In this document: positions 1-64,000 of the stretch, piece after piece
Layout: every line of letters starts with the position of its first letter
Position numbering within the stretch: position 1 is the first letter of the stretch
Notes under the pieces: generated by a model
What the model was told of the DNA's origin: nothing
The model's database searches: none
Seen by the model: only the letters and a program-made list of their open reading frames with translations
Made by a program: the position numbers and the translations under genes
Assembly: GCF_900105215.1 (NCBI RefSeq)
Contig: NZ_FOIP01000001.1
Span: 744,001-808,000, forward strand
Source of the DNA: Lacrimispora sphenoides
GTDB taxonomy: Bacteria > Bacillota > Clostridia > Lachnospirales > Lachnospiraceae
DNA length: 64,000 nucleotides
Direction: 5' to 3'

Positions 1-37
1 AGCCTATCCTGTTCGCAGCAGGGTAGGCTATTTTTTT
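1..37 (+). terminator. Rho-independent terminator overlapping the toxin 3' end
   Basis: An 11-bp stem (arms 1-11 and 19-29, one G-U pair) with a 7-nt loop is followed by seven T residues at 31-37 on the plus strand. It would end a transcript entering from the left of the window. The minus-strand toxin gene reads through the same hairpin, with its stop codon inside the stem, so the plus transcript would be antisense to the toxin 3' end. Confidence 0.75.
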
Positions 38-108
38 AACTTATCTATGTAAGTCAGCAATGCCAAGATAAAAGTTGCAAATAAAAGCACATCTGCAAAT
101 GAAAACAT
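28..108 (-). CDS. Holin-like type I toxin peptide (26 aa)
   Basis: A very short ORF encodes a single hydrophobic helix (about residues 4-20) ending in Tyr-Ile-Asp-Lys-Leu-Lys-Lys. This layout of a short membrane helix ending in Thr-x-Ile-Asp-Lys and lysines matches the putative holin-like toxins of Firmicutes (TxpA/BsrG-like type I toxins), which insert in the membrane and are silenced by antisense RNA. A strong Shine-Dalgarno (GGGGAGGTGG) lies about 8-10 nt before the ATG at 108. The stop codon lies within a terminator hairpin with a plus-strand T-tract, as expected if an antitoxin RNA converges from the left, outside the window. Family assignment rests on composition and size, so it is inference; that the ORF is translatable is well supported by the ribosome site. 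Confidence 0.7.
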   Translation of the reverse strand: MFSFADVLLFATFILALLTYIDKLKK

Positions 109-192
109 ATCCGGCACCACCTCCCCTCTCGTTATGACATAAAGACATAAAAGCTGGAAGGTTCCACCCTGTATTCGGTTACTCCTGGAGAT

Positions 193-221
193 ATATTACC
201 ATATATCCCCTTATTCTACAA
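193..221 (-). promoter_or_regulatory. Possible toxin promoter (extended -10)
   Basis: On the minus strand TAATAT (forward 193-198) is preceded by TGG, giving an extended -10. A poor -35 (TTGTAG, forward 216-221) sits 17 nt upstream. It would give a leader of roughly 75 nt before the toxin ATG. Support is the motif only. Confidence 0.3.
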
Positions 222-444
222 TCTTCTTTTCTGCAAGCTGAGGAAAGTACGCAGACAGATTGACCTTTATTCCGGTTTTATGGATATGCAAGGATAAAGG
301 CACTAAACACTTAAAACGGCAATACCGACTTTCGGATAGGCCGTAAAAGATTCTGGCTGTTTTTATTCAGAAAATCTTCACAAATACGTTAGTGTTTTTA
401 CTGGAATAAATCCCATACATTTTCTAAATCCTCTTATTTAATTC
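222..444. other. Gene-free stretch with one hairpin
   Basis: No convincing ORF was found. A small nested inverted repeat lies at about 316-345 (ACGGC/GCCGT arms with an inner CCG/CGG pair), with a short T-run near 360 on plus. It could be a weak terminator or a small RNA end, but nothing else supports that. The rest is AT-rich and featureless apart from the flanking promoters. Confidence 0.3.
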
Positions 445-473
445 TTGCATTTTCTGGTTATCCATGGTATCAT
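445..473 (+). promoter_or_regulatory. Promoter of the BCCT transporter gene
   Basis: TTGCAT (445-450), a 17-nt spacer and TATCAT (468-473) form a plausible sigma-A promoter about 50 nt upstream of the transporter start. Confidence 0.5.
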
Positions 474-526
474 GTTCAATATCAATATTAAATTTATTTT
501 TTTGAACACTTTAGGAGGCTATGTAC

Positions 527-2050
527 ATGGACCACAATGAGAAAAAGGCTTTGTTTAAAAAGCTGGATTGGATAACGACCCTGATTCCTTTTATATGTAT
601 CATTCTTTTATGCCTTGTTTTTACCATATATCCCAGCAAGTCTGCGGATACACTGGCTGCTATCCGGTCATTTTTAGGAGATGAGCTGGGAAGTTACTAT
701 CTTATCATCGGGCTTTTTACCTTCCTTTGCTCCCTGTATATCGCATTTTCCAAATACGGTACCATAAAGCTTGGAAACTTGGAAAAACCCCAATATTCAA
801 ATTTTAAATGGGGTACTATGATGTTTACAGCCGGTCTGGCCGCTGATATCCTCTTCTATTCCCTTTGTGAATGGATTCTCTATGCAGGGGAACCACATAT
901 CGCGGACCTGGGAGCCATGCAAGACTGGGCCTCCACTTATCCGCTGTTTCACTGGGGCCCTATCCCCTGGAGCTTTTATATGATATTGGCTGCAGCATTC
1001 GGCTTCATGCTCCATGTTAAAAAACGGACAAAACAAAAATACTCGGAAGCCTGCCGCCCTCTTTTGGGAAAGCATGTAGACGGCCTGTGCGGAAAACTCA
1101 TTGACTTAATTGCCGTATTTGCCTTACTGGCTGGTACTGCAACCACATTTTCTCTGGCAACTCCTCTTCTTTCCATGGCGATCAGCAGGGTAACGGGTCT
1201 GCCGGATTCCAGATTATTGACCATTGCAATCCTGGTCATTATATGTATCGTTTACACCATTACGGTTTATTTCGGCATGAAGGGCATTGCAAAACTGGCT
1301 GCGTCCTGTACATATCTATTTTTCGGCCTGCTTCTCTATGTGTTGATCGGCGGTAAGGAAGCCAGATATACCATTGAAACAGGGATCACAGCAGTAGGAA
1401 ACCTGACGCAGAACTTTATTAGCCTGTCCACATGGACCGATGCGCTGCGGACCTCCTCCTTCCCTCAGAACTGGACCATCTTTTATTGGGCTTACTGGAT
1501 GGTTTGGTGCGTAGCCACTCCTTTCTTTATCGGAGCCATCAGTAAAGGGCGCACCATAAAGCAGACCATCCTCGGGGGATATGTCTTTGGAATCTCAGGA
1601 ACCTTTACTTCCTTTATTATATTGGGAAATTACAGCCTTGCCCTTCAGACAAAGGGTGTGCTGGATGTGATGGGCATTTATGCTTCCACAGGAAACTTGT
1701 ACCAGACGATCATGGCAATCCTTGAAACCTTGCCGTTTGCTAAGCTGGGGCTGATCCTTCTGGCAGTTACCATGGTGGCTTTTTACGCAACCAGCTTTGA
1801 TGCCCTGGCCCTGGTTGCTTCCACCTACTCTTATAAGGAGCTCCCCGAGGACGCTGAGCCAGATAAATGCGTAAAGCTGTTCTGGTCCGTGCTTTTAATG
1901 CTGTTTCCCATTGCTCTTATATTTTCGGAGAATTCCATGGCCAATCTGCAAACGGTTTCCATCATCGCAGCATTTCCTATAGGAATTATCATACTCCTTA
2001 TTATTTTCAGTTTCTTTAAAGACGCAAAGGAATATTTAAACCAGCAATAG
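527..2050 (+). CDS. BCCT family betaine/carnitine/choline-type transporter
   Basis: A polytopic membrane protein of about 507 residues with roughly 12 hydrophobic segments, the usual size of the betaine/carnitine/choline transporter family. The family signature is visible at about residues 316-343 (NWTIFYWAYWMVW, then PFFIGAISKGRT), corresponding to the substrate-binding TM8 region of BetP/CaiT. A divergent GLAADILFY segment lies near 105 where BetP has GLGAGVL. Substrate cannot be assigned: quaternary amines such as glycine betaine, choline or carnitine are usual, driven by Na+ or by exchange. The ATG at 521 is only 2 nt from AGGAGG (513-518), whereas the ATG at 527 is 8 nt away, so I place the start at 527. 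It is monocistronic, with its own promoter and terminator. The licD gene lies on the opposite strand and ends convergently. Confidence 0.88.
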   Translation: MDHNEKKALFKKLDWITTLIPFICIILLCLVFTIYPSKSADTLAAIRSFLGDELGSYYLIIGLFTFLCSLYIAFSKYGTIKLGNLEKPQYSNFKWGTMMFTAGLAADILFYSLCEWILYAGEPHIADLGAMQDWASTYPLFHWGPIPWSFYMILAAAFGFMLHVKKRTKQKYSEACRPLLGKHVDGLCGKLIDLIAVFALLAGTATTFSLATPLLSMAISRVTGLPDSRLLTIAILVIICIVYTITVYFGMKGIAKLAASCTYLFFGLLLYVLIGGKEARYTIETGITAVGNLTQNFISLSTWTDALRTSSFPQNWTIFYWAYWMVWCVATPFFIGAISKGRTIKQTILGGYVFGISGTFTSFIILGNYSLALQTKGVLDVMGIYASTGNLYQTIMAILETLPFAKLGLILLAVTMVAFYATSFDALALVASTYSYKELPEDAEPDKCVKLFWSVLLMLFPIALIFSENSMANLQTVSIIAAFPIGIIILLIIFSFFKDAKEYLNQQ

Positions 2051-2074
2051 GAGTTAAGCTCCATGGACATGAAG

Positions 2075-2121
2075 ATCCGCATTGAAATGGCTTATAAAAG
2101 GCCTGATCAATGCGGATTTTC
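2075..2121 (+). terminator. Terminator of the BCCT gene
   Basis: Perfect 11-bp arms (ATCCGCATTGA at 2075-2085 and its complement at 2107-2117) are followed by TTTTCCTT, 25 nt after the transporter stop codon. Confidence 0.75.
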
Positions 2122-2378
2122 CTTGCTCCCGCCCGGTCTTATATCTCATGGCTGCAGTATGCGATCATACTAAAAATGCAATCATTACCGGTTTACTTTT
2201 TGATAATAAATGTATTATTACTTTTTTCAATTAGATATTTTAACTCTCCAGATTTCATAGAAAACGATAGATTAAGAGTTTATCATTAAAAAGTATTCTA
2301 TTACAGATTAGGAAATCAATGTTTCCCTATTGGGGCCCGGCATAAAGTACCGTTGTCCCTTGTGGGAAGCTTATAAAT
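2122..2378. other. Gene-free AT-rich stretch
   Basis: This lies between two convergent transcription units, each with its own terminator. I see no ribosome-site-backed ORF, no RNA fold I recognise and no repeat here. Confidence 0.3.
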
Positions 2379-2415
2379 GAAAAACAAGGGCGGGATTCGT
2401 TTGAATCCCGCCCTG
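2379..2415 (-). terminator. Terminator of the rfb-licD operon
   Basis: Perfect 11-bp GC-rich arms (2388-2398 and 2403-2413) are followed on the minus strand by TTGTTTTTC. It lies about 55 nt beyond the licD stop codon. Confidence 0.8.
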
Positions 2416-2468
2416 TCATTGTATCCCATACAATCATTATTACCGGCTTATCCAGTAATAACTGCGTT

Positions 2469-3308
2469 CTAATGATATATTTTAATTTTCGTGCTGGAAT
2501 GAGATGGAACCCGTTGTACCTCCGGCGGAAGCTTCTTATAATCACCGTAAATCCAGGTGAGGACCTCATGCCAGCCTTTTGGCGCCATCAGCCTGGTATC
2601 TTCAAATTCCAGGTCCACAGTTTCTTCACACCATTCCTTCTTAAGCGTCACATAGAGATAATCCGGCTGGTAGTTGCTGTAATACCTAAGGCGGCTCTTT
2701 CCCTTATGATCTTTGACCGCAATCATATGCTGCAGCTTACTCAAGGTTTTCATTGGAATCATTTTCCCTAAAGAAGCCAGCGTGCCTATAACGATTTTAT
2801 TGATCAGGCTGTACTTTTTATAGTCTAACCGATAACGGTGGCCCATGGCCATACCGTAGATCACAGTATGCAGAAGGCGGGTACAGGCAGAAGCTGCCTT
2901 GCCTTCAGGAAGTTCATCAATGGTAAATAAGTCCACCCACAGATGGTTTAATTTTCCTTCATAAAACCGCATCTCATCTGAGTCCTCATGAGTCCGGCTG
3001 TTTTTATAGATGATTCTCGTTGTAAAATCATAAAAAGCCGTCCCGCCTCTTAAATCCTTTGGTTCAAGAAGTTCCATCTCTTCCGGAAGTTCCCGCCGCA
3101 CTACCTTTAAAAAGGCATCATAATTGGAACGAGTAAACGCCACATCCGCATCATCATCCCAGGGAATGAAGCCTTTGTGCCTTACCGCGCCTAAAAGCGT
3201 TCCTGCATCCAGAAGATATTTGATCTTATATTTCCGGCAGATACGGTCAATTTCCTTTAAAATAGCCAGGTTCGCCTGATGTACCTCCGTTAAATCGTAT
3301 TCCTTCAT
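2469..3308 (-). CDS. LicD family phosphotransferase
   Basis: A 279-residue LicD/FKTN-type nucleotidyl- or phosphotransferase-fold protein. The hallmark lies at about residues 36-55: GTLLGAVRHKGFIPWDDDAD, with the acidic cluster that binds metal. LicD proteins transfer phosphocholine or similar phospho-alcohols from CDP-activated donors to surface glycans, so this enzyme probably decorates the glycan made by the preceding rfb genes. The actual substituent is not shown by sequence. The start is placed at ATG 3308, behind AAAGAGGAAAC. That ribosome site lies inside the tandem intercistronic hairpin repeat at 3309-3402. It is the last gene of the operon, followed by a strong terminator. Confidence 0.85.
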   Translation of the reverse strand: MKEYDLTEVHQANLAILKEIDRICRKYKIKYLLDAGTLLGAVRHKGFIPWDDDADVAFTRSNYDAFLKVVRRELPEEMELLEPKDLRGGTAFYDFTTRIIYKNSRTHEDSDEMRFYEGKLNHLWVDLFTIDELPEGKAASACTRLLHTVIYGMAMGHRYRLDYKKYSLINKIVIGTLASLGKMIPMKTLSKLQHMIAVKDHKGKSRLRYYSNYQPDYLYVTLKKEWCEETVDLEFEDTRLMAPKGWHEVLTWIYGDYKKLPPEVQRVPSHSSTKIKIYH

Positions 3309-3402
3309 GTTTCCTCTTTCCTGCCCGTGTTTTCTGGGCATAAAGGTATACTTGCAGAGTGTTTCCTCTTTACGGCCCTTGCTTTTGGGGCGCAGAGGTA
3401 TA
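3309..3402 (-). repeat. Intercistronic hairpin repeat, two tandem units (rfbH-licD junction)
   Basis: Two 42-nt units (3309-3350 and 3361-3402), offset by 52 bp. On the minus strand each reads TATACC, five bases, GCCC, loop, GGGC, three bases, AAAGAGGAAACA. The GCCC/GGGC arms form a short hairpin and the unit ends in a Shine-Dalgarno-like AAAGAGGAAAC. The copy next to licD supplies its ribosome binding site. Related units occur at 4751-4838, 10717-10760 and 22421-22460. Confidence 0.65.
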
Positions 3403-3408
3403 AAACCC

Positions 3409-4749
3409 TTATTGGTTCAGCGCCTCCTTAATGATCTTTGCCATGTAATCGATCATCTCATCAGTCATTCCCGGATATACTCCTACCCAGAAGGTATCTT
3501 CCATGATCCGGTCGGTATTGGTCAGCTGCCCTACGATCCGGTATCCTTCTCCGGACGCTCTCATCTGGTCAAAGCATGGATGTTTCGTTAAATTACCGGC
3601 AAAGAGCATCCTTGTCTGAACGCCTCTCGATTCCACATACTGCACCACCTGATTCCGGCTTACGCCTTCTTTGCAGGTTATTAAAAAGCCGAACCAGCTT
3701 GGCTTGGAGTCCGGGCATGCCTCCGGAAGGATCAGTTTGTGGGAAACCTCTTCCAGGCCCTTATGAAGACGATCGAAATTATGGCGCCGCCTCTCTACAA
3801 AGGATGGAAACTTATCAATCTGAGCACAACCGATGGCCGCCTGCATGTCAGTAGCTTTTAAATTGTAGCCAAAATGGGAATACACATATTTATGGTCATA
3901 GCCCTCAGGAAGCTCCCCGTACTGGCGGTCAAACCGGTGACCGCATAAGTTGTCACGTCCGGAAGGACATACACAGTCCCGGCCCCAATCACGGAATGAG
4001 CGGATTATTTTATTTAACAGTGAGTTGTTCGTATAAACCGCACCGCCCTCTCCCATTGTCATATGATGAGGCGGATAAAAGCTTGAAGTTCCAATATCAC
4101 CGATGGTTCCGGAGAAACGCTCTTCCCCATTTATGGTGTAATTTGTTCCAAGGGCATCACAATTATCCTCTACGAGCCACAGCTGATGCCTGTCGCAAAA
4201 TGCCTTAACCGCAGAAAGGTCAAAGGGATTTCCCAGGGTATGAGCAATCATGACAGCCTTAGTCTTTTCTGAGAGCGCAGCCTCAAGCATGTTCACATCA
4301 ATGTTATACTGGGGGATGGTAACGTCTACAAATACGGGAACCGCACCATACTGGATCATAGGAGTCACAGTAGTTGGAAATCCGGCTGCCACCGTGATCA
4401 CTTCATCACCGCGCTTTATCTGGCGTTCCTTTAAAAGCGGTGATGTAAGGGTCATAAATGCCAGCAGATTCGCCGATGAACCGGAATTCACAAGGGAACA
4501 GAACCTGACTTTTAAATATTTCGCCAGTTTTTTCTCGAATTCATCGGTATACCGCCCAGATGTAAGCCAGAACTCCAGAGAGCTGTCCACCAGGTTCACC
4601 ATTTCCTGATGATCGTACACACGGGATGCATATGAAATGCGGTCTCCTTCTTTAAAAGGATCTTTTTGATTATGGTAGGTGCTGCAGTATTCCTTTACCA
4701 GAGAAAGGATCTCCTCCCGCGCCACTTTTTCTGTCTTGTTTTCAAACAT
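3409..4749 (-). CDS. rfbH: CDP-4-dehydro-6-deoxyglucose 3-dehydrase (E1)
   Basis: A 446-residue member of the DegT/AspC sugar aminotransferase fold. The lysine that normally binds PLP is replaced by histidine in SFYPPHHMTMGEGG (about 223-236), the hallmark of the PMP-dependent E1 dehydrase. A cysteine cluster follows at about 259-269 (RDCVC then LC), as in the iron-sulfur site of Yersinia/Salmonella E1. It removes the 3-hydroxyl of CDP-4-keto-6-deoxyglucose, acting after RfbG, on the way to CDP-3,6-dideoxyhexoses. E1 normally needs a flavin/iron-sulfur reductase (E3), and I see none in this window. The ribosome site GAGGAAAAAATAGA precedes ATG 4749. The downstream licD and upstream rfbG are separated from it by hairpin repeats. 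Confidence 0.9.
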   Translation of the reverse strand: MFENKTEKVAREEILSLVKEYCSTYHNQKDPFKEGDRISYASRVYDHQEMVNLVDSSLEFWLTSGRYTDEFEKKLAKYLKVRFCSLVNSGSSANLLAFMTLTSPLLKERQIKRGDEVITVAAGFPTTVTPMIQYGAVPVFVDVTIPQYNIDVNMLEAALSEKTKAVMIAHTLGNPFDLSAVKAFCDRHQLWLVEDNCDALGTNYTINGEERFSGTIGDIGTSSFYPPHHMTMGEGGAVYTNNSLLNKIIRSFRDWGRDCVCPSGRDNLCGHRFDRQYGELPEGYDHKYVYSHFGYNLKATDMQAAIGCAQIDKFPSFVERRRHNFDRLHKGLEEVSHKLILPEACPDSKPSWFGFLITCKEGVSRNQVVQYVESRGVQTRMLFAGNLTKHPCFDQMRASGEGYRIVGQLTNTDRIMEDTFWVGVYPGMTDEMIDYMAKIIKEALNQ

Positions 4750-4750
4750 T

Positions 4751-4838
4751 CTATTTTTTCCTCTTTCTTGCCAATGTTTTTTGGCAGAGCATTTACAGCG
4801 TGCCCCGCACCACCGGGCATTGGGTGTGAAGGTATACC
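4751..4838 (-). repeat. Intercistronic hairpin repeat (rfbG-rfbH junction)
   Basis: On the minus strand this begins GGGTATACCTTCACACCC. It has a GC-rich inverted repeat (about 4802-4817) and then a second hairpin TGCC-loop-GGCA followed by AAGAAAGAGGAAAA, the rfbH ribosome site. It is a diverged, double version of the units at 3309-3402. Confidence 0.5.
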
Positions 4839-4865
4839 CGGAGGATGGTTCCTCTCAAACTTATA

Positions 4866-5942
4866 TTAATTGAAGAATTCTTTTATCTGCAAGTCCATGA
4901 ACGTAAGCATATCTGCCTCTTCCAAATGGGCCTTAGTCCATTCCACGGTCTTTTCCACTGCTTCCTTTACCTCATATCTGGGGCGCCAGTCGAAAACCCT
5001 CTTGATCTTGGAACAGTCCAGCTTTAAAAAGTTGGCTTCATGAGGGCCTCCTTCAAACTTGTCTATCCACTTTATCCCCTGGCCCCAGGCCTCACAGAAC
5101 AGATCCGCCAGCTCCCCAGTGGTCACGCAGTCTCTGTCATCCGGTCCTACGTTATAATATCCCTGGAACTTGGAATCCTTATACTGCTTCATGGCAATCG
5201 TCATATAAATGGCCAGAGGCTCCAGAACATGCTGATACGGCCTTGTTGAATGGGGATTTCTCACGATGATGTCGTGCCCTGCCTCTGCTGCCCGAATGCA
5301 ATCCGGAATAATTCTGTCATTGGCAAAATCTCCACCTCCGATCACATTGCCGGCACGGGATGTGGATATGGCCACACGTCCGTCAGAAAAAAAGGACTTG
5401 GCATAGCTGTGGGTCACCAGTTCAGAACATGATTTGCTGTTGGAATAAGGATCATAGCCATCTAATGGATCGTTTTCCCGGTATCCGTACTCCCATTCCT
5501 TATTTTCATACACTTTATCCGTTGTAACATTTAAAAAGGATTTGACCGAAGGGGTCAGGCGAATGCATTCCAGCACATTGACCGTACCCATAACGTTAGT
5601 CTCATAGGTGTAGACCGGATCCTTATAGGAGTCCCTGACAATTGGCTGGGCGGCCAGGTGAAACACGATTTCCGGATCCTCCTGTAAAAACACCTTTTTT
5701 AAATGCTCCAAATCCCTGATGTCCCCGATTATGGAATTTACGGTATCAGAAAGCCCGATTACTTCAAACAGGTTTGGGTCAGTGGAGGGCATGAGGGAAT
5801 ATCCCGTTACCGATGCACCGGCCTTTACAAGGAGTCGGCTGAGCCAGCTTCCCTTAAAGCCTGTATGCCCTGTGATCAGAACCTTTTTTCCTTTATAAAA
5901 ATCGCAAAATTCGATCCATTTAATACTTGTCCAGCTTGTCAT
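4866..5942 (-). CDS. rfbG: CDP-glucose 4,6-dehydratase
   Basis: A 358-residue extended short-chain dehydrogenase. The Rossmann NAD motif is TGHTGFKGSW (about 24-33), the TTDKVYEN segment is typical of nucleotide-sugar dehydratases, and the catalytic tyrosine/lysine lie in DPYSNSKS near 175-182. The PYQHVLEP segment is characteristic of the RfbG subfamily. It converts CDP-glucose to CDP-4-keto-6-deoxyglucose for RfbH. It follows rfbF with one base between the rfbF stop and its ATG, so the two are translationally coupled. The order rfbF-rfbG-rfbH matches the CDP-3,6-dideoxyhexose pathway. Confidence 0.93.
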   Translation of the reverse strand: MTSWTSIKWIEFCDFYKGKKVLITGHTGFKGSWLSRLLVKAGASVTGYSLMPSTDPNLFEVIGLSDTVNSIIGDIRDLEHLKKVFLQEDPEIVFHLAAQPIVRDSYKDPVYTYETNVMGTVNVLECIRLTPSVKSFLNVTTDKVYENKEWEYGYRENDPLDGYDPYSNSKSCSELVTHSYAKSFFSDGRVAISTSRAGNVIGGGDFANDRIIPDCIRAAEAGHDIIVRNPHSTRPYQHVLEPLAIYMTIAMKQYKDSKFQGYYNVGPDDRDCVTTGELADLFCEAWGQGIKWIDKFEGGPHEANFLKLDCSKIKRVFDWRPRYEVKEAVEKTVEWTKAHLEEADMLTFMDLQIKEFFN

Positions 5943-5943
5943 G

Positions 5944-6720
5944 TTATTTCTCCCAAATTTTCCATGGCGCCTGTCCGGACTGCCACAAATCTTCCAGCTT
6001 CTTCATTTCCCGCTGAGTATCCATGCACTGCCAGAAGCCATTGTGATGGAAGCTCATAAGCTGCCCTTCTGCCGCCAGGCTCTGCAATGGTTCTTTTTCA
6101 AATACGGTGGTATCATCCTTTAAATAAGAAAAGATCTCAGGATTTAAGACCATGAATCCCCCGTTGATCAGGCTGTTATCCGCTTCATCCTTTTCCCGGA
6201 AGGAACGGACCACATCGCCTTCGTCAATATCCAGAACCCCTTTTAGCTGGGCGATATTGACGGTAGTCATGGTAGCAGTCTTACCATGGTCCTGATGGAA
6301 TTTTAACAAACCCTTTAAATCCACGTCACAGACTCCGTCACCATAGGTCATCATAAAGGGCTCATTGCCGATATAAGGCTGGATGCGCTTAATACGTCCG
6401 CCGGTCATGGTATTTAACCCCGTATCCACCAGGGTCACCTTCCATGGCTCCGCATAATTGTTATGTACCTCCATCTTATTATTGGCAAGATCAAAGGTCA
6501 CATCTGATGTATGCAGAAAATAATCCGCAAAAAATTCCTTTACAACATACTGCTTATATCCAAGACAAATAACAAAATCGTGAAAGCCATACTGGGAATA
6601 ATACTTCATGATATGCCACAGAATAGGCTTTTCCCCGATCTCAATCATCGGCTTCGGTTTTAAATGGCTCTGCTCACTGATTCTGCTGCCAAAACCTCCC
6701 GCTAATAATACTACCTTCAT
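5944..6720 (-). CDS. rfbF: Glucose-1-phosphate cytidylyltransferase
   Basis: A 258-residue nucleotidyltransferase with the N-terminal LAGGFGSR loop (about 5-12) and the downstream KPKPMIEIGEKPILWHIM segment of the RfbF family. It makes CDP-glucose from CTP and glucose-1-phosphate, the first step of the pathway completed by RfbG and RfbH. A GGAGG lies 8 nt before ATG 6720, which I prefer over the upstream ATG at 6735. It is the second gene of the operon, 23 nt after the glycosyltransferase stop. Confidence 0.93.
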   Translation of the reverse strand: MKVVLLAGGFGSRISEQSHLKPKPMIEIGEKPILWHIMKYYSQYGFHDFVICLGYKQYVVKEFFADYFLHTSDVTFDLANNKMEVHNNYAEPWKVTLVDTGLNTMTGGRIKRIQPYIGNEPFMMTYGDGVCDVDLKGLLKFHQDHGKTATMTTVNIAQLKGVLDIDEGDVVRSFREKDEADNSLINGGFMVLNPEIFSYLKDDTTVFEKEPLQSLAAEGQLMSFHHNGFWQCMDTQREMKKLEDLWQSGQAPWKIWEK

Positions 6721-6743
6721 CACTTCATCCTCCAAATGTTCTT

Positions 6744-7526
6744 CTATTCATACTCTTTATAAGCCTTCCGGTAAAAGTGCATCAGCACCTTTACGACCGG
6801 TCCCGGCCACATCTTTGAAAACATATGAGCTTCTTCCCGGAGACGGCTGTTATCCGCTATACAGGCCTTTGTCGTGGCCTCCCCGTGAACCCTGTAATAC
6901 AGGATCGGTTTTTCTACGCTAATAAAACGTCCCGGCAGTCCGGCTAATTGATAAAGCGTATCCCAATCCAGGGCAAACTGATAGGGAGAGTTAAAAAGAG
7001 ACTCACCTAATCTTTCCTTATTATATGCACACGCAGGACAGCAGATGGAATTGCCGAACATCAAAACACTTTTTTTAATCCAGGTTAAGTGGCTGATACG
7101 CCGGTATCGCAAAGGAAGCCTGAGAAAGCGTTTGATAAACTCCACCTTTTCAAAAACAGCGGGCTGGTTCCCCCTGATTACCGTATATCCACCTGTAAAC
7201 AGTGTCATATCCGGGTATTTTTCATAACATTCCAGAAGTTTCTTCACATAATCCTTCCGGTATAAATCATCCTGGTGAGCGATGGTAACAAAACGGGCAG
7301 AAGCCTGGTTATAGGCAAAATTCCAGTCTTCCCGTATATTGCTTTTCCCATACCGCACAAACAGCTGGACTCCGTACTTGTCCGCCATTTTTTCGATATA
7401 AGGGCTGGGCGTTGATGTGCAAATTATGACCTCCGATTTAACACTTTGTTTTAAAAGGGAACGGAGGCAGGCTTCAAGATATGGCGAATCTTTATATGCA
7501 CAGACCGCAAATGCATGTGGTTTCAT
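6744..7526 (-). CDS. Family 2 glycosyltransferase
   Basis: A 260-residue GT-A fold glycosyltransferase. The N-terminus (HAFAVCAYKDSPYLEACLRSLL) is the usual GT2 nucleotide-binding start, and a DxD-like motif appears as HQDDLY at about 84-89. No transmembrane segment is evident, so it probably acts at the inner face of the membrane on a lipid-linked acceptor, adding one sugar of the surface glycan. Donor and linkage are unknown. It is the first gene of the rfb-licD operon. Its ribosome site TAGGAGACAAAAT forms the end of the two-hairpin leader element at 7527-7615. Confidence 0.85.
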   Translation of the reverse strand: MKPHAFAVCAYKDSPYLEACLRSLLKQSVKSEVIICTSTPSPYIEKMADKYGVQLFVRYGKSNIREDWNFAYNQASARFVTIAHQDDLYRKDYVKKLLECYEKYPDMTLFTGGYTVIRGNQPAVFEKVEFIKRFLRLPLRYRRISHLTWIKKSVLMFGNSICCPACAYNKERLGESLFNSPYQFALDWDTLYQLAGLPGRFISVEKPILYYRVHGEATTKACIADNSRLREEAHMFSKMWPGPVVKVLMHFYRKAYKEYE

Positions 7527-7615
7527 ATTTTGTCTCCTAATGAATCAAGGGGATATACTTGCATATCCAGTTGATTCACATACTCAAGGTTGAAAGAAGC
7601 TTTCCTTTTAACCTT
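7527..7615 (-). repeat. Two-hairpin leader element, copy 1 (before the GT2 gene)
   Basis: On the minus strand the order is hairpin 1 (7586-7615; arms AAGGTTAAAAG and CTTTCAACCTT), a 7-nt linker, hairpin 2 (7541-7578; outer arms TGAATCAA/TTGATTCA, inner GGATAT/ATATCC), then the Shine-Dalgarno AGGAG and ATG. A second copy with identical spacing precedes the unrelated gene at 55198. Over the 75 nt of the two hairpins about 59 positions agree. Confidence 0.7.
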
Positions 7616-7649
7616 GCACCTCAAATGGGCTTATTATTATCTGGCTATG

Positions 7650-7658
7650 ATTATACCA
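7650..7658 (-). promoter_or_regulatory. Extended -10 promoter of the rfb-licD operon
   Basis: On the minus strand TGGTATAAT is a perfect extended -10 (forward 7650-7658). No good -35 is seen. Transcription would start near 7643 and include the whole two-hairpin leader. Confidence 0.55.
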
Positions 7659-7750
7659 TAAATACCGCAAAACATTCCACCATATTCATTATTTTGAAAG
7701 AATTTGTCTATCAGGCTAAAAACTTGAAATTTTTGCAGGATCTTGCAGAA

Positions 7751-7774
7751 AGAAAAAAGAATCTTGTAAGATTA
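7751..7774 (-). terminator. Probable terminator of the nucleoside operon
   Basis: On the minus strand a short stem (AATCTT/AAGATT, 2-nt loop) is followed by CTTTTTTC. Two further perfect palindromes lie between it and the deoC stop: 7801-7813 (CTTTCAgTGAAAG) and 7814-7827 (ACCGGGATCCCGGT). Together they probably stop or stabilise the long transcript. The stem with the T-run is short, hence moderate confidence. Confidence 0.4.
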
Positions 7775-7847
7775 GAATATCCGGAATCCCCGCTCTCACT
7801 CTTTCAGTGAAAGACCGGGATCCCGGTAAAGATTTGAAGGCAGATAC

Positions 7848-8489
7848 CTATTCAGAAACCATGGCTGAACTTGTTCCAATGCGTTGGCATCCCAGGGCGA
7901 TAAATGCTTCCATTTCAGCCCTGTTTTTTATTCCGCCTGACGCCTTTATCCTGACATTTGGTCCGATATGTTTTTTTAACAATTCAATGTCTTCCGGCTT
8001 TGCTCCGCCGGACCCGAAGCCAGTAGAGGTCTTGATATAATCAGCGCCCCCCTCTGTTACGCACCGGCACAATTCTAATTTTTCATTCTCTGTCAGATAG
8101 CAGGTTTCAATGATTACCTTTAATATCCGGTCGTCTCCAACTGCTTTTTTAAGCTCGGCAATTTCCTCCTTTACCTTATCAAAATCCCCGTTTTTTACAT
8201 CTCCTAAGTTTATCATCATGTCGATCTCATTGGCTCCTTCCATCAGAGCCTGTTTTGTTTCAGCCACTTTTGCTTCCTTTGTTGCATATCCCAGGGGGAA
8301 TCCAATGACTGTGCAGATATTAAGTTTCTCATAAGCGTTTCTTACCCTCATGACATAAGAAGGCGGAATGCATACGGATGCCGTGTGATGGGCCACCGCC
8401 TCATCGCACAATCCCCTGATTTCCTCCCAGGTGGTTGTCGCCTTTAACCGGGTATGATCGATATACCCCATCATTTCTTCTCTGTCCAT
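7848..8489 (-). CDS. deoC: Deoxyribose-phosphate aldolase
   Basis: A 213-residue class I aldolase, normal for DeoC. The Schiff-base lysine is in YIKTSTGFG (about Lys153), the second catalytic lysine in IKASGGIK (about Lys182) and the conserved aspartate in NEIDMMINLG (about Asp90). It cleaves 2-deoxyribose-5-phosphate to acetaldehyde and glyceraldehyde-3-phosphate, feeding deoxynucleoside sugars into glycolysis. The ATG at 8489 has GGAGG close upstream. The longer reading frame back to 8621 overlaps the upstream gene and is not the start. It is the last gene of the nucleoside operon, after a nucleoside hydrolase. Confidence 0.94.
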   Translation of the reverse strand: MDREEMMGYIDHTRLKATTTWEEIRGLCDEAVAHHTASVCIPPSYVMRVRNAYEKLNICTVIGFPLGYATKEAKVAETKQALMEGANEIDMMINLGDVKNGDFDKVKEEIAELKKAVGDDRILKVIIETCYLTENEKLELCRCVTEGGADYIKTSTGFGSGGAKPEDIELLKKHIGPNVRIKASGGIKNRAEMEAFIALGCQRIGTSSAMVSE

Positions 8490-8523
8490 AAAAACCTCCA
8501 TTTCCTTCCTTCTTTTATGACCC

Positions 8524-9468
8524 TTAAAACACTGACAGCAGCTTCCTGACCGCCAGATCGGAATCAACACGGACACAATACTGAATTTCATCATGATCAT
8601 AGACCGGAATAAAATCTTCATCTTTCTTAATCATGCCGCGGAATTCTTCATTTTCATACTCTACTGCAGCCCTTACCATACGGTATTCCCCGATGGACGG
8701 ATCCCCTGCAATCACCATGGCCAGCGGATCATGAACCACGCAGCGGTCCTGACATCCCATGGATTGGTAACTGAACTGGAAATAGTATTCCAACGCGGAC
8801 TGCATGTACTGTACAATCTTCCGGTTCTCCTCCTTGCAATACTTGCCCAGCAGGGAAATATCCTGAGCGGATATAAATGTCTCCATTGTAACATCAAGTC
8901 CTACCACAGTCATGGGAAAACCTGCCCGGAATACAAGATCCGCGGCTTTCGCATCCCCGTATATATTCGCTTCCGCATATGCGCTGATATTGCCAGGCTT
9001 ATGGAAGGCTCCTCCCATGATTACCAAATGCTTAATTTTGTATGGAAGCCTTGGATCCTTTTCCAAAGCTGCGGCTATATTCGTCAGACGTCCCAAGGCA
9101 ACAATGGTTAAATCCCCACAAAGTTCCTCCACCTTTCTTATAATAAAGTCCGCGGCCTCCTCGTTCAAAGGCTTTTGGTCTGATTCCGGCAAATCAACGT
9201 TGCCGATCCCATTGTCTCCATGAATATGAACAGGGTAAGGCTCTTCGACACCGGTCATGCTCTTGTTTGCGCCTACGATTACCGGAACGTCATAGCCGCA
9301 TTCAGCCAGTTTTATTAACCGCAGTGTATTTTCCGCCGCCTGCATGGACGATGTGTTTCCATACACAGTGGTAAATCCCTCCACATGAAGTTTTTTATTT
9401 TTTAAGGCATATAATATGGCTATTGAATCATCGATACCAGTATCGCAATCCACTATAATATGTTTCAT
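8524..9468 (-). CDS. Nucleoside hydrolase (IunH/URH family)
   Basis: A 314-residue protein with the calcium-binding N-terminal DCDTGIDDS motif (Asp7, Asp9, Asp13, Asp14) and the downstream VIMGGAF and DPLA segments of inosine-uridine preferring nucleoside hydrolases. It splits the N-glycosidic bond of imported nucleosides by hydrolysis, giving free base and ribose, in parallel with the phosphorylases of the same operon. It lies between the decayed deaminase and deoC. Substrate preference (purine or pyrimidine) is not readable from the sequence. Confidence 0.92.
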   Translation of the reverse strand: MKHIIVDCDTGIDDSIAILYALKNKKLHVEGFTTVYGNTSSMQAAENTLRLIKLAECGYDVPVIVGANKSMTGVEEPYPVHIHGDNGIGNVDLPESDQKPLNEEAADFIIRKVEELCGDLTIVALGRLTNIAAALEKDPRLPYKIKHLVIMGGAFHKPGNISAYAEANIYGDAKAADLVFRAGFPMTVVGLDVTMETFISAQDISLLGKYCKEENRKIVQYMQSALEYYFQFSYQSMGCQDRCVVHDPLAMVIAGDPSIGEYRMVRAAVEYENEEFRGMIKKDEDFIPVYDHDEIQYCVRVDSDLAVRKLLSVF

Positions 9469-9568
9469 CCGTTATGCTTCCTTTCCCATTGCTTACAAAA
9501 TCAAATGAATTACTTCTATCATGGCAGGGATCGGCTGACCAGCTCCCTGCCTTACAAAATGGTCTTTA

Positions 9569-9882
9569 TCATACATATAATCCAGGTTCAGTAAGGTTCT
9601 TCCAAAGTTCATAAAGGGTTATGAGCCATGGAAAAAGTTCCATTGATTGAACCTTTGGCAGATTTCGGGTAAAAATCTGGTATAAATGATGGTGGGTATT
9701 GACTAACCCCGGATACATGGACATATTGGTTCCGTCAAGTATTGTTCTGCCTGCCATTCTTTATCGCTGATATCAGCGATTCTTCCATTTTCTATGTATA
9801 CATTGGTGTTCTCCAGTACCCTGTCCTGGGAATCACATGTTACGATATAACGGACATTTTTTAACAATATTGAAGTTTTCAT
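9569..9882 (-). pseudogene. Remnant of an amidohydrolase (8-oxoguanine/guanine deaminase-like)
   Basis: A proper ATG (9882) with ribosome site GAGGGAACA opens a frame reading MKTSILLKNVRYIVTCD..., typical of the N-terminus of amidohydrolase-superfamily deaminases. Near 9757 the homology jumps frame to LDGTNMSMYPGLVNTHHHLYQ, the metal-binding HxH region, so there is a frameshift. After about 100 residues the match ends at LYV and a stop, where an intact enzyme would run to about 450 residues, so most of the catalytic barrel is deleted. It sits between phosphorylase and nucleoside hydrolase genes, consistent with a lost base-deamination step. The family call is from the NTHHHLYQ and ELFPWL wording and is fairly secure. 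The exact substrate is not. Confidence 0.75.
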
Positions 9883-9931
9883 TGTTCCCTCTTTTCCATC
9901 CGGTTCCGGCGCAGCCGCTTACAGCATCATC

Positions 9932-10699
9932 TTAACGGTCTGCCATGTCCTTTTTAATAATCTGCGTCATTGCTTCTATTCCCACCTGGATCGCTCTGTC
10001 TTCCCATTCCCTAGGATAATCCTTATCGTCATTGCTGTAACTTTTGTAATTGGTCGCACTGATCATGACAGAGGACATTCTGATGTCAAGGGATGCGGCT
10101 ACCAGAAACAGCGTTGCGCACTCCATGCTTGAATTGGTGGCTCCACCCTTTTCATAAGCTTCCCATTTGTTCTTTAACTCATAATACACCGGCTTTGTCT
10201 CAGGGGAAACTTCCGTGTAAAAGGAGTCCTTTGAGATTGTCACTCCGATATTATAAGGAATGTCTAGCTTCTTTGCAGCAGCTTCCAGTTCTTTTACCAT
10301 CTCATAATCCGGAACAGCGGGGAATTCCTCAGGCAGATAATGAATCCCTGTTCCCTCCATTCTTACTGCTCCATTGGGGATGACAACATCACCCACCTTA
10401 ACCTTTGGGGAGGTGGAAGCGCAGGAGCCGATCCTCATCATGGTGTGAGCGCCGCATTCATACAATTCCTCTACCGCAATGGCCGCCGAAGGTCCTCCGA
10501 TTCCTGTGCTGGTGACGGAAACAGGCACTCCTGCCAGGGTTCCCGTATATGTAAGATACTCTCTGTGATGGGCTATTTTAACGGGATTATCAAAATAGGC
10601 TGCTATTTTGGCTGCCCGCTCCACACTTCCCGGCAAGAATACATATTGTCCTACCTGATCTTTGGTAATGTTCAAATGCATCATCTTTTTTTCCTGCAT
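9932..10699 (-). CDS. Nucleoside phosphorylase, divergent uridine-phosphorylase paralogue A
   Basis: A 255-residue PNP_UDP_1 family protein. General architecture follows E. coli Udp (TSTGIGGPSAAIAVEEL, RIGSCAS, EFPAVPDYE). Two otherwise conserved sites differ. The phosphate loop reads GSVER rather than GDPxR, and the ribose-binding EME reads SME (SSMECATLF). The paralogue at 17243 has the same changes, whereas the canonical paralogue next door (10763) keeps GDPAR and EMES. It would phosphorolyse nucleosides, or a modified nucleoside, to base and pentose-1-phosphate. It is separated from the upstream phosphorylase by the hairpin repeat at 10717-10760. Confidence 0.85.
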   Translation of the reverse strand: MQEKKMMHLNITKDQVGQYVFLPGSVERAAKIAAYFDNPVKIAHHREYLTYTGTLAGVPVSVTSTGIGGPSAAIAVEELYECGAHTMMRIGSCASTSPKVKVGDVVIPNGAVRMEGTGIHYLPEEFPAVPDYEMVKELEAAAKKLDIPYNIGVTISKDSFYTEVSPETKPVYYELKNKWEAYEKGGATNSSMECATLFLVAASLDIRMSSVMISATNYKSYSNDDKDYPREWEDRAIQVGIEAMTQIIKKDMADR

Positions 10700-10716
10700 G
10701 TCCTGTTTTCTCCTGT

Positions 10717-10760
10717 CTTTTCCTATTTTATGCCCATGCTATTTGGGCATAGAGGGATAC
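10717..10760 (-). repeat. Intercistronic hairpin repeat (between two phosphorylase genes)
   Basis: On the minus strand it reads GGTATCCCTCTATGCCCA, a short loop, TGGGCATAAAATAGGAAAAG. It is the same TATACC-TGCCC-loop-GGGCA layout as the units at 3309-3402 and 22421-22460, here with a 6-bp TGCCCA/TGGGCA stem. Confidence 0.6.
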
Positions 10761-10762
10761 CC

Positions 10763-11533
10763 TTACTGGCTCTCCCGTTCAAAGCGATAAATCGCCTCTA
10801 AAACAACCCGGATCTCATCATCCCAGCCTGCTGCCAGACCCGTATTCTCGGTTTCATAAATTACGTCGCCTGTAACAATATTGCCTGATACGGCACTGAT
10901 CATAGCACCTCTTACCTTCCGTCTGTGGCAGACCGTATAAAGGGCGGAGCTTTCCATCTCAACATTTAAGCAGCCAAGCTTTGATAATTTTCCGATCCAT
11001 TCCTCTGTTTCACCATAAAACGCATCGTCGCTGGCATTGATTCCATAATAGAGACTGCCGGAAATTTCATCTTTCATATCCTTTGCCGTGTCAATCAGTA
11101 CTCTTGTAAGGTCAAAATCCGGGACCGCAGGGAAACAATCCGGCACGTAAAATCTGGAGGTTCCTTCATTTTTCATGGAAGCTGTGGAAATCATTAAATC
11201 ACCGATTTTGATCCCTTCCTGTAAGGCTGCGCTGCTGCCGATGCGGATTAAGCATTTTGCGCCGATATTGATCAGCTCTTCCGCTGCAATGGCAGCCGAC
11301 GGGCAGCCCATTCCCGTTGATGTAACAGAAACCTTTACCCCTTTATAGTATCCTGTAAAGGTGCGGTGCTCTCTATTATTGGCCACCAGCCTGGCATCTT
11401 CCAGATATTTTGCCACTCGGTCGGAACGGGCCGGATCGCCGGGAAGCAAAACATAGTCGCCGATATCTCCGGGATTCAAATGGATGTGGTACTGTCTTTT
11501 ACCAAGGGTTTTTTCATCTTTATTTAATGACAT
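10763..11533 (-). CDS. udp: Uridine phosphorylase-type nucleoside phosphorylase (canonical)
   Basis: A 256-residue PNP_UDP_1 family enzyme with intact Udp landmarks: GDPARSDRVAKY phosphate loop (about 35-46), TSTGMGCPSAAIAAEEL, RIGSSAAL, FPAVPDFDL and NVEMESSAL ribose site near 205. It catalyses reversible phosphorolysis of uridine or related nucleosides. The ATG overlaps the end of nupQ by 14 nt, so it is translationally coupled to the importer. The symbol is by family resemblance; purine substrates are not excluded. Confidence 0.88.
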   Translation of the reverse strand: MSLNKDEKTLGKRQYHIHLNPGDIGDYVLLPGDPARSDRVAKYLEDARLVANNREHRTFTGYYKGVKVSVTSTGMGCPSAAIAAEELINIGAKCLIRIGSSAALQEGIKIGDLMISTASMKNEGTSRFYVPDCFPAVPDFDLTRVLIDTAKDMKDEISGSLYYGINASDDAFYGETEEWIGKLSKLGCLNVEMESSALYTVCHRRKVRGAMISAVSGNIVTGDVIYETENTGLAAGWDDEIRVVLEAIYRFERESQ

Positions 11534-12458
11534 TTTGCTGTATCTCCTTATTTTTCTTATTTTTCTGCCGTTGCTTTTGAATAGAGTAAACGGTCAGACC
11601 TAAAATGGTCGCCCCGTAAGGCAGCATCTGTACAAATTCTGAAGGAATCTGCAAAAGCTGCAGGATATTGGAAAGGCCGTCAAAGAAGGAAAAAACCATG
11701 GAAGAGATTAAGGCTCCCACCGGGGTTGCCTGTCCCATGGCGCAGGCTGCAAGAGCGATAAACCCGCGTCCGGCTACCATGTCCCTGGTAAACATGGATA
11801 AGTAACCCATGGATAAATACATTCCTCCCATTCCCGCCATAACACCGCATAATAAAATAGCCAGAAACCGGATCTTAACTACATTCTGCCCTACGCTGGA
11901 AGCTGCGCTGGGATTTTCCCCTACGGCCCTCATACGAAGTCCCATCGGAGTACGGTATAAAAAGACTGAGATCATAATCACCATGAAAAAGGCAAAGTAG
12001 GTAATCACATTGTGGCCGGATAAAATATCTCCAAGGACTGGAATGTCCTTTATAATAGGTATGTTAACCGCTGGAAAGCTAAAGCTTTTTAAGGATGAAC
12101 TGGACCCTTTTTCCCCTGTTGCAAGCTGTAGCACAAAGACGGTAAGCCCGCCGGCTATGGTGTTAACTGCCGTACCGCATAACACAGCGTTGGCCTTTAA
12201 CATCAGATGGAAGTATGCGAAAACCCCGCTTACAATTAAGGCCGCGCCAACACCTGCCACAAGCCCCCAAAACAGATTGCCTCCCCATGCACTACCCAGA
12301 ACTCCGAAGAGGGCCGAAATAAGCATGATCCCATCTAATCCAAGATTGACTACTCCCGTTCTTTCACAGATCACTGCACCCAAAGAAGTAAGTAAAATAG
12401 GAGTTGCCACACGAATCCACATAAAAAGGAAATCAACAATAAATAAATAATCAATCAT
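11520..12458 (-). CDS. nupQ: Nucleoside ABC importer permease 2
   Basis: A 312-residue branched-chain/simple-sugar type permease (BPD_transp_2 family) with about 8-9 hydrophobic segments. The N-terminal ERTGVVNLGLDGIMLISA segment is diagnostic of the NupQ/YufQ half of BMP-type nucleoside importers. It pairs with NupP in the membrane and is energised by NupO. Its start overlaps the nupP stop by 8 nt, and its end overlaps the udp start. Confidence 0.9.
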   Translation of the reverse strand: MIDYLFIVDFLFMWIRVATPILLTSLGAVICERTGVVNLGLDGIMLISALFGVLGSAWGGNLFWGLVAGVGAALIVSGVFAYFHLMLKANAVLCGTAVNTIAGGLTVFVLQLATGEKGSSSSLKSFSFPAVNIPIIKDIPVLGDILSGHNVITYFAFFMVIMISVFLYRTPMGLRMRAVGENPSAASSVGQNVVKIRFLAILLCGVMAGMGGMYLSMGYLSMFTRDMVAGRGFIALAACAMGQATPVGALISSMVFSFFDGLSNILQLLQIPSEFVQMLPYGATILGLTVYSIQKQRQKNKKNKEIQQNVIK

Positions 12459-13539
12459 TTACTACATCTCCTTTCATTCCAGTTTCTGACTTTGCAGCCT
12501 CTACGATCATTCTCTGCTTCCATTTTTTAAGCAGAGCCTCGGCTGCGATCATCAGGATCATAACCCCCTGGATGATCTTTACCACCTCACTGCTGACATC
12601 GCTGTTTCTTGCCATAATGTTTGCTCCCACATTCAGATATCCCATAAAAAGAGCCGCAAAGGGCACCAGGAGGGGATTGTTTCTGGCTAGTAAGGCGACG
12701 GCAATTCCGGTCCACCCGTAGCCCGGACTCGAGGTCCATTTAAAACGGGTATACATACCCAAAAGTTCCGCACCTCCGCCAATTCCTGCCAGGGCACCGG
12801 CAATTACCTGGGAGGCTACCATAATGCCAGTGACCTTTATCCCCGAATAGTTTGCAAACTTCGGATTGTTTCCCACAATTCTTAGCTTCATTCCAAAGGT
12901 CGTACGGAAGAGCAGAAAATAAATGAGCAGGCAGAGAACAACCCCAAGGATAATTCCGGCGTGGATCCTGGTGCCTCCTATGATTACCGGTAACAGGGAA
13001 GTATCCACAAATGCGATGGAAGCAAGGCTTGAACTGCTGATCTCACGGAAATAGTAGCTTACCATATAGATGGCAAAAAACTGTACGATATAGTTAAGCA
13101 TCAGTGAGGTCACCACTTCCGAAACCTGCCATTTCATTTTTAACAGCGCAGGAATCAGGGCTACGGTAGCGCCCATAGCTGCCGCTGCCAGCAATGCCAC
13201 TGCAGAATGAATGCCGGTCGGAAGGGGGACAGAGGTCGCAACCATCATTGCACCAAGGGTCCCGATGAAAAAAGCGCCCTCTGCGATCATGGAAAACTGT
13301 CCTGCTCCGAAAATCAGGATAACGGCCAGTGCCGTAAACATTAGCGGGGAAGCTGCCTCCACAATATTGCCGATGCGGCGGAAGGAGGTAAAGGGACCGA
13401 TAAAAAAGCTGAAAAAGGCGTTCATCGGTTCAGAACTGGTTCCTAGTACAATCGCTGTGACAAGACCGCAGGACACCAAAATTGCTATCATCAGTTTTGC
13501 CATATCTACGATCAGGTGAATCCGTTTATTACTGTCCAT
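12451..13539 (-). CDS. nupP: Nucleoside ABC importer permease 1
   Basis: A 362-residue permease of the same family as NupQ with typical features of NupP/YufP: GAGQFSMIAEGAFFIGTLGA, LMLNYIV, and GNNPKFANYSGI between helices. It forms the heterodimeric channel with NupQ. AGGAGG lies 6 nt before ATG 13539, and the start overlaps nupO by 11 nt. Confidence 0.9.
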   Translation of the reverse strand: MDSNKRIHLIVDMAKLMIAILVSCGLVTAIVLGTSSEPMNAFFSFFIGPFTSFRRIGNIVEAASPLMFTALAVILIFGAGQFSMIAEGAFFIGTLGAMMVATSVPLPTGIHSAVALLAAAAMGATVALIPALLKMKWQVSEVVTSLMLNYIVQFFAIYMVSYYFREISSSSLASIAFVDTSLLPVIIGGTRIHAGIILGVVLCLLIYFLLFRTTFGMKLRIVGNNPKFANYSGIKVTGIMVASQVIAGALAGIGGGAELLGMYTRFKWTSSPGYGWTGIAVALLARNNPLLVPFAALFMGYLNVGANIMARNSDVSSEVVKIIQGVMILMIAAEALLKKWKQRMIVEAAKSETGMKGDVVND

Positions 13540-15091
13540 GACAAGCCTCCTTTATCTCTGCTTCAGACTGCTTTTCAATACCAAGCATATATTTTCCAAG
13601 CTCAAGCTCGCTGATCTTCCCTGCATCCGGGAAATACGCCACAATCTGTCCTTCATGCATGACAATGATGCTGTCGGATAATCCCAGCACTTCATTTAAA
13701 TCTGAGCTGATGAGCAATACAGATTTTTTACTGTCTCTCATTTTGATCAGCCGTTTGCGGATGAATTCGGTTGCACCTACATCCACGCCCCTGGTAGGCT
13801 GGTTGGCAATGATGACCTTGGGATCGCTGGATAGTTCCCGGGCAAGGACTGCTTTTTGGATATTACCGCCGGAGAGGCTGTCAATCCTGACATCCGGATT
13901 TTTGCACAGCACCTGATAATCCTTTGCCATATCAAGCCCGTATTGCTTTATCATTCGTTTGTCGATGATCCCATGCTTTGAAAACTTCTTCTGGGAAATT
14001 TTATCTGAAAGGGTATTTTCCGTAATGGACAACGCAGGAGCCACGCCGGTGGTCATGCGGTCCTCCGGAATATGGGAGACAGAAAGTGCCCGGATATCTT
14101 TAATGCTGTGGCCGGATATCTCCTTGCCGCACATCTCGATGGAACCGGAATTATACTTTCGAAGCCCAGTTAAAGCTTCCGCCAGCTCAGACTGGCCATT
14201 GCCTTCTACACCAGCAATTCCAAGGATCTCCCCTTCTCTTAAAAGAAAAGATACGTTGTTTACATAAGTTTTCCCGTTCTCACCGGAGATGCTTAAATCC
14301 TTTACATGGATAGTGGGATCTCCCATGTCAGGCAGTTTTTTCTCTATGTTCAGTATAACGTCCCTTCCCACCATAAGGTTGGAGATGTCCTGCTCTGTTA
14401 CATCCTTCATATCATACAGGCCCATGGACCTTCCCTGGCGTATAATGGAAATCCTGTCACACAGTTCTTTTACTTCGTTCAGCTTATGAGAAATGAAAAT
14501 TATGGTATAGCCATTGCTTTTAAGCCTCTTTAATTCCTCAAATAATTCGGTGGTTTCCTGTGGGGTCAAGACTGCGGTAGGCTCATCTAAAATCAGTATT
14601 TTCGCTCCCCGGAACAATGCCTTCAGTATCTCCACCTTCTGCTTTTGGCCTACGGTTAAATCTTCAATTCTTGCCCTTGGGCTCACCTGCATGTTGAATT
14701 TTTCCGCCATCTCTTCTACCTGCCTGTGGGCATTCTTCCTGTTGATCAGCAAGCCTTTTCTGGGTTCAACGCCCAGAATGACATTCTCCGCAACCGTAAG
14801 CGATGGAACCAGCATAAAATGCTGGTGTACCATTCCGATCCCCAGACTGATCGCTAATTGAGGAGAAGAAATGATGGTTTTTTCGCCATTGACGTAGATA
14901 TCCCCTGAGGTCGGCTGCTCTTCGCCAAAAATGATTTTCATTAAAGTGGATTTACCTGCTCCGTTTTCTCCGGACAAAGCATGGATTTCTCCGGCAAGAA
15001 CAGAGAAGTTGATCCCCTTATTCGCCATTACGCCATTGGAGTATACTTTAACGATATTTTCCATCCGCAATACTTCTTTTTTCTCTTCCAT
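13529..15091 (-). CDS. nupO: Nucleoside ABC importer ATPase (two nucleotide-binding domains)
   Basis: A 520-residue tandem ABC ATPase of the RbsA/NupO type. NBD1 has Walker A GENGAGKS (about 41-48) and Walker B LILDEPTAVLTP. NBD2 has a degenerate Walker A, GVEGNGQSEL, and a clear LSGGNIQKAVLARE signature, as usual for this family. It powers the NupP/NupQ channel. The ATG at 15091 follows AAGGAG. A strong hairpin (15123-15161) separates it from the binding-protein gene upstream. Confidence 0.92.
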   Translation of the reverse strand: MEEKKEVLRMENIVKVYSNGVMANKGINFSVLAGEIHALSGENGAGKSTLMKIIFGEEQPTSGDIYVNGEKTIISSPQLAISLGIGMVHQHFMLVPSLTVAENVILGVEPRKGLLINRKNAHRQVEEMAEKFNMQVSPRARIEDLTVGQKQKVEILKALFRGAKILILDEPTAVLTPQETTELFEELKRLKSNGYTIIFISHKLNEVKELCDRISIIRQGRSMGLYDMKDVTEQDISNLMVGRDVILNIEKKLPDMGDPTIHVKDLSISGENGKTYVNNVSFLLREGEILGIAGVEGNGQSELAEALTGLRKYNSGSIEMCGKEISGHSIKDIRALSVSHIPEDRMTTGVAPALSITENTLSDKISQKKFSKHGIIDKRMIKQYGLDMAKDYQVLCKNPDVRIDSLSGGNIQKAVLARELSSDPKVIIANQPTRGVDVGATEFIRKRLIKMRDSKKSVLLISSDLNEVLGLSDSIIVMHEGQIVAYFPDAGKISELELGKYMLGIEKQSEAEIKEACHGQ

Positions 15092-15122
15092 CCTTATTAC
15101 TCCTTAAAAATCCTTTTGGAAA

Positions 15123-15161
15123 GGGCAGCAGCAAAGGCGACCATATAGTTTGCTGCTGCCC
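15123..15161 (-). other. Intercistronic hairpin between nupN and nupO
   Basis: Perfect 13-bp arms (GGGCAGCAGCAAA and complement, 15123-15135 and 15149-15161) with only TTTCC after the stem on the minus strand. It lies 38 nt after the nupN stop. It is probably a leaky terminator or RNA-stabilising stem that keeps the binding protein more abundant than the transporter core, as is common in ABC import operons. Confidence 0.65.
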
Positions 15162-15198
15162 CATGGATTACCGGTGCCCTATGGTTTTAATAACAGGC

Positions 15199-16362
15199 TT
15201 ATTTCATGCTGTCACGCAATGCGGCGACTTCTTCCGTCGTCATCTTCATAGCGCTTCCTACCGTAATATCACCCTTAATGATCTTGTCCTTTACCGCATC
15301 AAGATTCTTCTTGATATCTTCCGGGACAATGGTGTTAAAATTATCATTCTGAGCCAAACCCACTGCACCGCTGTCAAGGCCAAGAGCATATGTCTCGTCA
15401 CAAGTCATGGAGTTGTCCATAAGGCCTTTGACTGCTGTTACAAGAGAATCTCCCACATTTTTCAGGGTTGAGGTCAAAATGTTCTTTGCGATGTCAGGAT
15501 TCGTATCCTTTAACTGGGTATACAGATCCTGGTCACAGGCGATTAAGTATTTATCAACGTTGTTTGCCGCAGTTGCTGCACCGAGAATACTTTGTGACGC
15601 CGGTGCATATACGATCTGAGCGCCCTGATTGTATAACTGGGTGGTCATTTCAAGACATTTGGGCACATCTTCAAAGGAACCCACATAGGAAGGGATCACC
15701 TTGATGTTTGGATCTACGTATTTCACGCCTTCCAGATATCCTACCAGGAAGTCATTGATGTTTGCCACATCCATGGAACCGATAAAGCCTAAGGTTCTCT
15801 TGGAAGCATCGATCTTCGCGTCTCCGGAATCAAGCATCTGGGCAGCCAGGACACCGGCTAAGAATGAGCCCTGGTTGGAATTGTATGTAATGCCCATCAT
15901 ATTTCCGTCAGCAACAATCGTCCGGTCCACATCGCTGTCAAAGAAAACATACTTTTTGTCAGGATACTGTGCGGCCGTATTTTGTGCCACTTCTTTCACA
16001 GACCAGGTACCTGCGATGATCACATCCCAGTCCTGCTCGGATACATCTGTGAAATGTCCTTCATAGCTGGTTTCGTCCCGTCCCATCTCAACCACCTTGA
16101 TGTCGGCCCCCAGTTCATCTCTCATACGGTAAAGACCGCTGGCCGCTGAGTCATAAAAGCCTTTGTCCCCCAGGTTTCCGTTTACCAGATACACGGCCTT
16201 TAACGGCTTTTCCGGAGTCTTCTCTCCGCTTGCTGTATCCGCCCCTTCTGTTTGCTCCTGTTTTCCGGCAGTCGTCTGTACGCTGTCATTTGTTTTGCCG
16301 CATGCAGTGAGCATAGCGCAGGCAAGTACCCCTGTAAGAATCAATTGAAACGTTTTTTTCAT
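15199..16362 (-). CDS. nupN: BMP family nucleoside-binding lipoprotein
   Basis: A 387-residue substrate-binding protein with a lipoprotein signal (MKKTF..., lipobox LTAC with Cys21), a low-complexity linker (Glu/Thr/Gly-rich, about 22-52), then the basic membrane protein (BMP/Med) domain beginning LKAVYLVNGNLGDKGFYDSA. Such proteins capture nucleosides outside the membrane and deliver them to NupPQ. It is preceded by the gntR gene with a 107-nt gap containing an imperfect GAAAAAGAGC/GCTCTTTTC inverted repeat that might terminate some transcripts. Confidence 0.93.
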   Translation of the reverse strand: MKKTFQLILTGVLACAMLTACGKTNDSVQTTAGKQEQTEGADTASGEKTPEKPLKAVYLVNGNLGDKGFYDSAASGLYRMRDELGADIKVVEMGRDETSYEGHFTDVSEQDWDVIIAGTWSVKEVAQNTAAQYPDKKYVFFDSDVDRTIVADGNMMGITYNSNQGSFLAGVLAAQMLDSGDAKIDASKRTLGFIGSMDVANINDFLVGYLEGVKYVDPNIKVIPSYVGSFEDVPKCLEMTTQLYNQGAQIVYAPASQSILGAATAANNVDKYLIACDQDLYTQLKDTNPDIAKNILTSTLKNVGDSLVTAVKGLMDNSMTCDETYALGLDSGAVGLAQNDNFNTIVPEDIKKNLDAVKDKIIKGDITVGSAMKMTTEEVAALRDSMK

Positions 16363-16469
16363 TCCTTTCTCCTTTCTGTTGCTGCGTTGCTTGTGTTTGT
16401 TTTTCAGTATATTTGAAAAGAGCTTTCCGTACTTTTAAAAGACCTTTGGACCGGTCTGCTCTTTTTCAA

Positions 16470-17237
16470 TTACATATGAGACTTGCGCTCCATGGAGAAA
16501 CGGTACATACTTCCGAGAAGCTGGTGCTTGGCATAGCTTAGCTGCTTATCCCCCTCTTCTACCAGGATCTCTTCCACAATAATGACCGGCTCATTTTTAT
16601 TAATGCCTGCAATATAAGAATCCGCATCCGCATTCAGCACATTGAATACCGTCTTGGCATGCTTTGCCAGCCGATACAGTCCATAAGTGCTAAACTCCCT
16701 CATCTTTTCTGTGTCATTCATATCCAGCTGGAATTTCTCCATGTATTCCGCATCGAAGATCGTGACCGTGTTTGCCACCTGGCGCCCGTTGGAAAAATAG
16801 TCCGTACTGGTAAAAACCATTAAATCTCCCGGCTTTTTATACCCCAGCTCATGAGCAACATAGACACCGCAGGGCTGGTACTGGGCGGAAATCTTAATCT
16901 CATCAATGGTATCCACGCAGTTCTCAATGCACGGGTTAAACAGCCACTGGAATCCATCCTTATATTGCAGCGCATGTGTCGAGACTACCGCCTGTTTCCC
17001 CTGGGTCTTATTTATGTATCCATCCTCTTCCAGCTTTCTCATGGCCATTCTGACCGTACCGCGGCTGACCTTCCAGTAATTAGCCAGCTTATTTTCACTT
17101 GGAACAACATCTCCTGCTTTGATCACGCCTTCGACTATTAAATTAAAAATAATATCATAAATTTTTACGTAGTTCGGAATCACCAGGTTCTCTGAAATAT
17201 CTTCCTCCAGAAGCGGCAACTTATTGTAATCCATCAT
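16470..17237 (-). CDS. GntR family regulator of the nucleoside operon
   Basis: A 255-residue protein with an N-terminal winged helix (VKIYDIIFNLIVEGVIKAGD, PSENKLANYWKVSRGTVRMAM) and a C-terminal UTRA-like ligand domain. I place the start at ATG 17237, 5 nt after the stop of the upstream phosphorylase. A GTG at 17246 overlapping that stop is possible. As the second gene behind a promoter carrying two perfect ACTTGGCAGCCAAGT palindromes, it is the obvious candidate to bind them and autoregulate the operon, with a nucleoside or pentose phosphate as inducer (inference). Confidence 0.85.
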   Translation of the reverse strand: MMDYNKLPLLEEDISENLVIPNYVKIYDIIFNLIVEGVIKAGDVVPSENKLANYWKVSRGTVRMAMRKLEEDGYINKTQGKQAVVSTHALQYKDGFQWLFNPCIENCVDTIDEIKISAQYQPCGVYVAHELGYKKPGDLMVFTSTDYFSNGRQVANTVTIFDAEYMEKFQLDMNDTEKMREFSTYGLYRLAKHAKTVFNVLNADADSYIAGINKNEPVIIVEEILVEEGDKQLSYAKHQLLGSMYRFSMERKSHM

Positions 17238-17242
17238 ACCAA

Positions 17243-18007
17243 TCACCCCACCAAATCATTTTTTATTATGGCTCTCATCGCCTCAATGCCAACCAGAATC
17301 ACTCTGTTTTCCAATTCCGTAAGGGGTACCCTGTCCTTTTCCGGGGAATTCTTATAATCCGTGGCACTTACTAAAACGGAAGCTGCCCGAATCCCTAAGC
17401 TAGCCGCTACAAGAAACAGGGTGGAACATTCCATGCTTGTAGAGGTGGCACCGCCTGCCTCGTAGGCACTCCATTTATGAAGGATCTCATCCTTTACCGG
17501 CTTTTTCTCCGGCTGAGTCTGACTGTAAAAGGAGGCTTTTGTAATGGTAACGCCCACATTATAGGGCATATTCAGCCGTCCAGACGCGGCCTCCAGCTCT
17601 TTTATCATGGAAAAGTCCGGAACCGCAGGGAATTCCACTGGCAAATAATGATTGCTGACGCCTTCCATCCGGATTGCTCCATTGGGAATCACGATGTCCC
17701 CTGTCTTCACCTTTTCTGAAGTTGAAGCGCCGGAACCGATGCGAAGCATGGTATCCGCTCCGCACTGGTAAAGCTCCTCCATGGCAATGGCGGCAGAAGG
17801 TCCTCCGATTCCGGTACTGGTAACAGCCACTCTCGTTCCATCAAGTTCTCCCACAAAGGTCCTGAACTCACGGTTGTATGCAATTTCCCTTGGATTGTCA
17901 AAATGAGCGGCTATCTTTTCTGCCCTCTCCGGGCTCCCCGGTAAAAAAACATACCTTCCAACATCGCCTTTTGAGATTCCAATATGCATCATTTTCAATT
18001 TTTCCAT
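17243..18007 (-). CDS. Nucleoside phosphorylase, divergent paralogue B
   Basis: A 254-residue PNP_UDP_1 family protein, clearly the closest relative in this window of the gene at 9932 (shared GSPER loop, LRIGSGASTSEKVK, VIPNGAIRMEG, SMECSTLF, ILVGIEAM). Like that gene it has Ser in place of the GDP-loop aspartate and of the first glutamate of EME, so phosphate and ribose contacts differ from E. coli Udp. The start at 18007 is preceded by GAGGAGGAG. An upstream in-frame ATG at 18055 would lie within the first operator and is unlikely. It is the first gene of the operon. Confidence 0.85.
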   Translation of the reverse strand: MEKLKMMHIGISKGDVGRYVFLPGSPERAEKIAAHFDNPREIAYNREFRTFVGELDGTRVAVTSTGIGGPSAAIAMEELYQCGADTMLRIGSGASTSEKVKTGDIVIPNGAIRMEGVSNHYLPVEFPAVPDFSMIKELEAASGRLNMPYNVGVTITKASFYSQTQPEKKPVKDEILHKWSAYEAGGATSTSMECSTLFLVAASLGIRAASVLVSATDYKNSPEKDRVPLTELENRVILVGIEAMRAIIKNDLVG

Positions 18008-18042
18008 ATTCTCCTCCTCTTCTGGTATTTTTATCGTTTTTG

Positions 18043-18057
18043 ACTTGGCAGCCAAGT
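18043..18057 (-). promoter_or_regulatory. Operator 2 of the nucleoside operon
   Basis: A perfect 7-1-7 palindrome ACTTGGCAGCCAAGT just downstream of the expected transcription start, identical to the copy at 18076-18090. Centres are 33 bp apart (about three helical turns), suited to cooperative binding on one DNA face. Confidence 0.8.
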
Positions 18058-18067
18058 TGTTGGCATT

Positions 18068-18096
18068 AGAATATCACTTGGCAGCCAAGTTGTCAA
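18068..18096 (-). promoter_or_regulatory. Promoter with operator 1 in its spacer
   Basis: On the minus strand a consensus -35 TTGACA (forward 18091-18096), a 17-nt spacer and a -10 TATTCT (forward 18068-18073). The palindrome ACTTGGCAGCCAAGT (18076-18090) occupies 15 of the 17 spacer bases, so repressor binding would exclude RNA polymerase. Confidence 0.8.
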
Positions 18097-18461
18097 TATA
18101 TTTTCTTACAAAATTCGTTTTTTTAAGTGCAAAACATACAAAAAAAGACAAATGTCTTTAATTTTAATGGGTATCTTTTAGACATAGAGAATGATTATCC
18201 TTAGAATAATTGTGCAAATCATTGTATTAATTGGATTAATATCAGAAAAAACGTTACAAACTCCCTTGTCCAACTTCTGAAAGAGGGGCGGGTGCCATCC
18301 CCTTGAAGCATACAATACCCAAAACATTTCGCCTCGGTGTCGGGAGAAAATAAAAAGACCTCATTGTTAAAAGTTATATGTAGGGTTTGTAAAAAGGATG
18401 GGAGGAAATCTGATAAAAGATAGGAAAACTGATGAAATTAGGGTTCTCTGGCCCCTCTTCA
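18097..18461. other. Intergenic stretch, 365 nt, with one weak minus-strand ORF
   Basis: This lies between divergent units. Only a 49-codon minus-strand ORF at 18178-18327 stands out, with a weak ribosome site (GAGGCGAA) and start MFWVLYASRGWHPPL. I do not recognise a family and would not annotate it as a gene without homologues. No RNA fold or repeat was found otherwise. Confidence 0.3.
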
Positions 18462-18490
18462 TTGACGAACAGTCAAATTTAGGATAAGCT
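18462..18490 (+). promoter_or_regulatory. Possible promoter of the HAD phosphatase gene
   Basis: TTGACG (18462-18467), a 17-nt spacer and a poor -10 TAAGCT (18485-18490). The -35 is part of an inverted repeat, TTGAC-5 nt-GTCAA, that could be an operator. Confidence 0.3.
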
Positions 18491-18537
18491 AAGTATGAGA
18501 ACAAGAATACATAACTAGACAAAGGAGATTACTTGCT

Positions 18538-19413
18538 ATGAGCATCCGACTGATCGCCTCCGATATGGATGGCACCCTTTTAAACCCTCAGACCAATATC
18601 TCAAAAGCCAATGTAGATGCGATCCGCAGGCTTGAGCGCGCGGGCATAGAGTTTTTAATCTGCAGCGGACGGGATTATCAAGAAGCAAAAGCCGTTATGG
18701 ATGCCTGTGATATCACATGCAGCTACATCTGCTTAAGCGGGGCTGCCGTATACAGTCAGGATGGTGAAATACTGAGTGAGATTCCTCTTACCTCTCAGAA
18801 CCTTGTAGATATAGATCGGATCCTTACAGAGCAGCAGGCAGATATGGATATTCTGACTTCCTTGGGACGGTATACCACTACCCCGAAAGAGCGGAAGTTA
18901 AACGAGATATACTCCTTCTTAAAAAAGAAATTCAGCTCCTCTCCTGATCACATTTCCCAAGAGCTGGAAGTTGCTGTACAAAACCGAATGGAATCCACGA
19001 CCTTTATTTCTTCTCTTGAAGAGCTTCCTGAGGACAGTGATGTATTTAAGATATGCAGCAACGGACTTCCGGTTCAAAAGGCTGCAGAATTAAAAGAAAT
19101 TTTCACAGACTATCCGGATCTGGCTGCGGCCTCCTCTTTCCCTGACAATATAGAGCTGACCAATCAGGCTGCTCAGAAAGGGCTGATTCTGAAAGCATAC
19201 GCAGAACAAAAAGGAATCTCTCTTAAGGATGTGATGGTGATCGGAGACAGCGACAATGATCTGTCCATGTTCACACCGGAATTCGGGTGGACTGTCGCCA
19301 TGGAAAATGCCATGCCCTGTATCCGGGATGCAGCAAAATATCACACCAAATCCAATACAGAGGATGGGGTTGCCTGGGCCATTCGCAAGCTTGTCTTTCA
19401 GGAAAACAGCTGA
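18538..19413 (+). CDS. Cof-type HAD family phosphatase
   Basis: A 291-residue Cof/IIB subfamily haloacid dehalogenase-like hydrolase. Motif I is SDMDGTLL (Asp9 nucleophile, Asp11), motif II is in the FLICSGRDY segment near 37-45, and motif IV is VIGDSDNDLSMF near 235-246. A large cap domain lies between, as in sugar-phosphate and FMN phosphatases. The substrate is not predictable. AAAGGAG precedes the ATG. It is monocistronic, followed by a strong bidirectional terminator. Confidence 0.9.
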   Translation: MSIRLIASDMDGTLLNPQTNISKANVDAIRRLERAGIEFLICSGRDYQEAKAVMDACDITCSYICLSGAAVYSQDGEILSEIPLTSQNLVDIDRILTEQQADMDILTSLGRYTTTPKERKLNEIYSFLKKKFSSSPDHISQELEVAVQNRMESTTFISSLEELPEDSDVFKICSNGLPVQKAAELKEIFTDYPDLAAASSFPDNIELTNQAAQKGLILKAYAEQKGISLKDVMVIGDSDNDLSMFTPEFGWTVAMENAMPCIRDAAKYHTKSNTEDGVAWAIRKLVFQENS

Positions 19414-19468
19414 AGTACTTACTATTAAGAAATATGGGCATTCCTACTGATCTTTGATGATAAATTTC

Positions 19469-19515
19469 AAAAACGGCGTACATCTGAATCATATCAGATG
19501 TACGCCGTTTTTTTA
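19469..19515. terminator. Bidirectional terminator between HAD and PTS EIIC genes
   Basis: A long stem (AAAACGGCGTACATCTGA with its complement, 4-6 nt loop) is flanked by A and T runs on both sides. It serves the plus-strand HAD gene and the minus-strand PTS operon, which converge here. Confidence 0.85.
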
Positions 19516-19527
19516 ATCAACAGGTTT

Positions 19528-20949
19528 TCAGTTTTCTGATGGAGAGTCTACTCCATTTGCAGCAATAATAAATGGCGCCCATATTGCAAAGGCAACAACC
19601 ATATTGACAGCAGTAAGTACGAGCGAACGCCAGTCGCCTGCTGTAGCGAGGAATCCGCTCAAGAATACAGGCATCACCCATGGAACACTGATAACAACCG
19701 GGCTTACCAGACCCCAGATCGTAGCAAAATATGAAATGGTTGCTGTTGCAAGCGGAGCCAAAATAAACGGCACAATCAGTAGTGGATTAAGAACTACAGG
19801 TATACCAAACATGATTGGTTCGTTGATATTAAACAATCCCGGTCCCAGACCTAACTTGCCCACCATTTTATAATCTGCACGTTTTGACAAGATTAAAATT
19901 GAAACAATAAGTGCAATTGTAACACCAGCACCGCCAGGCCACACAAATGCCTCGAAAGAACCTGAAACCCATTTATAAGGAATCTCAGCGCCAGACTCGT
20001 AAGCAGCTAAATTTTGCAGCTGAGCAACACCATAAGTACTGTTCAAAACAGCTCCCATAATATTTGTGCCATGTAATCCGAAAAACCACAGTAAGTGCAC
20101 AAGCAATACAATTATAAATACCGAACCATAGCCCTGTGATATGCCCAGCAATGGCTGTTGTATATGTTCTGTAATCCAGTCACTGACAGGTTGGGTACCT
20201 AACGCCCAGCTCTGTTTAAGCACGAAATAGATGATAGCTGATCCATAAAGTGATATAACACCTGGTATGATGGCAGAAAAAGCACGAGACACTGCAGGCG
20301 GAACAGATTCAGGAAGTTTTATTGTAATATTTTTCCTCATCAGCTTCGCAAAAATTATCACCGATAAAAAAGAGAACAATATAACAGTAAACATTCCCGC
20401 AGCTCCAAAGTAGCCTGAAAAGTTAAAAAATCCCCAGGCACTACCTGTAACTGTTATGGTGGACACACCATCGGCTGTAGCGATTGTTGCACCTGATGCC
20501 TGAATCATGTCTGCAATATTAGCAGGCAGCACATCACTCAAAGTTAGGGTGGTGGATGTACTGGCGCTTTGAGGCAATCCCATAAGATATGCCGCAAGTG
20601 AAACAATAGCACCGGCTACCTTATTAACATCATAGGATTTTGCTATCGTATAACCCAGGGTAATTGAAAGCATAATGCCCATAACCGCCAGGGTTCCCCC
20701 CCAGACAATTCCGTTTAAAGAAATAATCCATGAAACAAGGGGAAAAGTAGTAACACCGTTACCGGTGCCCAGATATGTATTGGGTATATCGCGCAATAGC
20801 GCATTTAAAAGAACGGCCATGGAACCAGCCATAGTCAGGGGCATCAAATTGATGAATGCATCTCTAAGAGCAAGTAAATGCTTTTGAGAACCTATTACGA
20901 CAGCTACAGGTAAAAATTTTCTTTCTATAAATTTTACAATTGTATTCAT
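19528..20949 (-). CDS. PTS EIIC component, cellobiose/lactose family (orphan copy)
   Basis: A 473-residue PTS EIIC of the CelB/LacE family with about 10 membrane segments. Typical wording includes IGSQKHLLALRDAFINLMPLTMAGS at the N-terminus, LHGTNIMGA, and the NINEPIMFGIPVVLNP loop near 395 that forms part of the sugar site. It would translocate and phosphorylate a beta-linked disaccharide, but needs EIIA and EIIB from elsewhere, presumably those at 28687 and 26742. By eye its codon usage is AT-richer than its neighbours, so it may have a different history from the other EIIC (25293), with which it shares the family but many differences. It is the last gene before the terminator. Confidence 0.9.
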   Translation of the reverse strand: MNTIVKFIERKFLPVAVVIGSQKHLLALRDAFINLMPLTMAGSMAVLLNALLRDIPNTYLGTGNGVTTFPLVSWIISLNGIVWGGTLAVMGIMLSITLGYTIAKSYDVNKVAGAIVSLAAYLMGLPQSASTSTTLTLSDVLPANIADMIQASGATIATADGVSTITVTGSAWGFFNFSGYFGAAGMFTVILFSFLSVIIFAKLMRKNITIKLPESVPPAVSRAFSAIIPGVISLYGSAIIYFVLKQSWALGTQPVSDWITEHIQQPLLGISQGYGSVFIIVLLVHLLWFFGLHGTNIMGAVLNSTYGVAQLQNLAAYESGAEIPYKWVSGSFEAFVWPGGAGVTIALIVSILILSKRADYKMVGKLGLGPGLFNINEPIMFGIPVVLNPLLIVPFILAPLATATISYFATIWGLVSPVVISVPWVMPVFLSGFLATAGDWRSLVLTAVNMVVAFAIWAPFIIAANGVDSPSEN

Positions 20950-20999
20950 GAAAGTCCTCCTGCTATCTATAAGAATTTTAATTACCAGGTTTCAAAACA

Positions 21000-21218
21000 C
21001 TATATAGCCTGTGCTTGAAAATAAAGAACCTTGCCCCAAGTTGTATTTTTAATTAATTCCTTTGCTTTTATTGCAGCATCCGCTGGATTACCGGTAACTT
21101 CAAAAAAGAGTTTTATGCCCTCTTTTTTACTGAAAGTAAATGTTACATCACCTTCCCTGTAATTAGATAATAACTCTTTAATATTATCCTGCTGCATGGG
21201 ACTGGAAATGGTAATCAT
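21000..21218 (-). CDS. Small conserved-looking protein in PTS operon (72 aa)
   Basis: I do not recognise a named family. It is a 72-residue soluble protein of mixed alpha/beta character (MITISSP..., then EGIKLFFEVTGNPADAAIKAKELIK, ending TTWGKVLYFQAQAI), with an excellent ribosome site AGGAGG before ATG 21218. It lies between the MupG-like glycosidase and the orphan EIIC, 50 nt before the latter, so a role tied to that PTS (chaperone, regulator or subunit) is a guess from context. Confidence 0.7.
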   Translation of the reverse strand: MITISSPMQQDNIKELLSNYREGDVTFTFSKKEGIKLFFEVTGNPADAAIKAKELIKNTTWGKVLYFQAQAI

Positions 21219-21314
21219 ATATACCTCCTTATAGTTATGTAGTAGTTATGTTTAACGTCTCTCTCCAGAGACCGTGAAAAGGCTGCTGTTATATGCCTGC
21301 ATAAATCATGCAAA

Positions 21315-22409
21315 TCATACTTCAGTAAAACCAAACAATTTCCAGGGTTTAATGTAATCAAGCAGTACCAGTTCATAATCAGGTATATGGCCGATTACAT
21401 TCTTTCTTCCGTCATTGGGCATATCCTTTAAAACAACATGCAGCTCTCCCTTATAACGGGAATATCCGTCATTTAAAATCACAACATCCCCCCGTTTTAA
21501 ATCCCGGGTATTGGCAGGAAGAATAGACTTGTCTGCAAAGACTACTCTCGGCCAAGTGGACCGTATCATATATTCGCTGATATCGCCTCTGATCGCATGC
21601 TGCCGTTCAAAGTAAAGGATCTCCCGCTCTGTTTCCGTCAGTTCCTTTTCCAGACAAAGACCAAACATCAGCTTTCCAGGAGTCACTGAGGCACAGGCCT
21701 TTAACTCCTCTTCAGAAGCATAGGCATTGGCGATGATCACATCATCTACCATACGGGTTGCAAGCAAATGCCGTACCTGTGCATCCACAGGCAGGCCCCG
21801 GTGCATCTCCAGAGTACACAATCCCTCATTCACAGGCCAGGGTCCAAAGGTATTTTCATTGTTGCTGGATACAAAGGCTGCAACCTTAAGTCCGTGCTTT
21901 TTCATTTCCCGGTTACAGTAATCAAAATGCTCCAGACTGATTCCCGTATATTTCTGAGGATAAAAGTTGTGGCAGGTAATGATCCTTTCCGGCACCGGAT
22001 GATGATTCATAATATTTGCCACATAGCTTGGATCGGTGCTGGCGTTCAGCTCGATCTTCAGTCCCTCGCTGTTATAGCTCATAGCTGCTTCCTTCATGCC
22101 GTCAAAGCCTTCATCCAGCCGGATCCCATCTGCATGCATTTCTTTAAAGGGAGCCAGATTGTCATAGGACGCTCCCAGTGCTTCAAAAACAGGAGGCGCC
22201 ACATCCAGTATCACTTCCATACCGGATTCATGGGCCGTATCAATCATATCCCGAAATTCAAGGATCATCTCATCTTTATTTTTATTCCCCACGCTCAATA
22301 AACAGGTAAAAATCCGCTGAAACCCGTATTTGCCCGCCAGCCGGATATATTCCTTATCCCGTTCCGGAGTGGAATGCTCCGGATACAGGGAGATACCAAG
22401 TCTTCCCAT
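21315..22409 (-). CDS. DUF871 / MupG-type 6-phospho-glycosidase
   Basis: A 364-residue TIM-barrel plus cyclophilin-like C-terminal domain protein of the DUF871 (GH170) family, whose characterised member is S. aureus MupG, a 6-phospho-N-acetylmuramidase. The typical start GRLGISLYPEHSTPERDKEYI and the HNFYPQKYTGIS and ELNASTDP segments are present. It probably cleaves a PTS-imported 6-phospho-disaccharide in the cytoplasm. No murQ etherase is visible in the window, so muropeptide sugars are not proven as substrate. The start at 22409 is chosen over 22451 because GGAAAGGTG lies just upstream. The hairpin repeat 22421-22460 spans the junction with gntR. Confidence 0.85.
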   Translation of the reverse strand: MGRLGISLYPEHSTPERDKEYIRLAGKYGFQRIFTCLLSVGNKNKDEMILEFRDMIDTAHESGMEVILDVAPPVFEALGASYDNLAPFKEMHADGIRLDEGFDGMKEAAMSYNSEGLKIELNASTDPSYVANIMNHHPVPERIITCHNFYPQKYTGISLEHFDYCNREMKKHGLKVAAFVSSNNENTFGPWPVNEGLCTLEMHRGLPVDAQVRHLLATRMVDDVIIANAYASEEELKACASVTPGKLMFGLCLEKELTETEREILYFERQHAIRGDISEYMIRSTWPRVVFADKSILPANTRDLKRGDVVILNDGYSRYKGELHVVLKDMPNDGRKNVIGHIPDYELVLLDYIKPWKLFGFTEV

Positions 22410-22420
22410 AATTAAACACC

Positions 22421-22460
22421 TTTCCACTTTCCTGCCCAGCTTTTTGGGCATAATGGTATA
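22421..22460 (-). repeat. Intercistronic hairpin repeat (gntR-mupG junction)
   Basis: On the minus strand GGGTATACCATTATGCCCA, loop, TGGGCAGGAAAGTGGAAA. It is the best match to the unit at 3309-3350. A second small inverted repeat (TACCC/GGGTA) precedes it. The unit ends next to the ribosome site of the downstream gene. Confidence 0.65.
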
Positions 22461-22477
22461 CCCGCAGGGTATTTCTG

Positions 22478-23152
22478 TTATGTGGTTATCTCAATTATTT
22501 TTTCAGTCGGGTTGTTAAATTCTCTGATATACACGACCGGGCTGCCGCTTTTGCTTACAATGGTGCTCTCAACCATAATAATCGGAGTATCCAGCTTTAC
22601 GTGAAGCAGATTTATATATTTTACAGGCACTATAATAGGAAGAAACTTCTGTGTAACCGATCCTTCATCAATATACCCCTTCAGATCCAAAAGCTTATTT
22701 AAGTTGTTGTAATCATTGTCATTGATCAGGCTTTGGATCAGATAGATTTCTTCAACACTTACAGGCTTTCCATTCTTCCGGTTTAAGCGCACGATCCGGA
22801 TCATCCGGTCCTCAGATCCGATTTCCAGACAGGCAGCGACCTTTTCATCGGAAAAGCAGGAGCTGAAATAAATCACATTGTAATCATAAGTATCATCCAT
22901 GGGCTTATTTAAAGTCTCTGCAGATGTATTTTTTTTCATCAGCCTCTGGTCTGCAACAAAAGTGCCTTTATTTTTATCTCTGTATAATACTCCCTCTTCC
23001 ACCAGTTCATTTAAAGCATTGCGCACAGTCATCCGGCTTGCATTATACCGGCTTGCCAGTTCCCGTTCTGATGCAATAGGGGTATTGACAGACGCATCCT
23101 TAATTTCTTCCATAAGGTCCTGTTTTATTTTCTGATATTTCGGAGCCCCCAT
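22478..23152 (-). CDS. GntR/HutC family regulator of the PTS region
   Basis: A 224-residue regulator with an N-terminal winged helix (YQKIKQDLMEEIKD, IASERELASRYNASRMTVRNALNELVEEGVLYRDKNKGTFVA, about 5-70) and a C-terminal UTRA domain that senses phosphosugars in this family. ATG 23152 has AGAGGTGATACA upstream. The palindrome GTGGTCTAGACCAC at the EIIB promoter (27064-27077) closely resembles known HutC/NagR-type operators and is its likely target. It sits within the operon, giving feedback control. Confidence 0.87.
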   Translation of the reverse strand: MGAPKYQKIKQDLMEEIKDASVNTPIASERELASRYNASRMTVRNALNELVEEGVLYRDKNKGTFVADQRLMKKNTSAETLNKPMDDTYDYNVIYFSSCFSDEKVAACLEIGSEDRMIRIVRLNRKNGKPVSVEEIYLIQSLINDNDYNNLNKLLDLKGYIDEGSVTQKFLPIIVPVKYINLLHVKLDTPIIMVESTIVSKSGSPVVYIREFNNPTEKIIEITT

Positions 23153-23172
23153 TGTATCACCTCTTATCACAT

Positions 23173-23625
23173 TTAATTCTCTTTTATCCTCTGTCCCTTA
23201 ATGAAGCTTTCCATGGATGATAGCATCCTGGTAACCCTCTTTCTGGAACCTTTTTGATAGAACCAGGAGACAATTTTATAGTTTAAGGAGTAGGAAGTAC
23301 TCTCCCCCTCAAATACCTCCCTGTAGTGTACCATAATGTTTCCGTCTTTACTATCTTCGATCTCGTAAAATATAACATTCGTCCCATGGGAGGTACGGAA
23401 GCTTGCCTCATAGCAGCTGGGAGATACAAACTGCTTGATCACCACATCCACATGGTTCTCCTGCCCCATCTTATTTTTCATCTTTTTTTTATAGCGAAAA
23501 CCGGAATAAACCTGGTCTGGATTTACCTTTTTCCCTGTAGCCTGGCTGATATCATAAGCAACAGAGGTTGCCAGGGCATTGAAGAATTCCTTTGCCTCTA
23601 CATTCAGTTTTTGATTTACTTCCAT
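23173..23625 (-). CDS. DUF3284 domain protein
   Basis: A 150-residue protein resembling DUF3284: KLNVEAKEFFNALATSVAYDISQATGKKV at the start and a mid segment YEASFRTSHGTNVIFYEIE. This family is found in beta-glucoside PTS operons of Firmicutes and has no known function. It lies between GH1 (9 nt upstream) and gntR (20 nt downstream), so it is firmly in the operon. Confidence 0.8.
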   Translation of the reverse strand: MEVNQKLNVEAKEFFNALATSVAYDISQATGKKVNPDQVYSGFRYKKKMKNKMGQENHVDVVIKQFVSPSCYEASFRTSHGTNVIFYEIEDSKDGNIMVHYREVFEGESTSYSLNYKIVSWFYQKGSRKRVTRMLSSMESFIKGQRIKEN

Positions 23626-23634
23626 ATGCCTCTC

Positions 23635-25026
23635 CTATTTGCCCGTTTCAAAACCGTTGTTTTTAAGCAGCTCCTGATACCAATAACCCGACTTTTTTAT
23701 GGTCCGTTTCTGTGTTTCCAAATCCAGCTCCACAAGCCCATAACGGTTTTTATAAGCATTGAGCCATGACCAGCAGTCCACAAAGGTCCACACATGATAT
23801 CCAATGCAATTGCTTCCTTCTTCTATCCCCTTATGAAGCCAGGTCAAATGCTCCTCATAGAACTCAATGCGGTAGTCATCCTGTATCATACCATCTGTCT
23901 TAAAACGTCCTTCATGTTCCACGCCCATACCATTTTCCGTGACCATCCATTCAATGTTTCCATAGTTGTCACGGATGTTAAGAGCAATGTCATATAAGCC
24001 TCTGGGATAGATTTCCCAACCTCTGTATGGATTCATCCGTTTACCAGGCATATCATAGATATCAAAATAATATTCCGGCGTAAATGGAGCTGATGGATTA
24101 GGTAGGCTGGCCTTTGCACAGACACGGAACGGATGATAGTAGTTTACTCCCAGAAAATCCACTGTATTTTGACGGATGATCTCCAAGTCCTCCTTAGAAA
24201 CTTCCGGCAGTAATCCATGCTTTTCTATGAGAGCCACCAGCTCCGGATCATAAGTTCCCTTAACGGCAGGATCCAGAAAACTCTTATTCTGGAACAGCTC
24301 GGCAATCTTTGCCGCCTTCTCATCCTCCGGATGGGAACTTCTGGGATAAGCCGGGGTCAGGTTTAAGACAATCCCGATCTTTCCTCCCTGCTTCATACTG
24401 TGATATTCCTTCACCGTTAAAGCGCTGGCTAGGGCCGTATGATAAGCCACCGAAACTGCCGCTTGGGGATCCACCTTGCAGGGATAGTGATAGCATTGCA
24501 GATATCCGCATTCTACATGAACGATAGGCTCATTAAAGGTAAACCAGTGCTTCACCAGATCTCCGAATAAGTTAAAGCAGATCCAGGCATAATCCTTATA
24601 ATAATCCACGACCTTCCTGTTTTCCCAGCCTCCCAGCTCCTGCAGCTTTACCGGCATATCAAAGTGGTAAAGATTTACAAATGGTTCGATCCCGTTTTCC
24701 CTTAATTCCAGAAACAGGCTGCGGTAAAAATCAACCGCTTTTTCGTTCACCTCACCAAACCCTTCCGGAAACAGGCGGGACCAGCTGATGGATGTCCGAA
24801 AAGAATTATGGCCTGTCTGCTTCATCAGCTGAATATCTTCTTTGTAATTCTGGTAAAAGGAAGAGGTAATGGCCGGGCCAATGGTTCCATGAAATTTATA
24901 GCTTTCCTCCTCATACCACAAATCCCAGATATTTTTGCCTCTCCCGTCATCTTCTGCACCTCCCTCACACTGGGTGGCGCTGGTTGCACTTCCAAAGTAA
25001 AACCCTTCCGGAAACTTAAGTCTCAT
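23635..25026 (-). CDS. 6-phospho-beta-glucosidase (GH1)
   Basis: A 463-residue glycoside hydrolase family 1 enzyme of normal length. The acid/base glutamate lies in TFNEP (about 163-167), the nucleophile in VTENG near 360, and the N-terminal FPEGFYFGSATSATQCEGG signature is present. Neighbouring PTS components indicate 6-phospho-beta-glucosides (cellobiose, gentiobiose or aryl glucosides). It acts in the cytoplasm after import. The ATG follows AGGGGGTATAAGAT. Confidence 0.93.
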   Translation of the reverse strand: MRLKFPEGFYFGSATSATQCEGGAEDDGRGKNIWDLWYEEESYKFHGTIGPAITSSFYQNYKEDIQLMKQTGHNSFRTSISWSRLFPEGFGEVNEKAVDFYRSLFLELRENGIEPFVNLYHFDMPVKLQELGGWENRKVVDYYKDYAWICFNLFGDLVKHWFTFNEPIVHVECGYLQCYHYPCKVDPQAAVSVAYHTALASALTVKEYHSMKQGGKIGIVLNLTPAYPRSSHPEDEKAAKIAELFQNKSFLDPAVKGTYDPELVALIEKHGLLPEVSKEDLEIIRQNTVDFLGVNYYHPFRVCAKASLPNPSAPFTPEYYFDIYDMPGKRMNPYRGWEIYPRGLYDIALNIRDNYGNIEWMVTENGMGVEHEGRFKTDGMIQDDYRIEFYEEHLTWLHKGIEEGSNCIGYHVWTFVDCWSWLNAYKNRYGLVELDLETQKRTIKKSGYWYQELLKNNGFETGK

Positions 25027-25039
25027 ATCTTATACCCCC

Positions 25040-25186
25040 TTATTTCCTTTTCTTAATCAGCATGACTGCACCCAACAGTACAAATATCAGACCAACGGTC
25101 ATATACATGGCAGGGGATGGAAGCTGGGGTGATACAGTAATGAACAGGCAGCCAATGGCAATTAAAAATATGGTCCAACTTTTCAT
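25040..25186 (-). CDS. Small two-helix membrane protein (48 aa)
   Basis: From ATG 25186 (AGGGGAGAG upstream) the ORF encodes two hydrophobic segments (about 4-18 and 25-42) and a KKRK tail, a small inner membrane protein. No family is recognised. It lies 13 nt before GH1 and after EIIC, so it is probably cotranscribed. The longer frame from 25231 lacks a good ribosome site. Confidence 0.55.
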   Translation of the reverse strand: MKSWTIFLIAIGCLFITVSPQLPSPAMYMTVGLIFVLLGAVMLIKKRK

Positions 25187-25292
25187 GGAGCTCTCTCCCC
25201 TTCTTTCTCTGCTAAACTTAAGAACTGCCAAATCAGTTCTGTCAGGACAACCCCTGTGAACTGGTCTGGCAGCTCCTTCTTAAACTAAGTTA

Positions 25293-26681
25293 CTATTCGC
25301 TTTTCATCTTATTTGCCATCATTACAAATGGTGTCCAGATGGCAAAAGATATGAACAGATTAAACAATGATACAATCGCTGCCATTATGCTTCCGCCTGT
25401 TGCAAGGAAGGCGTAGATGCCTGCAGGCATTACCCAAGGTACAGCTACGAATACCGGCGGGATCAGGCCTATGGCAGTTGCACCGTATGCGATGGCCGCA
25501 CATACCGGAGGAACGATCAGCCATGGAATCAAATATACAGGGTTCAATACGATAGGCATACCAAAGATGATCGGCTCATTGATATTAAATACACCCATGG
25601 GCCAGGACAGCTTGGCAATGGCTTTCTGGTCATCCCTTTTAGAAAACAGGAAGATTGCGATAATAAGTCCTAAGGTAATTCCGGAGCCGCCCATCTGGCA
25701 ATAGGCATCAAAGGAACCGCGGGTCCATAAGTATGGAAGATTCGCAGCGCTCTGGTTGGAGGTAAATGCCTCAATGTTCTGGTTCAGTGCTGTTAAGTAG
25801 ATTCCGTCCATGATAGGAGCAAGTACGTTGTGTCCATGGAGACCAAAGAACCATAACAGCTGGATCAGGAATACCATAAAGATTACGCTGAAGAAGCCCT
25901 GTGACAAACTGAGGAGCGGTCTCTGGATATATCTGAGAACCATATCATTAATGGTGGAGCCTGTTGCGGTTATGCAGATCTGTGTTAAGATACCTGCAAC
26001 ATAAATAGCGATTACACCTGGAACAATTGCCGCAAACGCTTTGCTTACTGCTGGCGGTACAGAATCAGGAAGGTTAATGGTAACCTTTTTCTGCATCAGC
26101 TTTATGTAAATCATGGTACAGATAAAGCCCATAATCAGTGCGGTAAACAGACCACCGGAACCGGTGTATCCGGAACCTAAGTATCCCCAGCCGCTGACTC
26201 CGTTTAATGCAACACCGCCGCCTGCTGTGGCAGCTACATCAAGCCCCAGACCTTTCAGCTGGTCGGCAGCCGCCGCTGCAACACCTGGAAGTTCATAGTT
26301 AAAGGTAGCGCTTTGTCCCATACAGGTGACTAAGCTTGCAAATGCGATGACTCCGCCTGCAATGGCGTTTACATCGTAGGTTTTAGAAAGATTGTAGCCC
26401 AGGGCAAAAACAAATGCCAGAGCAAGAATTACAATAGAGCCAAAATATACGTTGCCGTTTACACTGATGATAGGAGACATTGCCTGGACAAAACCGGTCA
26501 TGCCTGCCTGGTTTGGAAGATCTCTTAAAAATACATTAAGTAAAACTGCTATGGAACCAACCATGGTAATTGGCATGATGGCAATAAAGGCATCACGAAT
26601 GGCAACCAGATGTTTCTGGGAGCCAATTTTAGCTGCGATTGGCATAAATTTTGCTTCCATGAATGAATTAAATGCACCCAT
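25293..26681 (-). CDS. celB: PTS EIIC component, cellobiose family
   Basis: A 462-residue CelB-type EIIC with about 10 membrane helices: FMPIAAKIGSQKHLVAIRDAFIAIMPITMVGS at the N-terminus, FFGLHGHNVLAPI, and FNINEPIIFGMPIVLNP near 385. It transports and, with EIIB and EIIA, phosphorylates a beta-disaccharide. Directly downstream of EIIB (26742) and upstream of GH1. The start at 26681 is preferred over 26714. A stable inverted repeat (CTGCCA...CAGTTC / GAACTG...GGCAG, about 25225-25275) follows it without a T-run. Confidence 0.92.
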   Translation of the reverse strand: MGAFNSFMEAKFMPIAAKIGSQKHLVAIRDAFIAIMPITMVGSIAVLLNVFLRDLPNQAGMTGFVQAMSPIISVNGNVYFGSIVILALAFVFALGYNLSKTYDVNAIAGGVIAFASLVTCMGQSATFNYELPGVAAAAADQLKGLGLDVAATAGGGVALNGVSGWGYLGSGYTGSGGLFTALIMGFICTMIYIKLMQKKVTINLPDSVPPAVSKAFAAIVPGVIAIYVAGILTQICITATGSTINDMVLRYIQRPLLSLSQGFFSVIFMVFLIQLLWFFGLHGHNVLAPIMDGIYLTALNQNIEAFTSNQSAANLPYLWTRGSFDAYCQMGGSGITLGLIIAIFLFSKRDDQKAIAKLSWPMGVFNINEPIIFGMPIVLNPVYLIPWLIVPPVCAAIAYGATAIGLIPPVFVAVPWVMPAGIYAFLATGGSIMAAIVSLFNLFISFAIWTPFVMMANKMKSE

Positions 26682-26741
26682 ACTTTTTCTCCCTTTTTCT
26701 CCTCCCCTAAACAATTGGAACGGGGAGTTACTTTTTCATAC

Positions 26742-27047
26742 TTACCCGTTTAATTTCCCCAGCGCCTGATCAAGTACCTTGGCGCCATTCATCGTGCCGT
26801 AAGCCATCATATCGATGACAAGCACAGGTTTCTCATTTTTCACTCTCTCGTTCATCTTCTTCTCAAGATAACGAACCTGAGGCCCCAATAAAATTATATC
26901 TGCCTTTTTCACTTCCTCAACGGATTCAGAATCTCCCACTGCCCAAATGGTGGCCTCCACGCCTTTTTCTGATGCTGCATCCTGCATTTTCTTTACAAGC
27001 ATGCTTGTTGACATTCCTGCTGAGCAAACTAATAAAATATGATACAT
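26742..27047 (-). CDS. celA: PTS EIIB component, cellobiose/lactose family
   Basis: A 101-residue EIIB with the phospho-accepting cysteine in the P-loop LLVCSAGMSTSM (Cys8), the usual length for the CelA type. It passes phosphate from EIIA to the sugar held by EIIC. It is the first gene after the promoter/operator at 27064-27120, and the EIIC gene follows. Confidence 0.93.
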   Translation of the reverse strand: MYHILLVCSAGMSTSMLVKKMQDAASEKGVEATIWAVGDSESVEEVKKADIILLGPQVRYLEKKMNERVKNEKPVLVIDMMAYGTMNGAKVLDQALGKLNG

Positions 27048-27063
27048 CCTCGCACCCCTTTCT

Positions 27064-27077
27064 GTGGTCTAGACCAC
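27064..27077 (-). promoter_or_regulatory. GntR-type operator GTGGTCTAGACCAC
   Basis: A perfect 14-bp palindrome between the -10 and the EIIB start codon. The core TGGTCTAGACCA matches known binding sites of HutC-subfamily GntR regulators such as DasR/NagR. Its position roadblocks transcription of the PTS operon. Confidence 0.75.
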
Positions 27078-27091
27078 TTCTCGTTACCCAT

Positions 27092-27120
27092 ATAATACTA
27101 TATCATATGCAAAAACACAA
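27092..27120 (-). promoter_or_regulatory. Promoter of the EIIB-EIIC-GH1 operon
   Basis: On the minus strand TTGTGT (forward 27115-27120), a 17-nt spacer and TATTAT (forward 27092-27097), with the operator 14 nt downstream of the -10. Confidence 0.55.
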
Positions 27121-27205
27121 GCAAATTCTAAAATAAAAATAAACTTTTTATTTAATAATTTATAATTTCCCCTTTCAACATAAACATTATTCGTTATTAC
27201 GCCAT

Positions 27206-27255
27206 AAAAAAAGCTGTGAAACAGACTTTTTCAGTCATTTTCACAGCTTTTTTCT
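27206..27255. terminator. Terminator of the EIIA-GH4 unit
   Basis: AAAAAAAGCTGTGAAA pairs with TTTCACAGCTTTTTTC around an inner loop, with runs on both sides. It immediately follows the GH4 stop codon, so EIIA-GH4 and EIIB-EIIC are separate transcripts. Confidence 0.8.
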
Positions 27256-28588
27256 ATTTTTGACTTTCGTTTTTAAAGAATTGAGGGAGGTATTCTTTAT
27301 GGGCCTCCAACAATTCATGAATGACAGCATTGGCATCGTGATCGCTTGCACAAAGAGGATTCATGTTGAGAGCCGTCACTGCCAGATCCCGGTTTCCGGT
27401 GACAGCCGCTTCGCAGACCAGGCGCTCAAAGGTCTTTATGGTTTGTATGGTTCCGTTAATCTGGGGCTTTAACTCGCCTACGGCAATGGGCTTTGGACCG
27501 CCGCTTGTGATGATGCAGGCTGCTTCCACCGCACTGTCTGCCGGTAGGTTTGTGATCGTCCCGTTGTTCCGTACGTCTACATACTGGATATCACCGGTAT
27601 TATTGTGCAGGGAGCAGATTAAGTTGCAGGCAGCATCGCTGTACCTGGCGCCACCTCTCATCTCCAGCTGCTTTGGCTTTACATCCAGGTTCTCATCCTT
27701 GTACAGCTCAAACAGTTCCTCCTCCACCTTTTTTACCACTTCGCCCCGGACCCGGCCTTCCTTGTATTCCTTTAACTCCTCTTCCAGCTGTTCTTTGGTA
27801 AAGTAATAGTAGTTGTGATAGGGGCAGGGGATGCAGTGAAGCCCCCGGATAAACTCCGGTGAAAATGGCAGGGTAGAGAAATTCTTCATGGAAATTGCAT
27901 CTTCGGCGCTGATGTGCTGATAGATTTCCAGGATCTCTTCCAGCCTTGACCGGCCATCCACAAATACATCGGTTGCAAAAATATGGTGGTTTAAGCCGGA
28001 CAGCTCCATCGTCACCCGCTCCGGCTCCACATCTAAGAGTCTGGCAAAACCATTTACCATATTGACCGGAACGTTGCAAAGGCCGATCACCTTTTTATAA
28101 TCCGTATATCTTAACACTGCCTCTGTGATCATTCCAGCAGGATTGGTGAAGTTGATCATCCACGCCTCCGGACAAAGCTCTTTCATGTCCTTTACAATAT
28201 CCAGAATTACCGGAATGGTCCGGAATGCCTTGAACATGCCTGCCGCCCCGTTTGTCTCCTGGCCGATCATGCCGCGGCTTAAGGGGATCCGTTCATCCTT
28301 GATTCTGGCATCCAATAGCCCCACTCTCATCTGTGTGGTCACATAATCCGCCTCCTTTAAGGCCTCCCGCCTGTCATAAGACAGAATCACCTTCATGGGA
28401 AGTCCCGCTTTTTTAACCATGCGCTGGGCAAGGGCACCTACGGTCTCAAGCTTTTCTCTTCCTGCTTCAATATCAACCAGCCAAAGCTCTCTTACAGGCA
28501 GTTTTTCATAACGTTTGATAAACCCTTCCACCAGCTCCGGTGTATAAGAGGAGCCGCCTCCAATGGTAACGATTTTGATTCCTTCCAT
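27254..28588 (-). CDS. 6-phospho-beta-glucosidase (GH4)
   Basis: A 444-residue NAD- and metal-dependent family 4 glycoside hydrolase. The nucleotide loop is TIGGGSSYTPELVEGF (about 8-23), the metal site is in IGLCNVPVNM (cysteine near 171) and the LSGLNHH segment follows near 196-202, all as in LicH/CelF-type enzymes. It hydrolyses 6-phospho-beta-glucosides by a redox mechanism and so overlaps functionally with the GH1 enzyme nearby. It is cotranscribed with EIIA, from which it is separated by a strong hairpin at 28613-28666. Confidence 0.93.
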   Translation of the reverse strand: MEGIKIVTIGGGSSYTPELVEGFIKRYEKLPVRELWLVDIEAGREKLETVGALAQRMVKKAGLPMKVILSYDRREALKEADYVTTQMRVGLLDARIKDERIPLSRGMIGQETNGAAGMFKAFRTIPVILDIVKDMKELCPEAWMINFTNPAGMITEAVLRYTDYKKVIGLCNVPVNMVNGFARLLDVEPERVTMELSGLNHHIFATDVFVDGRSRLEEILEIYQHISAEDAISMKNFSTLPFSPEFIRGLHCIPCPYHNYYYFTKEQLEEELKEYKEGRVRGEVVKKVEEELFELYKDENLDVKPKQLEMRGGARYSDAACNLICSLHNNTGDIQYVDVRNNGTITNLPADSAVEAACIITSGGPKPIAVGELKPQINGTIQTIKTFERLVCEAAVTGNRDLAVTALNMNPLCASDHDANAVIHELLEAHKEYLPQFFKNESQK

Positions 28589-28612
28589 AATCTCTCTCCT
28601 TTTCCTGGATTG

Positions 28613-28666
28613 TAATAAGCCTTCTTACTCCTGAGATTGTGTCAGTGTGCAAGAAGGCTGTTATTA
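28613..28666 (-). other. Intercistronic hairpin between EIIA and GH4 genes
   Basis: Arms of about 13-14 bp (TAATAAGCCTTCTT at 28613-28626, complement at 28651-28666 with one bulge) around a 24-nt loop. There is no T-run, so it looks like an mRNA stability or processing stem, not a full terminator. Confidence 0.55.
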
Positions 28667-28686
28667 GGCAAATGTTTATTTACTTT

Positions 28687-29019
28687 TTACTTTTCAATGG
28701 CATCCTTTAAATCCTTGATCATCCGATAAAGGTTTAAAATCTCTGCCGCCTGATCCTTGGCCATCATTGCCATGGTCAGATGATCCTGGGCATGTACCAG
28801 AATAATGTTTACATCAACAGGATTCCCCTGGGCTTCCTGCTGGATCAAATCGATCTGGGACTGATGAGCGGACCTCATCTCAAGTTCCGCCTCTTTTAAG
28901 TATTTTTCGGCCTCCTCAAAGTTAAATTCCCTGGCAGACTCCATCGCCATCATGGAAAGCGATTTTGAATTTCCTGCGTTCATAATGAGCTGAAATGCTA
29001 CAGCATAATTCTCATCCAT
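28687..29019 (-). CDS. celC: PTS EIIA component, lactose/cellobiose family
   Basis: A 110-residue all-helical EIIA. The phosphorylated histidine is in LVHAQDHLTMAM (His76), as in LacF/ChbA. It accepts phosphate from HPr and donates to EIIB. It is the first gene of a two-gene unit with GH4 and has its own promoter. Confidence 0.93.
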   Translation of the reverse strand: MDENYAVAFQLIMNAGNSKSLSMMAMESAREFNFEEAEKYLKEAELEMRSAHQSQIDLIQQEAQGNPVDVNIILVHAQDHLTMAMMAKDQAAEILNLYRMIKDLKDAIEK

Positions 29020-29052
29020 GGTATACTCCTCCCCTATGTCAAATTTTTCTAT

Positions 29053-29081
29053 ATACTAGCACAAGCATCTTTTTTTTGCAA
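29053..29081 (-). promoter_or_regulatory. Promoter of the EIIA-GH4 unit
   Basis: On the minus strand TTGCAA (forward 29076-29081), a 17-nt spacer and TAGTAT (forward 29053-29058), about 34 nt before the EIIA ATG. Confidence 0.5.
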
Positions 29082-29113
29082 GAGAAAGTAAAAAGAGAAG
29101 AGAAAATATTTTT

Positions 29114-30157
29114 TTAAGGTCTGCCGGAAAATGGAAGACCAATATATCCTTCAATCAGCTTCAGAGTCTGTTCCAGGCCTTTCTCATGAGTCCGTTCCGT
29201 CCCATGGGAAGCGTGTACTCCAGGGCCGATCAAAGCACCGCAGATGTCATGGCCGCCACGGATGGCGCTTCCAACATCAGAACCGTAGTGTGGGAATACA
29301 TCAACCGCAAAATCAAGGCCCCTCTCCTTTGCAACGGCAATGAGGCGGTTTGTCATATCATAGTCATAAGGCCCGGTGGAATCCTGGGCACAGATGGATA
29401 CCTTTTTTTCATCCCCGGTCAAATCATCCCCCAAAGCTCCCATGTCTACCGCAATAAACTCCTCTATATCTTCCGGAATCCAGCTTGCGCCATATCCCAC
29501 CTCTTCGTAATTGCTGATCACTAATTTTAGGGTCCTTTCCGGCTTATGCCCGGACTCCCATAAATCCTTTAATACTCCCATAAGGACTGCCACAGAAGCT
29601 TTATCATCTAAATGGCGGGATTTGATAAATCCGTTTTCCGTATGAACGAACATGGGATCAAAGCTGATGTAATCCCCAGGGGATATTTCAAGCTTCTTTA
29701 CATCATCGATGTTTTCTACCAACTCGTCCAGGCGTATCTCCATATTTTTCACCTTCCTCTCCAGTGTTCTGGCATTGTCATAGGTGTGGACGGACGGCTC
29801 TTTTGTGAGAATGGTCCCGGTGTAGGTTTTACCGGTTCTGGTGTGTACTTTGCAGTACATGCCTTCGATGGTCTCCATCATAAAACCTCCCACAGGCACA
29901 ATGGTGAGCATCCCTGTTTTAGTGATGGAACGGACCATAGCTCCCAGAGTGTCCACATGGGCGGATAAGCCTAAAACCTCCTGTTTCTGCCCGGGAACCT
30001 TAATGATGAGGCCGCCTTTCTTGTTATAATCAGAGGTAAAGCCGAATTTTGCTGCCTCTTCCTGGATTGCATTCATGACTTCCCTGGTGTAGCCGCTGGG
30101 GCTTGGGATATTTACGATTTTTTCCAAAATTGATGTGACGTATGACATTGTTTCCAT
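29114..30157 (-). CDS. M42 family metallo-aminopeptidase
   Basis: A 347-residue M42 (PepA/FrvX-like) peptidase. Metal and catalytic residues are visible in LSAHVDTLG (near 65), SRHLDDKASVAVLMG (near 180), SNYEEVGYG (glutamates near 215) and HYGSDVGSA / HASHGTERTH toward the C-terminus. These cytoplasmic dodecameric enzymes remove N-terminal residues from peptides. FrvX-type members often sit in PTS operons, as here, but its link to sugar use is unclear. It is next to the AraC gene, 41 nt downstream of it. Confidence 0.9.
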   Translation of the reverse strand: METMSYVTSILEKIVNIPSPSGYTREVMNAIQEEAAKFGFTSDYNKKGGLIIKVPGQKQEVLGLSAHVDTLGAMVRSITKTGMLTIVPVGGFMMETIEGMYCKVHTRTGKTYTGTILTKEPSVHTYDNARTLERKVKNMEIRLDELVENIDDVKKLEISPGDYISFDPMFVHTENGFIKSRHLDDKASVAVLMGVLKDLWESGHKPERTLKLVISNYEEVGYGASWIPEDIEEFIAVDMGALGDDLTGDEKKVSICAQDSTGPYDYDMTNRLIAVAKERGLDFAVDVFPHYGSDVGSAIRGGHDICGALIGPGVHASHGTERTHEKGLEQTLKLIEGYIGLPFSGRP

Positions 30158-30198
30158 GGTGATCTACCTTCTTCTTTCTTTTTTGTTTTTATGGTCTT

Positions 30199-31089
30199 TT
30201 ACTGCAAATGTAAATTCCTGAATTGGCTGGGAGTACATCCATAGCTTCGTAAGAACAGCTTGGAGTAATAGCTTAGATGATTAAAACCACAGGCAAGTGC
30301 AACCTGAGTAATGCTGTCTGCGGTGTCTTTTAGAAGGCCCCGGCTGACCTCCAGCCTGTAAGAATTTAAAAAATCAATGGGGGACTGCTGCAGATATCGC
30401 TTGAAAATAATACAGCACTTGCTTCGGCATATGCTGCCGGATGCCGCAATATCAGACAAGGACAGCTTTTCCCCATAATGCTGGTGAATAAACGATACCA
30501 TATCCTTCTGGACCGATAGATCCGAACCTCCCTGACCAGTGGTTTCCGGGGATATGGCTTCGCATCGCTCACAAAGCCGTTTCCATAACGTTAGCATGAT
30601 CCCTATCACCTCTATCTCGTAGGCAACGGCCACCTGCTCCTTTATCGAATAAATTTGATCAAGTAAAGCTGCTGTTTCTCTTCCCTCGCAGCTTAAACCG
30701 TCAAAATAAATATATTCCATGCCCTGATTTTCCATAATCGGAGCTATGTACTTTTGGAAAATCAATTTATTCCCGGTAAATAACTGGGGGTGGAACAGAA
30801 TGCAGATAAAATCACAATCCTGCCGATTGTAGGAATAGCCGTAGTGCATCTGTCTGGTATTGACCATGAGGCAGTCATCCTTTTTCAATAAGACCCGTTT
30901 TCCATTTACGTGGTAATTCATCTGACCTTTTAAAACGCGGATGAATTCTAAGTCTTCATGCCAGTGGCAAAGAGCTTTCCAATCTGGATAATCTGACAAC
31001 TTATCCCTTTGGATATAAAGCGGAATCCCCATCTGGTCATAACGGATGATTTCAGAGGCATCCTGCATGACATAGGTATCTATCATCAA
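30199..31089 (-). CDS. AraC family transcriptional regulator
   Basis: A 296-residue regulator with an N-terminal cupin-like sensor (WHEDLEFIRVLKGQMNYHVNGKRVLLKKDDCLMVN, about 43-77) and a C-terminal double helix-turn-helix (LSLSDIAASGSICRSKCCIIFKRYL then ITQVALACGFNHLSYYSKLFLRSYGCTPSQF, about 205-292). It probably responds to a sugar and controls the M42/PTS genes downstream or the divergent PHP gene. GAGGAAAATTTG precedes the ATG. Confidence 0.9.
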   Translation of the reverse strand: MMIDTYVMQDASEIIRYDQMGIPLYIQRDKLSDYPDWKALCHWHEDLEFIRVLKGQMNYHVNGKRVLLKKDDCLMVNTRQMHYGYSYNRQDCDFICILFHPQLFTGNKLIFQKYIAPIMENQGMEYIYFDGLSCEGRETAALLDQIYSIKEQVAVAYEIEVIGIMLTLWKRLCERCEAISPETTGQGGSDLSVQKDMVSFIHQHYGEKLSLSDIAASGSICRSKCCIIFKRYLQQSPIDFLNSYRLEVSRGLLKDTADSITQVALACGFNHLSYYSKLFLRSYGCTPSQFRNLHLQ

Positions 31090-31251
31090 ATTTTCCTCAC
31101 CTTCTCTAAATACGATTGTTATAATAAATAAAAATAATTGTGTTAGATAAGAGGGTCTCAGTGCATTATCATTATATCATATAAATCTTAAACCGGCAAA
31201 AAGGTTAAAAAAATTCATTCATATACATAAATGAGACTGGAGGAACAGAAT

Positions 31252-32037
31252 ATGCTGTCAGATTATCATATACACACTTATTTCAGTGATGATTCCCAGT
31301 GCCCTATGGAGGAAATCGTACAAAGGGCAATACTTATGGGACTTGATGAAATTGCATTTACGGAACACGTAGATTATGGGGTAAAAACAGACTTAAATTG
31401 TAATTATAATCATTATTTTAAAGAAATAGAAGAAATGAAGGAAAAATATAAAGGAAAATTGACCATAAAAGCAGGAATTGAATTCGGAGTCCAGTCTCAC
31501 ACCAGCCCTCTTTTCCAAAAAGATTACGAAAAATATCCTTTTGATTTTATTATTTTGAGTAATCATCAGGTGGGTGACAAGGAGTTCTGGAATTACCAGT
31601 TCCAGGAGGGAAGAAGCCAGGAAGAATTTCAAACGGCTTATTATGAGGCCATTTATGAAGTTGTACAAAATTACAAGCAATACTCTGTCCTGGGCCACTT
31701 AGATATGATCAAGCGGTATGATACCTATGGGGATTATCCGGACAGCAGAATTATGGATATCGTGGACAAAATACTCCGCTGTGTGATTGCTGACGGAAAA
31801 GGGATTGAGGTGAATACTTCCAGCTTCCGATATGGTTTAAAGGACTTAACGCCATCCAGGGAGATCCTGAAACGGTATCTTCAGTTAGGCGGACGCATCC
31901 TTACCATCGGCTCGGATAGCCATAAGATGGAGCATCTGGGGTGCCATATTGGGGAAGTAAAGAAGATCTTAAAAGACATTGGATTCAAGCAATTCTGTAC
32001 CTTTGAGCGCATGCAGCCCATTTATTGGGAGCTATGA
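31252..32037 (+). CDS. PHP-domain phosphatase (histidinol-phosphatase HisK-like)
   Basis: A 261-residue PHP superfamily protein with metal-binding motifs DYHIHTYFS at the N-terminus, FTEHVDYG (about 36-43), GIEFG, SNHQ and GSDSHK near the C-terminus. This is the size and order of Firmicute histidinol-phosphate phosphatases, though other phosphoesters are possible as no his genes are nearby. GGAGG lies 8 nt before ATG 31252. The upstream ATG at 31231 lacks a ribosome site. Confidence 0.85.
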   Translation: MLSDYHIHTYFSDDSQCPMEEIVQRAILMGLDEIAFTEHVDYGVKTDLNCNYNHYFKEIEEMKEKYKGKLTIKAGIEFGVQSHTSPLFQKDYEKYPFDFIILSNHQVGDKEFWNYQFQEGRSQEEFQTAYYEAIYEVVQNYKQYSVLGHLDMIKRYDTYGDYPDSRIMDIVDKILRCVIADGKGIEVNTSSFRYGLKDLTPSREILKRYLQLGGRILTIGSDSHKMEHLGCHIGEVKKILKDIGFKQFCTFERMQPIYWEL

Positions 32038-32038
32038 G

Positions 32039-32076
32039 AAAAGGTGCTGTCCTGCAGCCAGGACGGCACCTTTTTT
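32039..32076. terminator. Bidirectional terminator between PHP and glnN genes
   Basis: A 14-bp stem (AAGGTGC-T-GTCCTG paired with CAGGAC-G-GCACCTT) with A and T runs at its ends, lying between convergent genes. Confidence 0.85.
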
Positions 32077-32090
32077 CATATCCACTGCCA

Positions 32091-34208
32091 TTATACTTCG
32101 AAAATCAAGTCTCCATAACTTGGCATTGGCCAAAATTCTTTATCTACGATCATTTCCAGCTTATCAGCAGGATCACGGAGAGCTGCCATGGCAGGTACTA
32201 CCTCATCCCGGAAAGCATTTGCCCGTTCCTTGTTTCCTTCGATGGCCGAACATTTCGCGTCAGCATCTGACAGAGTGGCCAGGGCTACCTTCATATCGGA
32301 AAGATAAGCGCTTACCTCTATGAGAAGTTCTTCCTGAACACTGGTATCGGCTGCCGGACACGCTGTCTTTACCTTTCCCAGGGAATCTGCCAGCAGAGAT
32401 GCATACTTCACGGCCGCCGGGATGATCTGCTTTCCGGTCATGTCGATCATGACTCTTGCCTCGATGTTAATGGCTTTGCTGTAAGCCTCATATTCGATCT
32501 CAACCCGGGATTCCAGCTCAGCCTTTGTGAATACCTTAAACTCCTCAAACATCTTTACCGAAGCATCTGTAGTAAGTGCAGGAATCGCCTCAACCATTGA
32601 CTTAAGGTTTGGAAGACCTCTTCTTTCTGCTTCATCCACCCAGGCTTGGGAATAACCGTTGCCGTTGAAAATAATCCTTCTATGAGCAGCCAGCTGCTCT
32701 TTAATCATATCATGGACTGCCGTATCAAAATCAGCCGCCTTCTCAAGGACATCTGCCGATTCCTTTAACGCCTCAGCAGCAATGGTGTTTAAAACCACAT
32801 TGGGAGAAGAAATGGAATCAGAGGAACCAACCATTCGGAACTCGAACTTATTGCCGGTAAATGCAAATGGGGAGGTTCTGTTTCTGTCCGTAGCATCCTT
32901 AAATAAATCAGGTAAGGTTCTGACACCCGTTTTTAAGGTGCCGCCCGCCTTGGAACGGGTAGCCTCTCCGGTGCTGCAAAGCTGATCTACTACATCCTCA
33001 AGCTGTTCGCCGATGAAAATGGAGATAATGGCCGGCGGCGCTTCATTTGCCCCAAGCCTGTGATCATTTCCAACATCAGCCGCAGATTCCCGAAGGAGAT
33101 CCGCATGGCGGTCAACCGCCTTTAAGATACAGGAAAGCACCAGCAGGAACTGGATATTCTCATGGGGTGTTTCCCCTGGATTTAATAGGTTAATTCCATC
33201 GTCAGTGGTTAAAGACCAGTTGTTATGCTTACCGGAACCATTAACCCCTGCAAACGGTTTTTCATGAAGCAGACAGTTTAATCCATGACGGCCAGCCACC
33301 TTTTTTAAGGTTTCCATTACTAATTGGTTATGATCAACGGCCACATTTGCCTGCTCATAGATAGGGGCCAGCTCATGCTGTGCGGGAGCAACTTCGTTAT
33401 GCTGGGTCTTTGCAGGCACACCTAACTTCCATAGCTCTTCATTCACTTCCTTCATATAAGCCGCGATCCTCTCGCGGATGGAACCGAAGTAATGGTCCTC
33501 CAGCTCCTGTCCCTTCGGGGGCATCGCTCCGAACAAGGTGCGTCCGGCATAGATTAAATCTTTTCTCTGTAAATACTTTTCATGATCAACCAGAAAATAT
33601 TCCTGCTCGGCACCAACGGAAGGAGTCACCCTTTTTGAGGTGGTATTTCCGAATAATCTTAAGATTCTTAGAGCCTGCTCGTCTACGGCTTCCATGGATC
33701 TTAAGAGAGGTGTTTTTTTGTCAAGAGCTTCTCCTGTATAAGAACAGAAAGCGGTGGGAATGCAGAGAGTAACACCGATGGCATCTTCTCTTAAGAATGC
33801 AGGGGAAGTGCAATCCCAGGCGGTATAGCCTCTTGCTTCAAAAGTCGCCCTTAAGCCTCCGGATGGGAAAGAAGAAGCATCCGGTTCTCCCTTTACCAGT
33901 TCCTTCCCGGAAAACTCCATAATTACCTTTCCTTCCGGTGTGGGGGCTGAGATGAAGGAATCATGTTTTTCAGCGGTAATTCCGGTAAGAGGCTGAAACC
34001 AATGGGTATAGTGAGTTGCGCCTCTTTCAATGGCCCAGTCTTTCATGGCATGTGAAACGACGTCTGCAATCGATGGATCCAGCACTGCACCATCCTCAAT
34101 GGTTTTCTTTAATTTTTTGAAAACAGATTTTGGCAAGCGCTCTCTCATTACGGTTTCGTTAAATACATTCTTACCAAACAGCTCAGCTACGTTTACAACT
34201 TCGCTCAT
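32091..34208 (-). CDS. glnN: Glutamine synthetase type III
   Basis: A 705-residue GSIII, far longer than GSI (about 450) and typical of Bacteroides, cyanobacteria and clostridia. GSIII wording is seen in [10 protein letters not shown] (near 205), [19 protein letters not shown] (near 270), [12 protein letters not shown] (near 325) and the [20 protein letters not shown] segment near 440. It condenses ammonium and glutamate at the cost of ATP. GGGAGGATGG precedes the ATG. It is monocistronic between two terminators, with no nitrogen regulator adjacent. Confidence 0.95.
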
Positions 34209-34281
34209 AAATTTTCCATCCTCCCATATTTTGATAAGTCAAACTGCCTTTATAGTCTCCTCGCGATCTGAATATGCGCAT

Positions 34282-34320
34282 AAATCAGAAAAGGCGTCCT
34301 CCCGGTATAAGGAGAACGCC
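34282..34320 (-). terminator. Terminator of fba
   Basis: On the minus strand GGCGTTCTCC pairs with GGAGGACGCC (one G-U pair), followed by TTTTCTGATTT. It lies about 70 nt beyond the fba stop and upstream of glnN. Confidence 0.75.
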
Positions 34321-34387
34321 ATCGTTCTTAAATTAAATTAAACCATTTTCCCCAAAAAATCAAGTACTTTTTTGAAAAATATTTTCC

Positions 34388-35251
34388 TTAAGCTTTTCCA
34401 ACGGAGCCAAATAATTCCATCTTCTCTTTTACAGTTGCTTTAATAGCCTCTGTGCCGGGGGCGAGAAGCTTACGTGGATCAAAGCCTTTGCCTGCTAAAT
34501 CCTTGCCTGCCTCAATGTACTTACGGGTAGCTTCTGCAAAGGTAAGCTGGCACTCTGTATTCACATTGATCTTTGCAACGCCAAGGCTGATAGCCTTCAT
34601 GATCTGGTCTTCCGGGATGCCTGTCCCACCGTGAAGTACTAAAGGCATATCGCCTACTTTCTCCTTGATGGCAGCCAGGGTCTCAAAGCTTAAGCCCGCC
34701 CAGTTATCCGGATATTTTCCGTGAATGTTGCCGATACCTGCAGCCAGCATGGTTACGCCTAAGTCTGCAACCTGCTTGCACTCATCAGGATCTGCGCATT
34801 CGCCCATACCCACTACGCCGTCTTCCTCTCCGCCGATAGAACCAACCTCTGCTTCAATGGAAATTCCTTTTTCTGCACAGACTTTCACAAGCTCAGTCGT
34901 CTTTTCTACGTTCTCAGCGATAGGATAATGGGAACCGTCAAACATAATGGAAGAAAATCCCGCTTCAATGCACTTATAGCAGCCATCATAGGAACCATGA
35001 TCCAGATGAAGTGCTACGGGAACTGTAATGTTTAATTCTTCGATCATGGCTTTCACCATAGCTGATACGGTCTTATAGCCTGTCATGTATTTACCAGCGC
35101 CTTCGGAAACACCCAGGATAACCGGGGATTTCAGTTCTTCGGCTGTCTGTAAAACAGCTTTCGTCCACTCAAGGTTGTTGATGTTGAACTGTCCAACTGC
35201 GTACTTTCCGTCTCTTGCTTTTTCAAGCATATCTTTTGCTGAAACTAACAT
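34388..35251 (-). CDS. fba: Class II fructose-1,6-bisphosphate aldolase
   Basis: A 287-residue zinc-dependent aldolase. Zinc ligands lie in LHLDHGSY (about 82-89), GNIHGKYP near 180 and LHGGTGIPE near 210, and NTECQLTF follows. It interconverts fructose-1,6-bisphosphate with dihydroxyacetone phosphate and glyceraldehyde-3-phosphate. GGAGG lies 8 nt before ATG 35251, so the longer frame from 35302 is not used. It is monocistronic, with a TATAAT at 35291-35296. Confidence 0.94.
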   Translation of the reverse strand: MLVSAKDMLEKARDGKYAVGQFNINNLEWTKAVLQTAEELKSPVILGVSEGAGKYMTGYKTVSAMVKAMIEELNITVPVALHLDHGSYDGCYKCIEAGFSSIMFDGSHYPIAENVEKTTELVKVCAEKGISIEAEVGSIGGEEDGVVGMGECADPDECKQVADLGVTMLAAGIGNIHGKYPDNWAGLSFETLAAIKEKVGDMPLVLHGGTGIPEDQIMKAISLGVAKINVNTECQLTFAEATRKYIEAGKDLAGKGFDPRKLLAPGTEAIKATVKEKMELFGSVGKA

Positions 35252-35290
35252 ATCACAAACCTCCATTTGTTTTTTCTCTTGCTCTATATT

Positions 35291-35296
35291 ATTATA
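35291..35296 (-). promoter_or_regulatory. -10 element of fba
   Basis: A perfect TATAAT on the minus strand (forward 35291-35296), with TTCCAA 17 nt upstream as a poor -35. It is about 40 nt before the fba ATG. Confidence 0.45.
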
Positions 35297-35362
35297 TACC
35301 ATCTTACCCTATTTGGAAAGAATAATTTTTCCAGATTGTCTTTTTTATAACAAAGTTACATT

Positions 35363-35391
35363 TTGCTTTTATTCCCTATATGCCTTATAAT
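35363..35391 (+). promoter_or_regulatory. Promoter of the MATE gene
   Basis: TTGCTT (35363-35368), a 17-nt spacer and TATAAT (35386-35391). TATAAT is perfect. It lies 37 nt before the start codon. Confidence 0.7.
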
Positions 35392-35427
35392 GAGGGCAGG
35401 TTCTAAATACATAATAGGAGATTTTTT

Positions 35428-36837
35428 ATGAAACGAAAGATGTGGCAAGGCATTTTCCGCCGACAGGACTCTGAAACCACAGAAATGCAGGAACGCCAGG
35501 AAGGGACGGATCTGTTCTCCAGCAAACAGCTGCGCCAGTTGATTTTTCCCTTAGTCATAGAACAGATACTGGCTGTATTTATGGGAATGGCTGATATCAT
35601 CATGGTAGCCTCCTGCGGCGAAGAAGCCGTGTCTGGCATATCCATCGTGGATACCATAAACGTCCTTCTGATCGGATTATTCGGGGCAATGGCCGCGGGT
35701 GGTTCCGTGGTAACAGCCCAGTACATCGGCCGGAAGGATGAAAAAAGTGTCGCCAAAGCCTCAGGCCAGCTGTTCCTGGCTGTGGGCGGGCTTTCCATGG
35801 CCATAATGGCAGTGACCCTGATCTTTAATGGGCAGCTTCTAAGACTCATATACGGTGAGATCGGCCAGGAGGTCATGCATAACGGGAGAATTTATTTCTA
35901 TTTGTCCTCCCTCTCTTATCCTTTTCTGGCATTTTATAACAGCAGTGCAGCCCTTTTCAGGACAGCCGGAAACTCCAAGGTATCCATGCAGGTCTCCCTG
36001 GGTGCCAACCTCTGCAACATCGCAGGAAATTTCCTGTTCATCTACGTATTCCATATGGGCGTGGCAGGTGCCGGGCTTTCCACCATGTTTTCCAGAATCC
36101 TGTCCGCAGTAATTATGTTTTCCCTTCTTAAAAAGCAGAGCCATTTTCCCATTGAGTTCCGTCTGCGCCCGGACAAGAGGATGCTGCGCCAGATCCTCTA
36201 CATCGGCATACCAAACGGCCTTGAAAACAGCATTTTCCAGCTGGGAAAGCTTTTGCTTTCCAGTCTGACTGCCAGCTTCGGCACTATGGCAATTGCTGCT
36301 AATGCGGTGGCAAGCACCATCTGCGGTCTGGAAACTATCCCTGCAAGCGCCATAGGCATAGCCCTGGTAACGGTTGTGGGACAGTGTGTAGGGGCCGGAG
36401 AACTGAAACAGGCCCGCAAATATATGGGAAAGCTTTTAAAAACGGCATATATCTGTCTGTGGATATTAAACCTTGCCATCATACCGTTTTTAAATCCCAT
36501 ATGCAGCCTGTTTCATCTGTCGGGCGAGACCAGCGCCCTGGCTTATAAGCTGATGCTTTACCACAGCATCTGCTGCATGATAATCCATCCTCTGTCCTTC
36601 TGCCTGACCAACGGACTGCGGGCCGCCAATGACGTCCGTTTTACCATGACTGTTTCCATATGTTCCATGTGGATCTGCCGGATCGTCATGGCCTACGTAT
36701 TAAGCCTTTATTTCGGCCTTGGACTTATGGGAATCTGGATCGCCATGACCATCGACTGGCTGGTGCGCGCCATCTTCTTCTCCACCCGCGTATTAAGCGG
36801 AAAATGGTGCCGGTATGCCAACCGGAACATCCGTTAG
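35428..36837 (+). CDS. MATE family efflux transporter
   Basis: A 469-residue multidrug and toxic compound extrusion protein (NorM/DinF superfamily) with 12 predicted membrane segments in two MatE repeats. These begin at LFSSKQLRQLIFPLVIEQILAVFMGMADIIMV (about 28-60) and at ILYIGIPNGLENSIFQLGKLL (about 255-275). It exports organic cations or metabolites using an ion gradient. Substrate unknown. A hydrophilic 27-residue N-terminal extension precedes the first helix. Its stop codon overlaps that of the convergent thrC gene. Confidence 0.92.
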   Translation: MKRKMWQGIFRRQDSETTEMQERQEGTDLFSSKQLRQLIFPLVIEQILAVFMGMADIIMVASCGEEAVSGISIVDTINVLLIGLFGAMAAGGSVVTAQYIGRKDEKSVAKASGQLFLAVGGLSMAIMAVTLIFNGQLLRLIYGEIGQEVMHNGRIYFYLSSLSYPFLAFYNSSAALFRTAGNSKVSMQVSLGANLCNIAGNFLFIYVFHMGVAGAGLSTMFSRILSAVIMFSLLKKQSHFPIEFRLRPDKRMLRQILYIGIPNGLENSIFQLGKLLLSSLTASFGTMAIAANAVASTICGLETIPASAIGIALVTVVGQCVGAGELKQARKYMGKLLKTAYICLWILNLAIIPFLNPICSLFHLSGETSALAYKLMLYHSICCMIIHPLSFCLTNGLRAANDVRFTMTVSICSMWICRIVMAYVLSLYFGLGLMGIWIAMTIDWLVRAIFFSTRVLSGKWCRYANRNIR

Positions 36838-38318
36838 CTTAAAAAGCTTACAACTGCTTCTTTCATCTTATCCGCATCGCACACTGTATCATGACGTACA
36901 GGTGCGGTGCGGATTTCTTCTACTGCCTGGGGAACGGGAACCTTTGATATCTCTGCCAGATGATCGATGATCCGGAATTCATCCGGCTCCTCCTGTACTC
37001 CTTCAATGGCTTCCAGAACGCTTCCTGCAAACTTATATGGGCTTGCTGTGGAGGCAATGATATTCTTTGCCTGATCCTTTGTCTCTGCCGTGTATTGGTC
37101 ATATACGCATGCTGCCACACCGGTATGGGGATCGATTAAATAGCCGGTATCCTCAAAAACCTTCTTAATGGCTGCCCTGGTTTCCTCTTCTCCTGCAAAA
37201 CCTCCCATAAAATCTTCCATAAAGTGCTTCATACCAGGGGTTACCGTATAGCTGCCTTTATCGCCCAGTTCCTTCATAAGAGCCGCATTGGCTCCTGCAT
37301 CACAACCGGCGCTTAAATAAATCAGGCGCTCTAAATTGCTGGATATTAAAATATCCATGGACGGAGAACTGGTGAGGATAAAGTCCCGGTTCCTGTCATA
37401 GGTCCCGGTCTGGAAGAAATCATAAAGTACCTTATTTTCATTGGAGGCACAGATAAGGGTCTTAATGGGAACCCCCATCTGCTTTGCCAAATAGGCGGCC
37501 AGAATGTTTCCAAAGTTTCCCGTAGGCACGGTAACATTGATTTCTTCACCGTCAGAAATTTCTTCACAGGCAAGGAGCTTTGCATAGGCGTAAACATAAT
37601 AGACCACCTGGGGAACCAGCCTGCCGATGTTAATGGAGTTGGCGGAAGACAGTTGAAAGCCCTTTTCATCAAGCATGCGGGCAAATTCCTTATCTCCGAA
37701 TATCCTTTTGACCCCTGTTTGAGCGTCATCGAAGTTTCCATGAATGGCGGCCACATGGGTATTTTCCCCTTTCTGGGTTACCATCTGAAGCTCCTGGACA
37801 CGGCTTACGCCATCCTTTGGATAAAATACGATGATTTCCGTTCCTTCCACATCGGCAAAACCGGCCATAGCAGCCTTTCCTGTGTCGCCGGAGGTAGCAG
37901 TAAGGATCACGATTTTATTTTTTACCTGATTCTTTTTTGCCGCAACGGTCATCAGATGAGGAAGAATAGAAAGAGCCATATCCTTAAATGCAATGGTACT
38001 TCCATGGTATAATTCCAGATAATAGGCTCCGTCAGCCTTGGCTAGAGGAGCGATCTCCTCTGTATCGAATTTGCTGTCATAAGCCTGTTCAATACAGCTC
38101 TTTAACTCCTCAGAACTGTAATCCGTAAGAAAAAGCTTCATGACCTCATAGGCTGTTTCCTGATATGTTAACGCCGACAACTCTTTCATGGATTTGTCAA
38201 GCTTTGGGATAAAACATGGCATAAACAGGCCGCCGTCTGCCGCCAGACCCTTTAAGATTGCCTGGGAAGCCGTCACACCGGCTTCGCCGCCCCTGGTACT
38301 TTGATAGGATATTTCCAT
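36834..38318 (-). CDS. thrC: Threonine synthase
   Basis: A 494-residue PLP enzyme of the longer, fungal/enteric-type threonine synthase class: N-terminal YQSTRGGEAGVTASQAILKGLAADGGLF, the PLP lysine in HGSTIAFKDMALS (Lys near 112), and the TVPTGNFGNILAAYLAK phosphate-binding segment near 258. It converts O-phosphohomoserine to threonine. It has its own promoter (38377-38405), with no thrAB genes adjacent. Its TAA shares bases with the MATE stop TAG. Confidence 0.95.
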   Translation of the reverse strand: MEISYQSTRGGEAGVTASQAILKGLAADGGLFMPCFIPKLDKSMKELSALTYQETAYEVMKLFLTDYSSEELKSCIEQAYDSKFDTEEIAPLAKADGAYYLELYHGSTIAFKDMALSILPHLMTVAAKKNQVKNKIVILTATSGDTGKAAMAGFADVEGTEIIVFYPKDGVSRVQELQMVTQKGENTHVAAIHGNFDDAQTGVKRIFGDKEFARMLDEKGFQLSSANSINIGRLVPQVVYYVYAYAKLLACEEISDGEEINVTVPTGNFGNILAAYLAKQMGVPIKTLICASNENKVLYDFFQTGTYDRNRDFILTSSPSMDILISSNLERLIYLSAGCDAGANAALMKELGDKGSYTVTPGMKHFMEDFMGGFAGEEETRAAIKKVFEDTGYLIDPHTGVAACVYDQYTAETKDQAKNIIASTASPYKFAGSVLEAIEGVQEEPDEFRIIDHLAEISKVPVPQAVEEIRTAPVRHDTVCDADKMKEAVVSFLS

Positions 38319-38376
38319 GGTATTTTATTCCTTTCCTGCTCTCTCATAATGTCAATGGATCAAAAACCTTGCCAGC

Positions 38377-38405
38377 ATTGTAGCACACTTTCTTTAACGG
38401 TGCAA
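38377..38405 (-). promoter_or_regulatory. Promoter of thrC
   Basis: On the minus strand TTGCAC (forward 38400-38405), a 17-nt spacer ending in TGC, and TACAAT (forward 38377-38382), giving both a -35 and an extended -10. Confidence 0.7.
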
Positions 38406-38467
38406 GAAAAAAGGGCAAAAAAGTTTTCACCTAGCGGACGAATGTATTCACTCTAGAGACACAAGGG

Positions 38468-38496
38468 TTCCATTTTTATTCTCTATATGGTAAGAT
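38468..38496 (+). promoter_or_regulatory. Possible promoter of sfsA
   Basis: TTCCAT (38468-38473), a 17-nt spacer ending in TGG, and TAAGAT (38491-38496). Its start point would fall at about 38503. Confidence 0.4.
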
Positions 38497-38502
38497 ACAA
38501 CC

Positions 38503-39330
38503 ATGGATACGAAAGGAGAGACAGCTTCATTGAGATACGAACACATGCTGAAAGGGATCTTTGTAAACCGACCCAACCGTTTTATTGCCCACGTCCTGAT
38601 TTCAAAAGAGGGGGTTGGGGAAGTGGAAGTGATCTGTCACGTTAAAAATACAGGGCGCTGCCGGGAGTTACTAATCCCCGGAGTTAAGGTGCTGGTGCAG
38701 TTTCATCCGGAGGCCGCGGCTCTTGGAAGAAAAACAGAATACTCTTTGATCGGCGTATGGAAAGAACGGGAAAGAGGTGGTCCGGTCCTCATCAATATGG
38801 ATTCCCAGGCCCCAAATCAGGCAGCATACGAATGGCTGCAATCCATCCGGGAAAATTCTTCCCTTCCTTTTCATCAGACGGAGGATACACCTTCCCTTTT
38901 CCGCCCGGTCATAAAGGATATCAGGCGGGAAGTCACCTACGACCAGTCACGGTTCGATCTGGCTTTTCATGCGGTGCTGCCGGGAAAAAGGGAAACCCAT
39001 GGAGAGGAGACCCCTGCATTCATGGAGGTTAAGGGAGTCACCCTGGAAGAAAACGGCCTTGCCATGTTTCCTGATGCACCGACGGTGCGGGGAGTAAAAC
39101 ACATAGAGGAGCTTATTAATGCCCACAGGGAAGGGTATGAGACTTACATCCTGTTTGTCATCCAGATGAAAGAGATGGAAGCATTTACGCCAAATAAAAA
39201 AACGCATCCGGAATTTGCAGAAGCGTTAAAAAGGGCGAAGGAGGCCGGGGTCCATATTTTAGCATATGATTGTGTCGTAACAGAGGATTCCCTCTCCCTG
39301 GACATGCCTATCCCGGTCTATCTGACGTGA
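38503..39330 (+). CDS. sfsA: SfsA family DNA/RNA nuclease
   Basis: A protein of up to 275 residues of the SfsA family (named for sugar fermentation stimulation in E. coli; a PD-(D/E)XK nuclease-like fold). Landmarks are NRPNRFIAHV, HVKNTGRCRELLIPG, the catalytic region RFDLAF...FMEVKGVTL and FPDAPTVRGVKHIEEL. The start is unsettled. ATG 38503 has no ribosome site and coincides with the predicted transcription start. AAAGGAG at 38512-38518 would better serve the TTG at 38530, close to where family homology begins. I give the outer boundary. It is monocistronic, with a terminator at 39419-39466. Confidence 0.9.
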   Translation: MDTKGETASLRYEHMLKGIFVNRPNRFIAHVLISKEGVGEVEVICHVKNTGRCRELLIPGVKVLVQFHPEAAALGRKTEYSLIGVWKERERGGPVLINMDSQAPNQAAYEWLQSIRENSSLPFHQTEDTPSLFRPVIKDIRREVTYDQSRFDLAFHAVLPGKRETHGEETPAFMEVKGVTLEENGLAMFPDAPTVRGVKHIEELINAHREGYETYILFVIQMKEMEAFTPNKKTHPEFAEALKRAKEAGVHILAYDCVVTEDSLSLDMPIPVYLT

Positions 39331-39418
39331 TAAGTGAGGAAGCTTTAAAAAGGGAAGAACGAACATTGTATAGCGAATCCGCAACAGCCGTATGCGCAAT
39401 GGAATGACAGCCATCATA

Positions 39419-39466
39419 TAAAAAACCTGCCGGGAAAAGTCCTTGCTTTTCCCGGCAGGTTTTTAT
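39419..39466. terminator. Bidirectional terminator between sfsA and the TPM operon
   Basis: Perfect 18-bp arms (AAAACCTGCCGGGAAAAG and complement) around TCCTTG, with A/T runs outside. A further small inverted repeat (AATCGGAT/ATCCGATT, 39491-39513) lies between it and the TPM gene end. Confidence 0.9.
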
Positions 39467-39532
39467 TTATATATTCAGCGAGACAAGTCAATCGGATATT
39501 CGCAATCCGATTCGCTATTTGATGAGGCTAAA

Positions 39533-40444
39533 TTAAAATTTCCGCCCTCCGCCTCCCATGGTGCGTCCAGAGGAGGTATGGGTAGTACTCCTGCCGCCGG
39601 AGGAAAAACCGCCTCCGCCCCCGCCTGTATTCCCCTGATTCCGTGGAATGATCATATAGGTCACGGTTTTGTTCACCAGATGGTCGAACTGGTCCGAATA
39701 CCGGAACTGGCAGTTTGCACGATAGGCCATCAATGAGTTCTTAGCCCAGCCTCTCTCCTTTTTCATGGAATACCGGCTGGTTACTCCCCCGCAGGCTGAG
39801 GCCGCTGCAATAAGCCCGATAAGGGCCGCCAGGGCTGCCTCATACCACCGGATGCTGCGGTAAACACTTATTTTTCCTGTCTCTTTATCATAATTATACT
39901 GTCCTCCGGGAATTCCGGCCTTGTAATACTTGGTCACACCGTCCAGAAAGCTCCCGGCACAGGCTCCGTAATTTTGATTGCTAATCTCGTCATAAGCGGA
40001 ATCCAGAATGGAATTCCAGCGCTTATCCGTTAAAAAGCGGTTCATCTTTCCTACCGGAAGGATGTAAAGCTCCCGGTTATCCATGTCGATCAGGAACAAT
40101 ACCCCGCTGTAATCCTTTCCAACTCCGTAGACTCCTCTTATGTAGAAATCCTCCGCATATTGTCCGGCCGACTTTCCACCTGCCTGGTCTGTGGTTGTAA
40201 TCACCACATCCATGTTCATTTCTTTTCTCATCGCCTGGATCTGAGTTTCAAATGTTTCTATTTCTTCCTGGGTAAAAAGTCCGGCTTCATCATATACCCG
40301 CTTTTCCTCTGAAGCGCCTTCCGGGCTTTGGCTTTCGGCAAAAGCTTTCATGCCACCGGAAAGAACGATCAGAAACAGAAGAACCATGAACAGTAAAACG
40401 GTTACCTTGCTTATCCGAAGGAACAGTCCATTTGTTTTCATCAT
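39533..40444 (-). CDS. TPM-domain membrane protein (YdjH-like)
   Basis: A 303-residue protein with an N-terminal signal/anchor helix (about 10-32), a TPM (YgcG-like) domain starting VYDEAGLFTQEEIETFETQI (about 49-175), a second membrane segment (EAALAALIGLIAAASA, near 200-220) and a glycine/serine-rich tail ending GGGGRKF. TPM domains are extracytoplasmic and are linked to membrane-protein maintenance. The start ATG overlaps the stop of the zinc-ribbon gene (ATGA), so the two are coupled. With the SPFH and zinc-ribbon genes it resembles B. subtilis ydjGHI. Confidence 0.85.
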   Translation of the reverse strand: MMKTNGLFLRISKVTVLLFMVLLFLIVLSGGMKAFAESQSPEGASEEKRVYDEAGLFTQEEIETFETQIQAMRKEMNMDVVITTTDQAGGKSAGQYAEDFYIRGVYGVGKDYSGVLFLIDMDNRELYILPVGKMNRFLTDKRWNSILDSAYDEISNQNYGACAGSFLDGVTKYYKAGIPGGQYNYDKETGKISVYRSIRWYEAALAALIGLIAAASACGGVTSRYSMKKERGWAKNSLMAYRANCQFRYSDQFDHLVNKTVTYMIIPRNQGNTGGGGGGFSSGGRSTTHTSSGRTMGGGGRKF

Positions 40445-41511
40445 ATCAGATACCCCACAATCAGCATAGCAAGAAATACGGGCAGGAATATTTCCATAAA
40501 CAGAAGCATCAGTTTGTTCCGGTCCACAGGAAGCTTGCCGCATACCTTACCGGTCTGCCCATTCACTGTAAAATAATACATCTGGTCCTTTGCCCCGTCG
40601 TGGTAGGTAAGAGTCCACACCGGCAAAAGTGCATACTCCCATCGTTCGTCCTCCAGGCGGACGGATTGATTCTGAACCCTCACAGAATCATAGGAGGTAA
40701 TGCTGTTTTTTAAGGACTGCTCGGCAAACAGGCGCACCTCTGACTTTACATCCTCAGAGAATTCCTGCTCTCCCATGTCCCGCCGTTCTGCCACAAAGCC
40801 GGAAAGATACCCCATGGAAAATGGCTTCATTTTCTCCGTTTCAAAAGGCAGAACGCCCTCCACCAGCTCCCGGTTGGACTTCTTGAGGGCATTACGGGGC
40901 ACGAATTTTACGGGCATAGAGCCCTCCCTGCGGACATCATAGGTCTGAGTTTCCGTATAGCGGCGGTCACCGCTTACCCAGACCCGCAGACGGTCTGCTT
41001 TTGCATTCAGGCTTCCCTCCGCCCGGCAGCTGTAAAGCATGTAAGGAAAATATACACCGGAAATCTTCTCGATCTGGTCTTCGCTGTAAAAAGCTTTTGG
41101 AACAAACCGTTTCTTTTTCATCCATTGCTCAAAGATTTCCACGGCCCGCTTCTTTTCCATTGCAAATGGAACCACATAATCCGGATGGAATTCCCCGGTC
41201 AGCCTGCCCGATAAAATCACCGGGTTATGGCAATAGTAGCAGAAGGTGGCTGCAGTGGTCTCATCCGTTACGATCTCGGCACCGCAGCTTGGGCAGGTAT
41301 AAAGGACAGGCTCTCCGTCCTGTTTCTTTGCCTTAGGAGCCTCAGGCTCCCTGCTTTTCTTTTCTGCCTTAGGCTCCTGCGGCTCCCCGCTCTCTGTTTC
41401 TTTCTGGTTGAATTCTGATAAGCAGTATTCACAAGCATACTTCTGCTTTTTCGGATCAAAGAAAAGCGGCCCGCCGCAATTTGGACATTTATAGCTTATG
41501 ATCTCACTCAT
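40441..41511 (-). CDS. Zinc-ribbon membrane-tail protein (YdjG-like)
   Basis: A 356-residue protein with two zinc ribbons at the N-terminus (CPNCGG near 10, CEYC near 27; CPSCGAE near 73, CYYC near 90). A charged Glu/Lys/Pro linker lies between them, followed by a long beta-rich region and a C-terminal membrane segment (LFMEIFLPVFLAMLIVGYLI). It corresponds to the YdjG-type partner of SPFH and TPM proteins. Its ATG overlaps the SPFH stop by 4 nt (ATGA). Confidence 0.82.
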   Translation of the reverse strand: MSEIISYKCPNCGGPLFFDPKKQKYACEYCLSEFNQKETESGEPQEPKAEKKSREPEAPKAKKQDGEPVLYTCPSCGAEIVTDETTAATFCYYCHNPVILSGRLTGEFHPDYVVPFAMEKKRAVEIFEQWMKKKRFVPKAFYSEDQIEKISGVYFPYMLYSCRAEGSLNAKADRLRVWVSGDRRYTETQTYDVRREGSMPVKFVPRNALKKSNRELVEGVLPFETEKMKPFSMGYLSGFVAERRDMGEQEFSEDVKSEVRLFAEQSLKNSITSYDSVRVQNQSVRLEDERWEYALLPVWTLTYHDGAKDQMYYFTVNGQTGKVCGKLPVDRNKLMLLFMEIFLPVFLAMLIVGYLI

Positions 41512-42722
41512 GGTCTTGGTTTTCCACACTCCGAACAAAATCTGCCATTGTTTACAGTTTTACATTCACAGGTCCATGTTCCTGCCGGCTTTGGGTTTCC
41601 GCATTCCGGGCAGAATTTTCCTGTATTCACACTTCCGCAGCCGCAGGTCCATTGGCTTTCCGAAGGGCTTTCGGCCTTACCCGCTCCGCTTGCCGGGGTC
41701 CGTTCCATGGGATTTTCCTGCTGGGCCCGGTTCATCTGCATCTGCTGATAATTGGCATTTGAGGCTGCTCCCATAAAGCCGCCGCCAGTATTCATACCCA
41801 TGTTCATCCCCATAAATCCTGCCATGGAACCATTGGCATTGCTTCCTGCCGCTTCAAGGCCTCTGGCCACTGCTCCCTGCACATAGCCCTCCCTGACCCC
41901 GGGATCGCCAAGCATAGCGCCCTGGTTGCGCATCTGGATCAGCTTCTTTGATTCCTCATCATAGGAAATACTGGCGATTCCCACGGACTGGATCTCGATT
42001 CCTCTCTGATCCTTCCACTGATCATCAAGGACACCCGCCATATACTGTCCCAGCTCTCTTCCTTTTGAAGCTACATAGGAGATCCGGATGCCATCGGCGG
42101 ACATCTGGTTGATTGATGACTGAAGAGCCTCTAAAAATTCAGATAAATACTGGGCATTGATGTCATCTACTTCGACCCGGGAAGCATTTTTCGGTATGGC
42201 TTCCCCATAGAACAACAGAGGGTCTGTTACCTTGATGGAATACGTTCCATGGGCCCGCAAAAACAATTCCGCATTATAAAACTGATCGAAATAATTGATG
42301 GGATTGGGAGTTCCGAATTTAATCCCTTTAATCTCCTGTAAGTTAATAAAATACACCCTCTGGGAAGTGGGTGTCTGGCCGCCGAAGCGGATCCGGTCAA
42401 AGGATTCCTTTATGGCCTCATCGAACTGACCGTTAAAGAGGGATGGAAGGGATGAATTTTTCACGGTAAAATAACCTGGTTCTCCGGTGTAATCAATCAC
42501 CTTTCCGCCATCGACCAAAATCATGAACTGATTGGGGTAAACATGAATGACGGAACCATCAGATACCGTATATTCTGTGCTCTTTGTATTGGATCCCTTC
42601 CGGATCTTCACTCCGCTGGTGAATACGGTCTGATCTCCCATATTGCCTGCTTCTATCACTTCAAGCCACTGGTCTGCCAGTGAACCTCCTACTGCGGTAG
42701 TAAGTGCCTTAACAATTCCCAT
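41508..42722 (-). CDS. SPFH-domain protein with C-terminal zinc ribbons (YdjI-like)
   Basis: A 404-residue protein. The SPFH/virion-core-like domain runs over about 1-290 (ADQWLEVIEAGNMGDQTVF, FINLQEIKGIKFGTP, LRAHGTYSIKVTDPLLFYG). It is followed by a Gly/Met/Asn-rich flexible stretch (about 291-350) and two tandem CxC...CxxC zinc ribbons (CGCGSVNTGKFCPECG and CECKTVNNGRFCSECG). It is likely a membrane-associated scaffold in envelope stress. AGGAGG precedes the ATG. It is the first gene of the three-gene operon, downstream of the 81-bp promoter repeats. Unlike the B. subtilis ydjFGHI operon there is no pspA/ydjF gene here. Confidence 0.87.
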   Translation of the reverse strand: MGIVKALTTAVGGSLADQWLEVIEAGNMGDQTVFTSGVKIRKGSNTKSTEYTVSDGSVIHVYPNQFMILVDGGKVIDYTGEPGYFTVKNSSLPSLFNGQFDEAIKESFDRIRFGGQTPTSQRVYFINLQEIKGIKFGTPNPINYFDQFYNAELFLRAHGTYSIKVTDPLLFYGEAIPKNASRVEVDDINAQYLSEFLEALQSSINQMSADGIRISYVASKGRELGQYMAGVLDDQWKDQRGIEIQSVGIASISYDEESKKLIQMRNQGAMLGDPGVREGYVQGAVARGLEAAGSNANGSMAGFMGMNMGMNTGGGFMGAASNANYQQMQMNRAQQENPMERTPASGAGKAESPSESQWTCGCGSVNTGKFCPECGNPKPAGTWTCECKTVNNGRFCSECGKPRP

Positions 42723-42750
42723 GTCATTTCCTCCTTAACGGTTTTTATTC

Positions 42751-42951
42751 GATGAGTGAACTCATCTTCACTCTCTTTCGCTCATTATATCATGAACCTG
42801 CGGTTCCTGATCGTCATTCGCCGTTCGTGCCGATGAGTAAACTCATCTTCACTCTCTTTCGCTCATTATATCATGAACCTGCGGTTCCTGATCGTCATTC
42901 GCCGTTCGTGCCGATGAGTAAACTCATCTTCACTCTCTTTCGCTCATTATA
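42751..42951 (-). repeat. 81-bp tandem repeat carrying promoter elements, 2.5 copies
   Basis: Units start at 42751, 42832 and 42913, and the third is truncated at 42951. The two full units differ by one base. Read on the minus strand, each full unit holds a GAACC-GCA-GGTTC inverted repeat, the extended -10 TGATATAAT (TATAAT at forward 42784-42789 and 42865-42870), and a 7-bp palindrome GATGAGT-2 nt-ACTCATC (G-A variant in unit 1). The partial unit keeps TATAAT at 42946-42951. It lies directly upstream of the SPFH operon. Confidence 0.85.
42784..42792 (-). promoter_or_regulatory. Extended -10 promoter nearest the SPFH operon
   Basis: TGATATAAT on the minus strand, about 60 nt from the SPFH start codon, with a GAACCgcaGGTTC inverted repeat (42794-42806) just upstream where an activator or repressor could bind. 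No -35 consensus is present. Confidence 0.55.
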
Positions 42952-42971
42952 CTACACCATTAATCGGTTGG

Positions 42972-43799
42972 CTATACCGTTCCTCTCATCATGGAAATTT
43001 CTTTTGCGTACCCGGAAAGGTCATTGGGCGTTTCCAGATAAAAAGGAAGGCCCTTTAAAGCCGGGTGAACCGTCATCCGCTTCAGAGCCTCAAAACCGAT
43101 AAAGCCTTCTCCGATTTTTGCATGACGGTCCTTGTGAGCCCCCAGAGGGTTCTGACTGTCATTTAAATGGATCGCCTTTAATCTGTCCAGGCCGATAATC
43201 CGGTCAAACCGGTTTAAGACTCCGTCCAGATCACCGGCAATATCATAGCCTGCATCCCATACGTGGCACGTATCCAGGCAGATGCCCATATGATCCTTTT
43301 GCTCCACACGGTCCAGGATCTCCCGTAACTCTTCAAATTCCCGTCCTACCTCGCTGCCCTTGCCGGACATGGTCTCTAAAAGGACGGTGGTATGAAGTTT
43401 GGGTGTCAGAACCTGATTCAGCATATCGGAAATATAACGGATCCCCTCCTCTGTTCCCTGTCCCACATGGCTTCCCGGGTGGAAATTGTAGCAGTTTCCG
43501 GGAGTGTATTCCATCCGGTCTAAATCATCCTTCATGGTATCTCTGGCAAGGGTCCGAAGCCCTTCATCCGCAGAGCAGGCATTTAAAGTGTAAGGCGCAT
43601 GGGCCAGGATTCGGGTTATTCCATGTTCCATGGCAAAAGCCAGGAAACGGTTCACATCATCAGGGTTCATGGCCTTGGCCTTAGTTCCCCTGGGATTTCT
43701 TGTAAAAAACTGAAAGGTGTTGGCATCAATCTTTACAGCCTCCTTCCCCATGGCAAAATAGCCTTTAGAGGAAGACAGGTGACATCCGATCGTAAGCAT
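42972..43799 (-). CDS. nfo: Endonuclease IV (deoxyribonuclease IV)
   Basis: A 275-residue AP endonuclease of the xylose-isomerase-like TIM barrel fold. Zinc ligands lie in [17 protein letters not shown] (near 104-112), LLETMSGKG (Glu near 141), [13 protein letters not shown] (near 172-184) and [22 protein letters not shown] (near 214-235). It cuts DNA 5' to abasic sites and repairs oxidative 3' ends. It lies 12 nt after the ABC permease, so is probably cotranscribed with the ABC/two-component operon. Confidence 0.95.
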
Positions 43800-43811
43800 A
43801 AAAACCTCCTG

Positions 43812-44726
43812 TTATTTTATTTTTCTTATCTTTTTTCCTTTAGACGGACTGATGACCTTTACGGCGATGAACATGAATATGGCAGCCAGGGCCAGCTGGA
43901 TAAAAATGCTTAAGACCACCCAGTTTTCCATGATAAAGTTATCCGGATGGGGGCCGAACCAGCTGTTTAAACTTCTTACAACCTGACTATCCCCTGTCTG
44001 ACCATTGATCATTGCATAGAAGGTAGCCACCGGGTTTAGCAGAAGCAGATACAAGCATGCACCGGAACTGGTCTGGTCGGCCATACCTCCCACGGACATG
44101 GCATAGGTGCTGCTTATGTTCATCCGGGCCATGGAAAGGGCAAAGACATTGACCGCATAGGTGCCTGCGCCAATGAGGACCAGAACTCCATAGCTTACTA
44201 CCGTAGCAATGGTCGACCGCTTGAACAGGGTGGAAAAACAGATTCCCATGCTTCCGCAGAGAAGGGCCACTGCCAGGTAGCAAAAAAGCAAGAGTACTAC
44301 GTCATAAATCATCACTCCCCCATATACAAAGGATACGGCCAGAAGGGGAAAACTGGACATGATCATGAGGAACATGGTGCTAAAGGATGAGGTAAACTTT
44401 CCCCATATGATCTCCCATGGCTTCAAGGTCGTGGTAAGAAGAAGGTCAAGAGTCTGGCGTTCCCTCTCTCCGCTGATGCTTCCTGCGGTCAGCGCCGGCA
44501 TGATGAACATCAGCATTACAAATTCCACTGCAGCCACAAATATGTACAAATTGGTAAATGAAGAATACTGGATCTCCGCAGTCAGCTTTACCCGCTCCAC
44601 TACGGAGTACATATTAAGCAGAACTACCAAAGCCAGAATCGTATTAAAAATCGCCAGGATCAGCGCAAGACGGAAGCTTCTGGAGCTGACCGTTGTCTCC
44701 CGCTTATAAACCGGATTCAATTTCAT
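43812..44726 (-). CDS. ABC-2 type transporter permease
   Basis: A 304-residue membrane protein with six main hydrophobic segments. It resembles ABC-2 permeases partnered with GldA/YtrB-type ATPases: the N-terminus KLNPVYKRETTVSSRSF and the loop GSISGERERQTLDLLLTTTLKPWEIIWGK (about 88-115) are characteristic. It probably forms an exporter or envelope-maintenance transporter with the ATPase at 44704. The ATG at 44726 overlaps the ATPase gene by 23 nt. Confidence 0.87.
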   Translation of the reverse strand: MKLNPVYKRETTVSSRSFRLALILAIFNTILALVVLLNMYSVVERVKLTAEIQYSSFTNLYIFVAAVEFVMLMFIMPALTAGSISGERERQTLDLLLTTTLKPWEIIWGKFTSSFSTMFLMIMSSFPLLAVSFVYGGVMIYDVVLLLFCYLAVALLCGSMGICFSTLFKRSTIATVVSYGVLVLIGAGTYAVNVFALSMARMNISSTYAMSVGGMADQTSSGACLYLLLLNPVATFYAMINGQTGDSQVVRSLNSWFGPHPDNFIMENWVVLSIFIQLALAAIFMFIAVKVISPSKGKKIRKIK

Positions 44727-45669
44727 GTACAAGCACCGCCTTTTCTTTATCATGATCCGTGATCTGCATAAACAGGGATTCTAAACTTCCCTGCTCCCTG
44801 TAGAAACCATGTACAAGCACCTCGGCATCCACCAGCTGTTGCAAAAGAAGAGCCTCATCCTGGTTATCTCCAATGAAATTCACCCTGATGTCCTCGTCTT
44901 TCACCGCTATGGTCTGGACACAGGGCTGGCTTTTTAAGATGGTCAGCGCCTTATCCTTATTTCCAAGAACAGAAATGATCAGAGGGTTGGTAGCATTGAC
45001 CCTGCGCAGAATCTCCTCCATGCTGCCGCTTAAGATCATCTTTCCCTGGTCAATGACCCCAATGTCCGTACACAGCTCGGAGAGCTCGGAAAGTACATGG
45101 GAACTGATGAATATGGTCTTCCCCTGTTCCTTTAATTCCTTTAAGATCTCCTTAAATTCAAACCTGGTTCTTGGGTCCAGCCCTGAGGTCGGTTCATCAA
45201 GGACCAGCAAAAGGGGATCGTGGATCAGAGCCCTTGCCAGGCAGAGCCGCTGCTTCATACCTCTCGATAAGCTGTCTACGTAAAAATTCACCTTATCCTC
45301 CAGCCCTACCTGCTCCAAAAGGGTCATATACCGGGTCCTGCCTTTAAGCCCGTCGATTCCATAGCAGGAAGCAAAAAACTCCATGTATTCGTTGACTTTT
45401 AAATTGTCATATACGCCGAAAAAATCCGGCACATAGCCGATTTTCATTTTTAATTTATCTAATCCCCTGGACACATCCACGCCATCGATCATCACCTGAC
45501 CACTGTCGGCAAAAAGAAGCCCTGTCATGATCTTGATGGTGGTGGTCTTTCCTGCTCCGTTAGGTCCTACGAAGCCATAAAGAGATCCCTGGGGGATACG
45601 AAGATCCAGGCCGTTTAAGGCATGGAATTTTCCAAACTTTTTCCGCAAATCCTTAATCTCTAACATCAT
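44704..45669 (-). CDS. ABC transporter ATPase (GldA/CcmA-like)
   Basis: A 321-residue single-domain ATPase: Walker A GPNGAGKTTT (about 34-43), signature LSRGMKQRL (near 138), Walker B LLVLDEPTSGLDP, and the H-loop in SSHVLSE. A C-terminal extension of about 90 residues is usual for exporter ATPases. Its ATG overlaps the stop of the 829-residue gene (ATGA), so production of the three parts is coupled. Confidence 0.93.
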   Translation of the reverse strand: MMLEIKDLRKKFGKFHALNGLDLRIPQGSLYGFVGPNGAGKTTTIKIMTGLLFADSGQVMIDGVDVSRGLDKLKMKIGYVPDFFGVYDNLKVNEYMEFFASCYGIDGLKGRTRYMTLLEQVGLEDKVNFYVDSLSRGMKQRLCLARALIHDPLLLVLDEPTSGLDPRTRFEFKEILKELKEQGKTIFISSHVLSELSELCTDIGVIDQGKMILSGSMEEILRRVNATNPLIISVLGNKDKALTILKSQPCVQTIAVKDEDIRVNFIGDNQDEALLLQQLVDAEVLVHGFYREQGSLESLFMQITDHDKEKAVLVHEIESGL

Positions 45670-48155
45670 TTATCCCTTCCTGTCACTGTCAGCATTGGCA
45701 GAGTCACATACCAGTTATTCTCAGATGTATTGTCACATACATATTTAACAGTCAGCGTGTTGCCTGGAGACAGATAAGGGGTCAGTTCCCAGGCTTTATA
45801 AACCGATTTATTGGGGTCCATGGCATCGTAATTGCCAGTGTCGTGATTGTAGAAATAAATATTTCCTTTAAAGATGGTGGCGTAGTAAAAGCTTTCGCTG
45901 TTTAAAAACTCGTCAGAGGGGTTTTCAAAGGTCAGCGTTTCCACCTCCAGATCATTTCCAAGAAAATACTCCAGAGCTACCGGGTCTACGCCGTAAATGG
46001 CGTTGGAATCCGCATAATACTGCCCGCTTACCACCGTAGGCGTTTTCATGAGAGCAGACCGGGAGGTCTCTCCATTGTTCTTTGTCTTTACATTAATGGT
46101 AGATGTAAACATGGACATGCCGAAAGTTTCATAATTCCCTCCGGCAAGGAACTGGCTGTCTGACTGGTCCTTGCTGAAAGCCACGATTCTGGCCTCCGGA
46201 TTATAGAATGAGGAATATTTATCAAGATAAAAGCTTAAAATGTTGGTCCTTGATAAAGCCAGCATGTAAGCCGGATCCTCAATGTCCGCTTTGGGATACT
46301 GATAGCTTCCAGTTACCCGGGCAGATACCAGGAAGGAATTGTTAATGGGATAATTGATGACAGGAAGCCCGCTTAAATTCATGGTCTCTCCTGGCTTTAA
46401 CTCTTCAATGACCACCATTTTCCCGTACATCAGGATTCCAACCTTTTCTACCTGGAAAGGATATTCATTGGTCACAGTGCCATATATGTTACCCTCGAAC
46501 AGGGTGATGTCCCCGATAAGGCCCTTATGCTCTGTATTGGAAGTCCGTTTCCTTAAGGAATAATACTTGGGGGTAAAAGCTGCTGCGTTCTGGACCGAAA
46601 CTCTGGTGTCCGTTTCCCCATAAGATATATTCACCTTATAGTCTTCATTTCCCATAAATCTGGGAACCGGCTTCATCTCATAGGAACTGCTTCTGGTGAT
46701 GGGAAGCAAATCATATGTCGGATCCAGGGCAATGGTATATGCCTTATTATAAGGCGTCCTCATGTTGATATAAGTATATTCGTCTACATAGTTCTCCGTA
46801 GTATCCAGTATGGTCGCATAGGTAAAAAAGGTATCCTTAAACCTAGTTCCTACTCCCATTAAGTATACGATTGCCGCGAAGGCCAAGGAAACTGCTGCAA
46901 CCGCGGTCCGGTAATACCTTCTCCGCTCCTGCTTTTTCAAAAACAGGTACAGCCCCGGGCCCACCAGCACAATATATCCCAGGATCACTACAGCATAAAC
47001 CACCAGGTTCGGCAGCTTATCTAAGTTTCCGGTATTTAACATATTCTGCACGGACCAGAACTGGCCGGAATTTCCGCTGTATAGGTAGGAGGACAAATCA
47101 TTTAACTTGGTTTCTCCCAAAAGCGCCGTAAAAAGCTTATCTACATAGGAACGCTGGACCTGGCAGAAGGAAGCGATATCCACAAAATCGTAGGCAGCAA
47201 CGCCTACCTTTCCTTTTCCCTTTGATACAGAAGTAAGGACCGGGAATTCATCATTGGAAAGTACTCCGGTTCCACCTTTTAAAGAAACGTCTGCACAAAC
47301 CAGATTCATGAAGGAATCTCCAGGACCATTGGAGGAATATTCCACTCCCATGTCCACGGATTTTTCCGATGGAGGTGCATAATCATCCTCCAGGATATCA
47401 GACCGGAAGGCATAAAGGGTATCATCCACCCGGCTGCCGGTTCCCAGAAGAAGGATCCCTCCTCCTTTCACCCATTCCCAAATTGCAGATACCTGGTCTG
47501 TGGACAGCCTTTTTGTATCGTAATCCGTAATGACCAGCACATCTAAAAGGTCCAGACCGATGACATTATCCGGCATCTTTTCTGTATCCATCTCAAAGGT
47601 CTTGATCCTGACAGAGCTGTAATTCACCCCCACCCCATCCATATAGGACAGAGTATCTGGTTCATCGGATAAAACCCCCACAAACAGTTCTGCTATATCT
47701 GCCGTGACATTCATTTTTAAGCGTTTGCGTATCAGCTCTTTTCCCTGGGAGTCCAGAAGCTTCACATAAAGAACATCTGCCCTTCCCACCGGAATATCCA
47801 AGGATTCCTCCGAGGCTTCAAAGGCCTTTAAGGAAACCGGGTACTCGTATTGGTAAATGTCATAATCCGATTCCATGGCAATCGCCTGGACCGTTCCCTG
47901 AAATTCGGAATCCAGCTGGTTTTTTAATGAAAAATTTACCGGTACGTAACGTCCGCTTTTTGCATTTCCCTCATATCCATAGGAAACATCCATGGAAACC
48001 CCGGAATTAGTAGCCGCATAATTTCCGTCTGCAAAGGAATTCCCTGCATCCATTCCGACCGGTGTTTCATTTGCCATACCGAAAGCAGGCAGCGTTACGC
48101 TGCCTGCTATGGTGACAACCATGGCACAAATCAGGGATATCTTTCTGAATTTCAT
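45666..48155 (-). CDS. Large signal-peptide membrane protein, GldG-like partner of the ABC exporter
   Basis: An 829-residue protein. A signal peptide (about 1-25) is followed by an extracytoplasmic region, then a GATase-like segment (about 155-345; LLDVLVITDYDTKRLSTDQVSAIWEWVKGGGILLLGTG) without an obvious catalytic triad. Two membrane helices follow (about 383-407 and 417-435), then a long extracellular beta-rich C-terminal domain of nearly 400 residues. The arrangement [such a protein + ATPase + ABC-2 permease] recalls GldG/GldA/GldF of gliding bacteria and uncharacterised Firmicute systems. I do not recognise a precise family. The stop of the sensor kinase lies 6 nt upstream, so kinase and exporter are one operon. 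Confidence 0.75.
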   Translation of the reverse strand: MKFRKISLICAMVVTIAGSVTLPAFGMANETPVGMDAGNSFADGNYAATNSGVSMDVSYGYEGNAKSGRYVPVNFSLKNQLDSEFQGTVQAIAMESDYDIYQYEYPVSLKAFEASEESLDIPVGRADVLYVKLLDSQGKELIRKRLKMNVTADIAELFVGVLSDEPDTLSYMDGVGVNYSSVRIKTFEMDTEKMPDNVIGLDLLDVLVITDYDTKRLSTDQVSAIWEWVKGGGILLLGTGSRVDDTLYAFRSDILEDDYAPPSEKSVDMGVEYSSNGPGDSFMNLVCADVSLKGGTGVLSNDEFPVLTSVSKGKGKVGVAAYDFVDIASFCQVQRSYVDKLFTALLGETKLNDLSSYLYSGNSGQFWSVQNMLNTGNLDKLPNLVVYAVVILGYIVLVGPGLYLFLKKQERRRYYRTAVAAVSLAFAAIVYLMGVGTRFKDTFFTYATILDTTENYVDEYTYINMRTPYNKAYTIALDPTYDLLPITRSSSYEMKPVPRFMGNEDYKVNISYGETDTRVSVQNAAAFTPKYYSLRKRTSNTEHKGLIGDITLFEGNIYGTVTNEYPFQVEKVGILMYGKMVVIEELKPGETMNLSGLPVINYPINNSFLVSARVTGSYQYPKADIEDPAYMLALSRTNILSFYLDKYSSFYNPEARIVAFSKDQSDSQFLAGGNYETFGMSMFTSTINVKTKNNGETSRSALMKTPTVVSGQYYADSNAIYGVDPVALEYFLGNDLEVETLTFENPSDEFLNSESFYYATIFKGNIYFYNHDTGNYDAMDPNKSVYKAWELTPYLSPGNTLTVKYVCDNTSENNWYVTLPMLTVTGRDK

Positions 48156-48161
48156 TCTCTG

Positions 48162-49298
48162 TCACCCTATCTTTCCAAAGTTCTCTTTATTAATATCAAA
48201 ATCCACTTGCAGCTTAATCGTAAATACCGTTCCGGATAAATCACTAGTCACATGAATGGTTCCGCCGTGCATATCCACAATATTCTTTGCGATGGCAAGT
48301 CCCAGCCCCGTTCCCCCTGTATTGGTAGACCGGGACTGTTCCACGCGATAAAACTTATTGAAGATAAGAGGCAGCTCTTCCTCCGGAATCACGTAACCGT
48401 AATTGATCACCTGAATGGTAACCAGTTCTTCGCTGCCATGGACCTTTACCAGGATGCGCTTTCCATCCGCTCCGTATTTGATGGCATTGTTGATTAAATT
48501 GTCAAACAGACGGGCCAGAAGGTTGCCATCCGCCGAGATCATCTGGGCGGGAACATTGCTTTGAAGCTCATAAGATAGGTTCTTATCCACAAAACTGGGA
48601 TAAAATTCTTCCAACAGCTGACTTAAGAGCTTCACCACATCCACCTTGGCTACGTGCATGGAGATCTTCCCATAGTTCAGCTTTGTAAATCCGAATAAGT
48701 CCTCAATCAGCTTTTCCAGCCGCTTTGTCTTTACGTATGCAATCCCTATGTAATTTTTCTGGACTTCCGGATCAAGCTTTGTTTCTCCGGACAAAAGTTC
48801 CAGATACCCGATGATGGATGTTAAGGGTGTCCTTAAGTCATGAGCAATATTGGTAATAAGCTCGTTCTTGGTACGTTCCGCTTCCCGTTCCTTATCCATA
48901 AGGCCTCTTAAATCTTCCACCATCTTATTTAAACTGGCAGCCATGACAGAGAATTCATCATCCCCTTCAATGTCAACCGTAATATTTAAATCTCCCTCAG
49001 AAATACTCTGCATGGCATCAGAAATCCTGCTGATGTAACGCATAGACTTTTCCTGGAGAAGGAGAAAGGTGACCGTGAATATTCCGATCCCAAAAATAAC
49101 ATAAATCAGGATCACTACCACATCAAAGGATGTGAGCATCTCAACAAATGCATTGTCCTTTTGTGTGTTTCTCATGTAGGAGGCTACCAAAGATACATTG
49201 GTTACCAGAAATATCTCGATCAGGACCGTAACGACTGCACTGTAAAAAATATTGGCAATGACCCGGGTATGAAAACGGCGGTTAAGATCACTTTTCAA
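48162..49298 (-). CDS. Sensor histidine kinase
   Basis: A 378-residue membrane kinase: two helices (about 13-40 and 58-82) with only a short extracytoplasmic loop, HAMP (about 83-135), the phospho-acceptor in NIAHDLRTPLTSI (His153), and an ATPase domain with N box NNAIKYG and G box GGTGLGLAIA. The short sensor loop suggests that it senses the membrane itself, as in VanS-like or BceS-like kinases. Translation appears to start at TTG 49298, 11 nt inside the response regulator gene. Confidence 0.92.
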   Translation of the reverse strand: MKSDLNRRFHTRVIANIFYSAVVTVLIEIFLVTNVSLVASYMRNTQKDNAFVEMLTSFDVVVILIYVIFGIGIFTVTFLLLQEKSMRYISRISDAMQSISEGDLNITVDIEGDDEFSVMAASLNKMVEDLRGLMDKEREAERTKNELITNIAHDLRTPLTSIIGYLELLSGETKLDPEVQKNYIGIAYVKTKRLEKLIEDLFGFTKLNYGKISMHVAKVDVVKLLSQLLEEFYPSFVDKNLSYELQSNVPAQMISADGNLLARLFDNLINNAIKYGADGKRILVKVHGSEELVTIQVINYGYVIPEEELPLIFNKFYRVEQSRSTNTGGTGLGLAIAKNIVDMHGGTIHVTSDLSGTVFTIKLQVDFDINKENFGKIG

Positions 49299-49995
49299 TT
49301 TTGTATCCTACCCCCCAAACAGTGGTGATGATCTTGTTCTGTCTGGTATCCTCTTTCATCTTTCCCCGCAGCCGTCTGATATGTACCATAACTGTGTTGT
49401 TTGCCTCATAAACCTTTTCATTCCACACCTTTTCAAAGATCTCATCGGTGCTGAACACTCTTCCGGGATTAGAGGCCAGTAAGTAAAGGATGTCAAACTC
49501 AATGGGGGTAAGCTTAATCTCTTCCCCATAAACAGTCACCTTATGGTTATCCTTGTTAATGGTCAGTCCTCTTATTGCGATTTCATTCTTAGCAGCTTCA
49601 TTTACCGCACTGTTGGGGTTTAACTGGGTATAACGGCGAAGCTGGGATTTTACCCGTGCCGTCAGCTCCAAAGGGTTAAAGGGCTTTGTCACGTAGTCAT
49701 CTGCCCCGGTTCCAAGTCCCAGTATTTTGTCCAGATCCGTGGACTTGGCGCTGAGCATGATGATAGGAATGTTATTGGTCTCCCGTATTTTCTTGCACAT
49801 TTGCAGGCCATCCATACCAGGCATCATGATGTCTAAAAGTACCAGATGGATCTGGTTTTTTTCCAGAATTCCCAATCCTTCTTCCGCATTATCCGCTTTA
49901 TATACTTTATATCCGTCACTGACCAGGTAGATCTCCACCAGGTCTGCAATTTCTTTCTCATCATCCACAACCAAAATGCTTATTATCTCGGACAT
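49288..49995 (-). CDS. OmpR/VanR-type response regulator
   Basis: A 235-residue regulator: receiver domain with acidic pocket VVDDEKE (about 9-15), phosphorylated Asp55 in LLLDIMMPG, Lys near 105 in YVTKPFNPLE, and a C-terminal winged helix (LTPIEFDILYLLASNPGRVFS ... HIRRLRGKM). GGGAGG before ATG 49995 sets the start. It should be phosphorylated by the adjacent kinase and control its own operon of GldG-like protein, ABC exporter and nfo. Confidence 0.93.
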   Translation of the reverse strand: MSEIISILVVDDEKEIADLVEIYLVSDGYKVYKADNAEEGLGILEKNQIHLVLLDIMMPGMDGLQMCKKIRETNNIPIIMLSAKSTDLDKILGLGTGADDYVTKPFNPLELTARVKSQLRRYTQLNPNSAVNEAAKNEIAIRGLTINKDNHKVTVYGEEIKLTPIEFDILYLLASNPGRVFSTDEIFEKVWNEKVYEANNTVMVHIRRLRGKMKEDTRQNKIITTVWGVGYKIEK

Positions 49996-50059
49996 GAAAA
50001 TACCTCCCTTGTCGTTATGTAAGCGGCTTTTCTTTTTTATTGAGGAAAAGCCTGCATCC

Positions 50060-50068
50060 ATTTTACCA
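50060..50068 (-). promoter_or_regulatory. Extended -10 promoter of the two-component/ABC operon
   Basis: On the minus strand TGGTAAAAT (forward 50060-50068). The leader contains a stem GGCTTTTC/GAAAAGCC (about 50022-50053) before the ribosome site. No clear -35. Confidence 0.4.
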
Positions 50069-50146
50069 CAAGAAAGGTATCTTTGCCTTACTATTTTCTT
50101 ACAAAAAAGCTATAATTCGGTAACTATGGGGCGCTCTTCCATTGGC

Positions 50147-52288
50147 TTACTCCTGACTTTCCGTAGGAATAAACACCCGGCTGCCTACCGGATCCGACTT
50201 GCCAAGCTCCGCTTTCACATTCTGGATGGCCTCTTCACAGAACAGCTCCTGGCTGTTGACCAGGACCTTGCCCCTTTTATCAGGTTTCTCATAGGTTCCG
50301 TCGGCTTTTAAGATATGAGCCTTCACATTATCCTGAAACTGCACCTTAAGGAGATGGAAGATCTGCTCCTGCAGCATTTCATCTTCTACAGGGAACATGA
50401 TCTCCACCCTTCGGTCTAAGTTTCTTGGCATCCAGTCGGCGCTTCCCATATACAGCTCCGGACTGTTGTCATTTTCAAAATAGAAGATCCGGGCATGCTC
50501 CAGGAAATTTCCAACAATGGAATGGACCGTAATCGTTTCACTTAAGCCCGGAACTCCCGCCTTTAAGCTGCATATCCCGCGGACGATCAATTCGATCTTC
50601 ACTCCCGCGCAGGATGCCTCATAAAGGGCCGCTATGATTTCCTTATCGCAAAGGGAGTTCATCTTGGCCATGATATGAGCCGTTTTCCCGTTTTCTGCAT
50701 TTTTCGTCTCCCTACGGATCAGCCTTAAGAATCTGGCCCGCAGCCAGATGGGAGCCATCACCAGCTTATTCCAGTGAAGCGGCTCGGAATAGCCTGACAG
50801 CATGTTGAATACGGCCGTGGCATCTTCCCCGATCTGAGGGTTGCAGGTCATTAGGCCAAGATCCGTATAAAGCTTTGCTGTGGAATCGTTGTAGTTTCCG
50901 GTGCCTAAATGAACATAACGGCGGATGCCATCCTCTTCTCTGCGTACCACCAGAGTGATCTTGCTGTGAGTCTTTAAACCTACCAATCCATAGATGACAT
51001 GACAGCCGGACTTCTCCAGTTTTTTCGCCCAGTTGATATTATTTTCCTCATCGAAGCGGGCCTTTAGTTCCACCAGCACCGATACCTGCTTGCCATTGTC
51101 GGCGGCCTCCGCCAAAGCGGCAATGATGGGGGAATTTCCGCTGACTCTGTAAAGGGTCTGCTTGATCGCCAGGACTTCAGGGTCACTGGCTGCGGTTTTT
51201 ACAAAATTTACCACAGGGTCAAAGGTCTCATAAGGATGATGAAGCAAAATATCGCCTCCGCGGATGTTGGTAAATATGTCGTCCTCGTTCATAAGCCTTG
51301 GAACCTGCTGGGGAATATAAGAAACTGCCTTTAGATGGTTAACGCCTTTCATTCCGTACATCTTCATGAGAAAGGTCAGATCCAGAGGACCTGCGATCTC
51401 AAAGATATCGGCGGAGCTGATGCTTAATTCCCGTTTCAGTATTTTTAGCAGTCGTTTATCCATCTTTTCTTCCACTTCCAGACGGATAGCCTCCCCCCAC
51501 TGCCGTTTCTTAAGCTGTTTCTGGATCTCCTCCAGAAGGTCCTCCGCTTCTTCCTCGTCAATGGTTAGATCCGCATTTCTCATGATGCGGAAGGGATGGG
51601 CGGTAATGACGTTGTAATTTAAAAACAGGCTGCCGATATTCCGTTCAATGATCTGTTCCAATAAAATGACCGCCCGTTCATCCTTTTTTCCGGTGGGAAG
51701 CTCAACGATCCTCGGAAGTACGCTAGGCACCTGGACCATGGCAAATTCCAGTTCATCTTCCCCGCTTTTTTTCTGAAGGAGAGCCGCGATGTTTAAGGAT
51801 TTGTTTCGGACCAGTGGAAATGGCCTGGATGAATCCACAGCCATGGGAGTGAGCACCGGATATACATTTCTCTCAAAATAGCTGTCCGCATAGCTGCCCT
51901 CTTTTTCGCTTAGGTCCTCATGGACCTGAACCACCCGAAGTCCATTCTGTTTTAATGCAGGCAGAAGAGAACGGTTATAAGTAGAATACTGCAAAGCAAC
52001 CAGCTCATGAGTCCGCACGCTGATCTTTTCAAGCTGTTCCGACGGTTTTAGGCCTGCAATATCCGGCTTTGTATATTTGGCATGGACCATATCCTTTAAG
52101 GAAGCCACCCGGACCATATAGAATTCATCTAAGTTTGAGGCTGTGATGCTTAAAAACTTCAGCCGTTCAAAAAGAGGAAGGTTTTTATCTCTCGCTTCAC
52201 TGAGCACGCGGTAATTGAATTCGATCCAGCTCAGTTCCCGGTTTACATAATTCTCAGGATTGTTGTATATTTCATCGGTGCCTGTCAT
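50147..52288 (-). CDS. ppk1: Polyphosphate kinase 1
   Basis: A 713-residue enzyme of normal length. The N-terminal domain begins NRELSWIEFNYRVLSEA. The catalytic PLD-like domains show KTHSKITLVVRRE and YVHLGTGNYN (phosphohistidine region, near 425-450) and the second site FEHARIFYFEND / YMGSADWMPRNLDRRVE near 590-625. It makes polyphosphate reversibly from ATP. Its ATG overlaps the ppx stop (TGATG), so synthesis and breakdown enzymes are coupled. GGAGG is upstream. Confidence 0.95.
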   Translation of the reverse strand: MTGTDEIYNNPENYVNRELSWIEFNYRVLSEARDKNLPLFERLKFLSITASNLDEFYMVRVASLKDMVHAKYTKPDIAGLKPSEQLEKISVRTHELVALQYSTYNRSLLPALKQNGLRVVQVHEDLSEKEGSYADSYFERNVYPVLTPMAVDSSRPFPLVRNKSLNIAALLQKKSGEDELEFAMVQVPSVLPRIVELPTGKKDERAVILLEQIIERNIGSLFLNYNVITAHPFRIMRNADLTIDEEEAEDLLEEIQKQLKKRQWGEAIRLEVEEKMDKRLLKILKRELSISSADIFEIAGPLDLTFLMKMYGMKGVNHLKAVSYIPQQVPRLMNEDDIFTNIRGGDILLHHPYETFDPVVNFVKTAASDPEVLAIKQTLYRVSGNSPIIAALAEAADNGKQVSVLVELKARFDEENNINWAKKLEKSGCHVIYGLVGLKTHSKITLVVRREEDGIRRYVHLGTGNYNDSTAKLYTDLGLMTCNPQIGEDATAVFNMLSGYSEPLHWNKLVMAPIWLRARFLRLIRRETKNAENGKTAHIMAKMNSLCDKEIIAALYEASCAGVKIELIVRGICSLKAGVPGLSETITVHSIVGNFLEHARIFYFENDNSPELYMGSADWMPRNLDRRVEIMFPVEDEMLQEQIFHLLKVQFQDNVKAHILKADGTYEKPDKRGKVLVNSQELFCEEAIQNVKAELGKSDPVGSRVFIPTESQE

Positions 52289-53856
52289 CAGGATAACCTC
52301 CTCTTCTGTTTTAATATGGGCCTTATACCGAATATTTCTTCAAAAAAATCAGCTTTTTGCCGGAATGCCATGGATTCCAGGGTAATATCGCCCTCATAAG
52401 AGACGGTCACCACCAGCTGTCCGTTCTTTACGCTCATATGGGTGTCTGACAGCTTCTGCTTGTGGCTGCGGTCCAGGGAATTGGCGAGCCTTAAAATGGC
52501 TGTCAGCTTTCCCACAAGTATGATGCTGTCCTCATGAGGAAATTCTCCTTTTGTATTCCGGAACACCTCTTCGCTTAAATGGATCCGGTTATAATCAAAT
52601 TCCACCCCATTGTAGCGGACCGCATTGGCGATGATCTCCCGCTCCATATGGGACAGACCGATGATCTCTGTTGACATGATGATATGGTAGGCGGATTCGC
52701 TGGGGTTTCTCATGCTGATAAATTTGCCGCAGGCGTGAAGGATGGCGGCAATCTGCAAAAGAAGCCTCTCTCTCTTTCCCATTCCGTGATATTTCTTCAT
52801 GCTGTCAAAGATATCTACCACGTATTTTTCCATATTCACCGTATGAGGACCATGGCATTTATAGCGCTTTGCCATATTGCGGGAGGCCGCAAGAATGTCC
52901 TCGGAAAAATCATGGTTGAATTTCACCGCCTTTGTTTCCTCTGCAAATTCGGCTGCAATGCTGTCGCATAAACGGATTCCCGGAATCCAGAAAAGCTCTG
53001 CCTTGGTCAGTTCCAAAACTCGTTTAAAGATGATGGCCGCCGGAACCAGGAGGGATGCGTATTCCGAATTAACTCCAAACCGTTCCTGGATCTGGTCTAA
53101 AGACATTTCAACAATCTTTTCATAAAAAAATGCGAATTCCTCTGCAGTGACCCGTTCCACTGGCTTTCCGCCGCGGCTGCCCCGGGACAGATATAGGATG
53201 CTTTCTCCTATCCCGATCAGATTTTTGATCTCCCTGTCTTTTAAGTAAACCTTGCGGAATGTATATAGTTCATTATCCACCATTTCCTCGATCAGGGTAT
53301 TCTGCATCTGGTTATCGACTTGTACGGTCCCCATCATTTCACGGATTCTTAAGACACCTAACATCAGGTTATGGGTGGAAACCAGGGCATCCCTGTCAAA
53401 AAGGGAAACCTGCATGCTTCCAAAGCCTACATCCACAATGGCTGTACCTTTTTGTATGATCTTATGGAATTCCGCATCCTTTGAGGCGATGGCCTTATAA
53501 CTGATAAATCGCTGCTCGGAGTTGCTGATGACACGCACTTCGATACCAGTCCTCACCCGGATCTGATCCAGTACGATCCGGCTGTTTTTCGCTTCCCGCA
53601 GGGCACTGGTGGCGTAGGCCCGGTACCCGATCACCTTATAAGACTGCATGATATCCGCAAAATCCTTGATGACCTGACACATCTCCTCCACCAGCTCATA
53701 GCTGATCTTTCCATCATTATAGGTGTCCCTTCCAAGGGCAATGACATGACGGACATGGTCCACCTTACGGATTCCTGTCTTAGCAGAAATCTCATAGATA
53801 CCAAGCTCCAGTTCAAACGATCCAACATCAATGGCGGCAAATAATCGTATTGCCAT
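52288..53856 (-). CDS. ppx: Ppx/GppA phosphatase with HD-like C-terminal domain
   Basis: A 522-residue protein of the exopolyphosphatase / pppGpp phosphohydrolase family. The ASKHA fold begins AAIDVGSFELELGIYEI, and the second phosphate loop is IVDVGFGSMQVSLF (near 140-153). The C-terminal half has HD-like residues (ILHACGKFIS, near 375, and SHMEREIIANAVRYN). Atypically the first loop has GSFELELGIYE where most Ppx have GSNSxRL, so activity may be altered. It is coupled to ppk1. Confidence 0.88.
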   Translation of the reverse strand: MAIRLFAAIDVGSFELELGIYEISAKTGIRKVDHVRHVIALGRDTYNDGKISYELVEEMCQVIKDFADIMQSYKVIGYRAYATSALREAKNSRIVLDQIRVRTGIEVRVISNSEQRFISYKAIASKDAEFHKIIQKGTAIVDVGFGSMQVSLFDRDALVSTHNLMLGVLRIREMMGTVQVDNQMQNTLIEEMVDNELYTFRKVYLKDREIKNLIGIGESILYLSRGSRGGKPVERVTAEEFAFFYEKIVEMSLDQIQERFGVNSEYASLLVPAAIIFKRVLELTKAELFWIPGIRLCDSIAAEFAEETKAVKFNHDFSEDILAASRNMAKRYKCHGPHTVNMEKYVVDIFDSMKKYHGMGKRERLLLQIAAILHACGKFISMRNPSESAYHIIMSTEIIGLSHMEREIIANAVRYNGVEFDYNRIHLSEEVFRNTKGEFPHEDSIILVGKLTAILRLANSLDRSHKQKLSDTHMSVKNGQLVVTVSYEGDITLESMAFRQKADFFEEIFGIRPILKQKRRLS

Positions 53857-53893
53857 ACCTTTCCTCCTTACTGCCCATTTGTCAGGCAGCTTT

Positions 53894-55198
53894 TTAAATA
53901 TCCAAGTCTTTCTTTTCAGTTGTTCCCAAAAGGTGTGTAATAAACTGGCTTGCCGTTCTGCCTGATAAGCCTCCGTGGTTTAGTTCCCATATATTTGCTT
54001 TTGCATACAATTCTTCCAGAGACATGTTTATATCGCTGCGGGCGGCCAGCGCCCCTACGATCTCCTGGAACTCTCTTCTGTCCGGCGAGCCGTAATAGAT
54101 GGTTACACCAAAACGGGCCACCAGGGAAAGCTTTTCCTGGACGGTGTCATTATTATGTAAGTCATCATCCAGCTCCCTCTTGTCACTGAATTTTTCCCGT
54201 ATGAGATGTCTGCGGTTGGAAGTGGCATAAATCAGCACATTACCCGGTTTTTTCCCAAGGCCGCCTTCAATGATCGCCTTTAAATACTTATACTCCAATT
54301 CAGAATCCTCAAAGGATAAGTCATCCATGTAAATAATAAATTTGTAATTCCGATCCTTCACCTGTTCCTGGACCTTTGAAAGAGATTTGAATTGATGCTT
54401 ATAGACCTCGATGATCCGAAGCCCTCTGTCATAATATTCATTGAGCACGGCCTTAATGCTGGAGGATTTTCCGGTTCCGCTGTCGCCGAACAGCAGGACG
54501 TTATTGGCAGCCCGCCCGTTTAAGAAAGCCTCCGTATTTTCGATCAGCTTCTGCTTTTGGAGTTGGTAGCCGATGATGTCATCTAAATGGACATGTTCAA
54601 TGCTGGTGATAGGAAGGATCTGAGGCTCGCCGACTGCCTCCTCGATGCGGAAGGCTTTATTAAGGCCGAACTTCCCTACTCCGAACCTGCGGTAAAACTC
54701 TGTTATCACAGAAGCAAAAACAGTCTCATCCTCAGCTTCTTCCAAGGCAACGGCCAGGGCAACAATCTGGTCCCTGATCCTCTTATTATAGATCTTACTG
54801 CTGCCGTCTGCTGTCCGGTAATCGGAAAGGGCGGTCCATATCCCCTGTCCCCGATTTAAACGGTCCAGTTTTCGGATGTCATGATCAAACAATTCCTTTA
54901 TGACCCGGAAATCATGAGCAACCAGTTCATTTAAAGTCCCTTCGATGGGGCCTACGATCTCACAGGAGGTACTATAGGCATTTTCATTGTTTGCAAGGCA
55001 GAATGATAAAAAACAATGCCAGAGATTCCCCTCAAAGCCATAGGAAGCCGCCAGCTCAATGAGCTGACCGGCGCAGGCATAGGAATCCGGCATTGTTTCT
55101 CTTTCCGACCCCGATTCCAGGCTCAAAAGCCCGGCGATCTTGTCAAAAAGTTCACGATGATTCAAATTACGGTACAAAATCAATTCCTGGGATTTCAT
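53894..55198 (-). CDS. DUF815 AAA+ ATPase
   Basis: A 434-residue protein with an N-terminal helical region of about 200 residues and a C-terminal AAA ATPase: Walker A LLFGDSGTGKSS (near 235-245), Walker B FIIYMDDLSFE (near 290-300), sensor NRRHLIRE and an arginine-rich DKRELDDDLH. The DUF815 family is widespread and uncharacterised. The start at 55198 has AGGAGG. It is preceded by the second copy of the two-hairpin leader element and followed closely by ppx and ppk1. Confidence 0.85.
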   Translation of the reverse strand: MKSQELILYRNLNHRELFDKIAGLLSLESGSERETMPDSYACAGQLIELAASYGFEGNLWHCFLSFCLANNENAYSTSCEIVGPIEGTLNELVAHDFRVIKELFDHDIRKLDRLNRGQGIWTALSDYRTADGSSKIYNKRIRDQIVALAVALEEAEDETVFASVITEFYRRFGVGKFGLNKAFRIEEAVGEPQILPITSIEHVHLDDIIGYQLQKQKLIENTEAFLNGRAANNVLLFGDSGTGKSSSIKAVLNEYYDRGLRIIEVYKHQFKSLSKVQEQVKDRNYKFIIYMDDLSFEDSELEYKYLKAIIEGGLGKKPGNVLIYATSNRRHLIREKFSDKRELDDDLHNNDTVQEKLSLVARFGVTIYYGSPDRREFQEIVGALAARSDINMSLEELYAKANIWELNHGGLSGRTASQFITHLLGTTEKKDLDI

Positions 55199-55288
55199 AA
55201 TTTGCCTCCTAAATGAATCAGGCAGATATGCGGATATATCCAGCTGATTCACAAATTCAAGGTTGAAAGATGTTGTTCTTTCAACCTT
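55199..55288 (-). repeat. Two-hairpin leader element, copy 2 (before the DUF815 gene)
   Basis: On the minus strand: hairpin 1 (55259-55288; perfect 11-bp arms AAGGTTGAAAG/CTTTCAACCTT), 7-nt linker, hairpin 2 (55214-55251; outer arms TGAATCAG/CTGATTCA, inner GGATAT/ATATCT), then AGGAGG and ATG. The layout and spacing equal the copy at 7527-7615. Position 8 of hairpin 2 pairs A-T in copy 1 and G-C here. On the plus strand hairpin 1 is followed by five T. Confidence 0.7.
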
Positions 55289-55321
55289 TTTCCTTCTGTA
55301 GAATAATAAGTCACACAGCCC

Positions 55322-56458
55322 CTAATAATTTCCCAAAACCCTCATATTGCTTCCCTCTTCAGAGATTCCCTTTAAGGCATTCTGAATGGAAGCATCACTT
55401 AAATTCCCTTCAATATCTATGAAAAACCGGTATTCCCAGTTCCTTCCAAGAATGGGCCTGGACTCGATCATCATCATGCTGACCCCGTTATAGATAAAAT
55501 TGCTCAGCATATTATAAAGAGAACCGCTCTTATGGGGCAGTTCAAAGCTTATGCTTATTTTTCCCGCATCTTCCCGGTATACCGGCTCCTTTGACAGGAT
55601 GATGAACCGGGTCGTATTGTTTTTATTATGGTTGATGGAAGATTTTAAAACCTTCAGCCCGTAAATTTCCCCTGCGATCTCACTGGCCACCGCCGCCTGG
55701 GACGGATCGCCATCCTCAAAGACCTTTTTGGCTGCTATGGCAGTATTCTCCACACTGATCTGCCTCCAGTCCCTGTTGGCATTTAAAAATTCAGAGCACT
55801 GCATAAGGGCCTGGGGGTGGGAAAACACCGTTTGGATGTCCCCCTCCTTTGCCTCCGAAAGCCCAAGCAGCGCATGGTCTACGGAAAGGAAGGTTTCCGC
55901 CACAATGTAATTGTGATATTTTATAAGTAAGTCATAATTATGGGTGACCGCCCCTGCAGAGGAATTCTCAATGGGCAGAACCGCATAATCAGCTGCTCCT
56001 GCCTCCACCTCTTTCATGGCATCTTCCCAGGAGTCCACATGGTATATATCTGCATCGGCCCCAAAATATTTTAGTGCTGCCTCGTGGGTGTAGGCGCCTT
56101 CCACTCCCTGATACACCACCCGTGCATGATTGACTGGAAGACTCTTTACCGGTCGGAAATCATATTCCGCCTTAAGTCCGTGTTCCGCCATAAGCTTGTA
56201 CTGGAAATGGCGGCTGATCGTCATCATCTGAGTGAACAGCTCCCTTACCGCATGTTTATGGAATTCATCTTCCACCATACCGGTCACAGCCTCGATCTTC
56301 TGCTGCTCCCTTTCCTTGTCATAAACCTGCTTACCTGTTTCAATCTTATATTCGGCCACCTGGCCGCTAAGCGCCATCCGCTTTTCAAATAACGAAACAA
56401 TCTCTCGGTCAATCCCGTCAAGCTGTTTTCTGATTTCCTGTAAATCCAATGTCTTCAT
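55322..56458 (-). CDS. pheA: Bifunctional chorismate mutase / prephenate dehydratase
   Basis: A 378-residue P-protein: an AroQ chorismate mutase domain (about 1-90; LDLQEIRKQLDGIDREIVSLFEKRMALSGQVAEYK), a prephenate dehydratase domain (VVYQGVEGAYTHEAA, LPIENSSAGAV, and NNTTRFIILS near 285) and a C-terminal ACT domain with the ESRP phenylalanine-binding motif. It makes phenylpyruvate and is feedback-inhibited by phenylalanine. I prefer ATG 56458 over 56470 by ribosome-site spacing. It lies 36 nt after plsC. Confidence 0.94.
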   Translation of the reverse strand: MKTLDLQEIRKQLDGIDREIVSLFEKRMALSGQVAEYKIETGKQVYDKEREQQKIEAVTGMVEDEFHKHAVRELFTQMMTISRHFQYKLMAEHGLKAEYDFRPVKSLPVNHARVVYQGVEGAYTHEAALKYFGADADIYHVDSWEDAMKEVEAGAADYAVLPIENSSAGAVTHNYDLLIKYHNYIVAETFLSVDHALLGLSEAKEGDIQTVFSHPQALMQCSEFLNANRDWRQISVENTAIAAKKVFEDGDPSQAAVASEIAGEIYGLKVLKSSINHNKNNTTRFIILSKEPVYREDAGKISISFELPHKSGSLYNMLSNFIYNGVSMMMIESRPILGRNWEYRFFIDIEGNLSDASIQNALKGISEEGSNMRVLGNY

Positions 56459-56494
56459 GGGTCTTATCATTCCTTTTTCTTATCTGATGTGTGC

Positions 56495-57256
56495 TTAAGC
56501 CCTGTCAGAAATCTTTCCCTGGCTTTTCAGTTCTGCTTCCAGCATGGCCTTTATCTGATTCTCTACATAAGCGCCTGGGAATTTCCGAAACTCCGGTTCC
56601 AATTCCTTTGTATAAAAGGGCTTGCCAAATTCAATCGTCACCTGAGAGGGAAGCATGCGGGGAAATTGCCGTTCAAACACTTCCGCTGTTCCGGTAATTG
56701 CAACCGGTACTACCGGGCAGCCGCTTTTTTCCGCAATTTTAAGGCTTCCTTCCTTAAAAGGAATGAGATCTAAGGGACTCTCCTCCCGGTTCCTGGTACC
56801 TTCCGGGAAGATCCAGACGGAAACACCTCGTTTTACCTGATCGATTCCTATGAGAATGGTCTTTAAGCCTTCTTTTAAATTCTTCCTGTCTAGAAACAGA
56901 CAATTTACATACTTCATCCAGGTGGAAAGCAGAGGAATCTTCTCCATTTCTTTTTTTGCCACGAATCCCATAAGGTCGGGAACCGTCACATAACCTACAA
57001 GAATATCAAAATAGCTCCTGTGATTTCCAACGTACAAAACGGCCCGGTCTGAAGGTATATTCTCCTTACCCTTAACCGTAATGCTCACGCCTGCCATATG
57101 AAGAATGATCCGAAAAATCCATTGGACCACCGCCAGGCTCTGGATATCCCGCTGGCGGCGGTCCTTTTTACCGGTCAGCCATTCAAATATAATGACCGGA
57201 ATGCTTAAAATCAAAAATATGATGACTGTTGCTGCTACAAGAATAAAACGTATCAT
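56495..57256 (-). CDS. plsC: 1-acyl-sn-glycerol-3-phosphate acyltransferase
   Basis: A 253-residue membrane-anchored acyltransferase: an N-terminal helix (about 2-24), the catalytic NHRSYFD motif (HX4D, near 73-79) and FPEGTRNR (near 147-154). It forms phosphatidic acid in phospholipid synthesis. GGAGGG precedes ATG 57256. Together with cardiolipin synthase upstream it gives the operon a phospholipid theme. Confidence 0.93.
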   Translation of the reverse strand: MIRFILVAATVIIFLILSIPVIIFEWLTGKKDRRQRDIQSLAVVQWIFRIILHMAGVSITVKGKENIPSDRAVLYVGNHRSYFDILVGYVTVPDLMGFVAKKEMEKIPLLSTWMKYVNCLFLDRKNLKEGLKTILIGIDQVKRGVSVWIFPEGTRNREESPLDLIPFKEGSLKIAEKSGCPVVPVAITGTAEVFERQFPRMLPSQVTIEFGKPFYTKELEPEFRKFPGAYVENQIKAMLEAELKSQGKISDRA

Positions 57257-57310
57257 TGATCTAGCCCTCCATTTCATCTATTATATAAAATGGTGACTTT
57301 AATTACAATA

Positions 57311-57781
57311 CTACCCGCCTTTCTTTTTTGTAATTTGTTCGAACAACAGTCCTGTGGCAAACCACAGCGGTGCAAAGTCCAGACGGATCAGTCCGTCTAT
57401 GTTGGAGTTTCGCCCCGTATAATCCCACGGGCACATCCCTCTGCCCCGCAAAAGGGAGCCGGCAATATATTCCGCCACAAAAATGAGAACCATGTAAAGA
57501 AATCCATGGCGGATAGCAAGATCCGCTCTCTTTGCCGTAAATCCTGAACCGGGATTCACCCACCGGTCAATAAGATCTCCTATGGGACCTAAAAGTGCTC
57601 CGCAGCCATAAATAGGAAACATTAATAGGGACGTCTGCCCCATAAGCCGCCAGTCTTGGCGCAAAATGGATTCCGTGGAGGTAAAGATAACCTCCAGGCA
57701 CCAACCTGTCACCCCGCATTTGCAGAAATTAAGTGGCAGTTGTTTTAAGTTTAGTTGTGATAGTGTTTTCATACCCTTCAT
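57311..57781 (-). CDS. CmpB-type putative ABC permease (PF06541-like membrane protein)
   Basis: A 156-residue protein with about four membrane segments and the characteristic RGRGMCPWDYTGRNSNIDG and IRLDFAPLWFATGLLFE segments of the ABC-transporter type IV/CmpB family, of unknown function. It follows cls by 44 nt. The start may be ATG 57781 or 57772; the latter has GAAGGGT close upstream. Confidence 0.8.
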   Translation of the reverse strand: MKGMKTLSQLNLKQLPLNFCKCGVTGWCLEVIFTSTESILRQDWRLMGQTSLLMFPIYGCGALLGPIGDLIDRWVNPGSGFTAKRADLAIRHGFLYMVLIFVAEYIAGSLLRGRGMCPWDYTGRNSNIDGLIRLDFAPLWFATGLLFEQITKKKGG

Positions 57782-57825
57782 TATGCGCCGGTTATTGGGA
57801 TATTATGTTCTTCTGTTAAAGAATT

Positions 57826-59337
57826 CTATAATAGAGGAGACAACAATCTGCTCCCCTGTTCCTTGATCCGAATGAAAAGACTCCTCTCTTCATACACCTC
57901 TCTTGTGATCTCTTTGCACACCTTTAGGTCCTCCAGGAACAGAGCTTCCAGCCTGCGGGTCGTCTCCTCGTCGTAGATTACCGCATTTACTTCAAAATTT
58001 AGCTCAAAGCTTCGGATATCCATATTGGCAGTGCCATAAGAGCTGACCTTTCCGTCGGTCATAACCCCCTTGGAATGGAGAAACCCGTTTTCATAGGTAT
58101 AGCACCTGGCCCCGGCAGATATTAAATCCCCCACATAGGAATAGGAAGCCCAGTAAACAAAAGGATGATCCGGCTTACAGGGGATCATCAGCCTTACATC
58201 AACACCGGAACGGGCAGCTACTGACAAAGCGGTAAGCACAGCATCATCAGGCACGAAATAAGGTGTCTGGATGTAGATATGATCCCTGGCCTTTGAAAAG
58301 AGCCGGATATAATTATCCCGGATCTGTCGGCTCCTTGCATCCGGGCCGCTTGCAATGATCTGGATTCCAAGATGTTTTCTCTCGTCATTTATGTCAACCA
58401 CGCCAAGGAAATCCAGACAACTTCCGTCTTCATCTTCACAAAAATATTTCATATTACGGAACAGGTTTTCTCCTGTCGCATAATTCCAGTCCAGAGCAAA
58501 GCGGATCTGAAGGCTTAGCACAGACCCTCCCTGCAGCTTTAAATGGGTATCTCTCCAATAACCGAACCTGGTATCCTTTGAAATATATTCCCGGCCGATG
58601 TTGAAGCCTCCCACATATCCGACCCTGTTGTCAATGACCACGATCTTTCTGTGGTTTCTGTAGTTTACACGAAGCTGAAGCCTGCCTAGTATGGGCGGGA
58701 AAAAGATCCCTATCTTTACCCCGTTTTCCTTGAGCTGGTTCCATTTGTCCTTACGCATGAAACGCCCCCCCATACCGTCGCAGAGAATGCGCACTTCAAC
58801 TCCTGCTCTGGCACGCTCTATGAGGATGGGAATTATGGAGTCAAACACTTCATCGTCTTTAATAATATAATACTGCAAATGAATAAAATGGGTTGCATTG
58901 GAAAGCTCCATTCTCAAGTCTTTAAATTTTTCTTCCCCGTCCGTAAAAATCTCAACCGTGTTGTCAACGGTCAGCACAGATCCGGAAGTCTCCAGATTAT
59001 ACAGCACAAGATCCTCATAGTCACGGGACAAAGACGATACCAGGCTGATATCATGGCTTTTTAAAAATTCTTCCTGGTTTTTTGCGGAATAACGCACCCG
59101 GTCTTCCACTTCCTTAATCCGGAACATCTTGCCCTTTCGCATATCCTGGCCCAAAAGCAGATAAACAAGAATACCGAATACAGGAACAAAATACAGGGCC
59201 AGGAGCCAGGTCCAGACTGCTTTGGGATCACGGCGCTGAAAAAACACGATAATAATTGATAGAATCAGGTTGATATAAATCAGATGATCAATCAGCCAGT
59301 TCCAAATATCAACTGCCTGTAAAAACATCGTTTCCAT
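57826..59337 (-). CDS. cls: Cardiolipin synthase
   Basis: A 503-residue phospholipase D family synthase: two N-terminal membrane helices (about 12-32 and 42-62), the first HKD motif NHRKIVVIDNRVGYVGGFN (near 231-249), the second HSKGVMTDGKVSSYGTANMD (near 415-434). It condenses two phosphatidylglycerols into cardiolipin. GGAGGG lies 8 nt before the ATG. It is probably the first gene of the cls-cmpB-plsC-pheA-DUF815-ppx-ppk1 run. Confidence 0.95.
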   Translation of the reverse strand: METMFLQAVDIWNWLIDHLIYINLILSIIIVFFQRRDPKAVWTWLLALYFVPVFGILVYLLLGQDMRKGKMFRIKEVEDRVRYSAKNQEEFLKSHDISLVSSLSRDYEDLVLYNLETSGSVLTVDNTVEIFTDGEEKFKDLRMELSNATHFIHLQYYIIKDDEVFDSIIPILIERARAGVEVRILCDGMGGRFMRKDKWNQLKENGVKIGIFFPPILGRLQLRVNYRNHRKIVVIDNRVGYVGGFNIGREYISKDTRFGYWRDTHLKLQGGSVLSLQIRFALDWNYATGENLFRNMKYFCEDEDGSCLDFLGVVDINDERKHLGIQIIASGPDARSRQIRDNYIRLFSKARDHIYIQTPYFVPDDAVLTALSVAARSGVDVRLMIPCKPDHPFVYWASYSYVGDLISAGARCYTYENGFLHSKGVMTDGKVSSYGTANMDIRSFELNFEVNAVIYDEETTRRLEALFLEDLKVCKEITREVYEERSLFIRIKEQGSRLLSPLL

Positions 59338-59457
59338 AATAAATCCCTCCTGTCTAAGCGGTCACGATCCGCTTTATGCGGGCAATGAGGCATACCTCAT
59401 AGCTTTCTTCGGGATATTTAATTGCAGAAAAGGACCACCGCTGATGCGATGACCCTT

Positions 59458-59637
59458 TTATACAAACTGATTTCTCTCCCTGTTATAATGATAATCAATC
59501 GCAGCCAGAGAAAGGGTCAGGTCATTCTCCTGGATCCCAAGACTATGGCAGCATTCCTCAAGAGAAGGATAATAATCTCTTAACTGAGTATTGACATAGC
59601 TTAGCAGCATCACCGGATCTTTAGGTATATTAAACAT
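59458..59637 (-). CDS. DUF4250 family small protein (59 aa)
   Basis: A 59-residue ORF with excellent ribosome site GGAGGAGG before ATG 59637 and its own promoter. The sequence (MFNIPKDPVMLLSYVNTQLRD... ending AAIDYHYNRERNQF) matches the DUF4250 pattern PKDPVMLLSxVNxxLRD...YdxxRNQF, a helix-turn-helix-like small protein family frequent in Lachnospiraceae and of unknown function. An imperfect hairpin (AAAAGG...CCTTTT, about 59428-59461) spans its stop codon and may terminate it. Confidence 0.8.
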   Translation of the reverse strand: MFNIPKDPVMLLSYVNTQLRDYYPSLEECCHSLGIQENDLTLSLAAIDYHYNRERNQFV

Positions 59638-59668
59638 TTTTTCCTCCTCCTATTCTGTTAACATATTT

Positions 59669-59697
59669 ATTCTATCATAATTATTCCCAATTGTGAA
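59669..59697 (-). promoter_or_regulatory. Promoter of the DUF4250 gene
   Basis: On the minus strand TTCACA (forward 59692-59697), a 17-nt spacer ending TGA, and TAGAAT (forward 59669-59674), about 30 nt before the ATG. Confidence 0.6.
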
Positions 59698-59764
59698 TCA
59701 TTGAGAATGGGAGTTGCGGAATTTTCATGGCAAAGTACCCCTGTACGAATGGAGTAATCAGTGC

Positions 59765-59770
59765 TACAAT
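59765..59770 (+). promoter_or_regulatory. Extended -10 of the asparaginase gene
   Basis: TGCTACAAT, with TACAAT at 59765-59770, about 30 nt before the start codon. No clear -35 is found. Confidence 0.4.
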
Positions 59771-59801
59771 CAAATTTGAAATCCTTTAGGAGGTACAAGG
59801 T

Positions 59802-60806
59802 ATGAAAAAAATACTAATGCTTGGAACAGGGGGCACCATCGCCTGTAAGCGGAGTGACAATGGCTTAAAGCCTCTCCTTACTACAGACGAAATCCTTTCC
59901 TATGTTCCGGAAGCATCAGAATTCTGTCAGGCAGACAGCCTGCAGATACTAAACATAGACAGCACCAATATGCAGCCAAGCCATTGGATTACCATGGCAA
60001 AGGCTATTGAAACTCATTATAAGGATTACGATGGTTTTGTTATCTGCCACGGCACGGATACCATGGCTTATACAGCCTCAGCCCTTTCCTATCTGGTACA
60101 GGATTCGGAAAAGCCCATTGTCATCACCGGAGCCCAAAGGCCCATTGACATGGAAAACACCGATGCCCGCACGAATTTATCAGATAGTCTACGGTTTGCC
60201 AGCGAGTCTAAGGCCCATGGTGTTACCATTGCGTTTGACGGCAAGGTGATTGCAGGCACCAGAGGGAAAAAGGAGCGCACCAAGAGCTACAATGCTTTTT
60301 CCAGCATTAATTTTCCATATATTGCAGCGATTCAGGATGGACATGTGTTGTTTTACGTCGATGATAAGGCTTCCTGTCCCAGGCAGGTACAGTTTTTCCA
60401 AAAGCTGAATCCTCATGTGGCATTAATGAAACTGATTCCTTCCATGGGGTCTGACGTTCTGGATTTCATGGCAGAGCACTATGATGCGGTGATCATAGAA
60501 TCCTTTGGCGTCGGCGGCCTTCCTTCCTATGATACCGGTGATTTTTATAAGGCTGTTAAAAAGTGGATTAATCTAGGAAAAACCGTGGTCATGGCCACCC
60601 AGGTGACCAATGAGGGCAGCGATATGTCCGTGTACGAAGTCGGGCATTCCATAAAAAAGGAGCTGGGACTTTTAGAAGCCTATGATATGACTCTGGAAGC
60701 CACAGTGACGAAGCTCATGTGGATTCTGGGACAGACCAGTGACGAAAATGAGATACGGGAATTATTTTACCGTACTATTAACAGAGATATTCTTTGGCAG
60801 GCTTAA
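59802..60806 (+). CDS. ansA: L-asparaginase, type I
   Basis: A 334-residue asparaginase: N-terminal threonine motif LGTGGTIACK (about 7-16), the second motif ICHGTDTMAYTASAL (near 82-96) and the TGAQRP segment (near 109-114). There is no signal peptide, so it is cytoplasmic. It hydrolyses asparagine to aspartate and ammonia. AGGAGG lies 8 nt before the ATG. It is monocistronic, ending in a bidirectional terminator. Confidence 0.94.
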   Translation: MKKILMLGTGGTIACKRSDNGLKPLLTTDEILSYVPEASEFCQADSLQILNIDSTNMQPSHWITMAKAIETHYKDYDGFVICHGTDTMAYTASALSYLVQDSEKPIVITGAQRPIDMENTDARTNLSDSLRFASESKAHGVTIAFDGKVIAGTRGKKERTKSYNAFSSINFPYIAAIQDGHVLFYVDDKASCPRQVQFFQKLNPHVALMKLIPSMGSDVLDFMAEHYDAVIIESFGVGGLPSYDTGDFYKAVKKWINLGKTVVMATQVTNEGSDMSVYEVGHSIKKELGLLEAYDMTLEATVTKLMWILGQTSDENEIRELFYRTINRDILWQA

Positions 60807-60810
60807 AAAT

Positions 60811-60860
60811 ACGGGCGCAGCAAAAGAGATGAGTAATCATCCCTTTTGCTGCGCCCTTTA
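60811..60860. terminator. Bidirectional terminator between ansA and clpB
   Basis: Perfect 14-bp arms GGGCGCAGCAAAAG / CTTTTGCTGCGCCC (60813-60826 and 60843-60856), with T-rich tails on both strands, between convergent genes. Confidence 0.88.
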
Positions 60861-60882
60861 AAATAAGCGTAAGGTTTATCCC

Positions 60883-63471
60883 TTATTCCAGATAAGCAAT
60901 CAGCTTCTGGCCGTCTTCCGACACGTCGATCACGATTACATTTCCTGCCCGGACCTCATCCCCAAGAATGATCCTGGCCGCTAAAGTTTCCACATGTTTT
61001 TGCAGATACCGTTTTAACGGACGGGCTCCGTAAACCGGATCATACCCCTGTTCCACCACAAACTCTTTTGCCAGGTCAGTCAGCTCAATCTTTAATTCCC
61101 GATCTTCAATCCGTTTGTTTAATTCCGCAAGGAGCAGGTCTACGATTCCTGCTATATTTTCCTTTTCAAGAGGCTTAAACAGGATTATTTCATCAAGACG
61201 GTTTAAGAATTCCGGACGGAAATGGTTCCTTAAATCATTCATAACCATTGCTTTTGCATCTTCCCGGATTCTTCCGGCTTCGTCAATACCTGTTAACAGA
61301 TACTGGGAACCGATGTTGGAGGTCATTATAATAATGGTGTTTTTAAAGTCAACGGTTTTTCCGGAAGAATCTGTGATCCGTCCATCGTCAAGAACCTGCA
61401 GCAGTACGTTAAACACATCAGGGTGAGCCTTTTCCACCTCATCAAAGAGCACAACGGAATAAGGCTTTCTCCTGACTGCCTCTGTCAGCTGGCCGCCCTC
61501 ATCGTAGCCCACATATCCTGGAGGTGCTCCGATCAGTCTTGATACGGAATGCTTCTCCATGTATTCGCTCATATCGATTCTGACAATGTTATTTTCATCG
61601 TCAAACAGGTCTTCCGCCAAGGCCTTGGCAAGCTCGGTCTTTCCAACGCCCGTAGGTCCTAAAAACAGGAAGGAGCCAATGGGTTTGGTAGGATCCTTGA
61701 TCCCTGCCTTGGAACGGATGATGGCCTCGGTCACTTTGATTACTGCCTCGTCCTGGCCGATGACTCTCTTATGAAGCTCCTTATCAAGGTGGAGGGTTTT
61801 ATTCCTTTCCCCTTCCGTCAGTCTGGCCACCGGGATTCCTGTCCACTTGGATACGATTCTGGAAATCTCATCTTCTGTTACGCTCTCATGAACCAGACTC
61901 ATGTCCTGGTTCCTTACACGCTCTTCCTCTTCCGCCAGTTCCTTCTGAAGCTGGGGAAGCTTTCCGTATTGTAACTCTGCCGCGCGGTTTAAATCATACT
62001 TTTGCTGCGCTGTCTGGATCTCCCGGTTCATATTCTCAATTTCTTCCCGCAGGGCGGATAACCGTTCCACGGATGACTTTTCATTTTCCCATTGGGCCTT
62101 CTGGGAAGCAAACTCATCATGAAGCTCCGCCAACTCCTTCTGAAGCTCTGCAAGGCGGTCCTGGCTTAAACGGTCGGTTTCCTTCTTTAGGGCAGCCTCT
62201 TCAATCTCCATCTGCATAATACGCCTGGAAAGCTCATCAAGCTCAGCCGGCATGGAGTCCAGTTCTGTCTTTATCATGGCACAGGCTTCATCCACTAGGT
62301 CAATGGCCTTATCCGGCAGAAAACGCTCGCTGATATAACGGTCAGACAAAGCGGCTGCCGATACCAGGGCAGAGTCTGTGATTTTTACCCCATGGTAGAC
62401 CTCATACCGTTCTTTCAGTCCCCTTAATATGGATATGGTATCTTCCACCGTAGGCTCGTCGACCATGACCGGCTGGAAACGCCGTTCCAAAGCCTGATCC
62501 TTCTCTATATACTGGCGGTATTCATCAAGTGTGGTGGCGCCGATGCAGTGTAGCTCGCCTCTGGCAAGCATAGGCTTTAACATATTGCCTGCGTCCATGG
62601 AACCTTCTGTCTTACCTGCTCCTACAATGGTATGAAGCTCGTCAATAAACAGAATGATCTGACCGTCACTTTTTTTCACTTCATCAAGAACGGCCTTTAA
62701 ACGTTCCTCAAATTCACCCCGGTACTTGGCACCTGCCAGCAATGCTCCCATGTCAAGGGCAAACAGCTTTTTGTCCTTTAATCCCTCCGGTATATCGCCC
62801 CGGACAATCCTTTGAGCCAGGCCTTCTACCACGGCAGTCTTACCGACTCCAGGCTCACCGATCAAAACCGGGTTGTTCTTCGTCTTCCTGGAAAGGATCC
62901 GCACCACATTCCGGATCTCGCTGTCCCGTCCGATGACAGGATCCAGCTTCTGGTCCCTGGCCCGCTCCACCATATCATAGCCGTATTTAGTAAGGGTATC
63001 GTAGGTTGCCTCCGGGTTGTCATTTACAACACGCTGATTTCCTCTTACCGTGGATAGGGCCTGTAAAAAGTTTTCCTTTGTTATGCCATAACTCCGAAAC
63101 AGCTCCTTTACCGCTTTGGATGGCTGCTTTAACATGGCTAAGAATAAATGCTCTACAGAAACGTATTCATCTCCCATGGCCTTTGCCTCATCCTCGGCGC
63201 TTATTAAGACCTTATTTAAATCATTGCTGATGTAAATCTGTCCTCCCCTGACCTTGGGAAGTTTTTCTATTGCCTGAGCCGTTTCATTTAAGAATTGCTC
63301 TTTTTGTATATTCATCTTGGTAATGAGTTTCAAAATCAGGCTGTCTTCAATGGTAAGAAGGCTGTACAGCATGTGTTCCTGCTCGATCTGCTGATTTCCA
63401 TATTCATATGCAAGCTTTTCGCAATTCTGGACGGCTTCCATCGATTTTTGCGTAAATTTATTGATGTTCAT
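60883..63471 (-). CDS. clpB: ClpB disaggregase
   Basis: An 862-residue Hsp100 chaperone of normal length: Clp N-domain repeats (about 1-150), AAA1 with Walker [10 protein letters not shown] (near 205), the coiled-coil middle domain (about 400-525, rich in Glu/Lys heptads), AAA2 with GPTGVGKTE (near 605) and a C-terminal D2 small domain. It resolubilises aggregated protein with DnaK. AAAGGAGGAG precedes the ATG. The promoter is a near-consensus sigma-A one. I see neither CIRCE nor a clear CtsR heptad repeat. Confidence 0.96.
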
Positions 63472-63528
63472 AATAGCTCCTCCTTTTTTTCCGTTATGTA
63501 AAAGTATTGCTTTATTTGTTCTATATGT

Positions 63529-63557
63529 AATATAACAAATAGTGTTTCCTGTGTCAA
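63529..63557 (-). promoter_or_regulatory. Promoter of clpB
   Basis: On the minus strand TTGACA (forward 63552-63557), a 17-nt spacer and TATATT (forward 63529-63534). An imperfect TTGTT...AACAA inverted repeat (about 63516-63538) overlaps the -10 and could be an operator. Confidence 0.8.
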
Positions 63558-63617
63558 GATAATTTTTCAGGATTCCAACAGAATTCCAACAAAAATCTTA
63601 CAGTTTTAAGCCCTGCA

Positions 63618-63646
63618 TTGTTTTTTCCAGGACCTTCCTCTATAAT
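63618..63646 (+). promoter_or_regulatory. Promoter of the cell-wall-binding-repeat gene
   Basis: TTGTTT (63618-63623), a 17-nt spacer and a perfect TATAAT (63641-63646), 45 nt before the start. Confidence 0.65.
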
Positions 63647-63691
63647 CAAAGCAGTGATTCTTATCCCTTACATTCAGGAGGTGACACTTTC

Positions 63692-64000
63692 ATGAAAAAT
63701 ATTTCCCGCCGCGGGTTACTACTCCACGGAGCAGCCGCTGCTGTTTCCCTGTTTCTTTTTGCAGCCACAGTCCCCTTTGACAGCTTTGCCCACACAAAGG
63801 ATGAATCCATATATCTGTCCGGTGCCTGGATAAAGGATGAGGTTGGCTGGCGTTTTTTTAATCAATGGAATTCCTCCTATCCTGCCGGAAAATGGGCGGA
63901 ATACCAGGGCCATTCCTATTATTTCATGGATAATGGGTACATGGCGACCGGCTGGCGTTTTATCAATGACAACTGGTATTATTTTAATCCCAGTCAGGGA
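63692..64000 (+). CDS. Cell-wall-binding repeat protein, N-terminal fragment (window end)
   Basis: The first 103 codons of a secreted protein cut by the window edge. The signal peptide (MKNISRRGLLLHGAAAAVSLFLF..., cleavage near 33) carries two arginines in a SRRGLL context. The mature part shows aromatic Trp/Tyr repeats (GWRFFNQWN, HSYYFMDNGYMATGWRFINDNWYYFNP) typical of choline/cell-wall-binding (CW_binding_1) modules. AGGAGGTG precedes ATG 63692. The catalytic or adhesive domain, if any, lies beyond the window. Confidence 0.85.
   Translation, partial: MKNISRRGLLLHGAAAAVSLFLFAATVPFDSFAHTKDESIYLSGAWIKDEVGWRFFNQWNSSYPAGKWAEYQGHSYYFMDNGYMATGWRFINDNWYYFNPSQG

Follow-up and report, generated by a model that had tools for sequence, protein, structure and literature searches.

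A structured mobile repeat family of the Lachnospirales that lies mostly before start codons and carries a probable replacement for the ribosome-binding site

Among the small repeats of bacterial genomes, REPs carry GGAG as a tag near the hairpin. They lie mainly downstream of coding regions, with neighbouring copies often in opposite orientation, according to the part of PMC3733652 available to us. The element described here shares with the REP/RAYT (Y1) system (PMC3733652) its multi-copy extragenic palindromes, and it too has a GGAG/GTAG-like tag near a hairpin; unlike REPs, it lies before start codons, forms head-to-tail series where copies adjoin and shows no relation to the presence of Y1 genes. 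In Streptococcus pneumoniae, convergent gene pairs are enriched for BOX, RUP and SPRITE repeats in the space between them, and the terminal inverted repeats of BOX and RUP resemble the ends of resident IS elements (PMC3049150, in the part available). They resemble the present element in being small, non-coding and interspersed with strong hairpins, and the modular A-(B)n-C build of BOX has a counterpart here in an optional central hairpin, whereas the present element is without inverted ends, mostly in sense orientation and located at the start codon (PMC3049150, same part). The TAACTGA repeats of the Beggiatoaceae are also mostly forward, a few nt upstream of the start codons of unrelated genes and overlapping the ribosome-binding site; those, however, are 7-nt direct repeats with little Shine-Dalgarno (SD) character, and the available part of PMC4679880 describes no mobile element with empty sites. 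MITEs are likewise short, non-autonomous, highly structured and multi-copy, but their defining terminal inverted repeats are not seen in the present element (PMC10969869, in part); in the available part of that review there is no mention of ribosom-, start codon, orientation or Clostrid-. A survey of ncRNA in 50 genomes recognises a class of multi-copy selfish structured motifs, a point of likeness, and the available portion of its main text contains neither Lachnospir- nor saccharolytic- (PMC11109978); the accessible portion of a stem-loop survey has nothing on such elements (PMC2267715). Among the results listed by our searches of open-access PMC, none described such an element.

The window analysed is a stretch of 64,000 nt of Lacrimispora sphenoides (contig NZ_FOIP01000001.1, positions 744,001 to 808,000), and the coordinates below count from its first letter. 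The initial annotation had pointed out two stretches of about 90 nt with the same order of hairpins, linker, SD and ATG, one before a GT2 gene and one before a DUF815 ATPase gene, and had read them either as a structured RNA with an effect on the initiation of translation or on mRNA processing, or as a small mobile repeat that inserts before ribosome sites. Re-measured, both are two-hairpin elements of ~93 nt on the minus strand that share the layout hairpin 1 (30 nt), 7-nt linker, hairpin 2 (38 nt), SD and ATG, and Pfam matches agree with the two genes named:

7524..7616, minus strand: element copy 1, full covariance-model match including the GT2 ATG (104.3 bits with model R1)
7586..7615, minus strand: copy 1 hairpin 1, from the fold
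7541..7578, minus strand: copy 1 hairpin 2, from the fold
7534..7538, minus strand: copy 1 element-borne SD, AGGAG, at the same place in SD-ended copies
7617..7622, minus strand: GAGGTG, putative native SD of the GT2 gene, pushed upstream by the insertion (from sequence; an SD of like kind lies beside the ATG in element-less orthologous loci)
7650..7655, minus strand: TATAAT-like -10 box (candidate promoter) upstream of copy 1 (from sequence; similar sequence upstream of element-less orthologues)
6744..7526, minus strand: GT2 glycosyltransferase gene downstream of copy 1 (PF00535, 5.1e-10)
55196..55289, minus strand: element copy 2, full covariance-model match including the DUF815 ATG (104.2 bits with R1)
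55259..55288, minus strand: copy 2 hairpin 1, from the fold
55214..55251, minus strand: copy 2 hairpin 2, from the fold
55205..55210, minus strand: copy 2 element-borne SD, AGGAGG, from sequence
55291..55295, minus strand: AAGGA, probable displaced native SD of the DUF815 gene (an AGGAGG-like SD lies near the start in element-less orthologues)
53894..55198, minus strand: DUF815 ATPase gene, start ATG at 55198-55196 (PF05673, 2.9e-91)

The reported agreement of the two copies at 59 of 75 hairpin and linker positions is exact, and the runner-up ungapped 75-mer on either strand of the window agrees at 37 positions, not counting one with 39 that overlaps copy 1. Both copies fold as had been described (z = -3.8 and -5.5, each against 200 dinucleotide shuffles), and the changed pair in hairpin 2, A-U in one and G-C in the other, is present. 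With copy 2 as query, blastn hits 11 places in the host genome, the top non-self hit having an E value of 5.8e-22. At copy 1 the GAGGTG of the GT2 gene (7617-7622) now lies ~90 nt from the ATG and AGGAG (7534-7538) occupies its former place; given the TATAAT-like box at 7650-7655, copy 1 would be in the 5' UTR. For the DUF815 gene, the longest open reading frame (53894-55252, minus strand) begins with a GTG at 55252, which is inside copy 2. The ATG at 55198 is the more likely start, and automatic annotation may therefore add 18 false residues.

The covariance search of the genome and its relatives that had been proposed did find further copies, in the host, in other genomes of the genus and in other genera. 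R1, a covariance model built from six copies, matches the host genome over its full length 16 times (E < 2e-4). Over 41 genomes it has matches in 10 at E <= 0.001, comprising 9 of the 25 same-genus genomes (host included) and one weak match elsewhere, with 35 matches in G011 (at least two of which come from an array read in reverse), 31 in G008, 30 in G002 and 19 in G014. In a pattern scan of named genomes at least three stretches matched; they belong to Lacrimispora celerecrescens and Clostridium sp. Marseille-P2415. A second model, R2, was made from 93 copies (matches at E <= 5e-9 from 86 chosen loci, alignment A5) and run over 392 genomes of the order, where matches at E <= 1e-4 occur in at least 8 genomes, including seven that do not belong to the genus; the scan scored 10 candidates per genome, so that its counts are lower bounds. 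Outside the genus the matches fall in five genomes of three other genera of the same family (g52, g67, g72) and, fewer and weaker, in two other families (two in G172, one in G040). The hairpin sequences of these extra-genus copies differ, the architecture is unchanged, and most copies end at or near an ATG. Rfam gave no match in the window, and when 7 and then 6 additional loci were tried with the limit relaxed to E <= 1, the element again had none (curated and permissive thresholds); neither element version matched phages and plasmids at E 1e-5, and viral contigs held no exact match to either pattern.

For the analysis of position we used 119 rows that remained after removal of duplicates, drawn from part of the listed R1 matches (>= 41.7 bits) with one from G040, which correspond to 58 sites. 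The element is ~83-93 nt long, or 117-158 nt where an extra central hairpin is present, and 10 of the 119 rows exceed 105 nt. The long variants (L022, L023, L025, L043, L048, L080, L099, L119, L122 and L132) have at least one extra central hairpin of the GTGCCCCGCTTTACCGGGCA type nested in hairpin 2, and at several of the same sites (parA, the TPR gene, DUF815) one species has the long form and another the short. G011 contains two head-to-tail arrays of four elements at a spacing of 83-86 nt (L064, L065).

Comparison of orthologous sites gives direct views of loci with and without the element. At recR, 5 of 25 same-genus genomes are filled and 20 are empty; the empty start reads TTCTAATTATG or a near variant, with an SD only at a distance, and the five filled starts read TTCTAA-AGGTTG...AGGAGACAA-ATTATG. 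The TPR gene, next after recR, is filled in 8 of 25 genomes and TTAGGAGATGCAAATAATG-like in the 17 that are empty, as in the example of empty TTAGGAGATGCA^AATAATG versus filled TTAGGAGATGCA-[element]-AATAATG; in G008 the filled site is TTAGGAGATGCA-GGTTG...TTAGGAGACA-AATAATG, and the rest of the eight are similar. mtnA was found in 14 genomes (3 filled, 1 relic), the DUF815 locus was read in 21 of the 25 (5 filled, 1 deletion form) and the GT2 locus in 20 of the 25 (5 filled, 1 truncated). At DUF815 of G007 and at mtnA and GT2 of G002 the hairpins have seemingly been lost by deletion with the element-type SD retained, a hint, though no proof, that translation relies on the new SD. In a second genus, copies with at least 95% identity over at least 81 nt to one query copy from G382 number 28 in G401 and 10 in G382, some at shared sites, and with 38 such near-identical copies the spread looks recent. 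We queried 21 G401 sites in G382: 16 were found, none with that copy, and about 4 of these 16 empty sites have traces that by eye resemble older copies. No terminal inverted repeats were found by eye, neither AAGTTTGAAAG against the right-end reverse complement TTTTGTCCTCC nor AAGGTTG against TTTGTCTCC giving a match. Filled and empty sites show no duplication beyond shared A residues, although A runs may hide short ones and the sites have diverged. On this comparison of sequences, the empty sites and the near-identical copies together establish a mobile, non-coding, multi-copy element.

The copies are strongly biased in strand and position. According to a rough automatic ORF caller, the first ORF after the element is codirectional with it in 111 of 119 rows; we checked the orientation of 19 rows by hand, including the eight others, and the remaining orientations rest on that caller. 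By site, 55 of 58 are sense to the flanking genes, and in the host genome all 16 copies are sense to the next ORF according to the same caller. Neither a lack of further copies nor copies scattered in genes, in both orientations and without conserved structure, was what we found, these being the outcomes that the initial annotation had set against its own reading; yet the orientation is antisense or unclear at 3 of the 58 sites, and one copy is embedded in an ORF. That copy, in L049 (G001), is GTATAC-ended within an ORF that reads through, and L189, from a named genome, has the same sequence. It should be borne in mind that the models and the blastn query contain the SD-ATG tail and hence favour copies at start codons.

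Two kinds of 3' end occur, an SD end (TTAGGAGRCAAAT) at 30 sites and a GTATAC-like end (GTATACAAAA) or another at 28. The start codon is at the end of the element in 27 of the 30 SD-ended sites (-4 to +2 of the model end), and these copies sit between the native SD and the start codon. The other-ended copies lie upstream of the native SD: 20 of the 28 have a called start, mostly 5-27 nt downstream of the element, with a native SD before it where read by eye. Upstream, a codirectional ORF ends -3 to +10 nt from the start of the element in 32 of the 91 rows that have one. Of the 39 second-genus copies, 19 have an SD-like hexamer (>=5/6 to AGGAGG) within the 14 nt on their left side, compared with 47 of 780 control windows. 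At the SD-ended sites of the first set this signal is modest (6/30 versus 75/1099 controls, p = 0.017), and at the other-ended sites of that set it is absent (2/28); a weaker or absent left-flank SD would be expected there if the displaced SD decays once the new one is used.

The second genus also shows what lies to the right. A start-codon triplet follows the GGAGGACA SD motif within 8 nt in 39 of 39 copies (ATG in 38), 29 of the 39 copies open into an ORF of at least 45 aa and 10 do not, and according to the rough caller 32 are followed next by a codirectional ORF of 90 aa or more. Among the other seven, a codirectional ORF of at least 121 aa opens at the element end in five (L286, L307, L312, L314 and L316), and the remaining two, L282 and L273, have no codirectional ORF ahead and both lie behind one. 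Two copies share one position in an unrelated palindromic repeat, whose free copies read AAGTGAAATATG, which is RBS-like, or GCCAAGTGAAATATGTGTCG, and whose filled copies read GCTAAGTG-[element]-ATATGTGTCG and GCCAGGTG-[element]-ATATGTGTCG. This spot resembles SD-spacer-ATG, yet it opens into only 3 and 11 codons, which argues for target choice by sequence and not by selection afterwards alone. The palindromic repeat is a separate second-genus family (TTTCACTAAGG...CCAAGTGAAATATGTGTCGC) that is seen at L354 1300-1520, L306 and L309.

What the genomes document directly is a multi-copy family with empty orthologous sites, near-identical copies in a second genus, a preference for strand and site, and hairpins that covary (below). 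The most reasonable account, and one that we consider highly probable, is a small non-coding mobile repeat that inserts preferentially in sense orientation at start-codon regions, with its own SD then serving the gene. In this account the main form would enter between the native SD and the start codon, the 3' tail of the element would bring a replacement SD, and the gene would probably still be readable; an insertion that otherwise destroys the ribosome-binding site could be tolerated because the element's SD serves in its stead. We infer from the sequences that the element SD is used in translation, and that the target, a purine-rich stretch, an A-rich spacer and ATG, is chosen partly by sequence and not through selection alone. 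The suggestion of a small mobile repeat entering at ribosome sites has in this respect gained strong support, from the many copies, their mostly sense orientation, the empty orthologous sites and the near-identical copies in the second genus.

The hairpins themselves are well supported. When 27 copies drawn from every group are aligned, 90.5% of the pair cells are paired and 23 of 27 pairs have two-sided changes, so that the further covariation looked for between genera is indeed present; the covariation score is 0.389, against 0.155 +/- 0.011 when shuffled and <= 0.107 when slid, in an alignment that was fitted to the model and hence leans towards it. An alignment of Lacrimispora copies only gives 91.8% pairing, two-sided changes in 18 of 27 pairs and a score of 0.163 against 0.130 +/- 0.004. 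Among orthologous sites (19 with at least two rows), paired positions differ in 386 of 4737 comparisons (8.1%) and unpaired ones in 429 of 1897 (22.6%). Of the one-sided stem changes, 145 preserve pairing and 177 abolish it; a further 15 changes are two-sided and preserve it. Unpaired positions have 239 transitions and 201 transversions; from the transition share we estimate chance pair-keeping among one-sided changes at ~27%. These comparisons share ancestry and are not independent, loops that differ in length may be wrongly aligned, and the effect of re-copying could look like constraint. It is likely, but not settled, that the stems are under constraint in place after insertion. Predicted accessibility of the RBS averages 0.56 in filled and 0.50 in empty sites over 15 site pairs (higher in 8 of 15, p = 0.20) and is higher in 5 of 8 comparisons at four Lacrimispora genes. 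We had considered a role as enhancer or insulator acting through RBS accessibility and set it aside, as the predictions for filled and empty sites do not clearly differ.

These observations bear on whether the element is instead a cis-regulatory leader RNA (a protein-binding or processing site, a thermosensor or the like) that has been copied before many genes for its usefulness. The strong covariation, the slower change of paired positions, the retention of pairing after one-sided changes above the ~27% estimate and the placement before start codons would all fit. The 16 downstream proteins of the host genome, however, share no Pfam family: they are GT2, DUF815, IF-2B-like mtnA, recR, PFL-like, CvpA-like, 3D, ParA-like, phosphotriesterase, Asp23, TPR, MCP, GMP synthase, weak TadZ-like, DHODB-type reductase and D-Ala-D-Ala carboxypeptidase, unrelated genes that rule out a common function. 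Many sister-species orthologues do without the element, some copies lie behind a gene or inside a non-genic repeat, the predicted RBS accessibility does not clearly change, and no Rfam family corresponds; we consider a leader RNA of this kind unlikely. The interpretation in the initial annotation is supported in part. For its other reading, a structured RNA that would act on translation initiation or mRNA processing, stems that covary and change slowly in place speak for the structure, but the lack of a common function among the 16 genes and of a clear difference in predicted accessibility speaks against the action. An ordinary miniature transposon that inserts at random, after which selection spares none but the sense copies whose SD lies at the start codon, is a further alternative, and a rather doubtful one. 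The SD end would make exactly such insertions harmless, and the GTATAC-ended copies lie upstream of the native SD, as selection would allow; but random insertion should also yield harmless copies of either orientation where convergent genes meet, as is the case for BOX, RUP and SPRITE (PMC3049150, in the part available), and neither the start-codon triplet within 8 nt of the SD motif in every second-genus copy (39/39, 38 of them ATG) nor the two copies in the identical RBS-like spot of a non-genic repeat is what it would predict.

How the element moves can be weighed against the same data. The hairpins would be the structure that is recognised, with single-stranded DNA or RNA as substrate, as the strand preference suggests. 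An IS200/IS605-type (PATE/REP-like) element, moved as ssDNA by a Y1 transposase that targets a GGAG-like motif, would account for hairpins near both ends, strand preference, a target-like motif at the right end and the lack of terminal inverted repeats or clear target duplication, and Y1 genes are present in 24 of the 33 genomes examined. Their presence is nevertheless unrelated to that of the element: the carriers G008 (31 matches), G014 (19), G371 and G172 have none, and all 9 examined same-genus genomes without an element match have Y1. Moreover, element ends were seen at 0 of 30 fetched Y1 loci (further Y1 matches exist), and in the 39 copies examined by eye the SD-like motif lies at varying distance from the left end, where no fixed tetra- or pentanucleotide target was encountered. 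A Y1 transposase as mobiliser is thus unsupported, and we think this type of element improbable. Y1 is itself in many copies in G011, G001, G012 and G007 (10 to 19 matches per genome, several equal-scoring), unrelated to the element. An RNA-borne, SINE-like origin, in which a leader RNA is reverse transcribed at SD-ATG-like sites and its own SD-AUG 3' end pairs with the target as primer or guide, seems to us quite unlikely. It agrees with the strand following the transcript, also in the two copies behind a gene (L273, L282), with the SD, A-rich, ATG pattern common to right end and target, with the lack of inverted repeats, and with partial copies at 96-98% identity that keep the right end (L361, L355 and L314, of which L361 and L355 are one site). 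Right ends may, however, persist only through the need for an SD, and for L317, which looks truncated at its 5' end, a deletion is the better reading. Taken as evidence for reverse transcription, 5' truncation has too few cases and is confounded by the SD requirement. The search for a mobilising enzyme, which covered the Y1 transposase family in 33 genomes, found none. Nor was an autonomous parent found among 10 half-element stretches of the second genus, which, judged from their junctions, are copies that have decayed or undergone deletion; in one of them, L354, the ORFs were inspected by eye and include no transposase.

Returning to the small mobile repeat with sense insertion and its own SD, we tentatively propose that it may represent a class of mobile element that targets the translation initiation region. 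Such an element would recognise SD-spacer-ATG in single-stranded form (perhaps on mRNA, as a bacterial counterpart of SINEs), insert in sense between SD and start codon and survive through its replacement RBS, having swapped the 5' leaders of dozens of genes across the Lachnospirales. As an object it is a variant of the small interspersed repeats, and its targeting and enzyme may be of a new kind.

The repeat family is real, mobile and structured, and combines an unusual target with a built-in replacement ribosome-binding site. The small bacterial repeats with which we compared it lie mostly behind genes or between convergent ones, whereas this element sits in the most delicate bases of a gene, mostly in one orientation, and compensates the host gene with a new SD. 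If confirmed, this would show how numerous genes can have their 5' leaders rewritten together by a selfish repeat and still not be silenced, would provide natural insertion experiments on the effects of leader hairpins in translation and mRNA decay, and would point to a mobilising activity whose target resembles a translation start. The two genomes with near-identical copies, G401 and G382, make that activity testable.
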